Assembly (NCBI RefSeq): GCF_016785945.1
Contig: NZ_JAEMEF010000003.1
Span: 1 to 64,000 of the forward strand
DNA length: 64,000 bases
Direction: 5' to 3'
Source of the DNA: Olleya sediminilitoris
Lineage (GTDB): Bacteria > Bacteroidota > Bacteroidia > Flavobacteriales > Flavobacteriaceae
The position numbers and the translations under genes were made by a program. The notes under the pieces were generated by a model that was given only the letters and a program-made list of their open reading frames with translations, was not told the origin of the DNA and did no database searches. Shown here piece after piece: positions 1 through 64,000 of this stretch; position 1 is the first letter of the stretch, and each line of letters opens with the position of its first letter.

Positions 1-36
1 CAGAGCTTTATCAATTCTCCCAAATTGATTAATAGC
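1..36 (-). ncRNA. Predicted small RNA, unit A (cut by the window edge)
   Basis: Operator 69-90, -7 box 41-48, and first hairpin 10-29 are present. Only the 5' arm of the terminator (1-9) is inside the window, so the array very likely continues leftwards. Confidence 0.6.
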
Positions 37-108
37 ACTGTAAAGGTAGAGTGAATATTAGAGATATGAAATACGTAGAACTACGTATTTTTATTTGTAG
101 TAGGTGTT

Positions 109-175
109 AAAAAAAAGCTCCAAAACAATAAACTGTTTCAGAGCTTTATCAATTCTCCCAAAATTGATTAATAGC
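109..175 (-). ncRNA. Predicted small RNA, unit B
   Basis: Operator 208-229, -7 box 180-187, first hairpin 148-168, terminator hairpin 114-147, U-tract 109-116. The inner terminator stem carries one change (AATA for AGTA on the plus strand). This is the last complete unit before the window edge. Confidence 0.7.
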
Positions 176-247
176 ACTGTAAAGGTAGAGTGAATATTAG
201 AGATATGAAATACGTAGAACTACGTATTTTTATTTGTAGTAGGTGTT

Positions 248-312
248 AAAAAAAGCTCCAAAACAGTAAACTGTTTCAGAGCTTTATCAATTCTCCCAAA
301 TTGATTAATAGC
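248..312 (-). ncRNA. Predicted small RNA, unit C
   Basis: Operator 345-366, -7 box 317-324, first hairpin 286-305, terminator hairpin 252-285, U-tract 248-254. This copy has the shorter UUUGGGAG form of the loop. Confidence 0.7.
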
Positions 313-384
313 ACTGTAAAGGTAGAGTGAATATTAGAGATATGAAATACGTAGAACTACGTATTTTTATTTGTAGTAGGTGTT

Positions 385-451
385 AAAAAAAAGCTCCAAA
401 ACAGTAAACTGTTTCAGAGCTTTATCAATTCTCCCAAAATTGATTAATAGC
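385..451 (-). ncRNA. Predicted small RNA, unit D
   Basis: Operator 484-505, -7 box 456-463, first hairpin 424-444, terminator hairpin 390-423, U-tract 385-392. This copy has the longer UUUUGGGAG form of the first-hairpin loop region. Confidence 0.7.
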
Positions 452-524
452 ACTGTAAAGGTAGAGTGAATATTAGAGATATGAAATACGTAGAACTACG
501 TATTTTTTATTTGTAGTAGGTGTC

Positions 525-591
525 AAAAAAAAAGCCCTAAAACAGTAAACTGTTTCAGAGCTTTATCAATTCTCCCAAATTGATTAATAGC
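525..591 (-). ncRNA. Predicted small RNA, unit E
   Basis: Operator 624-645, -7 box 596-603, first hairpin 565-584, terminator hairpin 531-564, U-tract 525-533. It shares the AAAGCUC/GGGCUUU wobble-paired terminator with unit F. Confidence 0.7.
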
Positions 592-664
592 ACTGTAAAG
601 GTAGAGTGAATATTAGAGGTATGAAATACGTAGAACTACGTATTTTTTATTTGTAGTAGGTATC

Positions 665-730
665 AAAAAAAAGCCCTAAAACAGTAAACTGTTTCAGAGC
701 TTTATCAATTCTCCCAAATTGATTAATAGC
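665..730 (-). ncRNA. Predicted small RNA, unit F
   Basis: Operator 763-784, -7 box 735-742, first hairpin 704-723, terminator hairpin 670-703, U-tract 665-672. The terminator 3' arm is GGGCUUU, which pairs with AAAGCUC through one G-U. The body is nearly identical to units A-E. Confidence 0.7.
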
Positions 731-803
731 ACTGTAAAGGTAGAGTGAATATTAGAGATATGAAATACGTAGAACTACGTATTTTTTATTTGTAGTAGGT
801 ATC

Positions 804-873
804 AAAAAAAAAGCTCCAAAACAGTAAACCGTTTCAGAGCTTTATCAATTCTCTCATAAATTGATTATTCAGC
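804..873 (-). ncRNA. Predicted small RNA, unit G (diverged)
   Basis: Operator 906-927, -7 box 878-885 (TACATTTA), first hairpin about 844-866, terminator hairpin 810-843, U-tract 804-812. The first-hairpin loop carries UAUGAGAG instead of UGGGAG, so the GGGAG signature is altered, while the arms AUCAAUU/AAUUGAU are kept. A U-to-G change in the terminator inner stem is tolerated by G-U pairing. Confidence 0.65.
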
Positions 874-946
874 ACTGTAAATGTACTGATTATGAACGAT
901 ATATGAAATACGTAGAACTACGTATTTTTTATTTGTAGTAGGTATC

Positions 947-1014
947 AAAAAAAAGCCCTAAAACAGTAAACTGTTTTAGAGCCTTATCAATTCTCCCAAA
1001 ATTGATTAATAACC
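947..1014 (-). ncRNA. Predicted small RNA, unit H (regulator-proximal, diverged)
   Basis: Operator 1047-1068, -7 box 1019-1026, first hairpin about 986-1006, terminator hairpin 952-985 with U-tract 947-954. The terminator arms read GAGCCTT and AAAGCCC on the plus strand, but in RNA all seven positions still pair (two through G-U). The 20-nt operator-to-box spacer differs strongly from the other units while keeping its length. The transcription start is estimated from the -7 box, within about 4 nt. Confidence 0.65.
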
Positions 1015-1046
1015 ATCGTAAAGGTATAATCAATTTGGGACTTATA

Positions 1047-1068
1047 AAATACGTAGAACTACGTATTT
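1047..1068. promoter_or_regulatory. 7-2-7 palindromic operator (first of eight), overlapping the response-regulator stop codon
   Basis: A perfect inverted repeat contains the heptamers TACGTAG and CTACGTA separated by AA. NarL/FixJ-family regulators are known to bind 7-2-7 inverted heptamers starting with TAC. The centre lies 35 nt upstream of the centre of the -7 box at 1019-1026 (minus strand), about -42 to -45 from the expected transcription start, which is a typical activator position. The stop codon of the response-regulator gene (1059-1061) sits inside it. Binding by that regulator is an inference from family, geometry and adjacency. Confidence 0.75.
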
Positions 1069-1700
1069 TTAATAACCTCTTTATTAAGATTAGCCCATAA
1101 CATTAATTCGTTATGAGACCTTTTTAGATCAAGTTTTTTTACAATATTACTACGGTGTTTTTCAATGGTTCTAGGAGAACTCATAAGTTGTTTTGAAATA
1201 TCTGTAGTGCTTAATTTTTCAGCTAAAAGCTTTACTACTTTAATTTCTGTAGGTGTAAGCTTTTCTAATAACGAGTCGCTACTATATGTAACTTTTGAGT
1301 TTAAATACGAAGCTATTTCTTCACTAAAATAAGGTTCTCCTTTTATAACATTAGCAATGCATGTTTCTATTTCTTCAACTGCAAACTCTTTTAAAATGTA
1401 ACCATACACGTTACAAGCTCTAGCTTTATCAAACAAATGCTCTTCATTATCAAAGGTAATTAGTATGATTTTGGTTTCTAATTCATTTTTAAAACAAGCT
1501 TCTGCAACTTCTAAACCAGTCATTTTTGGCATTCTTATATCCAATAACGCAACGTCTGGTTTTAATTTTACAATTAAATTATATGCTGTTTGACCATCTT
1601 TAGCACTTCCTATAATATTAAAACCTTTAGAAGTAATAAAGTCTGATAAACCTCGTAGCATTAAAGGGTGGTCATCTGCGATGACAATGGAAACACTCAT
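1059..1700 (-). CDS. NarL/FixJ-family response regulator transcription factor
   Basis: 213 aa. The N-terminal receiver domain shows the acidic pair D9/D10, phospho-acceptor D54 in LLDIRMP, T82 and K104, so all key residues are present. Residues about 148-196 form a LuxR-type helix-turn-helix (LTPTEIKVVKLLAEKLS ... RTIEKHRSNIVKKL). Such proteins bind DNA as dimers on inverted heptamers after phosphorylation. It is the last gene of the minus-strand run that includes the CHAT and retropepsin-like genes, 58 nt after the latter. Its stop codon lies inside the first operator of the sRNA array, which it may control. No histidine kinase is encoded nearby, so the phosphate donor is unknown. The leader at 1713-1730 is complementary to the sRNA hairpin loop. 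Confidence 0.9.
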   Translation of the reverse strand: MSVSIVIADDHPLMLRGLSDFITSKGFNIIGSAKDGQTAYNLIVKLKPDVALLDIRMPKMTGLEVAEACFKNELETKIILITFDNEEHLFDKARACNVYGYILKEFAVEEIETCIANVIKGEPYFSEEIASYLNSKVTYSSDSLLEKLTPTEIKVVKLLAEKLSTTDISKQLMSSPRTIEKHRSNIVKKLDLKRSHNELMLWANLNKEVIKNT

Positions 1701-1758
1701 GTTTTTTTATTTTTTTGGGAGTTGATTGAGAGTATTAAAATTATAAAAAACTAACATG

Positions 1759-2211
1759 TTAGACTAATTTTTTTAAATACAAATACTTTTTTTCGTAATC
1801 TATAATAGCTTTTACTTTTTTTAAAATGTCTGCTCCAATTATACCATCAACAGTTTGTGCGTTGTGGTTTGATAGAGCAAGGTTAACGTGGCTTAAATCA
1901 AATAATACTAAAGCTAGTTTATTTATTTTTATTTTACCTATCTTAATAGTATTATTCTTGGATACTTGCGTTTGCATATCTGTAGCTCCAGCTCCAGCAG
2001 CTAATATTTTAGAGTCTTTAACCTTTTTTAGTATAAATTTTGGAGTCGCTTCAAATCCAACACAACTGTTTGATGCTCCTGTATCTAAAATAAAAAAACC
2101 TTTAATTCCGTTTATAGAAGCTTTGACTTCAAAATGGTTGGTTTTTGTTAATTTTAATTTGACTCTAGTATAACCTTTATCAAATAAAAAATCCTTTAAA
2201 CTATTATCCAT
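1759..2211 (-). CDS. Retropepsin-like aspartic protease family protein
   Basis: 150 aa. The catalytic-type motif ILDTGAS (D43-T44-G45) is followed by a hydrophobic-glycine segment (IIGADIL, about 124-130), the signature of single-domain retropepsin-like proteases that act as dimers. No signal peptide or membrane segment is seen, so it is probably cytoplasmic. Its ATG directly abuts the TAA of the CHAT gene, so the two are co-translated. The substrate is unknown. Pairing with a CHAT protein and a response regulator suggests a proteolytic signalling step, which is inference. Confidence 0.8.
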   Translation of the reverse strand: MDNSLKDFLFDKGYTRVKLKLTKTNHFEVKASINGIKGFFILDTGASNSCVGFEATPKFILKKVKDSKILAAGAGATDMQTQVSKNNTIKIGKIKINKLALVLFDLSHVNLALSNHNAQTVDGIIGADILKKVKAIIDYEKKYLYLKKLV

Positions 2212-4755
2212 TTATCTTTTTCGTATTACAAAGTATAAAAGTAAAGCAATTGCCATACCAACAAAAGTAAAAAGAAGATAATTTAAGTTATAAGTGTTGT
2301 TTTTTGCTGTAACTGCACCATAATATATAAACGGACTCCAGTAATAAGGAGATTTCTTAATGTTAGAAATAGCTTTATTATTTAGGTAATCTATTTTTGA
2401 TAAATGATTAGCAACAAAAGCAGAATGTGTTGACTTGTAATGTTTATAAAAAGAAGCCATGACTTGAGAGGTGGATAAATCATTAATTTTCCATAAAGAA
2501 AATAAAATATTCTCTATTCCAGCGTACTGAAAACCTCTAGGTAAATTCATACTACCTTCTCCTTTGTGTAATCTACCAATACCAGTTTCGCAAGCACTTA
2601 AAACGACTAAGTTGTTGTTTAATTTAAGGCTGTATAATTCGTTTAAAAATAATTTTTGATCAATAAAGTCTATGTTAGCTGGTATTCTAAAAGTTCCGCT
2701 ATTGGCATGTGTTGATAAGTGTAATACATCATAATTTTTTGCCTGTTGTAAAGCTTCATTTTTAGTAGCTTTGTTATACATCAAAAACTTTGCGTTACTA
2801 TTTTTTTTGATGCTTTCTACCTCTTTCAAAGAGTGAGTTAGTGTCGTATTTGTGTTTTCAAAAACAGGAAACACACCTAATACTTTATTACTGTAAATAA
2901 AAGGATTTTGATTTAGGTAAAATAATGCACTTGTGTTATAGGCTAATACTTGTGTTTTGGCCACAAAAGGCATTTTAGAAAAGCTTTGTGTAGATGTTTG
3001 TTGGGTTAAAAGTGTTTCAAAAGGAATAAAATTTAAAAAGCTATCTGCAATCACAATAACATTAGGTTGTCCCTTCACATGATTAAATCCTAACAATTGA
3101 TATAACTGATAAGCATCAGTAGTATATTTGGTTATATTATTATTAATGTTAGAAGAATTATCAAAATACGTTATGTAGTTAGTTATAGCAGTTTCAAATT
3201 CAGGAGTTTTTTTAATTTTAAAAAAAGCTATCGCTTTCGCGGAAATTTTAAACTGAAATATAGCTGTTTCACCATAAAAATATTCGATTAAAACAGCTTG
3301 GTCTTCTGCTAATTTTTGCTGTAGTTTTTTAATTGAAACTTCAGATTGATTTATACCTGAGTACTTTAGATTAATTTGATGATTTAACTGTTTTAAAGTT
3401 TGACTAACCTCTAATAAATCTTGACTTAAACTATTTATTAGTTTGGCATCTTGTTGGTATTGTGCTTTTATCAATTTATTGGTTAATCGCTCTTGTTCCT
3501 GTAATCGGATTTGCTCTTGTATTAATAAACTGTCTTTTGGGTGTAATTGTAATAATGAAGTTTTACCTATGGTTTCTTTTAATACGGAAGCTTTATTTTT
3601 TTCAGCGTATTTAAATGCATTAACTATTAATGTCGAGTCTTTGTTGGTAGTATATTGGTCATATAATAGAGATATGCAAGATTCACTTCGCTTTCTATTA
3701 TTGGACAAATGCATTAATTTTGCTTCCTGAGAGGTTAGATTTTTAGTTAATACATTAGAAACATAAAAACTAAGGTCATAACACGATAAACTTTTTTTAT
3801 AATTGGTTTGGAGTCTTGCCAATAAATCAAAAATGTCAATAAAGGTGTTTTCGGCATATAAATCTTCTTGTTTAGGAAGTGTTTTTGAATTGTAATTTGG
3901 TAATAACGTTTTTAAAGCTAGTTGTAATTGTTTTGATGAATTTTTAAAATCGTTTAATTTATAATGAAGTTGGGCTTCTTCAAACTCTAACTTTGCTTTA
4001 TCTCTAACCGAAAGTAAGTCTTTTTTTAAAGACACATATTTTAATTGAAAGTAATGTAATGCTAGTTTGTAATCTTTGTTTTTTAATGCTAATTGATACT
4101 GTGTTTCGTTATCAGGATTACTGTGTACTATTTTAGTCTCATTTATATTTTGGGTTTTAATAGAGCAATTGGTTATGATGCGTTTTAATTTTTGTTTTTG
4201 AGTATCTAAAACAGAGTGTAGTTGTAATCCAGCTTTAGCAATTTTAATTGCAGCTTTATAATTACCGATAGTGTAATATAGTTGAGCTAAATTTATGGCT
4301 CCACTAATACGATGTTTGTTGTTTTTTTTCTTTTCTGCTAGAAAAATATAGTGTTTAATGGTGTTTTCTGCATTGGTATAATCTCCTATTTTATTGTATA
4401 ATATACCTAAGGGTTTTAAACAATATTCTGTAATATCATATTTAAAAATAGTATTTAATTTTTGTGTATTGTATAGTTGTAAAGCGTCTTCGTAAACCTG
4501 TATTGCTTCGGTTTGTTTATTACTATTATCTAAATAATTAGCTTTGTTAACCAGTAAAAATAAGTAAGCAAAATAATGATCTTTAGTTACTAGATTTTTT
4601 TTTAAAGTGTTTTCTGTTTTTAAAAGTGTAGAGTAGGTAGTAGGACTCCTTTTAGAGTTAAAAGTTTCGGTTGCTAGGTAAATAGCTTCTTCTAAATCTT
4701 GAGATAGTGTACTACCAAAAACAAGAAAGGTAATTATGAAAAGACTATGTTTCAT
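2212..4755 (-). CDS. TPR-CHAT domain protein (caspase-like protease fold), membrane anchored
   Basis: 847 aa. An N-terminal signal peptide (MKHSLFIITFLVFGSTLS) is followed by many helical tetratricopeptide-like repeats (about 30-480), then a CHAT domain with the catalytic dyad histidine H683 (HLSTHANSG) and cysteine C722 (LSACETG). A C-terminal membrane helix lies at about 823-843, ending RKR. The layout predicts a periplasmic repeat and protease part held by a C-terminal anchor. CHAT proteins are cysteine peptidases related to separase and caspases and often act in signalling or defence. The gene lies 9 nt after the PKD/barrel gene and abuts the retropepsin gene. It carries an exact copy of the 14-mer CGCTTTCGCGGAAA at 3232-3245. 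Confidence 0.85.
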   Translation of the reverse strand: MKHSLFIITFLVFGSTLSQDLEEAIYLATETFNSKRSPTTYSTLLKTENTLKKNLVTKDHYFAYLFLLVNKANYLDNSNKQTEAIQVYEDALQLYNTQKLNTIFKYDITEYCLKPLGILYNKIGDYTNAENTIKHYIFLAEKKKNNKHRISGAINLAQLYYTIGNYKAAIKIAKAGLQLHSVLDTQKQKLKRIITNCSIKTQNINETKIVHSNPDNETQYQLALKNKDYKLALHYFQLKYVSLKKDLLSVRDKAKLEFEEAQLHYKLNDFKNSSKQLQLALKTLLPNYNSKTLPKQEDLYAENTFIDIFDLLARLQTNYKKSLSCYDLSFYVSNVLTKNLTSQEAKLMHLSNNRKRSESCISLLYDQYTTNKDSTLIVNAFKYAEKNKASVLKETIGKTSLLQLHPKDSLLIQEQIRLQEQERLTNKLIKAQYQQDAKLINSLSQDLLEVSQTLKQLNHQINLKYSGINQSEVSIKKLQQKLAEDQAVLIEYFYGETAIFQFKISAKAIAFFKIKKTPEFETAITNYITYFDNSSNINNNITKYTTDAYQLYQLLGFNHVKGQPNVIVIADSFLNFIPFETLLTQQTSTQSFSKMPFVAKTQVLAYNTSALFYLNQNPFIYSNKVLGVFPVFENTNTTLTHSLKEVESIKKNSNAKFLMYNKATKNEALQQAKNYDVLHLSTHANSGTFRIPANIDFIDQKLFLNELYSLKLNNNLVVLSACETGIGRLHKGEGSMNLPRGFQYAGIENILFSLWKINDLSTSQVMASFYKHYKSTHSAFVANHLSKIDYLNNKAISNIKKSPYYWSPFIYYGAVTAKNNTYNLNYLLFTFVGMAIALLLYFVIRKR
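3232..3245 (+). repeat. Dispersed 14-mer CGCTTTCGCGGAAA (exact)
   Basis: Lies inside the CHAT gene, where the coding strand reads it as S-A-K-A. It is one of nine copies or near-copies in the window. Confidence 0.85.
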
Positions 4756-4764
4756 TTGTAAAAA

Positions 4765-6723
4765 TTAAAATTTCCAAATGGCATAAAACTGCATGTAATT
4801 ATAGTTTTCTTTAAAACTAAAAACATAACGTGCACCTACACTTGGTCCTATTCTAGCAAAACCAGCTGTAGCTTCTAGTAAAATACCTGTTCTAAAATTG
4901 GTAAATGACGATGACGTATTGTCTTCATTAATAGTTGTGCTTAAGTTAGGGACAGCAAATGTTCCAGCTTCATCTTCAAAATATGCAGTTGTGGTAGTGT
5001 TTTTATTTTTTTCGCTTATAGATAGCATACCTTGTAAACCAGTGCCTAAACCAATGTAATTATTAATATTATATCTAGCCAAAATTGGTATTTCCCAATC
5101 TATATTGTCATAAGTTGTAGTTGTTGTGGTGCGTTCATAATAAGGAAAGCCAACAGGTGTGTTTTCTACAAACGTATTTGTTACATTAGTCTGTCCATCG
5201 TATTGGTGAAAACTATTTAAAAGTTCTATTTGCCAATACCATTTATAGGATTTGTAAGGTGAAATTGTTGCACCAATAAAATAACTTTTGGAATTGCCTA
5301 AATCTGAAAACGAATTATAGCCTGCTTTTACACCAATGGATAGTCCTGGTAAAAACCTAGTAGTTGAGTAATTGGTGATTATAGGGTCGTTTTTATCAAA
5401 AATGATTGCTGTACGTGATTTTGTTTTTATTTTATGAAAATCCTTGCCAAACTTAATTCTGTATTGCACAAAGCCTTTAGTTGAATCGTATACCTTGACA
5501 TTTTTTTGTTGGCTGCCAGGAAGATAGATATTTTTAAAAGTAAAAATGGCTTGTTTTGCTGTGTAAGTTGTGTCTAAGCAACTAAAGGCAACCTCGTGTT
5601 TTGGGCAAATTTTTACTTTTGGATACATATCTAAAACTTCAATAGTTGCTTTGTCAAACATATCTGGTATGTCTGTTTCTAGTTTTATGGTTGTTGCAGG
5701 ACCTTCTCCATTATTCTGAAATCTAATTTTAAATTTTGGTTTTTTATAACGTACCAATCTATAATTTAAAAAGGTAGCGTTTGAAGACATTTTGTTTGGA
5801 TCATGAGAGGTAACAATTTCCATTTCCATGTCTTTAACATTATGATTGTCGTAGTTGTTATCCGGAATATACACACCTCTTACCGAAATTATTGCACTTG
5901 TGTCCTTAAGCATTTCTGGTGTGGTTTGTAAGGTGTAAAAGACATTGCGTTCTTCGTTGGGTTGCATATTGTCAAAACTTAATTTGCTTACATCTTTGTA
6001 GGTGGATTTGGCTTCTTCTAATGTAAGCGGAAGATTTTGTTTCTCGGTTGAATCAATTGAAGTAACATAATCATGTACGCTTTGGTTTTCCGCGGAAGCG
6101 TAATACACAGTATTGTAGTGTTTAGAGGTGTACACTAAATCATCGTTTTCTAATATGATTTCGTTATGATGAGTTCTGGTATCTGTGATTGTAAAGTTTG
6201 GATTATTGTATTTTAGCTCATTATAAAACAAGTATAACTTTCCGTTTGTTGGATAGTCTTTGGTGTTTTTATATTTAAATATTACAACCATATCTTGTTC
6301 TGGTACAGGCTCTCTGTTACGTTGTAAGTCAATTGCTTGATCCATAGAGGCTTGTTCTTGGTAGTCATCATTTGTTTTATCAATTCTTATTTTTTTTGGT
6401 CTTGAGGTTGGAGGTTTTCCAGTGTCGTAATTGTTTGTAGCCCAAAGTCTGACTTGATAGTCTCCAGAATTTTTATAGGTTTTTGTTGGAGTGTTTTTTT
6501 TGCTATAGGTACCATCTCCAAACTCCCAATAGTTGGTGTAAAATGCTTTTGGTGCTCCTGCTATTTGATTTAGTGTTGGTGCATCTGCATTAAATTGTAC
6601 TTGATTACCATTAGTTTTATGTTGTATAGTTGCAACGCGTGCAACTGTGTCGCTAACTGTTTTTTGTTGTGCAATACTAGAAACGGTATATAAAATAATA
6701 AGTATTAAAGACAGCTTTTTCAT
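4765..6723 (-). CDS. PKD-domain outer-membrane beta-barrel protein
   Basis: 652 aa. A signal peptide (MKKLSLILIILYTVSSIAQ) is followed by a PKD-type domain around 45-110 (YWEFGDGTYSKKNTP), an extended middle region with a DUF7619-like end (IIFDKNDPIITN, about 440), and a C-terminal barrel of alternating strands ending in aromatic residues (QFYAIWKF). It is probably an outer-membrane protein exposing a large domain. It is co-oriented with and 9 nt upstream of the CHAT gene, so it is likely part of the same transcription unit and functional module. The exact role is unknown. Confidence 0.7.
   Translation of the reverse strand: MKKLSLILIILYTVSSIAQQKTVSDTVARVATIQHKTNGNQVQFNADAPTLNQIAGAPKAFYTNYWEFGDGTYSKKNTPTKTYKNSGDYQVRLWATNNYDTGKPPTSRPKKIRIDKTNDDYQEQASMDQAIDLQRNREPVPEQDMVVIFKYKNTKDYPTNGKLYLFYNELKYNNPNFTITDTRTHHNEIILENDDLVYTSKHYNTVYYASAENQSVHDYVTSIDSTEKQNLPLTLEEAKSTYKDVSKLSFDNMQPNEERNVFYTLQTTPEMLKDTSAIISVRGVYIPDNNYDNHNVKDMEMEIVTSHDPNKMSSNATFLNYRLVRYKKPKFKIRFQNNGEGPATTIKLETDIPDMFDKATIEVLDMYPKVKICPKHEVAFSCLDTTYTAKQAIFTFKNIYLPGSQQKNVKVYDSTKGFVQYRIKFGKDFHKIKTKSRTAIIFDKNDPIITNYSTTRFLPGLSIGVKAGYNSFSDLGNSKSYFIGATISPYKSYKWYWQIELLNSFHQYDGQTNVTNTFVENTPVGFPYYERTTTTTTYDNIDWEIPILARYNINNYIGLGTGLQGMLSISEKNKNTTTTAYFEDEAGTFAVPNLSTTINEDNTSSSFTNFRTGILLEATAGFARIGPSVGARYVFSFKENYNYMQFYAIWKF
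6087..6100 (-). repeat. Dispersed 14-mer, one mismatch
   Basis: The minus strand reads CGCTTCCGCGGAAA inside the PKD/barrel gene, coding A-S-A-E. Confidence 0.7.
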
Positions 6724-6844
6724 GTTAGTTATTAATTAATAGCACACTAAATTTAGTAATAAAATAATAGATGCTTGTTTGAGAATCTATTAACGGTAGG
6801 TTTCAGTTAATTAAACGCTAGTTTTAGTAAAGGATTAATATGTG

Positions 6845-6876
6845 AAAAAGTCAGAAAAATTAATTTCTGACTTTTA
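6845..6876 (-). terminator. Terminator after the lipoprotein gene
   Basis: Arms AAAAGTCAGAAA and TTTCTGACTTTT pair around a short loop, followed by a T-rich end on the minus strand. It lies 20 nt past the stop of the lipoprotein gene and upstream of the PKD gene, so read-through would be partial. Confidence 0.65.
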
Positions 6877-6895
6877 AATTTAAGTAGGTTAGTGG

Positions 6896-7882
6896 TTATG
6901 GTAAACCATTTATTAAAGCTGTTAGTGTGGCTTCTGTACCAATAGTAGTTTCTTGTATTGTAAATACTATTGTGCTGTTTGCTGCTATTGTTACTGGTTT
7001 TATTGCATATCTCCAGACTCCGTTATCTTCGGTAACAAAAATGATGTGACATTCTAATCCAATAGGTATTTGTCCATAATGTTCGCTAAATAAATTAAGG
7101 GTATTATCATAAGTATCTAAAGATGCTAATCCAGAATCTTCGCCATCATAAGATAAATAAACAGCACTATTTGAAAAATTGTAACCGTTTGGAGCCTGTA
7201 CTAATAATTCTGTTTTTGGTCTAGTGTCGCTATAAAAACGGTCCACGTTAGTCCAGCCAAAACCTTGTAAAAGTCCATAGTACTCATTGCCTTCTACAAA
7301 TACTTCTCCACCTTGAGCAGGACCATCTACTTCATTCCAGGTTAAGTTGTCTTCAGTGTCAATCTCTCCTTCCCAAAGTGACATTAACGGATCTGCTCCA
7401 CCAGTTAGACTAGCAGGAATTATAAGTTGAAGACCACAATTGGTAGCTAATTGGTTTCCGTTTTGTGTAGCTTCTATAAAAAACTCACCACCAGAGATTA
7501 ATAAGCTTTTGTCATCATTTGGTAGTGTTCCCATTGTTGGTTTGTTAGTAGTAAGCATACTACCTTTATCAAACAACTCAATGTATTCTAATTCGACTTG
7601 ACCAGTGACTGGATTTCCGTTTAATGTTAGGCAATTTCCATTAATATTTATTTGTACTCCATTATCAGAAGTTAAACTTATATTACCATCATCTGCATTA
7701 AAAATAAAATTTTGAGTGTGATTGCTAATGGCTTCATCCTTTATGTTTTTAAATTGTGCTTCAGTAGCAGGTGTTACATTGTTTTGTTGGGTAATATTAT
7801 CTCCATCATCATTTGGATTACAGCTTGTAAATACCATTGTGCTAATAAAAAAGGTTCCTAAAATTGTTTTTAAATGTTTCAT
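6896..7882 (-). CDS. Secreted lipoprotein of unknown function
   Basis: 328 aa. A lipoprotein signal with lipobox-like FTSCNPNDDG (cysteine near residue 21) is followed by an Asp/Asn-rich start, typical of surface-directed lipoproteins in Bacteroidota. The rest is beta-rich, with no family I recognise with certainty. It is transcribed divergently from the sigma-factor gene across a 117-nt spacer and lies upstream of the PKD-CHAT run. The shared spacer suggests joint control by the sigma factor. Confidence 0.65.
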   Translation of the reverse strand: MKHLKTILGTFFISTMVFTSCNPNDDGDNITQQNNVTPATEAQFKNIKDEAISNHTQNFIFNADDGNISLTSDNGVQININGNCLTLNGNPVTGQVELEYIELFDKGSMLTTNKPTMGTLPNDDKSLLISGGEFFIEATQNGNQLATNCGLQLIIPASLTGGADPLMSLWEGEIDTEDNLTWNEVDGPAQGGEVFVEGNEYYGLLQGFGWTNVDRFYSDTRPKTELLVQAPNGYNFSNSAVYLSYDGEDSGLASLDTYDNTLNLFSEHYGQIPIGLECHIIFVTEDNGVWRYAIKPVTIAANSTIVFTIQETTIGTEATLTALINGLP

Positions 7883-7999
7883 AATTTATAGTTTAATGAT
7901 TAATAGTTTTTGTCTGTTACACCTTTATATCAAAACCATTAAAAAATTGTTACCCTTTTTAAATAAAGTTTTTTTAAATTCGTTGAAATCAAAGGGTTT

Positions 8000-8581
8000 A
8001 TGAGTCAAAAAAAAACACATGATGACCAGAAGTACGTAGATGGATTAGTTGCTAATAACTCGTTTATAATACAGGCTATTTATGATAAGTTTGCACCCAA
8101 AGTGGTTAATTATATTAAACAGAATAATGGAGACGAACATGGTGCTCAGGACATTATACAAGAGACAATAATTACTATTTACAATCAAGGCAGTCAAAAA
8201 AAGTTGCAATTAACTTGTCCATTTGATGCGTATTTTTTTTTGTTATGTAAACGTAAGTGGTTAAACCATTTGAAAAAAAATAATAAAAATCAGGTAACAA
8301 TTAACGAAGAGGTTTTATCTAAAAATGATGACGCACAAGAACTATCTTTTGAAACCTCAGATTTTGAAAACAAACAAGCCTTATTTAATCAAATGTTTCA
8401 AAAATTAGGAACAGCCTGTAAAGAATTACTTAAAGCTACTTTTAAAACCAAATCCATGGAAGAAGTTGCCAAAAGTTTAGATATAAGTTATGCTTACGCA
8501 CGAAAGAAAAAATCGCTTTGCATTGGACAATTAACCAAGTTAGTTCAAGAGTCATCAACTTTTAATCAACTTAATTATTAG
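8000..8581 (+). CDS. ECF-like RNA polymerase sigma factor
   Basis: 193 aa. Region 2 is visible at about 20-95 (QAIYDKFAPKVVNYI ... QDIIQETIITIYNQ ... RKWLNHLKK) and region 4 at about 130-185 (CKELLKATFKTKSMEEVAKSLDISYAYARKKK). There is no region 1.1 or 3, as in ECF factors. It is followed 4 nt later by a membrane anti-sigma-like gene, and it diverges from the lipoprotein-PKD-CHAT genes. The target promoters are unknown; the divergent spacer is the first place to look. Confidence 0.85.
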   Translation: MSQKKTHDDQKYVDGLVANNSFIIQAIYDKFAPKVVNYIKQNNGDEHGAQDIIQETIITIYNQGSQKKLQLTCPFDAYFFLLCKRKWLNHLKKNNKNQVTINEEVLSKNDDAQELSFETSDFENKQALFNQMFQKLGTACKELLKATFKTKSMEEVAKSLDISYAYARKKKSLCIGQLTKLVQESSTFNQLNY

Positions 8582-8585
8582 TGTT

Positions 8586-9341
8586 ATGCAAGAACAAGAT
8601 TACATCCTTTTTGAAGACTATTTATCAGGTGACTTATCCAGTAAAGATCAAATTAATTTTGAAACTAGGTTAAATTCAGATCCAGAATTTAAGAAGGCTT
8701 TTACTATTTATAAAGACTTTTCAGATTACTTAGATCATGATATTAAAAATGAAAATAAAACTAAAGATTTTAAAGCAAATTTAGATAATATAGCATTTCA
8801 GTATTTTAATAAAGAAAAAGAAACACAATCAAATCAAACAAGTACAAAAAACTTTAGTTTTTTAAAGTATGTAATAGCAGCAAGTGTTGTTATATTAATG
8901 GGCTTTTTTGCTTATAATCAATTAACAACACAGGTTGGATATTCAGATTATAATACACATCAAACTATAGATTTTTCAGTAAGAAGTACAACTGGTAATG
9001 TTGATTTATTAATTAAAACGACCAAAGCTTTTAATAGTAAACAATTTGATAAAGCAAATTTATACTTAAAACAATTATTAGAAGAAAATCCAGATAATAC
9101 AGAATATAATTTTTACTACGCAATTACAAATATAGAGCTGGATAATTTTACCGTTGCTGAAACTATTTTAAATCCATTGTCACAAGGTAGCTCAGCCTAT
9201 AAAAACAGAGCCAAGTGGTATCTAGCTTTAAGTAAGCTAAAGCAAGATAATACACAAGAATGTGTGACTATACTTAAAACAATACCAGAAGATGCAGATG
9301 ATTACAGCCAAGCCCAACGTTTGCTAAAAAAACTGGAGTAA
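8586..9341 (+). CDS. Anti-sigma-factor-like membrane protein with periplasmic TPR repeats
   Basis: 251 aa. The N-terminal cytoplasmic part (EDYLSGDLSSKDQINFETR, about 10-35) resembles the sigma-binding segment of non-zinc anti-sigma proteins in Bacteroidota. One membrane helix lies at about 96-112 (YVIAASVVILMGFFAYN), and a periplasmic part has tetratricopeptide repeats (about 145-250). It is probably co-transcribed with the sigma gene and may hold the sigma factor until the periplasmic repeats sense a partner. The TPR-rich CHAT protein is an obvious candidate, but that is inference. Confidence 0.7.
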   Translation: MQEQDYILFEDYLSGDLSSKDQINFETRLNSDPEFKKAFTIYKDFSDYLDHDIKNENKTKDFKANLDNIAFQYFNKEKETQSNQTSTKNFSFLKYVIAASVVILMGFFAYNQLTTQVGYSDYNTHQTIDFSVRSTTGNVDLLIKTTKAFNSKQFDKANLYLKQLLEENPDNTEYNFYYAITNIELDNFTVAETILNPLSQGSSAYKNRAKWYLALSKLKQDNTQECVTILKTIPEDADDYSQAQRLLKKLE

Positions 9342-9377
9342 AAAAATCTTATATATAAGGATGCAAAATACTTAGTC

Positions 9378-9406
9378 AAAAGTCATCATAACCATGATGA
9401 CTTTTT
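9378..9406 (+). terminator. Terminator after the sigma/anti-sigma operon
   Basis: Arms AAAAGTCATCAT and ATGATGACTTTT pair around a 4-nt loop and are followed by T residues. Confidence 0.75.
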
Positions 9407-9414
9407 TATTTTTG
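9407..9414 (+). promoter_or_regulatory. TAnnTTTG -7 box just upstream of the TatD gene
   Basis: TATTTTTG ends 4 nt before the ATG at 9419, so the transcript would start at or beside the start codon (leaderless or nearly so). No TTG is seen 19 nt upstream. Confidence 0.5.
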
Positions 9415-9418
9415 CGAC

Positions 9419-10186
9419 ATGATAATTACAGATACTCATACACATTTATACAGTGAAGCTTTTGATGATGATAGAGCAGAGATGATGCAGCGTACATTGG
9501 AAACAGGCGTTTCAAGATTGTTTATTCCTGCAATTGATAGCACTTACACAAATAGTATGTTACAATTAGAAAAAGACTATCCCGAAAACGTTTTTTTAAT
9601 GATGGGCTTGCATCCAACACATGTCAAGGACAATTATAAAACCGAGTTACAGCATGTTACAGACATGTTAGATACTCATAAATTTTATGCTGTTGGAGAG
9701 ATAGGTATAGATTTATATTGGGACAAAAGTACATTAGCTATTCAACAAGAAGCCTTTAGACTTCAAATACAATTGGCAAAAAAACATCAATTACCAATAG
9801 TTATACATTGTCGAGAAGCTTTTGATGAGGTTTTTGAAATTTTAGAAGAAGAAAAAGGGCAGGACCTGTTCGGTATTTTTCATTGTTTTACAGGAAGTTT
9901 AGAGCAAGCCCATCAAGCCATTTCTTATAATATGAAATTAGGTATTGGTGGAGTAGCAACTTTTAAAAACGGAAAAATAGATCAGTTTTTAAATCAAATA
10001 GAATTAAAGCATATTGTTTTAGAAACAGACGCACCTTATTTAGCACCAAAGCCTTTTAGAGGAAAACGAAACGAAAGTAGTTATATAATAAAGGTGGTTG
10101 AAAAACTAGCCGAAATTTACCAGACAACAGAACAAACAATAGCAGATCTAACAACGGAAAATTCAAAGCAAGTTTTTGGTGTTTAA
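9419..10186 (+). CDS. TatD-family metal-dependent hydrolase (deoxyribonuclease-like)
   Basis: 255 aa, the normal family length. Metal ligands are visible: H7 and H9 (THTH), E94 (GEIGIDLYW), H130 (VIHCREA), H155 (FHCFTG) and D204 (ETDAPYL). This is a TIM-barrel hydrolase acting on DNA ends or nucleotides in the cytoplasm. It is followed 21 nt later by the asparaginase gene on the same strand, probably in one operon. Confidence 0.92.
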   Translation: MIITDTHTHLYSEAFDDDRAEMMQRTLETGVSRLFIPAIDSTYTNSMLQLEKDYPENVFLMMGLHPTHVKDNYKTELQHVTDMLDTHKFYAVGEIGIDLYWDKSTLAIQQEAFRLQIQLAKKHQLPIVIHCREAFDEVFEILEEEKGQDLFGIFHCFTGSLEQAHQAISYNMKLGIGGVATFKNGKIDQFLNQIELKHIVLETDAPYLAPKPFRGKRNESSYIIKVVEKLAEIYQTTEQTIADLTTENSKQVFGV

Positions 10187-10207
10187 CTTAAAATAAAGCC
10201 ATTAAAT

Positions 10208-11239
10208 ATGACTAAAACAATTCCAAACATTCTCCTTATATATACAGGAGGAACCATAGGTATGATTAAAGATCCTGAAACTGGAGCTTTACGTGCTTTT
10301 GATTTTGAAAATTTATTAGTTCGTATTCCAGAGCTTAAGTTGTTGGAATGTACCATTGAAACTTATTCTTTTGACGATCCAATAGATTCTAGTAACATGA
10401 ATCCAGATTATTGGATTCAAATAGCTGAAGTAATTGAAAATAATTATGAAGCATTTGATGGGTTTGTTGTTTTACACGGAAGCGACACGATGAGTTATAC
10501 GTCTTCCGCTCTAAGCTTTATGTTAGAGCATTTAGCAAAACCAGTTATATTTACTGGGTCACAATTACCAATTGGAGATTTACGTACTGATGCAAAAGAA
10601 AATTTAATAACCTCAATACAAATTGCCTCTTTACAACATTATAATAAACCAGTTATAAAAGAAGTCGGTTTGTATTTTGAATATAAGCTTTACAGAGCTA
10701 ACCGAACAACAAAGATTAATGCTGAGCATTTTGAAGCATTTGCCAGTTTAAATTATCCAGATTTAGCAGAAAGTGGTGTGCATTTAAAAGTTAATAACGA
10801 GTATCTGTTTAAACCAAATCCTAGAAAAAACTTAGTTGTACATAAAAACTTAGATCCTAATATAGCATTAATAAAACTGTTTCCAGGAATTTCAAAAAAT
10901 ATATTAGAAAGTATATTTAAAACCGAAGGATTAAAAGGTGTTATTTTAGAAACCTATGGAGCAGGGAATTGTACCACTCAAGATTGGTTTTTAGATTTAC
11001 TAAAAAACACAATAAATAAAGGGATTCCTATTATTAATGTCACCCAATGCTCTGGTGGAAGTGTGTTAATGGGACAATATGAAACTAGTGAAAAACTAAA
11101 AAGAATAGGTCTTATATCAGGTAAAGACATCACAACAGAGGCAGCACTCTCAAAATTGATGTATTTGTTAGGAGAAAATATTTCTCCTAACTTGTTCAAA
11201 ACCATATATGAAACGGCTTTACGTGGAGAAATGTCTTAA
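10208..11239 (+). CDS. ansA: Type I (cytoplasmic) L-asparaginase
   Basis: 343 aa, no signal peptide. The first catalytic loop is YTGGTIGM (T13, T16). The second motif reads HGSDTMSYTSSALSFML (H90-T94), with serine 92 where many asparaginases have the second catalytic threonine (HGTDT); serine could supply the same hydroxyl. It hydrolyses asparagine to aspartate and ammonia. It lies downstream of the TatD gene and upstream of tRNA-Ser. Confidence 0.92.
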   Translation: MTKTIPNILLIYTGGTIGMIKDPETGALRAFDFENLLVRIPELKLLECTIETYSFDDPIDSSNMNPDYWIQIAEVIENNYEAFDGFVVLHGSDTMSYTSSALSFMLEHLAKPVIFTGSQLPIGDLRTDAKENLITSIQIASLQHYNKPVIKEVGLYFEYKLYRANRTTKINAEHFEAFASLNYPDLAESGVHLKVNNEYLFKPNPRKNLVVHKNLDPNIALIKLFPGISKNILESIFKTEGLKGVILETYGAGNCTTQDWFLDLLKNTINKGIPIINVTQCSGGSVLMGQYETSEKLKRIGLISGKDITTEAALSKLMYLLGENISPNLFKTIYETALRGEMS

Positions 11240-11310
11240 AATTAACCTTCAAAATTTTAAGTTACAGATATTTTTTTGTTATTTGCTCCACTGTAATTGA
11301 CTATAATTAC

Positions 11311-11398
11311 AGAGAGGTGGCCGAGTGGCTTAAGGCGCACGCTTGGAAAGCGTGTATGCGTTAATAGCGTATCGAGGGTTCGAATCCCTTCCTCTCTG
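11311..11398 (+). tRNA. tRNA-Ser (anticodon GGA)
   Basis: 88 nt. Acceptor stem AGAGAGG/CCTCTCT, a class II long variable arm, GTTCGAATC in the T-arm, and anticodon GGA at 11345-11347 in the loop CTTGGAAAG. The discriminator is G. CCA is not encoded. Confidence 0.95.
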
Positions 11399-11430
11399 CA
11401 AGATATTTGTTTAATATCTTGATAGTTTTT
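11399..11430 (+). terminator. Hairpin terminator after tRNA-Ser
   Basis: CAAGATAT and ATATCTTG pair around a 7-nt loop, followed by a short T-rich stretch. Confidence 0.55.
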
Positions 11431-11548
11431 AGAAGTGTTTTAAGTAAGACTTGTATGAGTTTACTTAAGCTCTTTTGGTTATTTTTATATTTAATTGCAT
11501 TTTTTTTATATCTTTAACACTTTAACTAATAAAATTAAGAACAAAAAA

Positions 11549-12328
11549 ATGAAAAGATTATTTTCTATCCTAGCCATAGCGTGTATCATGGCATTCGGAA
11601 CTGCAAATGCAACGACTAATGCAGCAATGGCTACTGCAACTACTGTAGTCCTTACACAAGATGATTCAACTGCTGATGCAACTGCAGATGCTGAGAACTT
11701 AACGTTCCACCAAGAACTTAAAAAACGTTTTATTGAAGGTGGACCAGGGTTTATGGGGATTGTATTACTATGTTTAATTCTTGGTTTAGCAATAGCTATA
11801 GAGAGAATTATCTTTTTAAACTTATCTACAACTAACTCTAAAAAATTAACTCAAGATGTTGAAGAGGCACTTCAATCAGGTGGTTTAGAAGCTGCTAAAG
11901 AAGTATGTCGTAACACAAAAGGACCTGTTGCTTCTATCTTTTACCAAGGTTTAGACAGAGCTGACGGAGACTTAGAGTCTGCTGAGAAAGCTGTTGTAGC
12001 TTATGGTGGAGTTCAAATGGGACAATTAGAGAAAAACGTATCTTGGATTTCTTTATTTATTGCATTAGCACCAATGTTAGGGTTCATGGGAACAGTAATT
12101 GGTATGATCCAAGCTTTTGATAAAATTGAAGCAGCTGGAGATATGCAACCATCATTAGTAGCAGGAGGTATTAAAGTTGCCTTATTAACTACTGTATTTG
12201 GTCTTATTGTAGCAATTATATTACAAATCTTTTACAATTACATTATTGCAAAAATAGATAGTATCGTTAACGATATGGAAGACTCTTCTATTAACTTAAT
12301 GGATATGTTATCTAAGTACAAGAAATAA
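11549..12328 (+). CDS. exbB: MotA/TolQ/ExbB proton channel family protein
   Basis: 259 aa using the ATG at 11549 (MKRLFSILAIACIM). An in-frame ATG 54 nt earlier would add residues before the signal-like helix and is less likely. An N-terminal helix is followed by an Ala/Thr/Asp-rich linker, then three membrane segments, including the channel motif LGFMGTVIGMIQAFDKI (about 188-205). It forms the inner-membrane proton channel that energises TonB-dependent transport. It heads an operon with a small membrane protein, two ExbD proteins and PorT. Confidence 0.88.
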   Translation: MKRLFSILAIACIMAFGTANATTNAAMATATTVVLTQDDSTADATADAENLTFHQELKKRFIEGGPGFMGIVLLCLILGLAIAIERIIFLNLSTTNSKKLTQDVEEALQSGGLEAAKEVCRNTKGPVASIFYQGLDRADGDLESAEKAVVAYGGVQMGQLEKNVSWISLFIALAPMLGFMGTVIGMIQAFDKIEAAGDMQPSLVAGGIKVALLTTVFGLIVAIILQIFYNYIIAKIDSIVNDMEDSSINLMDMLSKYKK

Positions 12329-12362
12329 TTCACTCAATTACTAACTTTAAAAATTAAAGATT

Positions 12363-12812
12363 ATGCACAAGATTTTAAAAATAGTTGCTATAGTATTGAG
12401 TATTGCTGGTATAGGAGTTTTAGTTAATATCATAGCAAAAGGAGACGAAGCTATCAAGGCAGCTGCAGCTGCAACTACACCTGATACGTCTACTATTGAG
12501 CCAATGATAATAATAGCTTACATTATATTAGGACTAGTATTGTTGTTTGTTTTAGTTTTTGTTTTCAAAAACTTATTTACAGGAGGAAAATCTCTTAAAA
12601 ACACTTTAATTGGTGTTGGAGCTTTTGTAGCAATATTACTAATAGCATACGCTGTTTCTGGTGGAGACACTAGAGAGTATTTTTATAACGGAATAACAGC
12701 AACTGAAGGTGAATCTACGTTAGTAGGAGCTGGATTAGTAGCATTTTATATCCTTATTTTAGGAGCAGCTGCTACAATGATATTCTCAGGTATTAAAAAA
12801 TTAATTAAATAA
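12363..12812 (+). CDS. Small four-helix membrane protein in the exbB-exbD operon
   Basis: 149 aa. Four hydrophobic segments (about 4-24, 46-68, 82-98, 118-140) are separated by short loops, with an Ala/Thr-rich first loop. I do not recognise a characterised family. It sits between exbB and exbD, 2 nt before the latter, so it is probably a subunit or assembly factor of this proton-channel complex. Confidence 0.7.
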   Translation: MHKILKIVAIVLSIAGIGVLVNIIAKGDEAIKAAAAATTPDTSTIEPMIIIAYIILGLVLLFVLVFVFKNLFTGGKSLKNTLIGVGAFVAILLIAYAVSGGDTREYFYNGITATEGESTLVGAGLVAFYILILGAAATMIFSGIKKLIK

Positions 12813-12814
12813 TT

Positions 12815-13423
12815 ATGGCAAAAAGATCAGCACCAGAAGTTAATGCAGGCTCTATGGCTGACATTGCCTTCTTATTATTAATATTTTTCTTAGTAACAAC
12901 AACTATTGAAGTAGATTCTGGTATTAGCTCAAAGTTACCACCAGATATTCCACCACCAGATGTTAAGATTAAACAAAAAAACATCTTTACAGTCGAGCTT
13001 AATAAAGACAACGAAATGTTGGTTGAAGATGAGCTAATGAAAATTAAGGATTTAAAAGCAGCAGCTATTAAATTTATCGACAATGGAGGAGGAGAGAATG
13101 CAGCTAAAGAAAAATGTAATTACTGTGAAGGTTTAAAAGATCCAGCATCTTCAGACCATCCAGAAAAAGCAATTATCTCTATTACACATTCTAGAGCTAC
13201 AGATTACGAAACTTTTATCGTGGTTTACGATCAGTTAGTAAGTGCTTACTCAGTTTTAAGAGAGCGTTTAGCGCAGAAGCTATACAACCGTTCTTTTAAA
13301 GAAATGGAAGCCTCTTACGATGATTCTAAATCACCAGAATTTAAAAGCGAAAAATTAAAGGCGAAAATTAGCAATATTAAAGCTAAATATCCTAGAATTA
13401 TTTCGAAAGCAGAACCTAAATAA
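12815..13423 (+). CDS. exbD: ExbD/TolR family protein with CxxC insert
   Basis: 202 aa. The single N-terminal membrane helix carries the conserved aspartate in MADIAFLLLIFFLVTTT. The periplasmic part has an unusual CNYC motif (about 102-105) and an extended basic C-terminus compared with the ~140-aa classical ExbD. It works with ExbB to convert the proton motive force. Tandem with a second exbD copy 11 nt downstream. Confidence 0.88.
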   Translation: MAKRSAPEVNAGSMADIAFLLLIFFLVTTTIEVDSGISSKLPPDIPPPDVKIKQKNIFTVELNKDNEMLVEDELMKIKDLKAAAIKFIDNGGGENAAKEKCNYCEGLKDPASSDHPEKAIISITHSRATDYETFIVVYDQLVSAYSVLRERLAQKLYNRSFKEMEASYDDSKSPEFKSEKLKAKISNIKAKYPRIISKAEPK

Positions 13424-13434
13424 TTTATTAAACT

Positions 13435-13905
13435 ATGTCAAAATTTAAAAAAGGAGGCAGTAAAGAATTGCCAGCTATTTCTACAGCATCTCTACCAGAT
13501 ATTGTATTCATGCTATTATTCTTTTTCATGGTTGCAACCGTAATGAGAGACAGCAGTTTGAAAATTAAAAACAATTTACCTTCTGCTGCCGAAACTGAAA
13601 AACTAGGACAGAAAAACTTGATAATGTTTATCTACGCTGGAAAACCTAGTGATCAATACAAAAGCCAAGGCGAAGAAGCTAAAATTCAGTTAAACGATAA
13701 GTTTGCTAATCTTAATGAGATTGCATCTTTCGTTGCTGCTGAGCGTGCTTCTAAACGTGAAGCTGAAATACCTCAATTAATTGCAGCTTTGAAAGTTGAT
13801 AAAGAAACAAATATGGGTCTTGTATCAGATATAGAGCAACAATTAAGAAAGGTAGGGCAATTAAAAATTAATTACACTACTAAAAAAGGTAGTGGACTTA
13901 AATAA
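13435..13905 (+). CDS. exbD: ExbD/TolR family protein, second copy
   Basis: 156 aa. The membrane helix includes LPDIVFMLLFFFMVATV with the conserved aspartate, followed by a periplasmic domain. It has no CxxC. Heteromeric ExbD pairs are common in Bacteroidota. A strong terminator follows. Confidence 0.88.
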   Translation: MSKFKKGGSKELPAISTASLPDIVFMLLFFFMVATVMRDSSLKIKNNLPSAAETEKLGQKNLIMFIYAGKPSDQYKSQGEEAKIQLNDKFANLNEIASFVAAERASKREAEIPQLIAALKVDKETNMGLVSDIEQQLRKVGQLKINYTTKKGSGLK

Positions 13906-13923
13906 TATTACTCTTAATTTTAT

Positions 13924-13966
13924 AACAAAAGGTGTTTTGATTTTTCAAAACACCTTTTGTTTTTTA
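13924..13966 (+). terminator. Strong terminator after the exbB-exbD operon
   Basis: A 17-bp perfect stem (13924-13940 with 13945-13961; core GGTGTTTTG/CAAAACACC) with a 4-nt loop, followed by T residues. Confidence 0.85.
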
Positions 13967-13998
13967 TATATTTATTGTTTTATAATTTTATCCCTACA

Positions 13999-14694
13999 AT
14001 GAAATATTGTTTATTATTTTGTTTAACACTATTTGTAACACCAATGGTTTTTGCTCAAGAGACTATTGCTTATAAATCCGTTGTTGATTCGCTATACAGA
14101 GAAGATCAATTCTATTTGGGTGTTACTTATAATTTACTAAATAATAAGCCATTAGGAGTTAGTCAAAACTCTTTTTCAAGCGGAATTCATTTTGGTATCA
14201 TTAGAGATATGCCTATTAATGCAAGACGTAATAAGGCTATTGGTGTTGGTTTAGGTGTATCATTAAATGCTTATAATCATAATTTATTAATTTCTAAGAC
14301 CAATAACTCTACTACCTTTTCTGTATTAGATAACAATGATACTGATTATTCAAAGAATAAATTTTATACCTACGTAATAGAACTACCTATTGAATTTAGA
14401 TGGAGAACATCTACACCAACTGAGTATGATTTTTGGAGGATTTATACTGGTTTTAAGTTGGGTTACCAATTTGCTAACGATACAAAATACAAGGGGTCAC
14501 CTGAAGATTTTAGACTAAATAACGTTGATGCTTTTAATGAGTTACAATATGGTTTAACATTAAGTGCAGGTTATATTACTTGGAACTTTCATTTGTATTA
14601 TGGTTTAAATACTTTGTTTGATAATGCTAAAATTAACAACGAAAACCTTAATGTTAGTGAAATAAAAATTGGTATAATGTTTTATATTTTATAA
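13999..14694 (+). CDS. porT: PorT-family outer-membrane beta-barrel protein
   Basis: 231 aa using the ATG at 13999, which gives a clean signal peptide (MKYCLLFCLTLFVTPMVFAQ); the upstream in-frame ATG lies near the terminator. The rest is beta-barrel-like with alternating aromatic strands and a C-terminal MFYIL. PorT belongs to the type IX secretion apparatus of Bacteroidota, and this location between exbD and rpoN matches its usual setting in flavobacteria as I recall it. It overlaps the convergent gene by 6 nt. Confidence 0.65.
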   Translation: MKYCLLFCLTLFVTPMVFAQETIAYKSVVDSLYREDQFYLGVTYNLLNNKPLGVSQNSFSSGIHFGIIRDMPINARRNKAIGVGLGVSLNAYNHNLLISKTNNSTTFSVLDNNDTDYSKNKFYTYVIELPIEFRWRTSTPTEYDFWRIYTGFKLGYQFANDTKYKGSPEDFRLNNVDAFNELQYGLTLSAGYITWNFHLYYGLNTLFDNAKINNENLNVSEIKIGIMFYIL

Positions 14695-15294
14695 CCAATA
14701 TTTTAATAACATTAACTGTGGTGTTAACCCTATTATTAAACCTACTATTAATTCTTTTCCTGTGTGTGCTTTTAGGTATAATCTAGACGATGCTACTGCC
14801 CCTGTTATTAAAACCATTAAGGCTAAGCTTCCATTAATGTTAATACTAAAATGTATAGCAAAAGCTATAAAAAACATGACAACTCCTCCTGTTGCTATTA
14901 AGTGTATACTTGCTTTAAATTTTAATATAGCTAATAACAAACAGGTTGTATTGGATATTAAAATACCCATAAAAAAATAATATAATTCTGGAATATGGTC
15001 TAACGGAAATACTCTGTATAGTATTAAGCCAATAATGAAGCTATTTACAAGCAAAGGGAATATACGCTCTTTTGCTGTTTTTAAGTGTATACTTTTTGTT
15101 TGACCTAACGTTTTAAGTAAAAAATATACCATTATTGGTAAAACAGCTGTAAGAATAAACAAAGAGATTTGTTTAGCATATATTAATTGTTCAGGTATAA
15201 ATCTTGGTGATTTTTGAAAATAAAAATGCACAGCCAAGAAAGGCATTATTATAGGATGAAAAATATAAGATATGCTTTTAAGTAGCCATTTCAT
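14689..15294 (-). CDS. PAP2-like integral membrane protein
   Basis: 201 aa with about six membrane segments. The C-terminal motif SSRLYLKAHTGKELIVGLIIG resembles the last motif of PAP2-type phosphatases (SR...H...D/E), but the upstream KxxxxxxRP and PSGH motifs are not clear. Probably a lipid phosphatase-like protein or an inactive relative. Convergent with porT. Confidence 0.6.
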   Translation of the reverse strand: MKWLLKSISYIFHPIIMPFLAVHFYFQKSPRFIPEQLIYAKQISLFILTAVLPIMVYFLLKTLGQTKSIHLKTAKERIFPLLVNSFIIGLILYRVFPLDHIPELYYFFMGILISNTTCLLLAILKFKASIHLIATGGVVMFFIAFAIHFSININGSLALMVLITGAVASSRLYLKAHTGKELIVGLIIGLTPQLMLLKYWL

Positions 15295-15370
15295 TTTTTC
15301 AAAAAGAGATTTAAGTTTATTACTATAATTTTATTAGTCTATTTAGTCAAATTAGGGTGTTTTAAACTAC

Positions 15371-16831
15371 TTAAATCTTTTTTCTTAATCTAGCAACAGG
15401 TATGTCTAATTGCTCTCTATATTTAGCTACTGTACGTCTAGCAATTGGATAGCCTTTTTCTTTTAAAATTTTAGATAAAGCTTCATCTGTTAATGGTTTT
15501 TTCTTAGATTCCTCTTCAATTACAGTTTCTAGTATCTTTTTAATTTCTCTTGTAGAAACTTCTTCACCTTGATCATTCGTCATAGATTCAGAGAAAAACT
15601 CTTTGATTAATTTTGTTCCGTAAGGTGTATCAACATATTTACTATTCGCTACACGTGATACTGTAGAAACATCCATTTCTATCTCGTCAGCAATATCTTT
15701 TAATATCATTGGTTTTAAGTTGCGCTCATCACCAGTTAAAAAATATTCTTTTTGATAATGCATTATACTACTCATAGTTACAAATAAGGTTTGTTGTCTT
15801 TGCTTAATAGCATCAATAAACCATTTTGCTGCATCTAGTTTTTGCTTTATAAATAATACAGCATCTTTTTGAGATTTACTTTTATCTTTACTTTCTTTAT
15901 AGCCTTTAAGCATATTGCTATACTGTCGTGAAACATGTAATTCTGGAGCATTACGTCCATTAAGTGTAAGTTCTAATTCGCCATCAACAATTCTAATAGC
16001 AAAGTCAGGTACTACATGCTCTACAATTTTATTATTTCCAGCATATGAGCCTCCAGGTTTTGGATTAAGACGTTCTATTTCATGAATGGCATCTTTAAGT
16101 TGTAACTCTGTGATGTCAAATTTTTGCATTAATTTTTTGTAATGCTTTTTAGTAAATTGATCAAACGCATTATCAATTATATTTGCAGCCAATAGGACAT
16201 CAGGTTGTTTGTCTTTACGATGTAGTTGTATGCTTAGACACTCTTGTAAATTACGTGCACCTACACCAGCAGGATCCAATTGATGTACAATTTTAAGTAC
16301 ATTTGCGACTTTGTCTTCTTCTGTATAAACACTTTGTGTAAAGGCTAAATCGTCTACAATATCAATTAATTGTCTACGTATGTAACCACTCTCGTCCACA
16401 CTACCAACTAAAAATTCGGCAATACTGCGTTCTTCTTCACTTAATCTATAAGTGTTTAATTGATTAACAAGATGTTGGGTGAAAGAAGTTCCTGCAGCAT
16501 AGGGTACACTTTTTTCGTCGTCATCTGCACTATAATTATTTACACTAGTACGATAGTCAGGAATTTCATCATCACTTAAATAATCATCAACATTAATGTC
16601 TCCAGCATCAATGGTTTCATTATCATTAAAATCATCTGCAGAATTATCAAAAGCATCATCAAATTCATCTTTTACTTCTTCTTTACCACCTTCAAGAGCA
16701 GGATTTTCTTCTAACTCTTGTTTTAAACGTTGTTCAAAAGCTTGCGTTGGCAACTGTATCAATTTCATTAATTGAATTTGTTGTGGAGACAACTTTTGAG
16801 ATAATTTAAACTGTAGGTATTGTTTAAGCAT
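15371..16831 (-). CDS. rpoN: RNA polymerase sigma-54 factor
   Basis: 486 aa, typical length. Region I (KLSPQQIQLMKLIQLPTQAFE), an acidic region II (about 50-105), the core-binding and helix-turn-helix regions, and the RpoN box ARRTVAKYREQLDIP near the C-terminus are all present. It directs activator-dependent promoters with -24/-12 elements. Confidence 0.95.
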   Translation of the reverse strand: MLKQYLQFKLSQKLSPQQIQLMKLIQLPTQAFEQRLKQELEENPALEGGKEEVKDEFDDAFDNSADDFNDNETIDAGDINVDDYLSDDEIPDYRTSVNNYSADDDEKSVPYAAGTSFTQHLVNQLNTYRLSEEERSIAEFLVGSVDESGYIRRQLIDIVDDLAFTQSVYTEEDKVANVLKIVHQLDPAGVGARNLQECLSIQLHRKDKQPDVLLAANIIDNAFDQFTKKHYKKLMQKFDITELQLKDAIHEIERLNPKPGGSYAGNNKIVEHVVPDFAIRIVDGELELTLNGRNAPELHVSRQYSNMLKGYKESKDKSKSQKDAVLFIKQKLDAAKWFIDAIKQRQQTLFVTMSSIMHYQKEYFLTGDERNLKPMILKDIADEIEMDVSTVSRVANSKYVDTPYGTKLIKEFFSESMTNDQGEEVSTREIKKILETVIEEESKKKPLTDEALSKILKEKGYPIARRTVAKYREQLDIPVARLRKKI

Positions 16832-16860
16832 AGTATGTTTTAGAATTATGATAAAAATAA

Positions 16861-16898
16861 AAAAAACAATCTACATTTTGATAATAGTAGATTGTTTT
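16861..16898 (-). terminator. Terminator after asnS
   Basis: Arms AAAACAATCTAC and GTAGATTGTTTT (minus-strand order) with a T-run following on the minus strand; 58 nt past the asnS stop. Confidence 0.8.
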
Positions 16899-16955
16899 AA
16901 TATAGATATTAGATTTTAAATAAACTTGAGTTTATTAAAATTTATTTACTGTATT

Positions 16956-18386
16956 TTAAAACTCAGCGTTTTGTGGTGTTCTAGGGTAAGGTATTACATC
17001 GCGTATATTGCTCATTCCTGTAGCAAACATAACTAAACGCTCGAATCCTAAACCAAACCCAGAGTGAACAGCAGTACCATATTTACGTAGGTCTAAGTAC
17101 CACCATAATTCTTCTTCTGGTATATCTAGTACAGCCATTTTTTCTTTTAAGACATCTAAACGCTCTTCACGTTGAGATCCTCCAACAATTTCTCCGATAC
17201 CAGGAAATAAAATATCCATAGCACGTACTGTTTTACCATCCTCATTTAAGCGCATATAAAAGGCTTTTATGTTTGCTGGATAGTCAAATAATATTACTGG
17301 ACATTTAAAGTGTTTTTCTACAAGAAAACGTTCGTGTTCCGATTGTAAATCTGCTCCCCATTCTTCAATAATATAATTGAATTTCTTTTTCTTATTAGGT
17401 TTACTATTTCTTAAAATATCAATAGCTTCAGTATAGCTTACACGTTTAAAGTTGTTTTCGGTTACAAACTTTAATTTTTCAATTAAAGATAACTCACTAC
17501 GTTCTGCTTGTGGTTTTGTTTTTTCTTCATCTAAAAGGCGCTTATCTAAAAACTGTAAATCATCTGCATTATTTTCTAACACATAAGAAATAACAGATTT
17601 CATGAAATCTTCAGCTAAATCCATATTTCCAGCTAAATCCATAAATGCAACTTCAGGTTCTATCATCCAAAACTCAGATAAATGTCTTGATGTATTAGAG
17701 TTTTCGGCTCTAAATGTAGGTCCAAAGGTATATACTTTACCCAAAGACATAGCATAAGTTTCGGCTTCTAACTGACCAGAAACTGTAAGGTTAGTATCTT
17801 TTCCAAAAAAGTTTTTAGTGTGGTCAATAGCTCCATCTTCTGTTAAAGGTGGATTTTTTTGATCTAGTGTACTAACACGAAACATTTCACCAGCACCTTC
17901 TGCATCACTACCAGTTATAATAGGTGTGTGCATGTAGTAAAAACCGTTATTGTTAAAATACTTATGTATCGCAAAAGATAACGCAGAACGTAAACGCATT
18001 ACTGCACTAAAAGTATTAGTACGTGTGCGTAAATGTGCATTTTCTCTTAAAAACTCAAAAGAGTGTTTTTTGGGTTGAATTGGATAAGTTTCAGGGTCAG
18101 AGTCTCCTAAGATTTCGATTTTAGTTACTGTAACTTCTACAGTTTGTCCTTTTCCTTGACTTTCTACTAACTCTCCAGTAATGGCTACAGCAGCACCTGT
18201 TGTTATACGCTTAAGTATGGCTTCGTCTGTGTTTTCAAAATCAACAACACATTGTATATTATTAAGTGTAGAACCGTCATTTAAAGCTATAAAACGTTTA
18301 GCTCTAAAGGTACGTACCCAACCTTTAATTTGTATTTCTTGTAATTTGGTCTCCTTTAGTAATGAAGCGACTGTATATGTTTTCAT
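16956..18386 (-). CDS. asnS: Asparaginyl-tRNA synthetase
   Basis: 476 aa. An N-terminal OB-fold anticodon-binding domain (about 1-110) precedes a class II catalytic core with motif 2 ([21 protein letters not shown] region, about 228-248) and motif 3 ([13 protein letters not shown], about 447-459). It charges tRNA-Asn in the cytoplasm. Confidence 0.96.
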
Positions 18387-18421
18387 TTTTAAAAAAATTT
18401 GATTAAAAATAGAGTTTTCTT

Positions 18422-20833
18422 TTATTTTTCTTCTGAAACTGATGCATTTTCGTCATCATCTTCAACTGGAATAATATTAATTTTTGGTTTTTTTAATACT
18501 TCTTTATTAGCAATACTACGTTCTAAAGATAATAATAACGATGGTAATAAAAGTAAGTTTGATAACATCGCAAATAGTAACGTTACAGAGACTAAAGCAC
18601 CTAATGCAACTGTACCACCAAAGCTAGAAATTATAAATACTGAAAACCCGAAAAATAATACTATTGATGTGTAAAACATACTTACACCAGTTTCTCTTAA
18701 GGCACCATAAACTGATTTTTTAATTTTCCAGTTATTAGCTTGAAGTTCTTGTCTGTATTTTGCTAAAAAGTGAATAGTGTCATCAACAGATATACCAAAA
18801 GCGATACTAAATACTAATATGGTTGAAGGTTTTATAGGTACACCAATGTAACCCATTAATCCAGCAGTTACCACAAGTGGTAGTAAGTTTGGTATTAATG
18901 AAACCACAATCATCCTAAATGATCTAAACATATAAGCCATAAATAATGAAATTAATATGACTGCTAATGAGAGTGATATTGCTAAGTTTTTAACCAGGTA
19001 CTTTGTTCCTTTTTGAAATACTAACGCTTTACCAGTCATGGTAACATTGTACTTGGCTTCTGGAAAAACATTATTCATTTTGTCTTGTAAATTTTCCTGG
19101 ATACGTTCCATTTTATCGGTTCCGATATCCTTCATAAAGGTTGTGATTCTGGCATATTGTCCAGTACTATCAACAAAGTTTTTAAGTAAATCTACATCTG
19201 AAGTCGAGTTTTTAGCATAAGATAAAATGAAACTATTTTCTTGACTTGTTGGTAATTGATAATACTTTGGATTACCATTATAGTAAGCCTGTTTTGAATA
19301 TTTAACTAATCCAACTACAGAGATAGGTTTAGAAAATTCTGGAGTTTCATTAATAAAATCTTCAATTTTCTCCATACGCTTCAGTGTTGCTAATTTCATT
19401 ACACCTTGCTTACGCTTGGTATCAATCATTATTTCTAAAGGCATTATTCCATCAAATTCTTCTTCAAAAAATCTGATATCTTGAAAAAACTCTGCTTTTT
19501 TAGGCATGTCTTCAATTAGACTACCAGATATTTTAATTTGAAATATTCCTATTAAACAAACCACTAACAATACTAATGAAGTAATGTAGATTGCGATTCG
19601 TTTTTCTTTAACCATACGTTCCATCCAATTAACAAAACCACCAATCCATCGTTTATTTAAATGTTCTAAATGACGGTCTTTTGGATAAGGTAAAAAGGTG
19701 TAGATAATAGGAATTATTAATAAACACAGTATAAATATTGCTAAAATACTTAGTGACGCTACGACACCAAATTCTTTTAGTAAGGTGCTTTCGGTTAAAA
19801 TAAATGTGGCAAAACCAGAAGCTGTTGTAACATTGGTCATTAAAGTGGCATTACCAACTTTTGTAATTACACGTTGTAAACTTTTAACTTTATTACCATG
19901 AGATTTAACCTCGTGTTGATATTTATTGATTAGGAAAATACAATTTGGTATTCCTATAACAATAATTAATGGAGGGATTAAGGCTGTTAGTACAGTAATT
20001 TCATAACCTAATAATCCTAAAATACCTAAGGTCCACATAACACCAATACAAACGACTATTAGTGATATAAAGGTAGCTCTAAATGACCTAAAGAATAAAA
20101 AGAAAATTAATGAGGTTACTAATAATGCTGCTAATACAAATAAATTAATTTCATCTACAATATTCTGTGCATTTAAAGTTCTGATGTAAGGCATACCAGA
20201 TATTCTGACATCTAAACCTTCTTTAGCTTCAAATAGTTTAATTTTTTCAACAAGATTATTCATTATAAAGTCCTTCCTAGCAGGCGTATTTACAATGTCT
20301 TTTTTAAGGTATATAGCTGTTCTGACTGTTTTGGTTTCTTTATTAAATAAAAAATTATCGTAAAAAGGATATTGATTAAATAATTGATCTTGTAGCTTTT
20401 CTATTTGTTGTATTGAAGTAACAGAATCTTTGATAAACGGTTCTAAAGCAAATTTTTCGTTTTTAAGATCCTTTACTAATTTTTGAAGATCCTTAATAGA
20501 TACAACCGTTTCAACCTCTGGAGCATCTCTAAAGCTATCAGATAGTGCATTCCATGCATTTAGTTTATCAACAGTAAAAAGTGTTGTGTCTTTTACACCT
20601 AATACGACTAAATTACCTTCTTCACCAAAGACTTGTAAAAAGTCGTTATAAGTTATATTTACTTCGTGGTCATCTGGTAAAAGGTTGGCTTCTGAATACG
20701 TAAAACGCATGTACTTCCATTGTGTGCTAAAAAATATAGTCACTAAAATGACACCTAGAAGAATAGCTATTTTGTTGCGAAGAATTAGTCTTGCTACAAC
20801 ATCCCAAAAATTTGCTGAAAAAAGTTTTAACAT
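18422..20833 (-). CDS. RND/MMPL-family exporter
   Basis: 803 aa. Two homologous halves each have a first helix, a large periplasmic domain and a bundle of five further helices; conserved helix IV-type motifs include [12 protein letters not shown] and [15 protein letters not shown]. Substrates of such single-chain MMPL transporters in Bacteroidota include lipids or hopanoid-like molecules, but no neighbour defines the cargo here. The C-terminal tail is acidic ([14 protein letters not shown]). Confidence 0.85.
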
Positions 20834-20896
20834 AATGCTTTAAAAAACGGAGCAAAGGTAGTTAAAACCATTGTATTTAGTGATACAATTTTGGTT

Positions 20897-22183
20897 TTAT
20901 AATGTAATATTAAAAGTGAATTTTACTGCAATATTATCTTCTTCATTTGGTAGGTGGTATGCACCATATCGGTAAGTCCCACTTAATCCAAAACCAAATA
21001 GTAGTTTATTGATTTCAAAACCACTTTCAGTATAGCCATGGTTTAAGGTTCCAAAACTCACATTTTGGTGACGACCAATAGTATTCATATTACCAATTGC
21101 GTATCTGGTAATTAATACTAATTGAGGATTAAATCGTTTTGCAATTGCAAATGGTTTGACATAATGTTTTAAGACTACTGTCGAAAAACGATCTGAAAAA
21201 AACTCGTTAAAGTACATTGTTTCAAAACTATTTATTCCTGCAACCGAAAACCGTTGGAGTATAGTTTCTTTGGTAATATTATTTGGATAAGCATGGTATA
21301 AATGTGTCAAAGGAGCATCTCCATGAGTGATTCCTGCAGATATTGTACCAATTGTATAAGAGTCTTTATTGTGTTTAATTTTATGAATTGTCCTAAAATC
21401 TAGTTTAGAAAAATTAAAATCAGCGTTTAATACATCTTTAAAACTTTTTGAATATTGTAAGGTAAATTTAGGATAGCCGTCTTTATAAATTTTTTCACCA
21501 TTTTCAACCTTTTCTAGTGTTTTAAAAGGGTCCCACTGTAATGCTATTTTTGCTATTGATGTTTCAAAACCACTATAACTATTGTTGTCTAGAACAAAAT
21601 TATAGTCGTAAGTTGGTCTAATATTACTGATTGCTAATTCTGTTTTTGAATATAATTGAGGAGTGATTTCATGTTCAAGTGATACGGATGATGTAATATG
21701 CTTATGAAATAAATTGATGTTTAATAAGCGTGGTTCGAAAAACGAAAAAGACCTGCTATCTGTTAAAAAAGCAGAGCTACCAGTTTCTTTTAAATCGTCA
21801 ACATACGAAACATTGAACCAGGTGTTATGTTTTTCGTTTAATCTAAAGCCTCCTCCGATTTTATATTTAAAACTGTCGTCTTTAAAACCATAAACTAAAT
21901 AAGAATCAATTCGATATTTTTCTGAGAAAGCATCATTTGTAATTCCGCCTAATCCTGTTCTAAAACCTTCATATTGGTTAAACTTGATTAGGTATCTTAA
22001 ATCAAAATTCCAGACTTTGGTTGGGAAAAAACCATTTCCAATTTGCTTTAAAAGTTCACTCGATTTAGTCGTATCTGTTACTTTTAGGTTGTTTTCTGGA
22101 TCTTGTGCATGACTAAAGGTTATACTTATTAAAAATAGTATAATTAGACAATTAAAGTGTTTTAATGATTTATAATGCAGCAT
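20897..22183 (-). CDS. Short DUF5686-type outer-membrane barrel
   Basis: 428 aa starting at the ATG at 22183, which gives a signal peptide ending FSHAQ; the longer reading frame upstream lies entirely within the TlpA gene. The barrel segments (YLIKFNQYEGFRTGLGG, YLVYGFKDDSFKYKIGGGFR) match the C-terminal half of DUF5686 proteins. The usual N-terminal carboxypeptidase-regulatory-like domain (full family about 800 aa) is missing. It overlaps the TlpA stop by 14 nt, so it is translationally coupled. Confidence 0.65.
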   Translation of the reverse strand: MLHYKSLKHFNCLIILFLISITFSHAQDPENNLKVTDTTKSSELLKQIGNGFFPTKVWNFDLRYLIKFNQYEGFRTGLGGITNDAFSEKYRIDSYLVYGFKDDSFKYKIGGGFRLNEKHNTWFNVSYVDDLKETGSSAFLTDSRSFSFFEPRLLNINLFHKHITSSVSLEHEITPQLYSKTELAISNIRPTYDYNFVLDNNSYSGFETSIAKIALQWDPFKTLEKVENGEKIYKDGYPKFTLQYSKSFKDVLNADFNFSKLDFRTIHKIKHNKDSYTIGTISAGITHGDAPLTHLYHAYPNNITKETILQRFSVAGINSFETMYFNEFFSDRFSTVVLKHYVKPFAIAKRFNPQLVLITRYAIGNMNTIGRHQNVSFGTLNHGYTESGFEINKLLFGFGLSGTYRYGAYHLPNEEDNIAVKFTFNITL

Positions 22184-22907
22184 CAATCGCTTTAGTAAGT
22201 ACAGATTTAATATTGGTTCTATAACCAACTTCTTTAGTAACAATGTTTCCGTTTTTGTCAATAACAATGGATGTTGGGTAACTTTGTACACCATACATTG
22301 TTATGACATCATTAGCATTTGGTGTTATAGTATAATCAAACGCTGTGTCTTTTAAAAATTGTTTAACGATTTCTTTTGAATTAAATGTAATTGCCAAAAA
22401 CTTAACTTTTTTATTTTTAAAATTTTCTGTTAGATTATTTAATTCAGGCATTTCGCTAATACAGGGACCACATTTAGTAAACCAAAAATTTAAAACTACA
22501 ACTTGACCTTTTAAATCAGAAAGCTTAAATGTATTACCATTTAAGTCTGTAGTTATAAAATCTAAGGCTTTTTCACCTTTTGTGAACTCTGCTTCAGGAT
22601 TTTTTTGAATTGTTTTGTTAACACCTTCTAAGCGTATAAAAAGTATAGATTTTAACCTTTCATTTTGATCTACATAAAACAACGGTTTATAATTACTGTT
22701 GGTCATTAACTGTACTTGTGACATTGGAAGTATTTTTCCAGTCTCGTTAAAAAGTAAAATGTCTGGAGTAATTATAATCTCTGTCGTTTTTACTTCTTCG
22801 TCAGTTAATAATCGTTGTTCTTTTGGTATAAATTTAAAGTCTTGAGCTTGTAATAAACCAAAGCCTATAAATGAAAGAATAAAAGATAATGATTTTAAAA
22901 ACTTCAT
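22170..22907 (-). CDS. TlpA-like thioredoxin-fold protein
   Basis: 245 aa. A signal peptide (MKFLKSLSFILSFIGFGLLQAQ) is followed by an N-terminal extension and a redoxin domain with active site FWFTKCGPC (C146, C149) and a cis-proline segment (VQSYPTSIVID). It is a periplasmic thiol oxidoreductase. It is coupled to the short DUF5686 barrel, so it may keep cysteines of an envelope client reduced. Confidence 0.85.
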   Translation of the reverse strand: MKFLKSLSFILSFIGFGLLQAQDFKFIPKEQRLLTDEEVKTTEIIITPDILLFNETGKILPMSQVQLMTNSNYKPLFYVDQNERLKSILFIRLEGVNKTIQKNPEAEFTKGEKALDFITTDLNGNTFKLSDLKGQVVVLNFWFTKCGPCISEMPELNNLTENFKNKKVKFLAITFNSKEIVKQFLKDTAFDYTITPNANDVITMYGVQSYPTSIVIDKNGNIVTKEVGYRTNIKSVLTKAIDAAL

Positions 22908-22964
22908 AAATAGTATTTTAAAGTATATTATAGAAGTTGAACGCTCGGTTTTAATAAAAGTTAT

Positions 22965-22994
22965 AAAAAAAGCGACTGATAAGTCGCTTTTTTT
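22965..22994 (-). terminator. Terminator after frr
   Basis: AGCGACT and AGTCGCT pair around GATA within A/T runs on both sides, so it could work in both directions. It begins directly after the frr stop. Confidence 0.85.
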
Positions 22995-22995
22995 A

Positions 22996-23553
22996 TTAGA
23001 CAGTCATTATTTCCGTTTCTTTATTTGCAAGAAGCTCGTCAATTAGTTTGACGTATTTATCTGTTAATGTTTGTATATCTGCTTCGGCATTTTTTTGTAA
23101 ATCTTCAGAAGCATCTTCTGTTTTTTTTATGTCGTTGTTAGCGTCTTTACGTGCACTTCTAATACCAACTTTAGCATCTTCAGATTCTGCTTTAGCCTGT
23201 TTTGCTAAATCACGTCTTCGCTCTTCTGTTAAAGGTGGAACGTTTATAATAATAGTTTCACCATTATTCATTGGATTAAAACCTAGGTTAGCAATCATTA
23301 TTGCTTTTTCAATTTCTTGAAGCATGTTTTTTTCCCATGGTTGTACCGTTATTGTTCTACCATCTGGTGTGTTGACATTTGCAACCTGACTTAATGGAGT
23401 TTGTGAGCCATAATAATCTACCATCACGCTACCAAGCATAGCAGGACTAGCTTTTCCAGCACGTATGTTTACAAATTGCTTTTCTAGATGCTTAATGGCT
23501 TTATCCATTGCCTCTTTAGCAGAATCTATAATAAATGTAATGTCTTCGTTCAT
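22996..23553 (-). CDS. frr: Ribosome recycling factor
   Basis: 185 aa, the standard length. Conserved stretches RAGKASPAML, TVQPWEKNML and PPLTEERRRDLAKQAK are present. It dissociates post-termination ribosomes with EF-G. Downstream of pyrH with 70 nt between them. Confidence 0.96.
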   Translation of the reverse strand: MNEDITFIIDSAKEAMDKAIKHLEKQFVNIRAGKASPAMLGSVMVDYYGSQTPLSQVANVNTPDGRTITVQPWEKNMLQEIEKAIMIANLGFNPMNNGETIIINVPPLTEERRRDLAKQAKAESEDAKVGIRSARKDANNDIKKTEDASEDLQKNAEADIQTLTDKYVKLIDELLANKETEIMTV

Positions 23554-23623
23554 TGTAATAAAAATTTAATATTGAATGACTTTCAAAAAGCGAGCCAATT
23601 TTAAATGTAGTAAAAAAATCTAA

Positions 23624-24331
23624 TTATAAACTAACTTGTGTTCCTATATTTTCTCCGGAAACGACCTTCATTAAATTGCCTTTTGTATTCATATCAAAAA
23701 CAATTATTGGTAAATCATTTTCTTGACTTAAAGTAAATGCTGTAGTATCCATAACTTTTAATCCTTTACGTAAAACATCATCAAAAGTAATATGGTCAAA
23801 TTTAATTGCAGATTTATCTTTTTCTGGATCAGCATTATAAATTCCGTCTACACGTGTTCCTTTTAAAATAACATCTGCTTCAATTTCGATTGCTCTTAGT
23901 ACAGCTGCTGAATCTGTTGTAAAGTAAGGGTTACCAGTACCTCCTCCAAAAATAACAACACGTCCTTTTCGTAAATGACTCATTGCTTTTCTGCGTATAA
24001 AAGGTTCTGCTACTTCGTTAATTTTAATAGCAGTTTGTAGTCTGGTTTTAATTTCTGCATCTTCTAAAGCTTGTTGTAAAGCTAAACCATTTATAACGGT
24101 TGCAAGCATTCCCATATGGTCACCTTGTACGCGATCCATACCATTCATAGCTCCTGCAACACCTCTAAAAATGTTTCCTCCACCAATAACAATTGCTACC
24201 TCAATACCTTTTTCTGTAATTGCTTTTATTTCTTGAGCATATTCAGATAATCGTTCTGGATCAATTCCATATTGACGGTTTCCCATTAAGGCTTCACCTG
24301 AAAGTTTTAGGAGTATACGTTTGTATTTCAT
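23624..24331 (-). CDS. pyrH: UMP kinase
   Basis: 235 aa from the ATG at 24331 ([17 protein letters not shown]). A longer frame could start at 24364, but that codon lies within the promoter -7 box at 24362-24369, so the shorter start is preferred. Motifs [16 protein letters not shown] and TDSAAVLRA are those of the amino-acid-kinase fold bacterial UMP kinase. It phosphorylates UMP for pyrimidine nucleotide synthesis. Confidence 0.95.
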
Positions 24332-24361
24332 TAGATGTGTGTGTTGCTTTTGAAAGTTTGA

Positions 24362-24391
24362 CAAAGCTACACATTTTTTTTATTTTTTTAA
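24362..24391 (-). promoter_or_regulatory. Promoter of pyrH-frr
   Basis: On the minus strand TTA, 19 nt, then TAGCTTTG, a close match to the Bacteroidota consensus TTG-N19-TAnnTTTG. The expected start is about 24356, 25 nt upstream of the pyrH ATG. Confidence 0.7.
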
Positions 24392-24432
24392 GTGAATAAA
24401 AGCTAGTTAGTTTTCTTTTAATATTAAACTAT

Positions 24433-24477
24433 AAAAAAAACCAATACTCTAAAAATAGCGTAGTGGATTTGGTTTTA
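24433..24477 (-). terminator. Terminator after the DUF6705 gene
   Basis: AAAACCAA and TTGGTTTT close a stem with an inner imperfect hairpin, followed on the minus strand by a T-run. The inner part (ACTCTAAAAATAG) resembles the terminator at 26938-26976 on the other side of the islet. Confidence 0.65.
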
Positions 24478-24493
24478 ATAATGGTCTTTATTT

Positions 24494-25036
24494 TTATTGT
24501 TTTGTTAAAGTCACTGACATTGGTAATGAAAAATCTATACCATTATCATCAGGAGAATTAACTCTAATACCTTCACTACGCCATAAGTTTAATGTTCCTG
24601 TATTGGATGAAATTATCTCAAATTCTCCAATCATTGATTTCCCACTTACAACATCCTCAATGACTACACTATAAAGAGTTGATGTTGAATGATTCAGTCC
24701 AATTGAAAAGTTAGGTAAAGATTCAATAGTTGTTGTTTCTGATATTAAATCACCATCTACAATATACTTGTATTTACCAAAAATAGCATCATAATATCTA
24801 GTCGAAGTATCCGGATAGTTATACATTTCAAACTCTTGTAGCGTAATCTCAAAAGAGTTATTACTATCTTCCCACCTCCAAGTACCTACTATTAAATCGT
24901 GGTCGTTATTTGTGTCTTTAATGTATATATTGTTTGCTTCCATAGCTTCTGGTTCAGTATCAAATCCATAAATAGTTTGTGCTTTACAAGCGAAAAAACT
25001 AGATATTGTTAATGTAAGTATTAATATTTTTTTCAT
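24494..25036 (-). CDS. DUF6705-like secreted protein
   Basis: 180 aa. A signal sequence ends near FFACKAQ, with a possible lipid-attachment cysteine at 17. The core (LIVGTWRWEDSNNSFEITL ... YYDAIFGKYKYIVDGDLI) matches the DUF6705 pattern seen in flavobacteria; function unknown. It lies 11 nt after the JAMM-motif gene, likely in the same operon. Confidence 0.6.
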   Translation of the reverse strand: MKKILILTLTISSFFACKAQTIYGFDTEPEAMEANNIYIKDTNNDHDLIVGTWRWEDSNNSFEITLQEFEMYNYPDTSTRYYDAIFGKYKYIVDGDLISETTTIESLPNFSIGLNHSTSTLYSVVIEDVVSGKSMIGEFEIISSNTGTLNLWRSEGIRVNSPDDNGIDFSLPMSVTLTKQ

Positions 25037-25047
25037 TGTTTAGAGTT

Positions 25048-26493
25048 TTAATTACAATCTTTATTTGTTATGTTGTTGCTTTGTGTTACTTTAAGTTTTG
25101 ACCAATTAGATAAATCATCTTTATCTCCTTTAAAAATGGTTAAACCAGAATTAAAGGTATTTAATAGTTTTGTAAATCTTTCTTCATTTAATGAATTAGA
25201 TATATTTGGACTTATTTTATTACCTTTTGAGTCATATATTAAGTCTATTAAATTATATTCATGCAAAAAATTTGCGCCAAATTGTGAAAAACTACTTTCG
25301 TTGTTAATTGTAATGGCATAAACCGTTTCTTCATCATTAGCACCACTACCACCAGGAGTTGCTACTAGCATAACATAATTATCTACATCTGTTATATTAC
25401 CGTTAAGGTATAGTTGGTATAAGGTGAATAAATCAGAACCAGAAAATACAGATAATGAGCCTTGGCCATTATTAAAATGGTTATGCATAAATACATCTAT
25501 TTGCTCAGTTGAATTTACACCAATATCTATTCCTCTAACACCTTCTTCACTTTCAACTCTTATAGGTAAAGAAGTTGTCCCGTTTTCATCTGTATTTCCA
25601 AAATAAGTTATTTCGGTATTTCCAGATGTATTATTGATTAACTCTTGCATTTTGTTTGCAAAATCAGGACTTGCAGATAAATTTTCTAGTAAGTTACAGT
25701 CTGTGATTACATCTTCCTCTTCTTCATTGTGATTAGTATTACTATCATTCGGGTCATAATAAGAACCAGCACCACCACCACCATTATACATTCCACCATC
25801 TATTCCATTATCTGAGCTTCCTCCAACATCATCTCCAAAATCACCTTGTTGTGTAAAACTTATAGAGACAGTGCTTACACAACGATAACATAAGTCACAT
25901 ACACCTGAAGAGCACTCTCCTGTATTTGTGCAATGATAGATATTAGTTTCGGACCAAGTTCCTCCACCACCTCTTGCTACTGAATTATTATGATGATGAT
26001 TGCTTTGTCTTGCATGTATACCATCTAAAGTATACACTTCTTCGATATGTGAAAAGCGAGTATTATTTGAAGTATCATTATCCTCAACAAACAACATAAT
26101 GGAGGATACCCATTGGTTATCTCTTTCGCGAATAAATAAGTTGTAAGTCTCACCATCTACAACACTATCTTTTAATATTATTTTAAAAGAAAAGGAAGAC
26201 CTTTCACTATCTAAAAGATAATGATTAACTGTTGTTGTATCTATTAAAAAGTCGTTAAAGGTAACATCTACACGTGCATCACTTTGTGATGTTTTGCTTT
26301 TTAAATAACTGCTTAAGTTTGTTATTTTTGTATGTTCTTTAAATTTACTAAAAGAGACATTGTAAGGGTTAACCTTAATATGTGAAGAGTTTTCGTAGTT
26401 GTCTATATCATCTTTTTGACAACTGTAAATAAAAATAACTATACCAAATAGAAATAATCCATATTTGAGGTACGTTTTAATTTTTTGTTTCAT
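25048..26493 (-). CDS. Secreted lipoprotein with C-terminal JAMM-like motif
   Basis: 481 aa. The N-terminal membrane/lipoprotein signal ends IFIYSCQKDD. A beta-rich first half is followed by a cysteine cluster around 188-206, a Gly/Asn-rich linker (about 218-245), and a C-terminal domain with H337-N-H339 followed by S351-G-S-D354. The HxH...SxxD pattern is that of JAB/JAMM metalloproteases, although the spacing is longer than usual and the upstream glutamate is not obvious. No named family is certain. It is part of the islet between tsf and pyrH. Confidence 0.5.
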   Translation of the reverse strand: MKQKIKTYLKYGLFLFGIVIFIYSCQKDDIDNYENSSHIKVNPYNVSFSKFKEHTKITNLSSYLKSKTSQSDARVDVTFNDFLIDTTTVNHYLLDSERSSFSFKIILKDSVVDGETYNLFIRERDNQWVSSIMLFVEDNDTSNNTRFSHIEEVYTLDGIHARQSNHHHNNSVARGGGGTWSETNIYHCTNTGECSSGVCDLCYRCVSTVSISFTQQGDFGDDVGGSSDNGIDGGMYNGGGGAGSYYDPNDSNTNHNEEEEDVITDCNLLENLSASPDFANKMQELINNTSGNTEITYFGNTDENGTTSLPIRVESEEGVRGIDIGVNSTEQIDVFMHNHFNNGQGSLSVFSGSDLFTLYQLYLNGNITDVDNYVMLVATPGGSGANDEETVYAITINNESSFSQFGANFLHEYNLIDLIYDSKGNKISPNISNSLNEERFTKLLNTFNSGLTIFKGDKDDLSNWSKLKVTQSNNITNKDCN

Positions 26494-26687
26494 TACATGA
26501 AATTTTATTGATTAATATAAGAATAAATTATATAAACTCTATTTGTATTAAAATATATAATGAGTAAACACCATATTACAATTAGTTAAATAAGAGTTTA
26601 AATTAGTTTACAATAAAGATGTAAAAAAAATTAAATGAAGTATTTTAAGGTTACATAATAATTATTTGTTTATAGTACTTTGCTTAA

Positions 26688-26939
26688 GTGATTCAATTAT
26701 CTGATAAGCACATAGAAAAAATAAAAGAAAATTTCCTAGTTACAATTGGTAAACGTATTCGTGCAGTCAGAAAAGAAAAAGCAATAAGACAAGTGGAACT
26801 AGGTAACGCTTCTAGAAAAGATAGACAATATATTTATAAAATAGAAAAAGGGATTGTGACAATTAATGTTTCAACTTTAAAAACACTATTACTTGTTTTT
26901 GAAATCTCCTTTGAGGAGTTTTTTGAAGATATAAAATAA
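26688..26939 (+). CDS. XRE-family transcriptional regulator
   Basis: 83 aa with a GTG start; an in-frame TAA directly precedes it and no internal ATG exists, so GTG is the only plausible start. The helix-turn-helix spans about 18-75 (GKRIRAVRKEKAIRQVELG ... RQYIYKIEKG). It is divergent from the JAMM-motif gene across a 194-nt AT-rich spacer in which I see no other feature, and it may regulate that gene. Confidence 0.7.
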   Translation: MIQLSDKHIEKIKENFLVTIGKRIRAVRKEKAIRQVELGNASRKDRQYIYKIEKGIVTINVSTLKTLLLVFEISFEEFFEDIK

Positions 26940-26976
26940 AAAAACCACTAACTCTAAAAAATAGAGAGTGGTTTTT
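26938..26976. terminator. Bidirectional terminator between the XRE gene and tsf
   Basis: AAAACCACT and AGTGGTTTT pair, enclosing CTCT/AGAG, with A- and T-runs on both sides. It can serve the XRE gene on the plus strand and tsf on the minus strand. Confidence 0.75.
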
Positions 26977-27035
26977 AATTTATATTTCTAAGTATGAGAT
27001 TCTTTACTATGCTAAGAATAACACACTTAAATAGA

Positions 27036-27995
27036 TTATCCTAAAGATACACGTTTGAAATCTGTTACAGAAACATTTTTAGACGCTACATAAGCTTCAA
27101 CAGTTACTTTTTCGTCTTTAATAAATCTTTGATCTAATAGACATTGTTCTTGATCTAAAGTTGTATTATCAGATACAAAACGGTCCATTTTACCAGGTAA
27201 AATTTTGTCCCAGATTTGTTCTGGCTTACCTTCAGCTTTTAATTCAGCTTTAGCATCTTCTTCAGCTTTAGCCATAACTTCAGGAGTTAATTGAGACATT
27301 GAAATGTATTGAGGTACATTTTTTAAAGTCTTACCTAAACGTCCTAACTCGATGTTATCTTTTTCGATTACTGCAATTCTAGCTTCAGTTTCTGATGCTA
27401 CAAAAGCAGGATCAAAATCTTTGTAAGATAATGACGTTGCTCCCATTGAAGCGACTTGCATTGCTACATCTTTAGCTACTTCTTCGTTAGCTTCAGATAA
27501 ACCTACTAATGCACCAATTTTGTTAATGTGAACGTAAGAACCAACGTAAGGAGCTTCTAATTTTTCAAAAGCGTTGATTTCTAATTTTTCACCTACTACA
27601 CCAGTTTGTTCAACTAGTTTTTCTGCAACTGTCATACCACCAAAGTCTGCAGCTAAGAAATCTTCTTTGTTATCAAAGTTAATAGCGATGTCTGCAAATT
27701 GAGCAGCTAAAGCTAAAAATGATTCGTTTTTACCAACAAAGTCAGTTTCACAACCTAATACAATAGCAACACCAACAGTATTGTCATCATTAATTTTAAT
27801 TGCTGCAGCACCTTCAGAAGAATCTCTATCTGCTCTTTTTTCGGCTACTTTTTGACCTTTTTTACGTAAAACGTCAATTGCTTTGTCAAAATCACCACCT
27901 GCTTCAACTAAAGCTTTTTTGCAGTCCATCATTCCTGCTCCTGTAGCTTTTCTTAGTTCGTTTACTTGTGCTGCTGAAATTTTTACTTCACTCAT
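27036..27995 (-). CDS. tsf: Translation elongation factor Ts
   Basis: 319 aa. The N-terminal UBA-like domain (VNELRKATGAGMMDCKKAL) and the EF-Tu-contacting core (VGVAIVLGCETDFVGKNESF) are present. It is the nucleotide exchange factor for EF-Tu and lies downstream of rpsB. Confidence 0.97.
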   Translation of the reverse strand: MSEVKISAAQVNELRKATGAGMMDCKKALVEAGGDFDKAIDVLRKKGQKVAEKRADRDSSEGAAAIKINDDNTVGVAIVLGCETDFVGKNESFLALAAQFADIAINFDNKEDFLAADFGGMTVAEKLVEQTGVVGEKLEINAFEKLEAPYVGSYVHINKIGALVGLSEANEEVAKDVAMQVASMGATSLSYKDFDPAFVASETEARIAVIEKDNIELGRLGKTLKNVPQYISMSQLTPEVMAKAEEDAKAELKAEGKPEQIWDKILPGKMDRFVSDNTTLDQEQCLLDQRFIKDEKVTVEAYVASKNVSVTDFKRVSLG

Positions 27996-28009
27996 AATAA
28001 GTATAATTT

Positions 28010-28059
28010 AAAAAAAAGTCGTTTAATTTATTTTCGACAAAGAAAAGAATTAAACGACT
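28010..28059 (-). terminator. Terminator or attenuator between rpsB and tsf
   Basis: A perfect 12-bp stem (AGTCGTTTAATT at 28017-28028 with AATTAAACGACT at 28048-28059) is followed on the minus strand by seven T. It would set the S2 to EF-Ts expression ratio. Confidence 0.75.
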
Positions 28060-28083
28060 GATTTGTGTTTTGAAATTGTTATT

Positions 28084-28854
28084 TTATTCTTCTTCGTCTT
28101 TAGCTGCTACTGCTTTTTTAGGTGCTGCTTTTTTATCTGCTTTAGCTGCATCCTTTTCTGCTTTTTCAGCTTTACGTTCGTTTAATCCTACAGTTACAGC
28201 ATTAGTAACATATGTTAAGATTTTATCGATTGATTTAGAAGCGTCATCATTTGCAGGTATAACGTAATCTACTTGACGTGGATCAGAGTTAGTATCTACC
28301 ATTGCAAAGATAGGAATGTTTAATTTTTGTGCTTCTTTAATCGCGATATGCTCACGTTTAATATCTACAACAAATAAAGCTCCTGGTAAACGAGTCATGT
28401 CAACAATTGAACCTAAGTTTTTTTCTAACTTAGCTCTTAAACGGTCAACTTGTAAACGTTCTTTTTTAGATAAGGTTAAAAAGGTACCGTCTTTTTTCAT
28501 TCTATCAATAGTAGCCATCTTTTTGATTGCTTTACGGATAGTAACAAAGTTAGTTAACATTCCACCAGGCCATCTTTCAGTAATGAAAGGCATGTTGATG
28601 CTACCAGCTTTTTCAGCTACGATATCTTTTGCTTGCTTTTTTGTTGCAACAAATAAAATTTTACGACCTGAAGCTGCAATTTTTGCTAATGCATCTCCAG
28701 CTTCTTCCATTTTAGCTGCTGTTTTGTATAAGTTTATAATATGGATACCGTTACGCTCCATATATACGTAAGGAGCCATGTTTGGATCCCACTTACGTGT
28801 AAGGTGACCGAAGTGTACACCTGCTTCAAGTAATTCTTTTACTTCTACTGCCAT
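28084..28854 (-). CDS. rpsB: 30S ribosomal protein S2
   Basis: 256 aa from the ATG at 28854 (MAVEVKELLEAGVHFGHLTRKW), the family-typical start; an in-frame ATG 33 nt earlier is less likely. The Ala/Lys-rich C-terminal tail is typical of Bacteroidota. Upstream lies a 200-nt spacer from rpsI containing a TTCAACAG/CTGTTGAA pairing, a possible leader structure. Confidence 0.96.
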   Translation of the reverse strand: MAVEVKELLEAGVHFGHLTRKWDPNMAPYVYMERNGIHIINLYKTAAKMEEAGDALAKIAASGRKILFVATKKQAKDIVAEKAGSINMPFITERWPGGMLTNFVTIRKAIKKMATIDRMKKDGTFLTLSKKERLQVDRLRAKLEKNLGSIVDMTRLPGALFVVDIKREHIAIKEAQKLNIPIFAMVDTNSDPRQVDYVIPANDDASKSIDKILTYVTNAVTVGLNERKAEKAEKDAAKADKKAAPKKAVAAKDEEE

Positions 28855-29054
28855 TTTGTAATAGTTTACGTTCTGTTGAATTAGCAATAATTAAGTGGTC
28901 ATTTTTAATAAACTTGCCTTAATTATTTAGATGCTAAACTAAATCCTGTGCTTTAATTTAAAAACACTAGGACAACAATAACTGTTTAAATTTTGTTTGT
29001 TTCAACAGGATTGAAAAGACTGTAAAGACATTCCAATGCTGTTGAAGGGTAATA

Positions 29055-29441
29055 TTAACGTTTCGAGAATTGGAATTTTTTACGCGCTTTTTTCTGTCCG
29101 AATTTTTTACGCTCTACCATTCTTGGGTCTCTAGTTAATAAACCTTCAGGCTTTAAGATTAATCTGTTTTCAGCATCTAATTCGCACATTGCACGAGAAA
29201 TTGCTAAACGAACAGCTTCAGCTTGTCCTGTGATACCACCTCCAAATACATTAACTTTAATATCAAAGTTACCTTCATTGTCTGTTAAAGCTAATGGTTG
29301 GTTTACTTTGTACTGTAACGTTGCTGTATCGAAGTAGTCTTTAAGATCTTTTTTGTTGATCGTAATGTTACCTTTTCCTTCAGATAGGTAAACACGAGCA
29401 ACTGCGGTCTTACGACGACCAATTTTGTGAATTACTTCCAT
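29055..29441 (-). CDS. rpsI: 30S ribosomal protein S9
   Basis: 128 aa, with GRRKTAVARVYL at the N-terminus, VFGGGITGQAEAVRLAI in the middle and the conserved C-terminal FQFSKR. Its start shares one nucleotide with the rplM stop, so the pair is coupled. Confidence 0.97.
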   Translation of the reverse strand: MEVIHKIGRRKTAVARVYLSEGKGNITINKKDLKDYFDTATLQYKVNQPLALTDNEGNFDIKVNVFGGGITGQAEAVRLAISRAMCELDAENRLILKPEGLLTRDPRMVERKKFGQKKARKKFQFSKR

Positions 29442-29896
29442 TACTTGAATTCGTTTAAGTTAATCACTGTTGGTTTTTGAGCTTCATGAGCATGAGCTGT
29501 ACCAACAACAACATTTAAATTACGGAATAATGCTGCACCTAATTTGTTTTTAGGTAACATTCCTTTTACTGATTTTTCTACTAACCTTGCTGGATCTTTT
29601 CCAAACATTTCTGTAGCAGTTAAACTTCTTTGACCACCTGGATAACCTGTGTGACGAATGTAAGTTTTGTCATTCCACTTGTTTCCTGTTAAGTTGATTT
29701 TTTCTGCATTGATAACAATTACGTTATCTCCACAATCAACATGTGGTGTGAAGCTTGGCTTGTGTTTTCCTCTTATAAGTTTTGCAACTTTAGAAGACAA
29801 ACGCCCTAATGATTGACCTTCAGCGTCTACTAAAACCCACTGTTTATCTGCAGTAGCTTTGTTTGCTGAAATCGTTTTGTAGCTTAATGTGTCCAC
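29441..29896 (-). CDS. rplM: 50S ribosomal protein L13
   Basis: 151 aa. Motifs WVLVDAEGQSLGRLSSKVA and RHTGYPGG are those of L13. First gene of the L13-S9 operon, with a consensus promoter at 29944-29973. Confidence 0.97.
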   Translation of the reverse strand: MDTLSYKTISANKATADKQWVLVDAEGQSLGRLSSKVAKLIRGKHKPSFTPHVDCGDNVIVINAEKINLTGNKWNDKTYIRHTGYPGGQRSLTATEMFGKDPARLVEKSVKGMLPKNKLGAALFRNLNVVVGTAHAHEAQKPTVINLNEFK

Positions 29897-29943
29897 GTTA
29901 TTAATTATTTTTTATTAAACATTCCTCTCTCAAAAAGAGTTTG

Positions 29944-29973
29944 CAAATTTACGATTATATATTTGATTACCAA
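29944..29973 (-). promoter_or_regulatory. Consensus promoter of rplM-rpsI
   Basis: On the minus strand TTG, exactly 19 nt, then TAAATTTG, a perfect match to the Bacteroidota vegetative consensus. The leader to rplM is about 40 nt. Confidence 0.85.
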
Positions 29974-30022
29974 ATAGTGAAAGGCTTTTTATTTAATAAG
30001 TCTGTTGATATCTTTTTAGAGC

Positions 30023-31378
30023 TTAAAAATTAAGCTTCCTTTTTTTAGCCAAATATTCTAAAATTATTGCTGTGAATACTATAAAATACTCAAAACCAAT
30101 TATCCACAAATTTTCTGTATTATTAGAGTTTGCATAAGCTAGATAGCTTATTATGATTATAAAGCTCCAAACTAGTGGGTATCTATAGTTAGTAAAAACA
30201 CTTAAAATTAATACCGAAGCTATATACCATGGATGTACTGTAGTACTTAATAGTAAATAACAAGTTATTGCGATTATCATACTTGATATTAAAGTGCTGT
30301 AGTTTTGGTTTTTTCTAACTAATGCAAGTATCCAAATGGTTATAAATACTATTACGGGTAAAATTTTTCCGATTATAGCTATTTGGTTGTATCCTGTAAT
30401 GTAGTAGCCTATTGCTCTTGCTAGATAATATATACTTGCGTTAAACTCGAAATTCCCAAACCATAATCCAACTGTTTTAGAGTAGTTGTTTACAAATTGC
30501 ATGGAGAAGAAAGGTGCAAATAGTACTATTGTACTAAATCCAATTATCAGATAAAAAGCGATTAGTTTTTTATAATCGATACCTTGTTTTGTTTTAAACC
30601 ACTTTATAAATAATGGTAAAAATAATAATGGTACTAGTTTTGTTGAAATTGATAAAGCAAAAACCACTGCTGACCATTTCCATTTGTTGATTTTAAGTAA
30701 GTATAGACTCAGTATTAAAAAGAAAATCATTACACCTTCAAAATGAAGATTACCTGTTAATTCTATAATTATAAATGGATTTAATATGTACCATAAAATG
30801 TTTTTTTTAGGAAGCTTCATTAAGTCTAATAACTTGCTTCCAAAATAAAGTGTACCTATGTCTGCAACTATAATTATCAATCTCAAACCAATTACAGACC
30901 CTAAAATACTTGTGTTAGAAGCAAGATTAGCTAATGTGAAAAGTAGTTGATTAATTGGAGGATAGTTAGAGTAGTGGCTTGCGTTTAGTGCTTGCATGCC
31001 ATTTACTAGATCTTGTGCTTGATGTATTGGGTATTGTCCTGCTGTTATAAAACTTTCTGGAGTGTATAAATAAGGGTTAATCCCTTTTAAAATCATACGT
31101 CCATCCCAAATAAATCTATAAAAATCCTGAGATAGGTTAGGTATTGCAACTAGAAATACTAAACGACTTATTATTGCTACTACCAGTAATAATTTAAAGC
31201 TGTTTTGTTTGTTGTTAACTAGTTTTATAAACAGTCCAAATAAAACAAGGTAAAGCGATATTAAAGTCGTGTAGTCTGTCCTTACCAGGTCATAAGCAAA
31301 GATTCCGTACAAAAAACAACTAGCTAATATTAGCAGTAAGCTTAATGTGTTAATCTTTAAAATAGAAGTGTTAAGCAT
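30023..31378 (-). CDS. GT-C fold (GT87-like) membrane glycosyltransferase
   Basis: 451 aa with about eleven membrane segments. The first periplasmic loop carries DFYRFIWDGRMILKGINPY, the acidic catalytic-loop pattern of polyprenyl-phosphate-dependent mannosyltransferases. The donor and acceptor are unknown. It follows a structured spacer downstream of two GT2 genes and probably belongs to an envelope-glycan pathway. Confidence 0.75.
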   Translation of the reverse strand: MLNTSILKINTLSLLLILASCFLYGIFAYDLVRTDYTTLISLYLVLFGLFIKLVNNKQNSFKLLLVVAIISRLVFLVAIPNLSQDFYRFIWDGRMILKGINPYLYTPESFITAGQYPIHQAQDLVNGMQALNASHYSNYPPINQLLFTLANLASNTSILGSVIGLRLIIIVADIGTLYFGSKLLDLMKLPKKNILWYILNPFIIIELTGNLHFEGVMIFFLILSLYLLKINKWKWSAVVFALSISTKLVPLLFLPLFIKWFKTKQGIDYKKLIAFYLIIGFSTIVLFAPFFSMQFVNNYSKTVGLWFGNFEFNASIYYLARAIGYYITGYNQIAIIGKILPVIVFITIWILALVRKNQNYSTLISSMIIAITCYLLLSTTVHPWYIASVLILSVFTNYRYPLVWSFIIIISYLAYANSNNTENLWIIGFEYFIVFTAIILEYLAKKRKLNF

Positions 31379-31540
31379 GATGCATCCTGCGTTAGCGGTT
31401 GTAATGGCATCCTTTTTTGCTGTTTAAATACTTAAACATCGTTAAGACTTAATCTTAATTTTGGTTTAGATTAAGCGTGTTTGTGCAAATGCAAAAAAGA
31501 TATAATGAAAAACGCGACCCTTGTGGTAACGCCCAAATTA
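31379..31540. other. Structured intergenic element
   Basis: Three nested perfect pairings: GCGTTA (31389-31394) with TAACGC (31527-31532), CTTTTTTGC (31412-31420) with GCAAAAAAG (31491-31499), and CTTAATCT (31448-31455) with AGATTAAG (31468-31475). Transcripts from the upstream glycosyltransferase gene would cross it. It could be a structured RNA, a dispersed repeat or a processing site. I recall similar elements with GGCATCCTTTTTT in other flavobacterial genomes, unverified. Confidence 0.55.
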
Positions 31541-33031
31541 TTATGCTTTTGAAGTTAAGGATTTGAAAAACACAAATCCAAATCCAATAGTTAACATTAA
31601 GTGAAACGGAAATAATCCAAAGTCTCCACCTTGATCACCAACTATAAATGCACTGTACATACCAAATGCAAAATATAGCATTAGTAAACCTTCAAAAACG
31701 ACATTAACCGATATGTTTTTACGTAAATATTTGTTGCCTTTCCAGCTGTCTTTTAATGTGCTGATATTAAATTTTGGTGTTCTTACAAAATCACTTCGTT
31801 TACCAATATGTCCTTCTAATACTGCAATAGAATTGTGTAAAGAAAAGCCCATTGCTATAGAGAAAAATGTAAAAAACAATGCAATGTATTTTAAAAAGTC
31901 TTTAAAAGTGTTACCATGACTTTGTTTATACATAACCCAATAACAAACAAAAAAGATAACTGTACTTATTACAAAAAAGCTCATGACATAAAAGTATGGC
32001 CTTAAGTGTGCATATTCATTTTTTATGTACAACATTGGTATACTTAAGATACCAACAATTAATACATTTAAAAACATGGTGCTATTTAATAAATGAAGGA
32101 TACCATGCAATTTAGTTTTAGCCGAAATATTTTTATTGGTTAATACACGACCAAGCATCTTGCGGAAGTTTTCTGCTCCACCTTTATTCCATCTAAACTG
32201 TTGTGATCTTGCAGCACTGATAACAACTGGTAACTCAGCTGGAGTTTCAACATCTTCTAAATATTTAAACTTCCAGTTTTTAAGTTGTGCTCTATAACTT
32301 AGGTCTAAATCTTCTGTTAAAGTATCACCTTCCCAGTTTCCTGCATCTAAAATACAGTCTTTACGCCAGACACCTGCTGTACCATTAAAGTTTATAAAGT
32401 GTCCTTTGCTACTACGTCCAACTTGCTCTAAAGTAAAATGAGCGTCTAATGCAAAGGCTTGAATTTTTGTTAATGTAGAGTAATCCCTATTGATGTGTCC
32501 CCAACGTGTTTGTACTACACCTATTGCTTCGTCCTTAAAAAACGGAATTGTTTTTTTTAACCAGTTTGGTTTTGGTAAAAAATCGGCATCAAAAATTGCA
32601 ATGTATTCTCCTTTTGCAACTTCTAATCCTTCTTTTAAAGCTCCAGCTTTAAAACCTTGTCTATTTGTTCTGGTAATATGAGTGATATCAAGGCCTTGTT
32701 GCTTTAATTTTTCAACGTGTGCTTTTGTGGTTTGTACAGTCTCATCTGTAGAGTCATCAAGTACTTGAATCTCTAATTTGTCCTTTGGATAGTCAATTAA
32801 CGCTATGTTGTCTAGTAAACGATCCATAACGTACAGCTCGTTAAAAACAGGAAGCTGTATGGTTACAAATGGGATTTCTTCAGGGTTTTTGAAGTTGAAT
32901 TTTGGTGCGTTTTCTTCTTTTTTTTGAGCAGCTAAGTAGTTGAATAACAGGTTTAACTGGGCTAAGGCGTACATGAAAATAAGAACTAGCGCAATGCTGT
33001 AAATAATAATGGTAATGGTCTGGAGAATCAC
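31541..33031 (-). CDS. Processive-type GT2 glycosyltransferase (cellulose-synthase-like)
   Basis: 496 aa. An N-terminal membrane helix is followed by a GT-A catalytic domain with VLDDSTDETVQ, FDADFLPKPNWL and the QxxRW motif (QQFRWNKG), and by four or five C-terminal membrane segments. It probably makes or extends a beta-linked glycan or glycolipid at the inner membrane. It overlaps the next GT2 gene by 4 nt. Confidence 0.85.
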   Translation of the reverse strand: MILQTITIIIYSIALVLIFMYALAQLNLLFNYLAAQKKEENAPKFNFKNPEEIPFVTIQLPVFNELYVMDRLLDNIALIDYPKDKLEIQVLDDSTDETVQTTKAHVEKLKQQGLDITHITRTNRQGFKAGALKEGLEVAKGEYIAIFDADFLPKPNWLKKTIPFFKDEAIGVVQTRWGHINRDYSTLTKIQAFALDAHFTLEQVGRSSKGHFINFNGTAGVWRKDCILDAGNWEGDTLTEDLDLSYRAQLKNWKFKYLEDVETPAELPVVISAARSQQFRWNKGGAENFRKMLGRVLTNKNISAKTKLHGILHLLNSTMFLNVLIVGILSIPMLYIKNEYAHLRPYFYVMSFFVISTVIFFVCYWVMYKQSHGNTFKDFLKYIALFFTFFSIAMGFSLHNSIAVLEGHIGKRSDFVRTPKFNISTLKDSWKGNKYLRKNISVNVVFEGLLMLYFAFGMYSAFIVGDQGGDFGLFPFHLMLTIGFGFVFFKSLTSKA

Positions 33032-33720
33032 TTTTTAAAACTGTATTTAAATATCCACGTTAATATTTTAACGCCAGCAAATATACTACCTTTTATTGTT
33101 CCTGAAACTTTTGAGACACCAATTCTATTACGATAGTTTACAGGCACTTCAATATAAGTCAGTTTTTGCTTCAATGCTTTTAGTTGCATTTCTACTGTCC
33201 AACCATAGGTTTTATCTACCATATTTAAAGCTAGAAGCTTATCATATTTTATGGCTCTAAAGGGTCCAAGATCTGTAAATTTTGCACCAAAAAATAAAGA
33301 CATTAGTGTTGTTGCCAGCCAATTTCCAAAAATTTGTTGTGGTGTCATGCTACCTTCTTCTCTTAGGTTTTTAACACGTGCACCAATAACAAAATCTGTA
33401 TTATTGTCCAAAATAGGAGCTATTATTTTGGTCAATTCTTCTGGATAATCACTGTAATCTCCATCTAAAAAAACAATTATATCTGGTTTGTTAGTTTGTT
33501 TAGCAATGTAGTCCATCCCTTTTAAACAGGCATAACCATAACCTTTGTTACTTTCTTTTAAAACGGTGGCACCTGCATTTTTTGCATTAGTTTCTGTTAG
33601 GTCTGTAGAGTTGTTGCTAACTACAATTACCTCATCAACTAATTTAGGAATATCGTTTATAACGTTTGCAATTGAGTCTTGCTCGTTGTAGGCAGGAATG
33701 ATGACTTTTATTTTGGTCAT
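33028..33720 (-). CDS. Dolichol-phosphate-mannose-synthase-like GT2
   Basis: 230 aa. The motif IPAYNEQDSIANVINDIP and the DxD-like FLDGDYSDYPEEL are clear. It makes polyprenyl-phosphate sugars, and so could feed the GT-C enzyme encoded at 30023-31378. It overlaps genes on both sides by 4 nt, indicating one operon. Confidence 0.85.
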   Translation of the reverse strand: MTKIKVIIPAYNEQDSIANVINDIPKLVDEVIVVSNNSTDLTETNAKNAGATVLKESNKGYGYACLKGMDYIAKQTNKPDIIVFLDGDYSDYPEELTKIIAPILDNNTDFVIGARVKNLREEGSMTPQQIFGNWLATTLMSLFFGAKFTDLGPFRAIKYDKLLALNMVDKTYGWTVEMQLKALKQKLTYIEVPVNYRNRIGVSKVSGTIKGSIFAGVKILTWIFKYSFKK

Positions 33721-34553
33721 TTAAGGTCGCTTAATTTATTTTCTTTTTTAAAGGACTTTAAATCGGTCCATTCTTTTATTTTTTGTCCTGCTTTAAATTT
33801 TACTGCAGATACCAAATCTTCATTTTTATACATAAGACAATACCCATTTTTTTGATTGTCTTTAAGTTGACATTTATGATTAATTTTTTCGTTTTGATCA
33901 TAAAATAGCCACCATTTTACCTTTTTATTAGTGAGATAATGACCTTCTTTTTCTTTTTTACCGCTTTCGCGGAAATATTGCCAATAGCCAGATTTTAGGT
34001 TTTGGCTAAAACTTCCAAATTTAGAAATTACTGTGTTTTTGTAATAGAATTTCCAGAATTTATTTTTCAAGTCGTTTAAATAATGACCTTCGCTTTTAGT
34101 TTTTGAATTGTCGTAATAGGTTTTCCAGTAACCTGTTTTTTTCCCATTTAAATAGCGACCTTGACTTTTTAAGTAGCTGTTTTTGTGATATGTTTTCCAG
34201 TAACCATTGGTTTTGCCATTAAGATAATTACCTACTTTATATAAGATATTATTGTTATGGTAATAGGTCCAGTACTTTTGTTTTAAACCTTTGTTGTAAT
34301 TGCCTTTGGCTTTGATTGTTTTATTGTCGTGAAACTCTATCCAATAGCTTGTTTTAAGGTTATTACTATAGTTTCCTTTTTGTTTTATGTTTCCGTTTGG
34401 GTAATAATACACCCAAAAATCTATTTTTTGATTATTACTAATCCAACCTTTTGACAATAGGTCTCCGTTGTCATAATATGTCCTTACGTAAGTTTTTTCC
34501 GCGTAAGCGTTATAACCAAATAAGATGAAACAATATAAAACATAGGTTTTCAT
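33717..34553 (-). CDS. Secreted MORN-repeat (YwqK-like) protein
   Basis: 278 aa. A signal peptide (ending NAYAEK) is followed by about ten repeats of roughly 22 residues with the pattern G.Y.N..K.G.W..YY.N. These MORN_2 repeats are often labelled antitoxin-like, but a toxin partner is not seen here. The signal-peptide end is encoded by a one-mismatch copy of the dispersed 14-mer (34496-34509), and an exact copy lies at 33962-33975. Confidence 0.75.
   Translation of the reverse strand: MKTYVLYCFILFGYNAYAEKTYVRTYYDNGDLLSKGWISNNQKIDFWVYYYPNGNIKQKGNYSNNLKTSYWIEFHDNKTIKAKGNYNKGLKQKYWTYYHNNNILYKVGNYLNGKTNGYWKTYHKNSYLKSQGRYLNGKKTGYWKTYYDNSKTKSEGHYLNDLKNKFWKFYYKNTVISKFGSFSQNLKSGYWQYFRESGKKEKEGHYLTNKKVKWWLFYDQNEKINHKCQLKDNQKNGYCLMYKNEDLVSAVKFKAGQKIKEWTDLKSFKKENKLSDLK
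33962..33975 (+). repeat. Dispersed 14-mer CGCTTTCGCGGAAA (exact)
   Basis: Inside the MORN-repeat gene, read by the coding strand as F-R-E-S, which breaks the otherwise regular repeat pattern. The adjoining 19 nt (GCGGAAATATTGCCAATAG) also occur at 46287-46305. Confidence 0.85.
34496..34509 (-). repeat. Dispersed 14-mer, one mismatch
   Basis: The minus strand reads CGCTTACGCGGAAA and encodes the A-Y-A-E signal-peptidase region of the MORN protein. Confidence 0.7.
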
Positions 34554-34554
34554 T

Positions 34555-36144
34555 TTATTTTTTGTTTACAAAATCCATTAAGTCAACATCGTTACCTAAT
34601 AAGACTTCTGTTGGATTAATACGTCCATCCATAGTATCGTTTTCTAATTTTAAAACACCTCTTGGGCAAACAGCACTACAAACACCACAACCAACACAGC
34701 TTGAACGTACAATGTTTTCTCCTTTTTGTGCGTAAGCACGAACATCTATTCCCATTTCGCAACTGTTTGAGCAATTACCACATGAAATACATTGTCCACC
34801 ATTAGTTGTAATTCTAAATTTTGAAAATAAACGTTGTTGAAATCCTAATATAGCTGCCATGGGACATCCAAATCTACACCAAGATCTGCTACCTAAAATT
34901 GGGTAAAAACCTGTTCCAATTACACCTGAAAAAATAGAGCCAATATATATACCGTAGGTAGACCTTAAAGCACTGCCTTTAACAAAAAATAAATGATCTG
35001 TTGTTGATGTAAAGTGCATAATTAGTAATAGAGTAATTACAGCAGCATAACCAATTGCACCAGCTTTAGCATCTTTACCAAGCTCTTTACCTCTAAAATA
35101 CATGACGCCTGCAAATATGATGGTTAAAAAAGCTATTACAGAAATGATAAAAACATCCCGTGTTAACCAAAAATTATTACTGTCTTTACCTAAATAGCTA
35201 TATACCATTGCTGTTGTCATCACTACAGAAAATACTAAAACAGTATGTATTAACCATCGTTCTAGCTTCCAAGCAGAAAGTTTTTTTGAAGATAGATGTC
35301 TAAAACTATCTCCTGCAGTTTCGGCTAGACCACCGCAACCACAAACCCATGAGCAATACCAACGTTTTCCGTATTTATAAGTTAAAATAGGAGTAATGAT
35401 AAAGGTTGAAGCTATCCCAAAAATGATTAATGCTAATCCTAAATTACCATTAGATAAAAAGCCTTTTACAGACCACTCATCAAAAATGTAATAATTTAAT
35501 GGCCAAACGCTTTTAAGGTCATAATAAGGTAAGTCATTATTCATGACGTACATAAATTCTGGAATTAAAAAAGCAAAACCTAACTGAAAAAACATAACAG
35601 AAACAGTTCGGATTTGCTGATAGCGATTATGTCTATATTTTAAAATGTATTTGTAACCAAAGGCTAAAATAGCAATGGTATATAATGTCCCATAAACAAA
35701 CCATTGACTTGCATTACGACCACTTAATAAATTACTTAAAGGATCAAATAATCCAATTAAACCAGTGTTTGGATCACCATTTTTACTTAAACCTAAATAT
35801 TCAGGAAAAAAGTACAATACAATGTAAAAGCTGGTTAGTATGATACCTAAAGCCCAACCCCAAAATCCTCTGGATGAAATAGATTTATACCATACTCCGT
35901 CGTTTTTTATACCTTCTAATTTGGTTAAATAAGCCTCTCTAGAATATATAATAACACCAACTGTAATTAATCCTAATGCTAGTGTTAAAAATAATGCTGT
36001 ATTTGGTAAATTGACGTTAAATAATGCTAATGCTAAAATTAATAGTCCAACAAGACCAATACCTAAAGCAAACTTTTGTTTTGTTGATATATGAAACGCA
36101 TCTGGTGATGCTAAGGACATACTGTGATTTAATTTATTACTCAT
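34555..36144 (-). CDS. Polytopic membrane 4Fe-4S protein (NapH/NosR-like)
   Basis: 529 aa with about ten membrane helices, a CSWVCGCGG motif in the middle, FGCPMA near 420, and two C-terminal ferredoxin-type motifs (CISCGNCSNSCEMG and CVGCGVCSAVCPRG). It likely passes electrons through the inner membrane. It stands 12 nt after an FAD-dependent oxidoreductase, a plausible electron donor. The physiological acceptor is unknown. Confidence 0.82.
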   Translation of the reverse strand: MSNKLNHSMSLASPDAFHISTKQKFALGIGLVGLLILALALFNVNLPNTALFLTLALGLITVGVIIYSREAYLTKLEGIKNDGVWYKSISSRGFWGWALGIILTSFYIVLYFFPEYLGLSKNGDPNTGLIGLFDPLSNLLSGRNASQWFVYGTLYTIAILAFGYKYILKYRHNRYQQIRTVSVMFFQLGFAFLIPEFMYVMNNDLPYYDLKSVWPLNYYIFDEWSVKGFLSNGNLGLALIIFGIASTFIITPILTYKYGKRWYCSWVCGCGGLAETAGDSFRHLSSKKLSAWKLERWLIHTVLVFSVVMTTAMVYSYLGKDSNNFWLTRDVFIISVIAFLTIIFAGVMYFRGKELGKDAKAGAIGYAAVITLLLIMHFTSTTDHLFFVKGSALRSTYGIYIGSIFSGVIGTGFYPILGSRSWCRFGCPMAAILGFQQRLFSKFRITTNGGQCISCGNCSNSCEMGIDVRAYAQKGENIVRSSCVGCGVCSAVCPRGVLKLENDTMDGRINPTEVLLGNDVDLMDFVNKK

Positions 36145-36156
36145 ATTGGGATGTTG

Positions 36157-37461
36157 TTATACTGTTTGTAGCTGTTTGTTGTATGCCTTTAGGATATCCT
36201 GCTCGAAATGTTTGTAAAATTCTGGATCAAAATTGGCTTCTTTTAAGTTATTTATTACGTAATCTACATCACGTTGTTCTGTCAGCCAAGTATCAAAAGT
36301 TTCGTGTCTCATTCGGATACCAAAAGTATTAATGCCTAAAAAAGTCTTGGTGTCTTTGTTGTAAGCTACGGTTATACATTTGGTGTCATCCTCATGTTTC
36401 CAATGGAAATGTTTTTCGTGCTCAGGACGTCCATGTTCGCTAAAAACCCAACCGTAAGTTTGGTATTCGATATCTAAAAATTTTGCGCTGTTAAACCAAT
36501 GACCTGGTTTGTATTGTAGTTTATTGCCACAAATGGTTTGTGCTAAAGTTTCTCCCATCATACGTCCTGTGTACCAAACAGCTTCAATTGGACGTCTGTT
36601 ACCAATAGCTTCGTGTTGTTCAGCACAATCTCCGATAGCATATACATCTTTGATGTTAGTTTCTAGGTAACGGTTGACAAGTACACCTCGTTTGGTTTCT
36701 ATTTTAGAGTCTTTTAAAAATGAAATGTTTGGAGATACTCCAGCAGTCAGTCCAACAAGGTTACAAGTTATTTCTTCTCCTGTTTCTTCAATAATTATGG
36801 ATTTTACGTTTCCGTTTTCGTCCGATTTGATTTCTTTTAGATTAGTGTTTAATCTTAAATCAATGTGGTGATTTTTAATGTGTCTGTTAATCATTTGACT
36901 TTCGCCTTCAGGTAAAACACCATTCCAAAAACTAGTCTCTCTAACTAAAAAAGTAACTGGTATGTCTCTTGAATTTAGCATTTCTGCCATTTCAATACCA
37001 ATTAATCCTCCACCAACAATTACAGCATGTTTACAAGTTTTGTTATCTGGTGCAGTTTGCTGCATGTTATCTAAATCTTGTTTACTGTATAAGCCTTGAA
37101 CGCCTTTTAAGTCTTGTCCTGGCCAACCAAATTTATTAGGTTTACTTCCTGTAGCAATCACCAATTTATCATAAGTCATTGTATTGCCTTCAGCAAAATG
37201 GAGTGTTTTGTTATCAGTATCTATAGTATTGACATAACCTTTTTTTAAGTCTATACGGTTTTTCTCCCAAAACCAATTTTCGTAAGGTTGGGTGTGTTCA
37301 AACTTCATGTGACCCATGTACACATACATTAAAGCTGTACGAGAAAAAAAGTAATCTGTTTCGGCAGAAACAATAGTAATTTTTTTGTCTGATAATTTTC
37401 TGACGTGTCTTGCTAGAGTAACTCCAGAAATTCCGTTTCCTATAATGACGATGTGTTCCAT
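36157..37461 (-). CDS. FAD-dependent pyridine nucleotide-disulphide oxidoreductase family protein
   Basis: 434 aa. FAD-binding IIGNGISGVTLARH at the N-terminus, an NAD-binding GGGLIGIEMAEML near 150, and VYAIGDCAE near 270 are those of NADH:acceptor reductases. No redox-active CxxC pair is visible next to the first motif, so it is not a glutathione-reductase-type enzyme. Likely electron source for the downstream 4Fe-4S membrane protein. Confidence 0.85.
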   Translation of the reverse strand: MEHIVIIGNGISGVTLARHVRKLSDKKITIVSAETDYFFSRTALMYVYMGHMKFEHTQPYENWFWEKNRIDLKKGYVNTIDTDNKTLHFAEGNTMTYDKLVIATGSKPNKFGWPGQDLKGVQGLYSKQDLDNMQQTAPDNKTCKHAVIVGGGLIGIEMAEMLNSRDIPVTFLVRETSFWNGVLPEGESQMINRHIKNHHIDLRLNTNLKEIKSDENGNVKSIIIEETGEEITCNLVGLTAGVSPNISFLKDSKIETKRGVLVNRYLETNIKDVYAIGDCAEQHEAIGNRRPIEAVWYTGRMMGETLAQTICGNKLQYKPGHWFNSAKFLDIEYQTYGWVFSEHGRPEHEKHFHWKHEDDTKCITVAYNKDTKTFLGINTFGIRMRHETFDTWLTEQRDVDYVINNLKEANFDPEFYKHFEQDILKAYNKQLQTV

Positions 37462-37660
37462 AAATTGAGATTGTTAGATAGTCTGTCGTTTTTAAAGTTA
37501 AAAACTTAATTGGTTTAGTAGTTTAGAATGGGTTTAAATTACTAATGTTTGTAAGGTTTTGAAAAATATTTAGACGTCAATTTTTTTCTTTTTTTTTGAA
37601 AGTTTTCATTAAATGTTAAGACTTAATTAATGTTACAATGATTTAAAACCTAACATAAAG

Positions 37661-38377
37661 ATGAAAAAGAACCTAATACTATTGCTTGTTGTCAGCGGAT
37701 TATTTTCCGCGAAAGCGCAAACCCTTAACGACTTTTTTACACAAACTGACGCCTTTTTAAAATCCTACGTGGTTAAAGGTAAAGTAGACTACAAAGCGGT
37801 AAAACAAAACGTAGCTAGTTTAAACACAATTTTAACTATTGCAAATCATATTACTGTAGACCAAACAGATGCTAATAATTATCAAGCCTTTTGGATTAAT
37901 GCTTACAACTTGTCTGTTATTAAAGGTATTGTTGACAATTACCCAATAGCCTCACCATTAGATAAGGCTGGTTTTTTTGATAAAACAACGTATAGTTTAG
38001 CAGGACAGAAGGTGACTTTAAATACTATTGAAAACAAATTATTAAGAGCCAAGTTTAATGATGCAAGATTTCATTTTGTACTTGTTTGTGGTGCCATAGG
38101 TTGTCCGCCTTTAATTGCTAATGCTTATTTACCAAAAACATTGGAAGCGCAATTAGAACAACAAACAAAATTAGCGTTAAATGGTGATTATTTTGTGAAG
38201 GTAAACGACAAAAAGAAAACAGTTGAAGCTTCTGAAATCATGAAATGGTACAATGAAGATTTTGTACAAAATGGTATGACCGAAATTCAATTTATAAATA
38301 AATACAGAGCCAATACAATACCTGAAAATTATAAGTTAAAGTACTTTTCTTATAACTGGAAACTTAATAAACAATAA
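37661..38377 (+). CDS. DUF547 secreted protein
   Basis: 238 aa. The signal peptide is MKKNLILLLVVSGLFSAKA, and the DUF547 core includes FWINAYNLSVIKGIVDNYP and FHFVLVCGAIGCPP. Function unknown; DUF547 proteins are papain-like in predicted fold. An exact 14-mer copy at 37704-37717 encodes the S-A-K-A cleavage region. A paralogue lies at 43143-44030. The 198-nt spacer before it shows nothing distinct. Confidence 0.8.
   Translation: MKKNLILLLVVSGLFSAKAQTLNDFFTQTDAFLKSYVVKGKVDYKAVKQNVASLNTILTIANHITVDQTDANNYQAFWINAYNLSVIKGIVDNYPIASPLDKAGFFDKTTYSLAGQKVTLNTIENKLLRAKFNDARFHFVLVCGAIGCPPLIANAYLPKTLEAQLEQQTKLALNGDYFVKVNDKKKTVEASEIMKWYNEDFVQNGMTEIQFINKYRANTIPENYKLKYFSYNWKLNKQ
37704..37717 (-). repeat. 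Dispersed 14-mer CGCTTTCGCGGAAA (exact)
   Basis: Encodes the end of the DUF547 signal peptide on the opposite strand (TTTCCGCGAAAGCG on plus). Confidence 0.85.
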
Positions 38378-38388
38378 AAAAAATATAA

Positions 38389-38402
38389 CGCTTTCGCGGA
38401 AA
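38389..38402 (+). repeat. Dispersed 14-mer CGCTTTCGCGGAAA (exact, intergenic)
   Basis: Lies in the 42-nt gap between the DUF547 and barrel genes. With the next two bases it forms GCTTTC-GCG-GAAAGC, an inverted repeat. Confidence 0.85.
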
Positions 38403-38419
38403 GCAAAACAAAAAAAAGC

Positions 38420-39283
38420 ATGAAAAAACTAACTTTACTACTAATCGCTATTGCAACTTCAATAACTGGTTTTTCTCAAGATGATGACACTTCAGGAAGT
38501 AATATTCAAACCTACACACCTTCAAAATTATTAAGCCAAGGCCAATGGGATATTAAGTTTTTTAATAACCTTTATACACAAACAGAAAGTACGTTTACAT
38601 CTGGTACAGAAGCTAGAGAAACTTATTTTACATCAACCGTAGATGTGTTTACAGGTATTAGTGCTAACAACCGTTTTAATGTTGGTTTATTATTAGAGTT
38701 TAGATCTAATGTAATTGGAGATCGTGATGCTTTAGATGTATTTAAATTTGATGGCGAAACAAATACTGCACGTTCTGGTTTTACCTCTTTTGCGCCTGCA
38801 GTTAAATTTAATCCTATTAAAAGTGTTAGTAATTTTACTATCCAGACCGCGTTTCATATTCCTTTAGTTGATAACGAAAGTGAAAACGGAGTGTTTTTAG
38901 ACCAAAAAGGGTTTACGTTTCAAAATCGTTTTTTTTATGATTATAATTTTAACTCTAAATGGCAATTATTTACAGAGCTTAATACAGAATATCACTTTGG
39001 TAAAAAAGAAGATAGTTTTGCTAATAACAGTTTAAGCTTAACACCAGGTTTGTTTTTAAGTTATTTCCCGAGTTCTAAATTTACCGTTTTAGGATTAGTA
39101 CAACACTCACAACGTATAGATACAGGTAATGATTTTGAACAAGATTTTACTGCAGTTGGTGGAGGAGCAAAATACCAAATTAGTGATGTGTTGAATATTG
39201 AAACCTTGTATTCTAAATTTGTTAGAGGAAGCAATACAGGTTTAGGACAATCTTTTAATATTGGTTTAAGAGCCTTATTTTAA
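38420..39283 (+). CDS. Outer-membrane beta-barrel protein, unknown function
   Basis: 287 aa. A signal peptide (MKKLTLLLIAIATSITGFSQ) is followed by alternating amphipathic strands and a C-terminal aromatic residue (GLRALF), typical of barrels assembled by BamA. Downstream of DUF547 and upstream of a GH113-like gene. Confidence 0.7.
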   Translation: MKKLTLLLIAIATSITGFSQDDDTSGSNIQTYTPSKLLSQGQWDIKFFNNLYTQTESTFTSGTEARETYFTSTVDVFTGISANNRFNVGLLLEFRSNVIGDRDALDVFKFDGETNTARSGFTSFAPAVKFNPIKSVSNFTIQTAFHIPLVDNESENGVFLDQKGFTFQNRFFYDYNFNSKWQLFTELNTEYHFGKKEDSFANNSLSLTPGLFLSYFPSSKFTVLGLVQHSQRIDTGNDFEQDFTAVGGGAKYQISDVLNIETLYSKFVRGSNTGLGQSFNIGLRALF

Positions 39284-39356
39284 TAAGTAATATTAATTTA
39301 AAAGTAAATATATCCTGCTGAAAAGCGGGATTTATTTATATTTAGTCAAAAAAATA

Positions 39357-40355
39357 ATGCGCTTCATTCAGATTTTACTTATTGTAATATTACTTCAATC
39401 TTGCACAGCCCAAGACAAAAAAATAAATGGAGTTAGTTTTGTTGCGCACAGAGATAGTATTACTCAAAAAAACATTAACCCTTTATTAAATATTAATGCT
39501 AATTATGCTGCAATTATGCCTTTTGCTATGGTTAGACATTTAGAGCATCCTGTTGTTAATTTTGATGCAGAAAGACAATGGTTTGGTGAAACTATTTTAG
39601 GTGGCAAACAATACATTAACACTTTAAAAAACAACAGTATTGATGCTATGTTAAAGCCTCAAATTTGGGTTAGAAAAGGCGAGTTTACTGGTTTTTTAAA
39701 AATGAAATCCGATGAAGATTGGTTGACCTTTGAAAAAACATATTCTAAATTTATTTTAACATTCGCCAAGGTAGCTCAAGATACTAAAACACCAATTTTT
39801 TGTATTGGTACAGAGTTAGAACAATTTGTTAAAGCTAGACCAGAATACTGGTTTAATTTAATTAAAGATATTCGTGAAATTTATAAGGGTAAATTAACTT
39901 ATGCTGCTAATTGGAATGAATTTGAAAAAACACCCTTTTGGGACCAGTTAGATTATATAGGTGTTGATGCTTATTTTCCAGTTAGTGATAGTAAAACGCC
40001 TACTGTTGCAGAGTGTTTAAAAGGATGGGTTTTACATAAAACAACTCTGAAAAGTTTTTCAGAAAAATTTAATAAACCTATTTTGTTTACAGAGTTTGGT
40101 TATCGTAGCATAGATTATGCAGCTAAAGCACCATGGACTGTGGATAGAGTTGCAGAAAACGTTAATCTAGAAGCACAGGTTAATACGACTAAAGCCTTAT
40201 TTGAAGCTTTCTGGAAAGAAGACTGGTTTGCAGGAGGTTTTGTCTGGAAATGGTTTATAAATCATGACAAAGTTGGAGGTGTGGATAATAACCGTTTTAC
40301 ACCACAAAATAAACCTGCAGAAACCCTTATTAAAGAACATTATAAAGTAAATTAA
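39357..40355 (+). CDS. GH113-like TIM-barrel glycoside hydrolase (lipoprotein)
   Basis: 332 aa. The lipobox-like LLQSC gives a cysteine at 16. Candidate acid/base E153 (CIGTELEQF) and nucleophile E246 (ILFTEFGYRS) fit the GH113/clan A pattern, with NWNEF and GVDAYFPV between them. Known GH113 enzymes act on beta-mannan. Here no polysaccharide locus is present, so the substrate is uncertain. Its stop directly abuts the next gene. Confidence 0.75.
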   Translation: MRFIQILLIVILLQSCTAQDKKINGVSFVAHRDSITQKNINPLLNINANYAAIMPFAMVRHLEHPVVNFDAERQWFGETILGGKQYINTLKNNSIDAMLKPQIWVRKGEFTGFLKMKSDEDWLTFEKTYSKFILTFAKVAQDTKTPIFCIGTELEQFVKARPEYWFNLIKDIREIYKGKLTYAANWNEFEKTPFWDQLDYIGVDAYFPVSDSKTPTVAECLKGWVLHKTTLKSFSEKFNKPILFTEFGYRSIDYAAKAPWTVDRVAENVNLEAQVNTTKALFEAFWKEDWFAGGFVWKWFINHDKVGGVDNNRFTPQNKPAETLIKEHYKVN

Positions 40356-41609
40356 ATGAAGTATTTATTATTTGTTTTAACCTTTTTTGTAGTTACAATT
40401 GCGCAATCGCAAAACATTACTGATTTAAAAATACAAGGCAATAAAAAGCTAAAATCTAGTTTTGTCAAAAAAGTAGCTAATGCTAAGTCTGGTGAAGTTT
40501 TAGATAGTGTCCAGTTGGACGAAGATATTAAATTGTTAAAACGATTACCTTCAGTTTCTCATGCGTATTATCAAGTGTTTCCTTCGGAAAATGGAGATTA
40601 TAATGTATTTTATAATATCGAAGAAAATTTTACAATAATACCTTCTTTTAATGTGTATACTTCAAATGATGGCGAGTTTGCTTATAGACTTGGAGTGTAT
40701 GAGTTTAATCTTTTAGGTCAAAATATGATTTTTGGTGGATTTTATCAAAAAGACATATTCAGTTCATATGGTATAAATTTTAGAGCACCTTATTTGTTTA
40801 GTCGTCAGTTTGGTTTGGCAATTAATCATCAGGATTTACAAACCTTAGAACCTGTTTTTTTTGATAATACCACTTCAGATTATAGATACAGAAACAAATC
40901 TTTTGAAGTTTTAGGATTGTATCAACCTAACTTTAATAATCGTTTTGAGTTTGGTATTAACTCCTTTTTAGAAGAATATGAATATCAGTCAGGAGCAACA
41001 AGTCCTGACGTTCCTCAAGCCTTAAGCGTTAATAAATTATTATATAAAGCTATATACAAATACAATAATCTAGATTACAATTACCAATACGTTTCGGGTT
41101 TTAAAAGTCAATTAAATATACAATATGTGACGTCTACAAGTGATGAATTACCTGAGTTTTTAATTGGATGGAATGATTTTAATTATTATAAAAGAGTAGG
41201 GCAAAGAGGGAATTGGGCAACACGTGTTAGATTAGGGTTGTCAAGTAATGACGAAACCCCTTTTGCACCATTTTCAGTGGATAATAATTTAAATATTAGA
41301 GGTGTTGGTAATACCATTGATAGAGGTACAGGAGCAGTCGTTTTAAATACAGAGTATAGACATACATTATACGAAAAAGGTTGGTTTGCACTACAAGGTA
41401 ATGCGTTTATAGATGCAGGAAGTTGGAGAAATCCTGGTGGAGATTTAGGGGATTTTGGTGATGCCGATAACTTAAGAGTGTTTCCAGGACTAGGCTTGCG
41501 TTTTATACACAAATCTATCTTTAATGCCATTTTTAGAATAGATTATGGTTACGGAATTTCAGAAAAGGATGGTCAAGGATTGGTCTTTGGTATCGGTCAG
41601 TATTTTTAA
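40356..41609 (+). CDS. BamA/TamA-like outer-membrane protein with one POTRA-like domain
   Basis: 417 aa. The signal peptide ends IAQSQ; a single POTRA-like region (DLKIQGNKKLKSSFVKKV ... about 22-95) is followed by a 16-strand-type barrel with GVYEFNLLGQNMIFGGFY and the C-terminal GIGQYF. It is shorter than true BamA (five POTRAs), so it is probably a dedicated insertion or export barrel. It starts at the base after the GH113-like stop codon. Confidence 0.75.
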   Translation: MKYLLFVLTFFVVTIAQSQNITDLKIQGNKKLKSSFVKKVANAKSGEVLDSVQLDEDIKLLKRLPSVSHAYYQVFPSENGDYNVFYNIEENFTIIPSFNVYTSNDGEFAYRLGVYEFNLLGQNMIFGGFYQKDIFSSYGINFRAPYLFSRQFGLAINHQDLQTLEPVFFDNTTSDYRYRNKSFEVLGLYQPNFNNRFEFGINSFLEEYEYQSGATSPDVPQALSVNKLLYKAIYKYNNLDYNYQYVSGFKSQLNIQYVTSTSDELPEFLIGWNDFNYYKRVGQRGNWATRVRLGLSSNDETPFAPFSVDNNLNIRGVGNTIDRGTGAVVLNTEYRHTLYEKGWFALQGNAFIDAGSWRNPGGDLGDFGDADNLRVFPGLGLRFIHKSIFNAIFRIDYGYGISEKDGQGLVFGIGQYF

Positions 41610-41643
41610 TAATAGTCTTAATTTAATTAAATATTAAGTATAT

Positions 41644-42402
41644 ATGAAATCAAACAGAAACTTTGTAGTTGGTGATATTCATGGAGGATTAAAAGGGTTA
41701 AAGCAATTGTTAGAGCGTATTGGTTTGACGGAAGAGGATAGTTTTATATTTTTAGGAGATTATGTAGATGGTTGGAGCGAATCTGCACAGGTTATTAAGT
41801 TTTTAATAGGGTTTTCTAAGCAATATAATTGTGTTTTTATAAAAGGAAATCATGATGTTTGGTGTGAACAATGGTTGGAAGATAAAACCGTAAATCAAGC
41901 TTGGTTTGTTAATGGAGGCGAAGGTACAATAGCAAGTTATAATCAGTTTTCAGTCGAAGACAAAGCCATGCATTTACAGTTTTTTAAACAAATGAAGTTG
42001 TATTACCTTAACACTAATAATCAACTCTTTTTACATGCTGGATTTACATCAATGCATGGAGTAGATAAAGAAATACATCCTGAGACTTTATATTTTGATA
42101 GAACCCTTTGGGAAATGGCAGTCACTATGGATAAAAGAGTAAAAAAAGACTCTGTATTATATCCTAAACGTTTAAAACACTATCACGAAATTTATATAGG
42201 TCATACACCAACTATTAGATTTAATTCCGATCAACCTATGCAAGCCATTAATGTATGGAATATTGATACAGGAGCTGCATTTACTGGTAAAGTTTCAGCT
42301 GTAAATATTGATGACAAAACCGTATTTCAAAGCGATAATTTGCCTAAGCTATATCCAAACGAAACAGGGAGAAATAGTACGTCTTATAATTCTTCTAAAT
42401 AA
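41644..42402 (+). CDS. Calcineurin-like metallophosphoesterase
   Basis: 252 aa. All metal motifs are visible: GDIHG (residues 8-12), GDYVDGWSES, KGNHDVW, and IGHTPT near 190. It resembles bacterial serine/threonine phosphatases of the PrpA/ApaH group in the order of motifs. It converges on the arsenosugar-type cluster with a 12-nt gap. Confidence 0.85.
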   Translation: MKSNRNFVVGDIHGGLKGLKQLLERIGLTEEDSFIFLGDYVDGWSESAQVIKFLIGFSKQYNCVFIKGNHDVWCEQWLEDKTVNQAWFVNGGEGTIASYNQFSVEDKAMHLQFFKQMKLYYLNTNNQLFLHAGFTSMHGVDKEIHPETLYFDRTLWEMAVTMDKRVKKDSVLYPKRLKHYHEIYIGHTPTIRFNSDQPMQAINVWNIDTGAAFTGKVSAVNIDDKTVFQSDNLPKLYPNETGRNSTSYNSSK

Positions 42403-42414
42403 AATTTAAGGTTA

Positions 42415-43110
42415 TTAACGCTTACATATTTTATTTAAATAATAATTATGTAACTCTTTTGCAGAAGCACCAAACCATTTTTTTATATAAATGACTAAAT
42501 AATGGTATTGTAGTGTCCAAACGCCATGTTTTTGATATAACCTAGCTGAGGTTTTAAGCTTATGATTAATCACAACAAATTCTTTACGTTTATATAGTTC
42601 GTTAATTAAAATATTGTCTTCGTAGATAATATAGTTTTCATCATAACCACCAATATCATTAAATAACGCTTTGGTTATAAACTGACTTTGATCACCACCA
42701 CGACTTGCTCGCCAAGAAAACTGAGTTAACCAACTAGTAAAACGTAGCCACCAATGGTTGCTATCAAATTGTAATCTAAAACAACCTGCATTATTACCTT
42801 TTTTAATTTCATCTAAAATTAACTGGTCATATCTGTTAGGTGGAAAAGAATCTGCATGTAAAAAATAAAGTATATCTCCTTTTGAAGCTTTGGCACCAAG
42901 ATTCATTTGTTTAGCACGACCTTTTTCAGAATGCAAAACTTTAATATTTAAACCTAATCCTTGGATAATTGAAACGGTATTGTCTGTACTTCCACCATCC
43001 ACAACAATAATCTCTTGAATAGTATTTAAGGATGCATTATCAATTAAATGATACAATACCTCTGTTATATGCTTCGCTTCGTTTAAAACCGGAATAATAA
43101 TACTTATCAT
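42415..43110 (-). CDS. TIGR04283-type glycosyltransferase (arsenosugar-associated GT2)
   Basis: 231 aa. GT-A fold motifs VVDGGSTDNTVSI and YFLHADSFPP, plus GGYDEN and EDNILINELYKR, match the GT2 family named for its link to arsenosugar loci. Its immediate leader holds the motif TAAAACCAA-N9-ACTTACGTAA that also precedes arsS. Confidence 0.82.
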   Translation of the reverse strand: MISIIIPVLNEAKHITEVLYHLIDNASLNTIQEIIVVDGGSTDNTVSIIQGLGLNIKVLHSEKGRAKQMNLGAKASKGDILYFLHADSFPPNRYDQLILDEIKKGNNAGCFRLQFDSNHWWLRFTSWLTQFSWRASRGGDQSQFITKALFNDIGGYDENYIIYEDNILINELYKRKEFVVINHKLKTSARLYQKHGVWTLQYHYLVIYIKKWFGASAKELHNYYLNKICKR

Positions 43111-43117
43111 GCTGTAT

Positions 43118-43145
43118 TTACGTAAGTTTTATTAGGTTGGTTTTA
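43118..43145 (-). promoter_or_regulatory. Shared upstream motif, copy 1
   Basis: On the minus strand TAAAACCAA, 9 nt, ACTTACGTAA, ending 7 nt before the glycosyltransferase ATG and overlapping the DUF547 stop. The same arrangement occurs at 55549-55576. Confidence 0.45.
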
Positions 43146-44030
43146 GTCATTTAAGTCCCAGTTGTAATCTTTGTAGCTAATTTTAGATTTCGCAGAAATA
43201 GTTACTTCTGTATACTTGTTTAAAAAATCAATCAAACTTCCGTTTTGCTCAAAATCTTTACTAAACCATCTAAATATTTTAGATAATTTTAATGTGTTTT
43301 TAGAGATTTCATTTCTGTTTGTATCACTTAAAAACTCTTGAGTAGCCAAGGTTAATTGTTGTTCTAAATTATCTGCTGTAAATGCAGTGTTTTGTAATTT
43401 AGGACAAGAGTAAGAGGCGCAAACAATAGCAAAATGTATACGTGGTTCGTCCATTTTACGTAGTATTTTATGCTCTATATCTTCAAGATTATACCATTTG
43501 TCACCAAATTGCCATAAACGTTGTTCCCAAGGGTTTTTAATATCTTTTATACTTTTTACAGGATAGTTTTTTATAATTAAATCTATTGTTAAAGCATTAT
43601 AAGCGTTGATCCAAAAGGCTAGTTTTTCTTCTTTTGACCAATCTTCTATTGTTTCAGCGTGTGTTAAAGCATCGATGTAAATAGCAAGAGTAGTTTTATC
43701 TTCTCTAAACTTTTTGTAGTCTACGTTTCCTGAGATAGAAACATGCTTTTGTAAAAGCTTATTCCATCTTTGGTGACTAAAATTTTCTGTTTTTGTTCCC
43801 TTAGGAGGCAAAGGTGGCAGAGGTGTTTTTTCTGTAAGTTTTATAGTTTCGGTATGAGAAGAAAGTGTGTCCTTCTTTACAGTATTGACTATATCTTTTT
43901 TACTTTCAGCTTCAGCTATAGCTTCTTTTTTAATTGTATTAGTTACTATTTGGGTATTTGATGTAGTTTGTTTTGTGCTTTTACAAGCGCAAAACAAGAC
44001 TAATAATGCTAAGGTTAAAAGTTGTTTCAT
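43143..44030 (-). CDS. DUF547 lipoprotein
   Basis: 295 aa. The lipobox-like LFCACKS gives a cysteine at about 16, followed by a Thr/Lys/Glu-rich linker and the DUF547 core (FWINAYNALTIDLIIKNYP, FAIVCASYSCPK). It overlaps the sterol-desaturase gene by 4 nt. Paralogue of the protein at 37661-38377. Confidence 0.82.
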   Translation of the reverse strand: MKQLLTLALLVLFCACKSTKQTTSNTQIVTNTIKKEAIAEAESKKDIVNTVKKDTLSSHTETIKLTEKTPLPPLPPKGTKTENFSHQRWNKLLQKHVSISGNVDYKKFREDKTTLAIYIDALTHAETIEDWSKEEKLAFWINAYNALTIDLIIKNYPVKSIKDIKNPWEQRLWQFGDKWYNLEDIEHKILRKMDEPRIHFAIVCASYSCPKLQNTAFTADNLEQQLTLATQEFLSDTNRNEISKNTLKLSKIFRWFSKDFEQNGSLIDFLNKYTEVTISAKSKISYKDYNWDLND

Positions 44031-44908
44031 TTTTTTAAAGGATATAATTCTTGACTAATAAAATCTTTAGGGAAGTTCTCATCTCCTTCAAAACCTAACT
44101 CGATATCACGACCATCATGCGGAATGTAATTGGTTTTAAAAATATAATCCCAAATACTTAACGTTATACCAAAATTAACACCAAACTTTGTGTGTTCTGG
44201 CAAGTGTTTTACATGATGCCAAATGTGCATTTTTGGATTGTTAAATACATATTTTAAAACACCATAATCCCAACCTAAATTAGCATGATTTAAGTGTCCA
44301 ACAGTTATTGCAAAAAAGTGGACTATTGCAACGTGTTGCGCATCAAAACCGCCAATTATGGCAATTGGTATGTATAACATGGATTTATATAAAACCGGTT
44401 CCATCCAATGGTAGCGTAAATGAGCAGCAAATCCCATTTCTTTAACACTGTGATGTACTTTATGGAAGTTCCATAAAAACTCAAAGCGATGTAAAAGGTT
44501 GTGTGTCACCCATTGTGTAAAATCAGAAATTATAAAGAAAATAAATAGTCCTAACCACAATGGTAAATTATCTACATCAAACAATTGAAAACTTGAAATA
44601 GATAAACCAACAACTCCTAAAATATCATCAAAAAAACTTGCAGCAGTATTAGATAAAGCTATTAATACAATAAGATTTAGTAAAAAGAAATTAAAAAACA
44701 TGTAAAACGTATCTAACCAAAAATCTTTACGGAAAATAGATTGTTTTTTACGCCAAGGAAAAATAATTTCTAAACCCCAAACAACTAATGATATTATGAT
44801 TAACCCATAAAAATAGTTGTCCCAATTATTTGGGAATATAATCTGGTGTTTTAAATAGTTCCAATAGCCAAAGTAGGCGTTTTTTATTATTTCTAAATAC
44901 TTTTCCAT
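44027..44908 (-). CDS. Fatty acid hydroxylase/sterol desaturase family membrane enzyme
   Basis: 293 aa. The His-box di-iron motifs are seen: HNLLH, HKVHH, HLNH and HIWHH, on a background of four or more membrane helices. It introduces hydroxyl groups or double bonds into lipids. In an arsenosugar-type locus it could act on an arsenolipid or other envelope lipid, which is speculation. Confidence 0.85.
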   Translation of the reverse strand: MEKYLEIIKNAYFGYWNYLKHQIIFPNNWDNYFYGLIIISLVVWGLEIIFPWRKKQSIFRKDFWLDTFYMFFNFFLLNLIVLIALSNTAASFFDDILGVVGLSISSFQLFDVDNLPLWLGLFIFFIISDFTQWVTHNLLHRFEFLWNFHKVHHSVKEMGFAAHLRYHWMEPVLYKSMLYIPIAIIGGFDAQHVAIVHFFAITVGHLNHANLGWDYGVLKYVFNNPKMHIWHHVKHLPEHTKFGVNFGITLSIWDYIFKTNYIPHDGRDIELGFEGDENFPKDFISQELYPLKK

Positions 44909-44941
44909 AGCTGGCTAAATTAGCCTTTTAGTTACTTTTTT

Positions 44942-44961
44942 GATGTAACTAAAGTTACATC
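44942..44961. repeat. 20-bp palindrome upstream of the sterol-desaturase gene
   Basis: GATGTAACT and AGTTACATC flank AA. It is 34 nt upstream of the ATG at 44908 and just past the nucleoside phosphorylase stop. No T-run follows on the minus strand, so it is more like an operator than a terminator. Confidence 0.5.
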
Positions 44962-44964
44962 GTG

Positions 44965-45777
44965 TTATAGTTTTTCTATCAACCCTTTAAATAGTGCAAT
45001 CATATCTGGTTCTGCTTTATTAGCCATTGCTATAATTTCGCTAATGTCTACAGGTTTTAGATTACTTGGGTCGCATTCGTCTGTTAAAACTGACACTGCA
45101 GCTACTTTTAAATTTAAATGATTAGCAACAATTACTTCTGGGACAGTACTCATCCCAACTGCATCTGCACCAATAATTTTAAGCATGCGGTATTCGGCTC
45201 TAGTTTCTAATTGTGGTCCAACAACACTAGCGTAAACACCTTCATGTAATTTTATATTATTAGCTTTTGCTATAGCTTTAATTTTTGCATTTATGTCTAA
45301 ATCATAAGGTGCACTCATGTCTGCAAAACGTTCGCCAAGCTCAGCAACACCTTTAAAAGCTAGAGGAGAACTTCCTTGTAAGTTAATATGATCGTCAATA
45401 AGCATTAATTCACCTTTCTTAAAGTTTAAATTAATAGCACCAGAAGCATTAGATACCAATAGTGTTTTGATACCCAATTTTTCCATAATTCTAACTGGGT
45501 AAGTAACATCTTGTAAGCTGTAACCTTCATAAACATGAAAACGACCTTGCATTACAATTACTTTTTTTCTAGCTAAGGTTCCGTAAATTAATTTTCCTTT
45601 ATGAAACTCGACAGTAGCTGTAGGGAAATTAGGAATGTGATTATAGCTCACCTCTTGAATTACCTCAAGCTCATCAGTTAGTTTTCCTAATCCAGTACCT
45701 AAAATAATACCAACTTCTGGTTGGTCAAATCCTTTTTCTTTTAGGTATTCTACGGTTTTATTTATTTGTTTTATCAT
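44965..45777 (-). CDS. Purine nucleoside phosphorylase I
   Basis: 270 aa from the ATG at 45777; a TTG two codons earlier is less likely. Motifs GIILGTGLGKL, SNASGAINL, GPQLETRAEYRML and VGMSTVPEVIVANH are those of trimeric purine nucleoside phosphorylase. In arsenosugar formation, removal of adenine from the arsenic-bearing nucleoside is needed, which fits its place here. It overlaps the TIGR04282 gene by 20 nt. Confidence 0.9.
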   Translation of the reverse strand: MIKQINKTVEYLKEKGFDQPEVGIILGTGLGKLTDELEVIQEVSYNHIPNFPTATVEFHKGKLIYGTLARKKVIVMQGRFHVYEGYSLQDVTYPVRIMEKLGIKTLLVSNASGAINLNFKKGELMLIDDHINLQGSSPLAFKGVAELGERFADMSAPYDLDINAKIKAIAKANNIKLHEGVYASVVGPQLETRAEYRMLKIIGADAVGMSTVPEVIVANHLNLKVAAVSVLTDECDPSNLKPVDISEIIAMANKAEPDMIALFKGLIEKL

Positions 45778-46378
45778 GTTCAATTAAGGCTTTTAAGGTT
45801 TGGTTGTTGGACATATCTTCGTATGTGTCAACATCATTTAATGGTTCTAACAAAAATACGTTTTCCTTAACTAAATCTTTCATGGTGTCTTCAAAAACTG
45901 TTTCTGTTCCCCAAGATTTATTTTCAAAAATTGCTGGATGCAATTGTTTCATTCCTAAAAGATAATAGCCACCATCTATTGCAGGTCCAATCACTGCATC
46001 ATTATTATCTAAAGCGTCAAAAGCTTGATTAATATGTTCGGGTTTTAGATCATATAAATCGCTACCAACAATAACTATTTTAGTATAGCCAGAATCAAAA
46101 CCAGTTTTAAATGCATTAGACATTCTTACACCTAAGTGGTCACCAGATTGTTGCTGTTTTTGGTAAATATCAGCATTCCAAAGGTCGTTTTCTCTAATTT
46201 TAACCGAGTAATATACTGCTTTGTCACTGTCTATTTGTTGTAAAACACTTTCAGTGTGTTCTAATAATTTTTTATATATCGCTAAAGCGGAAATATTGCC
46301 AATAGTCTTAGCTAATCTTGTTTTTACTTTTCCTAACTCAGGGTTTCTGGTAAAGGTTATTACTAGATTTTTATGCAT
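45758..46378 (-). CDS. TIGR04282-type (DUF2064) glycosyltransferase-like protein
   Basis: 206 aa. The nucleotidyl/glycosyl-transferase-like core shows PELGKVKTRLAKTIG at the start, IVGSDLYDL, and GPAIDGGYYLLGMK. It is one of two DUF2064 copies in this cluster. A three-mismatch copy of the dispersed 14-mer at 46280-46293 codes its I-S-A-L-A stretch. Confidence 0.82.
   Translation of the reverse strand: MHKNLVITFTRNPELGKVKTRLAKTIGNISALAIYKKLLEHTESVLQQIDSDKAVYYSVKIRENDLWNADIYQKQQQSGDHLGVRMSNAFKTGFDSGYTKIVIVGSDLYDLKPEHINQAFDALDNNDAVIGPAIDGGYYLLGMKQLHPAIFENKSWGTETVFEDTMKDLVKENVFLLEPLNDVDTYEDMSNNQTLKALIEHDKTNK
46280..46293 (+). repeat. Dispersed 14-mer, three mismatches in the centre
   Basis: CGCTAAAGCGGAAA; flanks keep the consensus CGCT and GCGGAAA. 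It is followed by the same ATATTGCCAATAG as the copy at 33962. Confidence 0.5.
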
Positions 46379-46384
46379 GAATTT

Positions 46385-46897
46385 TTATTTTTTTGTAGAA
46401 GTTGTCTCAAATACTTTAATCCCTTTAGTTAACCATTTGCTCCAAGCTTCATTAAAAGTATGTATTTGTTCTGTTTCATTGTCTTCGGAATCTACTACAG
46501 TAAAATCATTGTTTTTCCACTCAAAAATGCCACCATACAGATTAAGTACATTGGTGTAGCCTTCATCTTTTAGTTTTTTAGCAATGGTTTCTGATCGTAT
46601 TCCTAAGGAGCAATACACGACTATTTTTTGATCTTTATTAGTGTGTTTTTCGGTAACCGTTTTGATGTCAAAAAAATCGTAACCTACCAAAGTTGCATTT
46701 TTAATATGACTAATTTCAAATTCTTTAGGTTCTCTTGCGTCTAAGATAATAGCGTCAGTTTTTGGCATTGCCAATTCTTGAACGGTAATGTAGGGAACAC
46801 TGTTTTTATTGTGTTTTTTTAGTAATTCATCTAGTGTGTCTTGCGCTATGCTTTGTGCAGCAAAAAGACTTATAAATAAAAATAATATTGTTTTCAT
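46385..46897 (-). CDS. Rhodanese-like sulphurtransferase (secreted)
   Basis: 170 aa from the ATG at 46897, which gives a clean signal peptide (ending FAAQSIAQ); a longer frame would run into the preceding gene. The active-site loop is VVYCSLGIRSE. It is a single-domain rhodanese in the periplasm. Confidence 0.82.
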   Translation of the reverse strand: MKTILFLFISLFAAQSIAQDTLDELLKKHNKNSVPYITVQELAMPKTDAIILDAREPKEFEISHIKNATLVGYDFFDIKTVTEKHTNKDQKIVVYCSLGIRSETIAKKLKDEGYTNVLNLYGGIFEWKNNDFTVVDSEDNETEQIHTFNEAWSKWLTKGIKVFETTSTKK

Positions 46898-46901
46898 AAT
46901 G

Positions 46902-47729
46902 TTATAAATTAATTCCGAAACCTTGTAATCCACTTTCAATAGCTGGTAAAATCTCGGTATTATCCCAAATACCAGTCACTATTGTTCTTGCGTATTCTTC
47001 TGGTAACAAACCGTTTTTCATTAAACTATTAGTTAGCTTATAGTTATAGTCGAGCGTATGATGCGTAAATTTCATTTCACCATTAATGTCTTCTAAAATG
47101 GCATACCAAACTTGTGGTGATCCATCATTAGCAGGCATACCAATAACACCTGGATTTAGCCATAATTTGTTGTCTTGCTCATGACTAAAAGGTAACCCAC
47201 AATGTCCAGCAATAATAACATCGCTTTTAGTTGCATCTATTGTTTTTGCCTTAATATTCCAGTCTGTAGATTTAAATACAAATTCTGATACATTAAAATA
47301 ATCACCATGGACAACGGTTACTTTTTTATTAGCATAATTAAAAGTGATATGATCCGGAAACATTGCTAAATACGCTATCGAGTTTTTACTTAGTTTGCTT
47401 TGTGCATAAGGATACCAAAGTTTAGAAAACCCATCACATCGTGAGCCTTCTGTAAAATCGCAACCGCAATCTGCTTCACCTTTAGTTAATTGGATTTCTA
47501 CATTACCTAAAATACTTTTGGCTTTCCATAATTTTAAAAGCTGTACCGTTTCTTCGGGTTGTGCACAATAGCCAACAACATCTCCTGTGCAAATACAGTT
47601 TTCTGGAGCAATATTTTGCTGTTCAGCAATAGCTTTAAGTGCTTCTAAGGCTTGAAGATTACTGTAAACACCTCCAAAAAGCAAGACTTTACCAGATAAT
47701 GTGCCTATATTATTTATTGTTTTATCCAT
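46902..47729 (-). CDS. Metallophosphoesterase-like protein lacking the first metal motif
   Basis: 275 aa. GDVVGYCAQPEE, a GNxE-like motif (LGNVEIQL), VVHGDYF and IAGHCGLPF follow metallophosphoesterase order, but the first motif, normally DxHxN, reads GGVYSN, so Asp and His are missing. An extra cysteine group (CGCDF, C near 134) could bind metal. It overlaps the symporter gene by 16 nt. Confidence 0.75.
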   Translation of the reverse strand: MDKTINNIGTLSGKVLLFGGVYSNLQALEALKAIAEQQNIAPENCICTGDVVGYCAQPEETVQLLKLWKAKSILGNVEIQLTKGEADCGCDFTEGSRCDGFSKLWYPYAQSKLSKNSIAYLAMFPDHITFNYANKKVTVVHGDYFNVSEFVFKSTDWNIKAKTIDATKSDVIIAGHCGLPFSHEQDNKLWLNPGVIGMPANDGSPQVWYAILEDINGEMKFTHHTLDYNYKLTNSLMKNGLLPEEYARTIVTGIWDNTEILPAIESGLQGFGINL

Positions 47730-49048
47730 CTAGGAACGAAATATAAAAGGTTACAACTAAAAATGCCCCAAACATTGACCCAAAGTAAATCAGCATAACG
47801 ACCCTTTGTAAAAATTAAAGCTTCTGGGAACACTTTGAATACTAATAAAAAACCAAAAATTATACCACAACCAATACTTAAATAGAAGCTAATTTTTGGC
47901 ACTTTATAACTCCAGAATACAAATATTGGTGTTAAACCAATGACCATAGTTCCAGATATTGTGGTGGCAGAAAGGATTTCGGCATTAAAAAAGATTGGGA
48001 TTGTACCAAGTACAGCAATTGCTACCATTGCTAATCTACCAAATGATAGGCTTTTGCCTAATTCCAAATCGACTGCCAATAATTTTGAAAACGATGAAAA
48101 CGTCGAATCCAAGGTTGAAGCTGCTGAGGTAATCATAATAAAATTAATGACTAATAATACTACAACTCCAAATGCTTTTCCAACCTCTACAGCTGCTTGT
48201 CCTTTTAAATCTTGAGTTTGTGCATACACACCAATTAAACTAAAAAGCACAATGCAAATGGCACCTAATAAGCTAGCCCATAAAAAGCTTTTTCTAGTCA
48301 CTTTTGGTGAACTGATAAAAGCTCTGTCAGTTAGTACAGGATCATGAAAAGGATAGCTAAAAGATTGTATTATGGCTGCAAAAAATAGGTTTAAACCTAG
48401 TTCAAAACTCCAAGTTCCAGAGTTTACAATGTCTTTTGTATTAAAATTTTCAACTGAAAAAATAGTATATAAAATAATGATTAATAGTACAGAAAATAAG
48501 ACCATTTGTATCACGTCTGTAAATATTGAGCTACTCAAACCACCTTTTATAGCATAGCTTAATGTTAGTAATGTAAATACAATTATAGCAGTGTAATAGC
48601 TAGCACTTCCTGTTTCACCAAAGTAAGAGCCAATAACCATGGTATTACTCCAAACCTCATTAAATAATCTAATAATAATTAAAAACGTGAAGACTCCAAC
48701 CGCTTTTTTGCCAAATTTACTAGTTAAAAAGTCATGAATACTTGTAAAGCCACCTTTGGTACGTAATTGATAAATTAGTAATCCAGCAACTGCAAAACTG
48801 AGATAATATCCAGCATAAGCGACACCTCCAACTAGACCAAAATCTAATCCTAAATTGGCAGCATTAGTAATACTTTTGGCAAAAATCCAAGAGATTATTA
48901 AACTACCAGTTAGTACTAAAACATTTGGCGACTTTTTGTTGTGATTGGCTTTAAAAAAAGATGTAGTGGTTTTTGCATAAGGTGATAAGGCAAACAAGAT
49001 TAAACTTGAAGCTATTACTAAAATCCATTGCCAAATTTCTGTACTCAT
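47714..49048 (-). CDS. Sodium:solute symporter (SSS) family protein
   Basis: 444 aa with about 13 membrane helices. SSS features include a conserved unwound segment GGVAYAGYYLSFAVAGL, GGLSSSIFTDVIQMVLF and SAASTLDSTFSSFSKLLAVDL. The solute is unknown. It lies 3 nt downstream of the SusD gene, so it is likely co-transcribed with the outer-membrane pair. Confidence 0.85.
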   Translation of the reverse strand: MSTEIWQWILVIASSLILFALSPYAKTTTSFFKANHNKKSPNVLVLTGSLIISWIFAKSITNAANLGLDFGLVGGVAYAGYYLSFAVAGLLIYQLRTKGGFTSIHDFLTSKFGKKAVGVFTFLIIIRLFNEVWSNTMVIGSYFGETGSASYYTAIIVFTLLTLSYAIKGGLSSSIFTDVIQMVLFSVLLIIILYTIFSVENFNTKDIVNSGTWSFELGLNLFFAAIIQSFSYPFHDPVLTDRAFISSPKVTRKSFLWASLLGAICIVLFSLIGVYAQTQDLKGQAAVEVGKAFGVVVLLVINFIMITSAASTLDSTFSSFSKLLAVDLELGKSLSFGRLAMVAIAVLGTIPIFFNAEILSATTISGTMVIGLTPIFVFWSYKVPKISFYLSIGCGIIFGFLLVFKVFPEALIFTKGRYADLLWVNVWGIFSCNLLYFVPRWIKQ

Positions 49049-49051
49049 TTT

Positions 49052-50497
49052 TTAGTTTTGGTCCCACCAAACTGGGAAGTTAATATCATTACCATTAGTT
49101 GCACTTGCTGCTTGATTATAGTTTTCGGCATTTAAAGCTTCTTCTTCTGCAGGATAAGGCATTCTTACAGGTATTAATCCATTGTTTAAACTTGCAGATA
49201 TTGCATTAAACTCAGGAAAACCTGTACGTCTGTAGTCTACCCAACCTTCATAACCATTTATAAGATTAGCAATCCATTTTTGGGTGATAATTTGTTGTAA
49301 AGGTGTTGTTCCAGGTGCATTATAAGCAGCATTGGTTGTTAGGTACGTTGCAGGTAAATCGGTTTGCCAATACTCAAAAGCTTGTGCGACTCCTGTTTCA
49401 TATAATTCTTGTGCGTTGGCGCTAATTAAGCCTTTTAAAGCAGCTTCAGCTAAAATAAAATGAACTTCCCAAGAGGTTATAAAATTAGCATCCAAAACCG
49501 AAGTGTCTTCTCTAAAAGCACTTCCAGCTAACGAATAGTCTGCCAAAGCAATTGATGTTGATGAAGCATCAATACCATTAATCAATCCATTAAATTGATT
49601 AGAAGACGAGTTTTCAAAAGGTTTGAAAAACGTACTTATTCTATCATCATTTAGGTCAATTAAAATGTTTTCCATCGTTTCCGATAAGACAAAATTATTA
49701 AAATCTCCTATTCTTAATTGAGCCAATCTAAAGCTGTTTGGATCTGTGTTTGTAAAGTTGAAAATAGCATTTTCAGCTGTAGCTGAAATATAATTATCTT
49801 CATTATATATGGTTTGTAATTCAGTTGAAACATCCACTTGATCGGAAATACGAAGCAAATATTTTAATTTTAAACTATTTGCAAATTTTACCCAAGCGTC
49901 TAAATCTCCATTAAATAAAATATCTCCTTCCAACGGAATCGCTAGATCGTAATTTGTAATAGCTTCAATCCCTTTATCAAGGTTATCTAATATCCCGTCT
50001 TCATTTAAATAAATAGATTCTTGACTGTCATAACTTGGTGTAACGGTTCCCTCTATTCCATTAAAGGCTTCAAAATAGGGCACATCACCAAACAAATCTG
50101 TTAATCCTGCTGCCATATATGCTTTTAAAATTAAAGCAGGACCTTCATAGACTTTAAAGGTTGAGGTGGTTTTGGATTGTGTTAATATAATCTCGTTATC
50201 ACGTAAATTGGTGTAAAATATTGGCCAAGGATTTCCACCTAATTGTGGCGATTTTAAGGCGTGTCTGTCAAATAAATTGAAATCTAAGGCAGTCCTGTGT
50301 TGCGATAATAAATCTCCAGCAACAAAACCTTCATAACTCATTTGTTCTCCAAAATCATAAATAACCTGACGTAGTAGCAAACTAGGTTGTACTGTGTTTG
50401 GCGCATTAGGATTGGTGTTTATGTCTTCAAAGTCTTTAGTGCAACTTGTCATTAAAAGAAGCGTAAAAAAACTTAATATGTATAATGTGTTTTTCAT
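49052..50497 (-). CDS. SusD/RagB-family lipoprotein
   Basis: 481 aa. The lipobox LLMTSC is followed by DFEDINTNPNAP, and the SusD-like TPR helices and C-terminal SusD signature region follow. It is the surface lid of the partner SusC pore, 10 nt upstream. No glycosidase is near, so the ligand need not be a glycan. Confidence 0.9.
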   Translation of the reverse strand: MKNTLYILSFFTLLLMTSCTKDFEDINTNPNAPNTVQPSLLLRQVIYDFGEQMSYEGFVAGDLLSQHRTALDFNLFDRHALKSPQLGGNPWPIFYTNLRDNEIILTQSKTTSTFKVYEGPALILKAYMAAGLTDLFGDVPYFEAFNGIEGTVTPSYDSQESIYLNEDGILDNLDKGIEAITNYDLAIPLEGDILFNGDLDAWVKFANSLKLKYLLRISDQVDVSTELQTIYNEDNYISATAENAIFNFTNTDPNSFRLAQLRIGDFNNFVLSETMENILIDLNDDRISTFFKPFENSSSNQFNGLINGIDASSTSIALADYSLAGSAFREDTSVLDANFITSWEVHFILAEAALKGLISANAQELYETGVAQAFEYWQTDLPATYLTTNAAYNAPGTTPLQQIITQKWIANLINGYEGWVDYRRTGFPEFNAISASLNNGLIPVRMPYPAEEEALNAENYNQAASATNGNDINFPVWWDQN

Positions 50498-50507
50498 GAT
50501 GTGTCTA

Positions 50508-53500
50508 TTAAAAATTTAAACTTGCTTTTAATCCAAAACTGCGTGATGTGGCATAACTCATGTCTTCTACACCACTAACAAAACCGTTACCTTGTACTGC
50601 TAATTGTTCTGGGTCAAAGTGTGGGTTTTCAGTAATAACAAATAGGTTTTTACCAATTAAAGACACTGCAATGTCTCCACCTTCTTTTAAGCCTAAAAAG
50701 CCCTCTTTTAATTTAAAATTATAGCCAACAGAAAATTGTCTCAATTTTAGGTAAGAGGCATCGTAGACGTTGTTTTCTTCGTGGTTTCTGTCGTAAAACT
50801 GTCTGTAGTAGCTTTCAGCAGTAATGGCAATAGTATTAGGTGTTCCAGATTGTGTTACACCTTCTGCAATAATACCATCTTCTGGTCTGTACTCTGTTTC
50901 GGCTAATTGTCCTCCAACATTACCTAAAGCACTGGTTCTTGATACAATTTCTCCACCTTGTCTCCAATCAAACAAAAAGCTAGCAGACCAGTTTTTGTAG
51001 TTAAAATCGTTGCTCCATCCTAAAGTGAAATCTGGATTATAGTTTCCTAGTTTTTGTAGGTTGTTATCTGCAATGTAGTTTCCGTTGTCATCAATTATAA
51101 ATTGATCATTTTCATTTTTTAAATATCCAGTACCATAAATGTCTCCAATCTGTCCACCTTCTTCAACTTGAAACCAAACCGTTTGATTGGCACTATCATA
51201 AATTCGGCTATAAGCCAAAGTTAAACGACCGTCTGCTTGCGGTAACTCTTCAATAGTTGCTTTGTTTTTAGCAAAATTGAAGGTTGTATTCCATTTAAAA
51301 TTAGACGTTTTAATAGGAGTGAACCCAGCGATAATTTCGACACCAGTCGATTTTACTTTTCCACCATTAACGACTTGTTGATCATAACCTGACGAAATTG
51401 GTATTGGTAATGAAATTATTTGATCTTTTGTTATAGCATTATAATAGGTAAAGTCAAAACGAATACGATCTTTCAAGAAACGTAAATCTGCACCAAATTC
51501 GTAATTAGTGGTGCTTTCTGGTTTTAATTCTGAATTAGGAATAAAATCCTGATTACTAAAAGTAGGTTGACTGTTAAAAGGTGTTTGCGATACAAAAGCT
51601 CCGGAAGTTTGATATGGATTAGTATCGTTACCAACCTGTGCCACACTGGCTCTTAGTTTTGCAAAAGATACAGCTTCAGGAAGCTCTGCAACATTGGATA
51701 AAATAAAACTGGCTGAAGCCGAAGGATAGAAAAAAGAAGTACCATCCACCGAAAAAGGTGTTGCTAAAGCACTAGACCAATCATTACGACCAGTAATGTC
51801 TAAAAACAGAAAATCTTTATAGCCTAATTTTGCAATTCCATAAAAGGAATTGATACGTTTTTTAGAGTCAAACTGAAACACTTCAATAGGTGATGCAGCA
51901 TTATTTAAATTAAAAATTCCAGGTTGTGCCAAACTAACCGTTTGTGATTGCTTGGTTGATGCTGTTTGGTTTAATCGGTTTCCACCAATGGATGCATCTA
52001 ATTTAAAATCGCCAAACGTATTATTGTAATTTAATAGAAAATCGGTATTAACTTCTCTGTAAAACACATCATGTTCTGCGTAAGCACCATTTTGAAAACG
52101 ATTACTAGAATACGCACGTTTTAGTAGTCTTTTTTCAGAGGAATAATCCATACCTGTTCTAACCTGAAGATTTAGATGGTCTGTAAATTTATGTGTAATA
52201 GCAACGTTTCCGAAGACACGATCACGATTAAAACTATTTGTGTTTTCGTATAAAATAAAATAAGGATTATCAAAAAACGTATAGTTAAAACTATATTGTT
52301 GTACACCTTCTAAACCTGGTTGCCAATAGTTTTTTAAGCTATTAATATCAAGGCTTCGTGGTCCCCAAGCTACCAAACTGTAATTTACATTTTCGCTACC
52401 ATAACCGTTAGATGGTCTGTTATCACTTGTAGAATTAGTGTATGATAATGAGGTTGAAATTGTTGTTTTTTCTGTGGGCTCAAAATTTAGTTTTGCAGCA
52501 ACAGTTTGTCGGTCTAAATTTACACCAGGAATAATAGATTCGCTTCTTAAATCTGTAAACGATAATCTATAATCACCAGTATCAAAACCATTAGAAATAG
52601 CAATATTGTTTATTGTAGTAATTCCTGTTTGGTAAAAATCTTTTAAGTTATCTGGATTAGACTGGAATAAGGTTGGTGTAATAGCGTCACCAGAATATAA
52701 AGCAGTGTCTCCACCACGTACAACAGTTCCGTTTGCTAATGTCACTGGACTATTAAACTGCGGAACGTAAATACCAGCATCCAATTGTGGTCCCCAAGAA
52801 TAGGTGATATTATCATTAATTCCGCCTCCAAGACCATCAACGTATTCAAATTGTCCAGAATTACCTTGACCATAACTGTTCTGAAAATCTGGTAATCTAA
52901 ACGCATTGTCAACAAATAACGACGTGTTAATGCTAATTCCTAAACCTTTAGTTTTTTTACCATCTTTGGTTTTAATAACAATCACTCCGTTGGATGCACG
53001 CGTACCATACAAAGCAGCAGCACTTGGACCTTTTAATACAGAAACCTCTTCGATATCGTCTGCATTAACTTCCATAGCTCCATTTCCAAAATCTATTTCC
53101 TGAAAACCAGCAGCAGCTTCGTTTGTAAAGTTAAAAACAGTGTTGTTGTTAATTGGCACACCATCCACTACAAACAAAGGATTGTTGTTAGAAAATGAGG
53201 CTTCACCACGAATCGTTATTTTTGAAGACGATCCAACACCTGTAGCACCTTGAGATACTGTAACACCTGCAAGTTTACCAGCCAAATTATCAATAAAGTT
53301 AACCGTTTTAACTTCGGTTAAACCTTCACTTTTTAAAGATTGTACCACATATCCAAGCTCTTTTGTATCTCGTTCTAGACCCAAAGCAGTTATAACTACT
53401 TCGTCTAAATTTGAGGTGTCTTCTTCTAAAATAACATTAATAACCGATTGATTATTAATTGCAATTTGTTGTGTTTTGTAACCAATAAATGAGAATGTTA

Positions 53501-53699
53501 AGGTTTCCGTTTCCTCAGAAATTGTAATAGAATAATAACCGCTGTTATCGGATATTGTTCCGTTATTTTGGTCTGCTAAAATATTAACGTATGCTAAAGT
53601 TTGACCATCTTGTGCACTTGTTACAGTACCAGTAATTGTAGTTTGTGCAACGCTAAATGTACAAACAAGAAGCAAAGCACATAAGTAAATGTGTTTCAT
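50508..53699 (-). CDS. SusC/RagA-family TonB-linked outer-membrane protein
   Basis: 1063 aa. A signal peptide is followed by a carboxypeptidase-regulatory-like domain (TTITGTVTSAQDGQTLAYVNI, about 20-95), a TonB-box-proximal and plug region (ITIRGEASFSNNNPLFVVDGVPI, about 160-185; VLKGPSAAALYGTRASNGVI), and a 22-strand barrel ending SLNF. It imports a ligand across the outer membrane using ExbB-ExbD energy. Confidence 0.93.
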   Translation of the reverse strand: MKHIYLCALLLVCTFSVAQTTITGTVTSAQDGQTLAYVNILADQNNGTISDNSGYYSITISEETETLTFSFIGYKTQQIAINNQSVINVILEEDTSNLDEVVITALGLERDTKELGYVVQSLKSEGLTEVKTVNFIDNLAGKLAGVTVSQGATGVGSSSKITIRGEASFSNNNPLFVVDGVPINNNTVFNFTNEAAAGFQEIDFGNGAMEVNADDIEEVSVLKGPSAAALYGTRASNGVIVIKTKDGKKTKGLGISINTSLFVDNAFRLPDFQNSYGQGNSGQFEYVDGLGGGINDNITYSWGPQLDAGIYVPQFNSPVTLANGTVVRGGDTALYSGDAITPTLFQSNPDNLKDFYQTGITTINNIAISNGFDTGDYRLSFTDLRSESIIPGVNLDRQTVAAKLNFEPTEKTTISTSLSYTNSTSDNRPSNGYGSENVNYSLVAWGPRSLDINSLKNYWQPGLEGVQQYSFNYTFFDNPYFILYENTNSFNRDRVFGNVAITHKFTDHLNLQVRTGMDYSSEKRLLKRAYSSNRFQNGAYAEHDVFYREVNTDFLLNYNNTFGDFKLDASIGGNRLNQTASTKQSQTVSLAQPGIFNLNNAASPIEVFQFDSKKRINSFYGIAKLGYKDFLFLDITGRNDWSSALATPFSVDGTSFFYPSASASFILSNVAELPEAVSFAKLRASVAQVGNDTNPYQTSGAFVSQTPFNSQPTFSNQDFIPNSELKPESTTNYEFGADLRFLKDRIRFDFTYYNAITKDQIISLPIPISSGYDQQVVNGGKVKSTGVEIIAGFTPIKTSNFKWNTTFNFAKNKATIEELPQADGRLTLAYSRIYDSANQTVWFQVEEGGQIGDIYGTGYLKNENDQFIIDDNGNYIADNNLQKLGNYNPDFTLGWSNDFNYKNWSASFLFDWRQGGEIVSRTSALGNVGGQLAETEYRPEDGIIAEGVTQSGTPNTIAITAESYYRQFYDRNHEENNVYDASYLKLRQFSVGYNFKLKEGFLGLKEGGDIAVSLIGKNLFVITENPHFDPEQLAVQGNGFVSGVEDMSYATSRSFGLKASLNF

Positions 53700-53740
53700 T
53701 TAAATTAAATTAGTTTCAGTATAAAATTGGCTAAAAGCCA

Positions 53741-54427
53741 CTAGTGGTTGGTGTAAACTAATTTAGGAGACCCTTTGTTAAAAGGTAATTGTTGTGGTAA
53801 TAATAGGTATTGTAATGCTATGTGTTTAAGTATCGCTTTCGCGGAAATACAAAGCTGTAGTATTATAGTTTTTAGTGTTTTTGAAACCGTTTTATAACTA
53901 TTTAAAATAGCTTTTAAGTCTTTAAACGAATCGATATCGTTTAAGGTTTCAAGCGTACTAAAAGTAATTTTAGTTGAAGATAAATAGTGTAACGTTGTGC
54001 TTTTTAAAGCTGAAGTTTGCCAAGGTAAATTTTTAAATTGCTTAGCATTATATAGGTTTTTGGTCAAACCCATTAAATAAAATCCGCCATCTTTTGATGG
54101 TCCAAAAACCAACTGATTGTTGTTTAGTTTTTGGTAAGCATCATTTATGTGCTTGGTTTTTAAATGTGGTGTGTCATTTCCTATAGAAATAACATTAGTA
54201 AAACCTCTATCAAAAACCGATTGAATAGCATTTGTAAAACGATCACCAAAATTTAAACCTTGTTGCTGTGCTTCAGTAAAATGAAAAAACGGTAATCCTG
54301 TTTTTTTTACTTTTTTAATAGTCTCGTTTGTAAGTGTTTCAAACAACAGACTATCTGAAAAAGATTTGCGTTTAGCATCCTCTTTAGCAGAATTAGAAAA
54401 AATTAAAATGGCAGTTTTAGTCTTCAT
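53741..54427 (-). CDS. TIGR04282-type (DUF2064) protein with atypical C-terminal extension
   Basis: 228 aa. The DUF2064 core is visible (SIGNDTPHL, VFGPSKDGGFYLMGL, LNDIDSFKDL) up to about residue 180. The last ~45 residues (including LCISAKAILKH) have no counterpart in the shorter copy at 45758-46378, and include an exact copy of the 14-mer. The extension may come from loss of a stop or a frameshift. Confidence 0.78.
   Translation of the reverse strand: MKTKTAILIFSNSAKEDAKRKSFSDSLLFETLTNETIKKVKKTGLPFFHFTEAQQQGLNFGDRFTNAIQSVFDRGFTNVISIGNDTPHLKTKHINDAYQKLNNNQLVFGPSKDGGFYLMGLTKNLYNAKQFKNLPWQTSALKSTTLHYLSSTKITFSTLETLNDIDSFKDLKAILNSYKTVSKTLKTIILQLCISAKAILKHIALQYLLLPQQLPFNKGSPKLVYTNH
53834..53847 (+). 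repeat. Dispersed 14-mer CGCTTTCGCGGAAA (exact)
   Basis: Inside the C-terminal extension of the DUF2064 gene; coding strand gives S-A-K-A. Confidence 0.85.
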
Positions 54428-54434
54428 TTATGGA

Positions 54435-54448
54435 TTTCCGCGACAGCG
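54435..54448 (-). repeat. Dispersed 14-mer, one mismatch (intergenic)
   Basis: The minus strand reads CGCTGTCGCGGAAA, 7 nt upstream of the DUF2064 start codon. Confidence 0.7.
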
Positions 54449-54466
54449 AAAAAAGTTAGTTTTATA

Positions 54467-55522
54467 TTAAGCAACAACACCTTGACAGCTACTTCCTGCT
54501 CCTGCAGTACAACCATAACAATGTTGTGAAATTACAATGTTTCTACCTTCAAGTAATTCGGTTTTGTAGTCTGATATGTGTTTAGATTTACTGTTTACAG
54601 GCAATTCTAGCATTTGGTTAAAATCGCAATCAAATAAATAACCATCCCAACTTACTGACAATGTATTGGTGCACATAACGTTTGCTACAGCAGCTGGATT
54701 ATAAGCCTCTACTAATGAGTACATATAATCCTCGTAGTTTTCTGAAGCTATTAAAAAGTCCAAAAATCTAGCAATTGGTAGGTTTGTAATTGCAAATAAG
54801 TTATGAAACTGAATGCTAAAATCTTCCATCAATGCTTTTTTGAAATCTTTTTCCATAGCCATTTGGTCACCAGGTAAAAAGGCTCCTGAAGGATTGTAAA
54901 CCAAGTCCAATTTTAAATCGCTTCCTGGCATACCATAACCAACAGCATTTAATTCCTGTAAGGCTTTAATAGACATGTCAAACACACCTTTGCCACGTTG
55001 TTTGTCTGTTTTACCACGAGTCCAGTGTGGCATTGAGCTTATAACATGGATGTTGTGCTTTTTGAAAAACTGTGGTAAATCGTAATATTTTTTATTAGCA
55101 CGAATAATAGTTAAATTAGAACGCACGATAAAGTCTTTAATTCCAATTTTAGAAGCTTCTTCTACAAACCATCTAAAATTCGGGTTCATTTCTGGAGCAC
55201 CTCCTGTTAAATCTAAAGTATGTGCACCAGTTGTTTTTATAACATCCAAGATTTGTTGCATGGTCTCTTGGGTCATGATTTCCTTTCGGTCTGGACCTGC
55301 ATCAACGTGACAATGCTCACACACTTGATTACACATGTAACCAACGTTAATTTGTAAAATTTCTAAAGGTTTTGCTTTAAGTGGAAACTGACTAGTTTCG
55401 GAAATTTTATTTTTAAAAGTTGGTAATTCGCCATCAGCAAAAATTCCGCCAGATAATATTTCTAGTTGTTTATTGCTTTTTGCTAAATCGCTACCTAGTT
55501 TTTTAAGAGATTTTGTTGCCAT
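54467..55522 (-). CDS. arsS: Arsenosugar biosynthesis radical-SAM protein ArsS
   Basis: 351 aa. The radical-SAM cluster motif CNQVCEHC gives C64, C68 and C71, followed by HVDAGPDRKE. C-terminal cysteines (DGYLFDCDFNQML, QHCYGCTAGAGSSCQG) match the ArsS C-terminal region. It adds a 5'-deoxyadenosyl group to methylated arsenic in the arsenosugar pathway. It is preceded by the peroxidase-like partner gene and the shared upstream motif. Confidence 0.9.
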   Translation of the reverse strand: MATKSLKKLGSDLAKSNKQLEILSGGIFADGELPTFKNKISETSQFPLKAKPLEILQINVGYMCNQVCEHCHVDAGPDRKEIMTQETMQQILDVIKTTGAHTLDLTGGAPEMNPNFRWFVEEASKIGIKDFIVRSNLTIIRANKKYYDLPQFFKKHNIHVISSMPHWTRGKTDKQRGKGVFDMSIKALQELNAVGYGMPGSDLKLDLVYNPSGAFLPGDQMAMEKDFKKALMEDFSIQFHNLFAITNLPIARFLDFLIASENYEDYMYSLVEAYNPAAVANVMCTNTLSVSWDGYLFDCDFNQMLELPVNSKSKHISDYKTELLEGRNIVISQHCYGCTAGAGSSCQGVVA

Positions 55523-55548
55523 TAATCGTGTTGTCTTATTTGTAATTC

Positions 55549-55576
55549 TTACGTAAGTAAACCTATTTTGGTTTTA
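55549..55576 (-). promoter_or_regulatory. Shared upstream motif, copy 2
   Basis: On the minus strand TAAAACCAA, 9 nt, ACTTACGTAA, ending 26 nt before the arsS ATG. Same parts and spacing as the copy at 43118-43145. Confidence 0.45.
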
Positions 55577-55578
55577 TA

Positions 55579-55914
55579 TTAACCGTCTAATTTGTTTACT
55601 TTATTCATCATTTGTACACCATGTACTAAAGTCGCTCCACTTTTTATTGCAGCACCAACGTGTATGGCTTCCATCATTTCTTCTTTGGTAACACCACGTT
55701 GTAAACCGTCTTTAGTATAGGCATCAATACAATATGGACATTGCTCTGTATGTGCTACAGCTAATGCTATTAATGATTTTTCGCGAGCAGTTAAAGCGCC
55801 TTCTTCAAATACTTTTCCGTAGTAGTCAAAAAACTTGTTACCAAGTTCTTCATTCCATTCTGTTATTTTTCCAAATTTTCTTAGGTCTGCTGGATCGTAA
55901 TATGTTTTTGCCAT
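55579..55914 (-). CDS. Arsenosugar-associated peroxidase-like (carboxymuconolactone decarboxylase family) protein
   Basis: 111 aa. The AhpD-type active site is H55...C59-P-Y-C62 (AHTEQCPYCIDAY), with GVTKEEMMEAIHVGAAIKSG after it. It is a small cytoplasmic thiol protein that usually accompanies arsS; it may reduce peroxides or arsenic-bound thiols. Confidence 0.87.
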   Translation of the reverse strand: MAKTYYDPADLRKFGKITEWNEELGNKFFDYYGKVFEEGALTAREKSLIALAVAHTEQCPYCIDAYTKDGLQRGVTKEEMMEAIHVGAAIKSGATLVHGVQMMNKVNKLDG

Positions 55915-55997
55915 TTTATTTTTTTTTAAAGATAGATATCTAAAATCGTTTTGTCGTTAAGGTTTAAAACTACTAACAAAATTTATATTTTTTTTAA

Positions 55998-56894
55998 TTA
56001 ATAGTTAGTTGGTTTAGGAAGTGTAAATTTTTTAGTTTGAATAATTTCGTTGTTTAAAATCGTTTTATTTAAAAAATAAAACACGTCATCTAAGTCTTCT
56101 GGATGTACATTGGCAGCGTCATGATTACCTTCGTTTACTATGTTTAAATAGTAAGGTGAATTTAATTGTTCTAATTTTTGGGTAATCGTTTTTGCACCAT
56201 GAAGTGTTATGTATCCTGGTTTTTTTGGATTACAATTTTGATGAGGAGCAGTTCCGAATGGTACAGCATAGTCTTTTGTACCATGGGTAAGTGCTACAGG
56301 AATTGCATTTTCTGAAGTTAAATAATCAATATCTACAATCGCTCCTGAAAATCCTATAACACCAGCATATTTAATGTTTTTATAACTGTCAACATTTGGG
56401 ATAAAAAAACGTTTCATAAAAGCAACATGTAAAGCTGTTTCTGCTCCAGCACTACTTCCTGCAGCAATCATTTTAGAAGTATCTACTTGAAGCATGTTGC
56501 TATTTTGGTAGACGAAATTAGTTGCGTCTAAAAAATCTATGACAGCTTGGTTGAAAGTGAATAATTTGTCTTCTTTGCTACAATTACATCCAAAACCAGT
56601 TTTAGTTCCTTTTCTTAATAATCTATAGGATATTGAAACACCAATATAACCATTTTTGTTTGCGGCTTTTACAATGTTAAATTCGTCAATACCATTGCGT
56701 CCACCACCAGAAAAGCCTCCACCATGCATCCAAATAATAACAGGTAAACTGTCTGTTGGTTTAACGTTTTCTGGTGTGTAAACATCTAGTTTAAGAGTGT
56801 CTAATCCTTTTGTTGCGTATGTGTAGGTTTTCATAGTTTGGGCTATACTTGTAAAACAAGTTAATATAATAATTACTGTATAAATCTGTTTCAT
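55998..56894 (-). CDS. Secreted alpha/beta hydrolase (esterase-like)
   Basis: 298 aa. A signal peptide (ending SIAQ) is followed by the oxyanion motif HGGG (57-60), nucleophile S148 in GSSAG, and a histidine candidate in NEGNHDAANVHP near the C-terminus. It resembles the BD-FAE/esterase families. Monocistronic-looking, substrate unknown. Confidence 0.82.
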   Translation of the reverse strand: MKQIYTVIIILTCFTSIAQTMKTYTYATKGLDTLKLDVYTPENVKPTDSLPVIIWMHGGGFSGGGRNGIDEFNIVKAANKNGYIGVSISYRLLRKGTKTGFGCNCSKEDKLFTFNQAVIDFLDATNFVYQNSNMLQVDTSKMIAAGSSAGAETALHVAFMKRFFIPNVDSYKNIKYAGVIGFSGAIVDIDYLTSENAIPVALTHGTKDYAVPFGTAPHQNCNPKKPGYITLHGAKTITQKLEQLNSPYYLNIVNEGNHDAANVHPEDLDDVFYFLNKTILNNEIIQTKKFTLPKPTNY

Positions 56895-57009
56895 TTAAGC
56901 TGTTAAGTTATTTAAAAACCAATTTTTTTGTAGGTAAAGGTCAAAAAAAAACAATTAAAAATTAATTTAATTGTTTTTAGATTTCTTAAATAAAATAGTA
57001 TTCAAAAAT

Positions 57010-57483
57010 TTAGTATTCTGTTTTATCCTCTTTTTTTGACCATTCTTGAAATGGTTTTAAGGCAATATCTCGTGCTAATTGTTCAAATGGAATACTTCTT
57101 TTTTCGTATGGTAATGGGATTTCTTTGTATATAAATTCATCATCAAAACCAATATTTGCTGCATCTACTTGATTGCTTCCATAGTACACTTTGTCTGGTC
57201 TGGCCCAATAAATAGCACCTAAACACATTGGACAAGGTTCGCAAGAGGTGTAAATTTCACAACCCTCTAACTGAAAAGAATCTAAGTTTTTACAGGCATC
57301 TCTAATAGCTGTAACTTCTGCATGAGCAGTTGGATCGTTAGTAGAGGTTACTTTATTGTTTCCTCTTCCAATTATTTTTCCGTCTTTTACAATGACACAT
57401 CCAAAAGGTCCTCCTTCGTTATTATTCATTCCTTTTAAAGCTGCATTAACAGCTTCCATCATGAATTTGTCTTTATTATCCAT
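57010..57483 (-). CDS. Nucleoside deaminase (guanine-deaminase-like)
   Basis: 157 aa. Zinc ligands H54 (THAE: T-A-H54-A-E56), C84 and C87 (PCPMC) and proton shuttle E56 are intact, with GGPFGCVIV at the start and an FDDEFIYKE segment. It fits the bacterial guanine deaminase group within the cytidine deaminase superfamily rather than tRNA-adenosine deaminases. Confidence 0.87.
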   Translation of the reverse strand: MDNKDKFMMEAVNAALKGMNNNEGGPFGCVIVKDGKIIGRGNNKVTSTNDPTAHAEVTAIRDACKNLDSFQLEGCEIYTSCEPCPMCLGAIYWARPDKVYYGSNQVDAANIGFDDEFIYKEIPLPYEKRSIPFEQLARDIALKPFQEWSKKEDKTEY

Positions 57484-57556
57484 AGTTTTTAATTTTAAAT
57501 ATTAATGTTTAAACAAGTTGTGTTGCTTGAAATACAATACATTTAGGTATTAAAAC

Positions 57557-57586
57557 CAAAAAACCCGAACATCAGTTCGGGTTTTT
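57557..57586 (-). terminator. Terminator after tRNA-Phe
   Basis: AAAACCCGAAC and GTTCGGGTTTT pair around ATCA with a T-run on the minus strand; directly after the tRNA. Confidence 0.85.
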
Positions 57587-57588
57587 AG

Positions 57589-57664
57589 TGGTGGTGCCTC
57601 CAGGAATCGAACCAGGGACACAAGGATTTTCAGTCCTTTGCTCTACCAACTGAGCTAAGGCACC
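57589..57664 (-). tRNA. tRNA-Phe (anticodon GAA)
   Basis: 76 nt including an encoded CCA. Acceptor stem GGTGCCT/AGGCACC, D-arm TAGCTCAGTTGGTAGAG, anticodon loop CTGAAAA with GAA, and T-arm GGTTCGATTCC are all present. Confidence 0.95.
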
Positions 57665-57850
57665 AGTAGCAATAAATTGCGAGTGCAAATATAGTTTCTA
57701 TTTTAGAAGTACCAAAAGAAAAACGAAAAAAAATGAAATTATTTTTCGTTTTTTAAAAAATCAAAAGGTATTGCTCTGTTTTTCAATATTATAAAATTAT
57801 TAAGACTTTTATTACAATGGTTTTGTAATTTTACCGTTTTTAAATACAAT

Positions 57851-58582
57851 ATGAATTTAATTGTAGACGTAGGGAATACTAGAATAAAACTTGCTGTTTT
57901 TGATAAAAATAGATTGTTAGAAATTAGAATTGCTGATAGTTTTACCATTTTGGAGACATTAAAACAGCTAAAATTGGACTATCCAAAACTTAACCTTGCT
58001 ATTGTGTCCTCTGTTGGTTATTTGCAAGATAAGGTGTTACAATATTTAGGCCTGCAATTTGAGTTGACTATATTAGATAACAATACAAAAGTTCCTTTTA
58101 CAAATTTATACGCTACACCTAAAACTTTAGGTATAGATCGGATTGCATTGGTTTGTGCGTCAGTACAACAATTTTCGCAAAAAAATGTTTTAATTATTGA
58201 TGCAGGAACATGTATTACCTATGATTTTATAAATAAGGACAATGAATATTTAGGAGGAGCCATATCTCCTGGTGTCAGAATGCGTTACGAAGCATTACAT
58301 AATCAAACTGCAAATTTACCTTTGTTAGAAACAGAAATGCCAATTCAAATTATTGGTAATTCTACAATAGGATCCATAAATAGTGGGATTATTTATGGTG
58401 TTTTGAATGAAATTGATGGAATTATTGAACAATATAGCGCATTATATTTAGATTTAACAATTATTTTAACAGGAGGAGATGCTAATTTTTTGTCAAAGCA
58501 ATTAAAAAGTAGCATATTTGCCAACTCAAATTTCCTGTTAGAGGGTTTGAATTATATATTACAACATAACACAGTCGAATGA
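57851..58582 (+). CDS. coaX: Type III pantothenate kinase
   Basis: 243 aa. Motifs MNLIVDVGNTRIKLAVF, GIDRIALVCA and LIIDAGTCITYDFI are those of CoaX, which phosphorylates pantothenate as the first step of coenzyme A synthesis. Its stop overlaps the next start by 4 nt, so it heads a plus-strand operon. Confidence 0.95.
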   Translation: MNLIVDVGNTRIKLAVFDKNRLLEIRIADSFTILETLKQLKLDYPKLNLAIVSSVGYLQDKVLQYLGLQFELTILDNNTKVPFTNLYATPKTLGIDRIALVCASVQQFSQKNVLIIDAGTCITYDFINKDNEYLGGAISPGVRMRYEALHNQTANLPLLETEMPIQIIGNSTIGSINSGIIYGVLNEIDGIIEQYSALYLDLTIILTGGDANFLSKQLKSSIFANSNFLLEGLNYILQHNTVE

Positions 58583-59886
58583 TTAAAAAACTTGTATTAG
58601 TTTTTATTGCATTATTTGCAATTCAAAGTTACGCTCAGAATGGAACATCTTCACCATATTCTTTTTATGGTATAGGTAGTTTAAATTTTAAAGGTTCTGT
58701 AGAGAATCGAAGTATGGGAGGATTAGGTGTATACAAGGATAGTATTCATATTAATTTCCAAAATCCAGCTACTTATGCTGGAAACAACTTAGCTTCTTTT
58801 AATAACGAGTCTAGACCTGTTAAGTTTGCTGTAGCTGGTAGTGGAACAGCAACAAGTCTTAAAGCAAATACAACTAGCGATAAATCAAAAAGTGCAAATT
58901 TTGATTATTTAGGGCTTTCAATTCCTCTTGGTAAATTCGGTTTTGGTTTTGGAATTCAACCATATTCATCAGTTGGATATAAACTTGAGACAAACAATGA
59001 TTCTGATGATTTGGAAAATAGATACGAAGGTGAAGGAGGTCTTAATAAAGTGTTTTTAAGTTTTGGTTATCAGATCGATTCATCATTAAGTATAGGTTTG
59101 CAAGCAGACTACAATTTTGGTAATATTGAGAATAATACTGTAAATATTCGTTACAATGAAGATAATTTACCTCTACAATACCAAACTAAAGAATATAATA
59201 AGTCAGAATTAAGTGGTGTTAATTTTAATTTAGGATTACATTACCAAAAAATGATTAGTGATAAATTAGAATTACAAACGTCTCTTACATACACACCAAA
59301 AACAGAACTTACTTCTAAAAACTTACGCACCTTTTCAACGATTTATGTTGGTGAGACATCAGATTCTGATATTATCTTTAATCAGCTTGATGGTAATCTT
59401 GAAGCTTCTAATTTACAAGAAACAAATTTAACTTTACCATCAAAGTTTAGTATTGGAGCTGGTCTTGGGCAACCAAGGAAGTGGTTTGCTGGTATAGAGT
59501 ATACTACACAAAACACAAGTGAATTTTATAATCCATTATACGATAATGTTGGTGCAACCTTTGAGGATGCTTCAAAATTATCAATTGGAGGGTTTTTTAT
59601 TCCGGAATATAATTCGTTTTCAAAATACTGGAAAAGAATGACTTACAGAGCTGGTTTGCGCTTTGAGAATACAGGTCTAAACATTAATAACGAAAGTATT
59701 AAAGAGTTTGGCATGTCTTTTGGAGTAGGTGTACCAGTCGGAAACGTTTTTTCTAATGCAAACATAGGTTTAGAGTTTGGTCAAAAAGGAACTTTGAATG
59801 CTAATTTAGTAAAAGAAAATTTTGTAAGCTTCCAGGTTAGTTTATCACTTAACGATAGATGGTTTATTAAAAAGAAATATAATTAA
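58579..59886 (+). CDS. OmpP1/FadL-like outer-membrane protein
   Basis: 435 aa. The signal peptide (ending IQSYAQN) is followed by SPYSFYGIGSLNFKGSVEN and HINFQNPATYAG, then barrel strands. The N-terminal pattern is like putative FadL-family transporters of Bacteroidota. It sits between coaX and the TPR-lptC genes, suggesting a role in envelope biogenesis, not demonstrated. Confidence 0.7.
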   Translation: MIKKLVLVFIALFAIQSYAQNGTSSPYSFYGIGSLNFKGSVENRSMGGLGVYKDSIHINFQNPATYAGNNLASFNNESRPVKFAVAGSGTATSLKANTTSDKSKSANFDYLGLSIPLGKFGFGFGIQPYSSVGYKLETNNDSDDLENRYEGEGGLNKVFLSFGYQIDSSLSIGLQADYNFGNIENNTVNIRYNEDNLPLQYQTKEYNKSELSGVNFNLGLHYQKMISDKLELQTSLTYTPKTELTSKNLRTFSTIYVGETSDSDIIFNQLDGNLEASNLQETNLTLPSKFSIGAGLGQPRKWFAGIEYTTQNTSEFYNPLYDNVGATFEDASKLSIGGFFIPEYNSFSKYWKRMTYRAGLRFENTGLNINNESIKEFGMSFGVGVPVGNVFSNANIGLEFGQKGTLNANLVKENFVSFQVSLSLNDRWFIKKKYN

Positions 59887-59905
59887 CAGCATAAAATTTA
59901 AGACT

Positions 59906-61237
59906 ATGAGAACTAAAATTACTTTATTAATAGCTTTGATGTTTGGGCTTAATTTTGGATTTGCACAAAATACAGAGGAGTGCATGACTAAATTGTCTTT
60001 AATGTCAGAAGCATCTAAGGCTAAAAATTACGAGGCAGCTTACCAGCCATTTATGGACTTAAGAAAAGACTGTCCTAAGTACAATAAAGCCATTTATGTA
60101 TATGGTGAAAAAATATTAAATCATTATATAGACAAGGCTGCAGGCGCAGATAAATTAGCTTACGTTAAAGATTTATTATCAATGTATGATGAAAGACTTG
60201 TGCATTTTGAAAGCCAAACTAAGGTTGGAGATATGATATCTGATAAAGCGCAATTGATGTATAAGTATAAAACTGAATTAGGTTTATCTAACGAAGAAGT
60301 TTATAACACTTTTGATAAAGCGTATACAACAGATTTAAAAACATTCAAAAATCCTAAAGCATTATATACTTATTTTTCACTAATGGTTGATTTATTTGAT
60401 GCTGGAAAGAAAACAGATCAAGAGTTATTTGACAAGTATGATGATGTAGTAGATAAAATTGAAACTGAAGTAAAAATTAGTTCTGAAGGATTGAATAAAC
60501 TTATTGCTAAAGAAGAAGCAGGAACAGCTTTAACTAAAAAGGATAAACAATACAAAAAATATTACGAGAGCTCATTAAAAGTTTTTGATCAAATAGTTGG
60601 TAGTGTAGATTCTAAATTAGGTGATAGAGCAAACTGTCAAAATTTAATTCCTTTATACCAAAAGGATTATGAAGCTAATAAAAACAATACAGTTTGGTTA
60701 CAACGTGCAATGAACAAGCTTTACGAAAAAGGATGTAAAACTGATCCTATGTTTGTTAAAATCTTAAATCAAAAGAATACTATCGAGCCTAACGCAGATA
60801 CAGCTTATTATCTATATATTAATACAGGAGAACAAAGATATTTAGATCAAACAATGCAATTAGAAACAGATCCTATCAAAAAGGCTAAATTGACTAAGAA
60901 AATTGGATTAGATTTTTACAAAAGCGGAAGCTATGGTAAAGCTAGACAATACTTTCAACAAGCATTATCTTTAAACCCATCAGACAAAAAGCCTCATGAG
61001 TATATCTCAAGATCTTATGCTGCAAGTGCAAATAGCTGTGGTGATACAAATTTTAACAAACGTGCTGTATTCTGGTTAGCAGCTACTGAAGCTAGAAAAG
61101 CAGGTAACACAGCATTAGCTAATAGTTACCAAGCTAAAGCTCCAACTAAATCAGAGATTTTTTCTGCAGGTAATGCAGGACAAACAATTAAGATTGGATG
61201 TTGGATAGGAAGAAGTGTAACAGTGCCAAGTTTATAA
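59906..61237 (+). CDS. Secreted TPR protein
   Basis: 443 aa. The signal peptide ends FGFAQN. A C-terminal tetratricopeptide repeat (GKARQYFQQALSLNPSDKKPHEYISRSYA) is clear, with earlier helices also repeat-like. Its TAA shares a base with the lptC ATG (TAATG), so the two are coupled. Confidence 0.75.
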   Translation: MRTKITLLIALMFGLNFGFAQNTEECMTKLSLMSEASKAKNYEAAYQPFMDLRKDCPKYNKAIYVYGEKILNHYIDKAAGADKLAYVKDLLSMYDERLVHFESQTKVGDMISDKAQLMYKYKTELGLSNEEVYNTFDKAYTTDLKTFKNPKALYTYFSLMVDLFDAGKKTDQELFDKYDDVVDKIETEVKISSEGLNKLIAKEEAGTALTKKDKQYKKYYESSLKVFDQIVGSVDSKLGDRANCQNLIPLYQKDYEANKNNTVWLQRAMNKLYEKGCKTDPMFVKILNQKNTIEPNADTAYYLYINTGEQRYLDQTMQLETDPIKKAKLTKKIGLDFYKSGSYGKARQYFQQALSLNPSDKKPHEYISRSYAASANSCGDTNFNKRAVFWLAATEARKAGNTALANSYQAKAPTKSEIFSAGNAGQTIKIGCWIGRSVTVPSL

Positions 61238-61791
61238 TGCAAAAGCATAACTTACATATTATTAAAAACTCAGTCATAGCATTTGCTATGACTTTGTTTT
61301 TTGCATGTAAAAGCAATTTAAAGGACGTTAAAAAAATGAGTATGTCTGCTAATGAGCCTGTAGGTGTATCAGACAGTATTAATGTTAAATACACTGACTC
61401 AGGTAGGCTTTCTGCAAATTTGGTTAGTCCTAAAATGTTTGATTATAGTAACAGGATGTTTTCTTATTCAGAGTTTCCTGACGGAATTGTATTGTATTTA
61501 TATGATGATAAAAATGCAAAAACAACAGTTATATCAGATTATGCAATTATATACAATAACACTAATTTAATTGATTTGCAAGGTAATGTTATAGCAGCAA
61601 CTCCTACAATGGATACATTGTATGCAGATCAATTATATTATGATCAAAGTAAAGAATGGTTATTTACTAATAAACCGGCTACTTACAGATCTAAAGGTTA
61701 CGTCACTAGTGGTAATGGGTTTGATTCTGATAAAAATTTTACAAAAGCCGAAATTTTAGGTGTAACAGGTCAATTTGCTGTGCAAGAATAA
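61237..61791 (+). CDS. lptC: LPS export ABC transporter periplasmic protein LptC
   Basis: 184 aa from the ATG at 61237. An N-terminal helix ends FFACKS, so a lipid anchor is possible. The LptC/OstA-like core (VISDYAIIYNNTNLIDLQGNVIAATPTMDTLYADQLYYDQ) is clear. It bridges the inner-membrane LPS transporter to LptA. Confidence 0.87.
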   Translation: MQKHNLHIIKNSVIAFAMTLFFACKSNLKDVKKMSMSANEPVGVSDSINVKYTDSGRLSANLVSPKMFDYSNRMFSYSEFPDGIVLYLYDDKNAKTTVISDYAIIYNNTNLIDLQGNVIAATPTMDTLYADQLYYDQSKEWLFTNKPATYRSKGYVTSGNGFDSDKNFTKAEILGVTGQFAVQE

Positions 61792-61855
61792 CTAAGGTTT
61801 TAAACTCTAAAGCCTACCATTTTTAGTATATTTACTTAAACTTATTAATTTATAA

Positions 61856-62041
61856 ATGAAAGTTTTCAAAATTTTTCAATACGCTTATTTAGTTTTTGCT
61901 GTCTTATTTTTATACGATGCGTTTGTAAGTTGGGGAGAGACTAGAGCTTACATGTCCTTGCTATTAGGTCTTACAGCTGTATTTATGTTCTTTTTTAAAC
62001 AAAAATTTAATAAAAAGTTCGATAATAAAAATCGTAAATAA
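61856..62041 (+). CDS. Small two-helix membrane protein
   Basis: 61 aa. Two hydrophobic segments (about 9-24 and 34-48) and a basic tail (FKQKFNKKFDNKNRK). It lies between lptC and the CorC-like gene, with its stop immediately before the latter's ATG. Function unknown. Confidence 0.65.
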   Translation: MKVFKIFQYAYLVFAVLFLYDAFVSWGETRAYMSLLLGLTAVFMFFFKQKFNKKFDNKNRK

Positions 62042-63331
62042 ATGGTATCATCAGTGATTATCATTGTCGTTTGTTTGTTTCTTTCCGCTTTTTTTTCAGG
62101 AATGGAAATAGCTTACGTGTCTTCCAATAAAATTCATATTGAAATAGAAAAAAAACAGGAAGGATTTTTAGCTAAAATTTTATCAAAAATTACAGCTAAG
62201 CCTTCTAAATTTATTGCTACAATGCTAATTGGAAATAATATAGCATTAGTAATTTATGGTTTTTTCATGGGTGATTTATTAATGGATTGGTTCCAAAGTT
62301 TTTTACCAACCACAAATCCTTTTTTAACCTATGTTTTTACCGATTTTAGTTTGTTAACTCAAACAATACTATCAACATTACTTATTTTATTTACTGCTGA
62401 GTTTTTACCCAAAGTATTCTTTCAAATATATTCAAATACCTTATTAAAGGTTTTGGCCTTTCCTGCTTATCTTTTTTATTTGTTATTCAGTTGGGTTTCA
62501 GATTTTGTAATCTGGATTAGTGATGTTGTGTTAAAAAAATTCTTTAAAACAGAAGGTGATCAAGTACAGCTAGCTTTTACTAAAGTTGAATTGGGACATT
62601 ACATAAGCGAACAAATGGAAAGTGTTGAAGAAGATGAAGATATCGATTCTGAAATACAAATTTTTCAAAATGCATTAGAGTTTTCAGAAGTTAAAGCAAG
62701 AGAAGTTATGGTACCTCGTACCGAAATTATTGCTTTAGAACTTCAAGATTCAGTGCAAGAATTAAGTGCATTATTTACCGAAACAGGATGTTCTAAAATT
62801 GTAATATATAAAGAAACTATAGACGATATTTTAGGTTATGCACATTCTTTTGATTTGTTTAAAAAACCAAAAAATATAGGCTCTATGATTATGCCTGTAG
62901 AGCTTGTACCAGAAACGATGCTAATTAAAGATATACTTAACGTGTTAATAAAAAAGCGTAAAAGTATAGCTGTTGTTGTTGATGAATATGGTGGGACGTC
63001 TGGTATAATGACGGTTGAGGATATAGTAGAAGAGTTATTTGGCGAAATTGAAGATGAACACGATACCATTGATTTAATCGAAGAACAAAAAAGTGATACT
63101 AAATTTGTGTTTTCAGCAAGATTAGAAGTAGATTATATCAACGAAACTTATAAGCTTAATTTACCTGAAGGTGAAAACTATGAAACTTTAGGAGGTCTAA
63201 TTGTGGACCACACAGAGCAAATCCCTTTGCAAAGTGAAATTGTAGAGACTGATAAATTTGAATTTAAAATTTTAGAAGCCTCAAACACTAAAATCGAGCT
63301 GGTTGAACTTAATATCAAACCTGAAGACTAA
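62042..63331 (+). CDS. CNNM/CBS-domain (CorC/HlyC-like) membrane protein
   Basis: 429 aa. A CNNM membrane domain (about 1-180, with FFSGMEIAYVSSNKI), a CBS pair (VMVPRTEIIAL ... VDEYGGTSGIMTVEDIVEELFGEIEDE) and a C-terminal CorC_HlyC domain are present. Members are linked to divalent-cation transport. The order lptC-small protein-CorC-PpiD appears operon-like. Confidence 0.88.
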   Translation: MVSSVIIIVVCLFLSAFFSGMEIAYVSSNKIHIEIEKKQEGFLAKILSKITAKPSKFIATMLIGNNIALVIYGFFMGDLLMDWFQSFLPTTNPFLTYVFTDFSLLTQTILSTLLILFTAEFLPKVFFQIYSNTLLKVLAFPAYLFYLLFSWVSDFVIWISDVVLKKFFKTEGDQVQLAFTKVELGHYISEQMESVEEDEDIDSEIQIFQNALEFSEVKAREVMVPRTEIIALELQDSVQELSALFTETGCSKIVIYKETIDDILGYAHSFDLFKKPKNIGSMIMPVELVPETMLIKDILNVLIKKRKSIAVVVDEYGGTSGIMTVEDIVEELFGEIEDEHDTIDLIEEQKSDTKFVFSARLEVDYINETYKLNLPEGENYETLGGLIVDHTEQIPLQSEIVETDKFEFKILEASNTKIELVELNIKPED

Positions 63332-63463
63332 GCTTACTCTTCAAATTTCTTTCATTTTTACTCAAGTCTATCTATTTAAAGTATTTATTGTAAAAAGTAC
63401 TTTTATTATTGAATTGGAAATGGTATTTTCGCAGACATTATTTCATAAAATTCATAACAAAAA

Positions 63464-64000
63464 ATGGCAATTTTAAATAAAATTAGACAAAAAACAGTTG
63501 TATTAATATTAGTTATTGCATTAGCTTTATTCGCTTTTATTTTATCAAGCTTATTTGATAATAAAGATGCATTGTTTTCTAAGTCACCAGATGTTGTAGC
63601 AACAATTAACGGTCAAGACATTTCAAGAGAAGAGTTTTCTAATCTTGTTGAGTTTCAACAAAGACAAATGGGACCAAACGCAACTACTAGTCAAGTTATG
63701 AATAGCGTTTTTGAAACTAAAGTAAGAGAGATTGTTATGAATGATCAAATCGATAAGTTAGGAATGACTGTCGAGTCTGAGCAAATGAGAGATCTTATTA
63801 AAACTAACTATGCTACAGATCCTACTTTTGTAAATGAAGCAGGTATTTTTGATGAGTCTAAAGTAAAGTTATTTATAGATAACTTAAAAAACTCTTCAAA
63901 TGAGGCTTACCAAAACTGGATTAACACAGAGCAAGCTTTAGCAACAAACGCTTTACAAGCTAACTATTTTAACATGGTTAAAGCTGGTACAACTGCAACT
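63464..64000 (+). CDS. ppiD: PpiD/SurA-like periplasmic peptidyl-prolyl isomerase (N-terminal part)
   Basis: 179 codons are present before the right edge, and the frame is open. An N-terminal membrane helix (VLILVIALALFAFILSSLF) follows a short basic start (MAILNKIRQK), and VVATINGQDISREEFSNLVE begins the SurA_N-type chaperone domain. The isomerase domain would lie outside the window. Confidence 0.8.
   Translation, partial: MAILNKIRQKTVVLILVIALALFAFILSSLFDNKDALFSKSPDVVATINGQDISREEFSNLVEFQQRQMGPNATTSQVMNSVFETKVREIVMNDQIDKLGMTVESEQMRDLIKTNYATDPTFVNEAGIFDESKVKLFIDNLKNSSNEAYQNWINTEQALATNALQANYFNMVKAGTTAT

Follow-up and report, generated by a model that had tools for sequence, protein, structure and literature searches.

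Introduction

Tandem arrays of small RNA (sRNA) genes are already known from NsiR1, and loops in which a response regulator controls sRNAs that act back on that regulator are known from OmrA/B with ompR and from Qrr with luxO. In Vibrio, LuxO activates the Qrr sRNAs, which are Hfq-dependent. The multicopy RNAs Qrr1-5 are described as pairing with luxO mRNA and reducing it (PMC4211561), LuxO being an NtrC homologue (PMC11407668). OmrA and OmrB of E. coli, tandem sRNAs controlled by a response regulator, are reported in the same source to repress ompR; they are two copies, described as having been found partly by Hfq binding. In Nostoc, 12 tandem copies of nsiR1 are placed upstream of hetF, a CHAT-TPR gene (PMC9045159, PMC8406250). 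Multicopy sRNAs under a response regulator are also described as the csRNAs of Streptococcus (CiaR; PMC4211561) and LhrC of Listeria (LisR; PMC5880928), and FopS of Bacteroides comprises 14 paralogous RNAs with a common 5' end seed, which reportedly form bands at ~65 and ~70 nt (PMC11697453).

Here we analyse a stretch of 64,000 nt (the window) that forms the start of contig C22 in the 3.42-Mb genome of Olleya sediminilitoris, whose closest named relatives by response regulator (RR) sequence are Olleya. Its first kilobase holds an array that resembles NsiR1 as described: tandem direct repeats with their own regulated promoters, RNAs of similar size (about 60 nt in NsiR1), near-identical central and divergent peripheral copies, and a CHAT-TPR gene alongside. 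NsiR1, in contrast, is cyanobacterial, HetR-dependent and acts on hetF (as an antisense RNA) and on alr3234 according to those sources, and it sits beside hetF, whereas the array here goes with the RR and not with CHAT; the best match to the NsiR1 family RF02399 reached 21.1 bits against a gathering score of 39. The circuit, by analogy, would resemble OmrA/B-ompR or Qrr-luxO, but in place of two copies there are up to eight units in named relatives, this genome having at least 11, and the array is joined to the regulator gene, unlike the Qrr genes, which are dispersed and belong to quorum sensing. Within the phylum, the nearest systems found are FopS and GibS: FopS is multicopy, ~65-70 nt long and has a conserved 5' seed (PMC11697453, PMC7366714), and both differ, in a comparison by published description only, in their intergenic, antisense or 3'-UTR copies, ordinary promoters and susC targets. 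The csRNAs and LhrC belong to another phylum, and the csRNA target named in the source is comC, not the regulator (PMC4507080). An earlier note on this DNA had named no described system that places such an array after a CHAT-associated response regulator; in its broad form this gives way to nsiR1/hetF (PMC9045159, PMC8406250), where a CHAT-TPR gene does adjoin tandem sRNA genes. For this particular array our literature search, with subscription papers and preprints outside its scope, returned no published report.

An RR-driven, self-limiting sRNA array exerting negative feedback on the RR mRNA would best explain this locus of marine Flavobacteriaceae, and we hold this to be probable from the sequence comparisons set out below. 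If true, it would constitute an RNA feedback circuit common to many Flavobacteriaceae genera, where neither Hfq (unmatched in all 10 genus genomes searched, with matches in 5 of 14 controls) nor CsrA was found, and its parts, from the regulator and its operators to the RNAs, their target site and the micropeptide, would all lie inside a few kilobases.

Layout of the array in Olleya sediminilitoris

In the 64-kb window TRF found a single tandem array, at 1-1070, with a period of 139 and 93% matches. Read on the minus strand, it resolves into eight units of 137-143 nt, seven of them complete, in which operator, -7 box, hairpin and terminator follow one another in the order that the earlier note had proposed. 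The operators (TACGTAGTTCTACGTA, n = 8) are each followed, 23 nt further on, by a -7 box, TACCTTTA, with the variant TACATTTA in the unit at 885, and the box-to-box periods are 139, 137, 139, 140, 139, 143 and 141 nt. Mapping in F. psychrophilum is reported to put flavobacterial -7 boxes between -12 and -5 (PMC9723704), and counting from the box in this way places the predicted starts. Unit 1, closest to the RR, would be transcribed from 1014 to 947 (-7 box 1019-1026; operator 1050-1065, over the RR stop codon; 49.4 bits), the divergent unit 2 from 873 to 804 (-7 box 878-885; operator 909-924; 47.1 bits), unit 3 from 730 to 665 (735-742; 766-781), unit 4 from 591 to 525 (596-603; 627-642), unit 5 from 451 to 385 (456-463; 487-502), unit 6 from 312 to 248 (317-324; 348-363) and unit 7 from 175 to 109 (180-187; 211-226; 65.3 bits). 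Unit 8 (1-36; -7 box 41-48; operator 72-87) is truncated by the contig start, and its model match is cut at the 3' end. The seven starts named earlier thus agree to the base, one more being added at 36, and the predicted ends of units 1-7 give RNAs of 65-70 nt, the length claimed; our transcript-length scripts took a start 2 nt ahead of these. The fold of unit 5 has an energy of -23.6 kcal/mol (z -5.3), which none of 200 shuffles reached.

No ORF of at least 40 aa (ATG, GTG or TTG start, closed at both ends) lies within 1-1058, and no protein runs across the units. CRISPR-like or coding repeats were rejected on the lack of such an ORF and on the periods of 137-143 nt. A known RNA family was likewise rejected: in the window, Rfam 15 gave nothing above gathering score except two tRNAs. 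A phage search yielded a single irrelevant 29-nt match.

The array adjoins the NarL-type RR gene (1059-1700, minus strand; Response_reg 83.7 bits, GerE 40.4 bits), as the earlier note had it. Immediately before the RR on the same strand lies a retropepsin-like aspartic protease gene (1759-2211; Asp_protease_2 42.9 bits), preceded by genes for a TPR-CHAT protein (2212-4755; CHAT 118.2 bits, TPR models under their cut-offs) and for a PKD/DUF7619/DUF7849 protein (4765-6723), an optional neighbour. Before the latter, at 6735-6755 on the minus strand, a promoter-like TAAATTTA with GCTATTAAT forms an sRNA-type 5' leader without an operator, a weak match (19.9 bits, E 0.068).

Contig C3 ends with another three operators (124535, 124672 and 124812), and with the eight of the window they therefore bring the genome to at least 11 units. 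They adjoin an odhB-like gene, which from its sequence we take to be the 2-oxoglutarate dehydrogenase E2 gene, in the order odhB(+), array(-), RR(-). The assembly gap falls within the array, at window position 1 / G000:C3:124857, the copy number being at least 11.

Operator and promoter across relatives

A scan of genome contigs gave 338 RR relatives, of which the best 80 loci were kept. All of these 80 carry at least one unit after the RR, 215 in total (one unit in 4 loci, two in 42, three in 20 and four to eight in 14), when operator, -7 box and core are scored jointly, so that the layout which the earlier note had proposed seeking after NarL-type regulators of other Flavobacteriaceae is indeed found there. 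With distances of 12-35 nt allowed, 164 of 181 pairs have the -7 box 23 nt from the operator, and 15 of the other 17 stand at 33 nt, probably through a shifted palindrome. Promoters with the 23-nt spacing number 164 in the 114 kb after the RR and 8 in the other 2.17 Mb of these loci, a density ~390 times higher after the RR. A blastn search with a unit matched in 27 of 119 genomes, including this one and nine others of the genus, and the covariance model R1, run over 246 genomes of the order, matched in 15 including this genome, mostly weakly; its absence from a genome means little, because no more than 19 candidates from each genome get through the first step of that scan.

The 7-2-7 palindrome is the layout of NarL-family sites. 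The operator here, TACGTAG-N2-CTACGTA, is centred at about -43, a position to be expected of a class-II activator, and the sRNA promoters combine a -7 box with a -33 element that is poor by eye. As the RR is tied to the operator in 80 of the best 80 loci, with fixed spacing, the NarL-type RR probably activates the array: in the first step of the proposed circuit, suggested by promoter anatomy and conservation, it would bind the palindrome and switch on each sRNA promoter.

The palindrome (at most one mismatch) occurs 22 times in this genome, 11 times in the array and 11 times elsewhere, and its backward pattern not at all. Operator and -7 box at 23 nt together mark 23 sites in this genome, 12 of them outside the array, and 140 sites in 10 genus genomes, arrays included, against one for the backward control.

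Structure of the predicted RNA

By sequence, the units are best read as tandem sRNA genes with a promoter each. A terminator hairpin is present in 185 of the 215 units (127 of 135 inner and 58 of 80 last units), compared with 12 of 100 mononucleotide shuffles, and the median transcript, counted from 2 nt ahead of the predicted start, is 69 nt. From 178 of the 185 transcripts, 72 were kept for alignment (58-82 nt, less than 86% alike); in the resulting alignment A1 of 51 rows (49 transcripts and two window rows, one of those entered too short) compensatory changes occur at 13 of 13 terminator pairs, and a second alignment, A2, held 44 transcripts and one row. In the second step, therefore backed by covariation at its terminator, each unit would yield an RNA of ~67 nt in which 9 single-stranded nt at the 5' end, GCUAUUAAU, are followed by a hairpin and an intrinsic terminator. 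Each base of GCTATTAAT at the 5' end is 90-95% conserved across the 215 units, a figure somewhat inflated because the core counts in the unit-scan score; as the same sequence also heads some mRNAs, it may be conserved partly on account of the promoter. The hairpin loop is purine-rich in most units (UUUGGGAG, UUAGGGAG, GAGAGAG or similar), 37 of 215 units having no purine loop motif of these kinds.

These features bear on two readings in which the RNA would not regulate by pairing. A role at the DNA level alone, with the operators titrating the RR or the array being a neutral tandem expansion, would suit the near-identical inner copies in this genome and the range of one to eight units across the best 80 loci, but it leaves aside the terminator covariation, the fixed -7 box spacing and the conserved 5' end, and we find it barely credible. 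The second would make the units decoys for a GGA-binding protein under a GacA-like RR, as RsmX and CsrB are for CsrA. A NarL-family RR, an upstream palindrome and several copies speak for it, as does a purine motif in the hairpin-1 zone of 167 of 215 units against 68.6 in shuffles; yet CsrA exceeded its cut-off in none of the 60 genomes searched, of which this is one, with a single weaker match in another family and with matches in 3 of 14 controls. The CsrA decoy was rejected on that count, and the decoy reading as a whole is very improbable.

Candidate pairing with the RR mRNA

Complementarity suggests the third step, in which the sRNA, through its 5' end, its loop or both, would bind the RR mRNA around the start of translation and reduce RR synthesis. 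The longest perfect match between sRNA positions 1-40 and the RR leader is at least 9 nt in 46 of 80 loci, against 8.0 for dinucleotide-shuffled leaders and 13 loci in the highest of 40 shuffle runs; with related leaders thinned to 35, it is 15 of 35 against 2.8. Matches of at least 9 nt to the leaders of other genes, whose starts were set by tblastn and are possibly off, occur in 0 of 41 loci for DUF7849, 6 of 41 for CHAT, 4 of 80 for the protease, 7 of 68 for odhB and 0 of 32 for a lipoprotein. Against shuffled sRNAs, the mean pairing z is -1.6 for the RR and only -0.4 to 0.5 for these five, whose start regions were rejected as targets.

Both conserved parts of the RNA are matched: a match of at least 8 nt runs through the 5' end in 44 loci (4.5 expected) and through hairpin 1 in 39 (8.9 expected), with both in 23 and neither in 20 of 80. 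At least 8 nt of ATTAATAGC are present in 25 of 80 RR leaders, against 0.4 in shuffles; an antisense promoter behind this sequence was rejected, with a TAnnTT box rightly placed at 0 of 40 opposite-strand GCTATTA. Many RR leaders also hold a pyrimidine stretch suited to the kind of loop that their own genome's sRNAs have (CUCCCAAAA, CUCCCUAA, UUCUCUCUC), and loop and leader site vary jointly, as in L062 (13 nt), L070 (AGGGAGAATTAT), L078 (GAGAGAGAATTT) and L065 (TTTTAAGGGA). Cognate pairs match over 9.3 nt on average and swapped pairs over 8.69 nt; the cognate mean was reached in 0 of 5000 permutations of the sRNA sets, a result inflated by kinship. The cognate edge is modest, with at least 9 nt in 46 loci against 38.9 for non-cognate pairs among relatives that are not independent, and the cognate sRNA set has a median rank of 20.5 of 80.

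In the window, the candidate target is CUCCCAAAA at 1713-1721 on the minus strand, at -21 to -13 from the RR AUG, which complements the hairpin-1 loop UUUUGGGAG and is matched over 8-9 nt by seven of the eight window units and two of the three C3 units. Predicted pairing here is through the loop alone, with suggestive duplex energies equalled by 2-8% of shuffled sRNAs, and unit 2 pairs with the RR leader no better than shuffles do (47% as low). Where a leader has both sites, the 5'-end site is upstream of the loop site; this order being the same on sRNA and mRNA, one sRNA could not form a single simple duplex over both, and two sRNAs or alternative binding would be needed.

The two-part motif TAATAGC...CTCCCT...ATG, derived from these same RR leaders, has a single match in each of 10 genomes out of 12, where its ATG is always the RR start codon, and has no match in L136 and L138, whose RR leaders lack it; its backward control gave 1 hit in all 12 genomes. 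These counts weigh on a further reading, that the RR activates trans-acting sRNAs of the FopS kind, repressing unlinked mRNAs such as those for envelope proteins, with pairing to the RR leader minor or absent. The paralogous FopS RNAs are described as repressing susC mRNAs through their common 5' seed (PMC11697453), and the sRNA core stands under another palindrome in L142 and L144, so the RNA is used beyond this RR. Against this, of the locus genes tested the RR leader is the one that matches beyond chance, and the two-part site is nowhere else in the 12 genomes, which makes the trans-acting reading unlikely, although the sRNAs of a feedback circuit may have further targets as well.

Under feedback on the RR mRNA, the output of the array would probably not be simply dose-scaled, as the earlier note had supposed, since the likeliest target, with complementarity beyond controls, is the RR mRNA itself. 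If sRNA pairing lowers RR synthesis, then array size would set the strength of the negative feedback; and as unit number runs from 1 to at least 11, the relation of sRNA copy number to feedback strength can be tested.

A small membrane protein behind the last unit

In 76 of the best 80 loci, compared with 5 of 80 shuffles, the last unit is followed by an ORF for a protein of 31-53 residues (typically ~33; lengths by script-chosen ATG) with one strongly hydrophobic stretch. The last unit thus doubles as the leader of this gene, on the same strand as the sRNAs, an addition to the earlier description of the array. In this genome the protein (MIDLEK...FIFFK, at C3:124411) is unannotated, and none of the four members scanned had a Pfam or NCBIfam family over cut-off; the comparison so brings to light a ~33-aa membrane protein without a family in either collection, conserved alongside the regulator. 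In the fourth step of the proposed circuit, the outermost operator would also drive this single-pass membrane protein, and the hairpin that usually precedes its gene has a shorter T-run. After the last hairpin the T-run has a median of 4 (n = 69), against 6 in inner units (n = 131; p 1.5e-10, from related rows), as expected if some transcripts read through.

The same unit invites the reading that all units are promoter-leader duplicates, their RNAs being terminated by-products of an attenuated micropeptide leader and functionless when free. That the last unit is a micropeptide mRNA leader, that 58 of 80 last units keep the terminator hairpin and that their T-runs are shorter would all follow from it. 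It does not account for a 5' end and loop that match the RR leader beyond controls, nor for a core that stands alone under another operator, and we judge it distinctly unlikely.

Neighbouring genes and a second locus architecture

The constant core of the locus is the aspartic protease with the RR, found in 80 of the best 80 loci. CHAT, to which the earlier note had tied the regulator, is present in 42 of 80 (in L099 and L105, among the other 38, the contig starts too near to tell) and was dropped as a constant partner of the array; the PKD/DUF7619/DUF7849 gene is present in 41 of 80.

We also hand-picked 40 RR relatives of lower similarity, a part of those at 47-60% identity, and 36 of them have an operator after the RR. 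Classed by hand, with L282 and L305 borderline, 21 have units, 15 have none and 4 lack the operator. The small protein follows in 32 of the 36 operator-bearing relatives (1 of 36 in shuffles), and among the 14 unit-less loci that have it, its ATG lies exactly 35 nt past the operator in 7, which is the predicted start site and therefore points to a leaderless mRNA. A histidine kinase gene stands between the protease-like ORF and the RR in five of five sampled unit-less loci, whereas the protease-like ORF directly precedes the RR in five of five sampled unit-bearing loci. Pfam was run on all five kinases and two of the ten proteases: the kinases have HisKA_3 and HATPase_c over cut-off, and four of them match TPR models, three above the cut-off. 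Seven nt of ATTAATAGC are present in the leaders of 8 of 21 unit-bearing and 0 of 19 unit-less relatives, with several leader windows shifted and the start codon taken a few codons inside the RR. A midpoint-rooted RR tree with 67 rows, made up of these 40 and of 27 taken as one in three from the 80 loci, groups the classes, with 2 changes for 'units' against 16.7 in shuffles. The idea that the kinase-bearing form is ancestral was dropped, the tree being only midpoint-rooted, with units on both sides.

We offer, as a tentative idea about which we are ourselves doubtful, that these are two alternative restraints on one regulator: in some Flavobacteriaceae a kinase form, ordered protease, histidine kinase, RR and micropeptide, with the micropeptide often on a leaderless, RR-driven mRNA and without an sRNA, versus in others an sRNA form without a kinase gene in the operon, whose units would target the RR mRNA. 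In the latter, RNA-gene copy number would tune the RR, and array size would act as gain control for a mobile gene regulon of dispersed, cassette-like accessory genes behind the same operator.

Related promoters and RNA-like units elsewhere

Dispersed operators precede accessory genes, in one orientation, on G000 contigs C5, C10, C12, C15, C32, C34 and C37 (L025-L031) and in G004 (L151). The dispersed sites examined form a repeated element of 150-190 nt, mostly ending in ...TATAACNAGTT followed by variable bases, somewhat in the manner of an integron attC; an integron reading was rejected, no integron integrase being over cut-off in 10 genomes.

In L142 (G053:C1, ~486298) and L144 (G026:C1, ~126823) the sRNA core GTGCTATTAATTAGTTCTTAGGGAGAATT and a terminator-like hairpin lie under a different palindrome, AATACTCAATTTGAGTATT, perhaps the site of a second regulator of the same RNA. 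GCTATTAATCA heads the leaders of secreted-looking protein genes in L141 (G003) and L146 (G049) without a TACGTA operator, and one of the two proteins is curlin-like in its repeat pattern, by eye. The leader TACCTTTACGATGCTATTATT of another NarL-type RR gene (G000:C6:26753-26773) closely resembles the sRNA promoter with its 5' end. At G000:C32:168084-168104 a short terminated RNA-like unit without an operator starts with GATTGCTATTAATC, and the ORF after it resembles, by eye, prolipoprotein diacylglyceryl transferase. Further RNA-like units with other bodies, in L234 (G150) and in L235 and L238 (G166), have TGCTATTAATCA at their start and a terminator-like hairpin at their end, so that RNAs with this 5' end may form a wider class.
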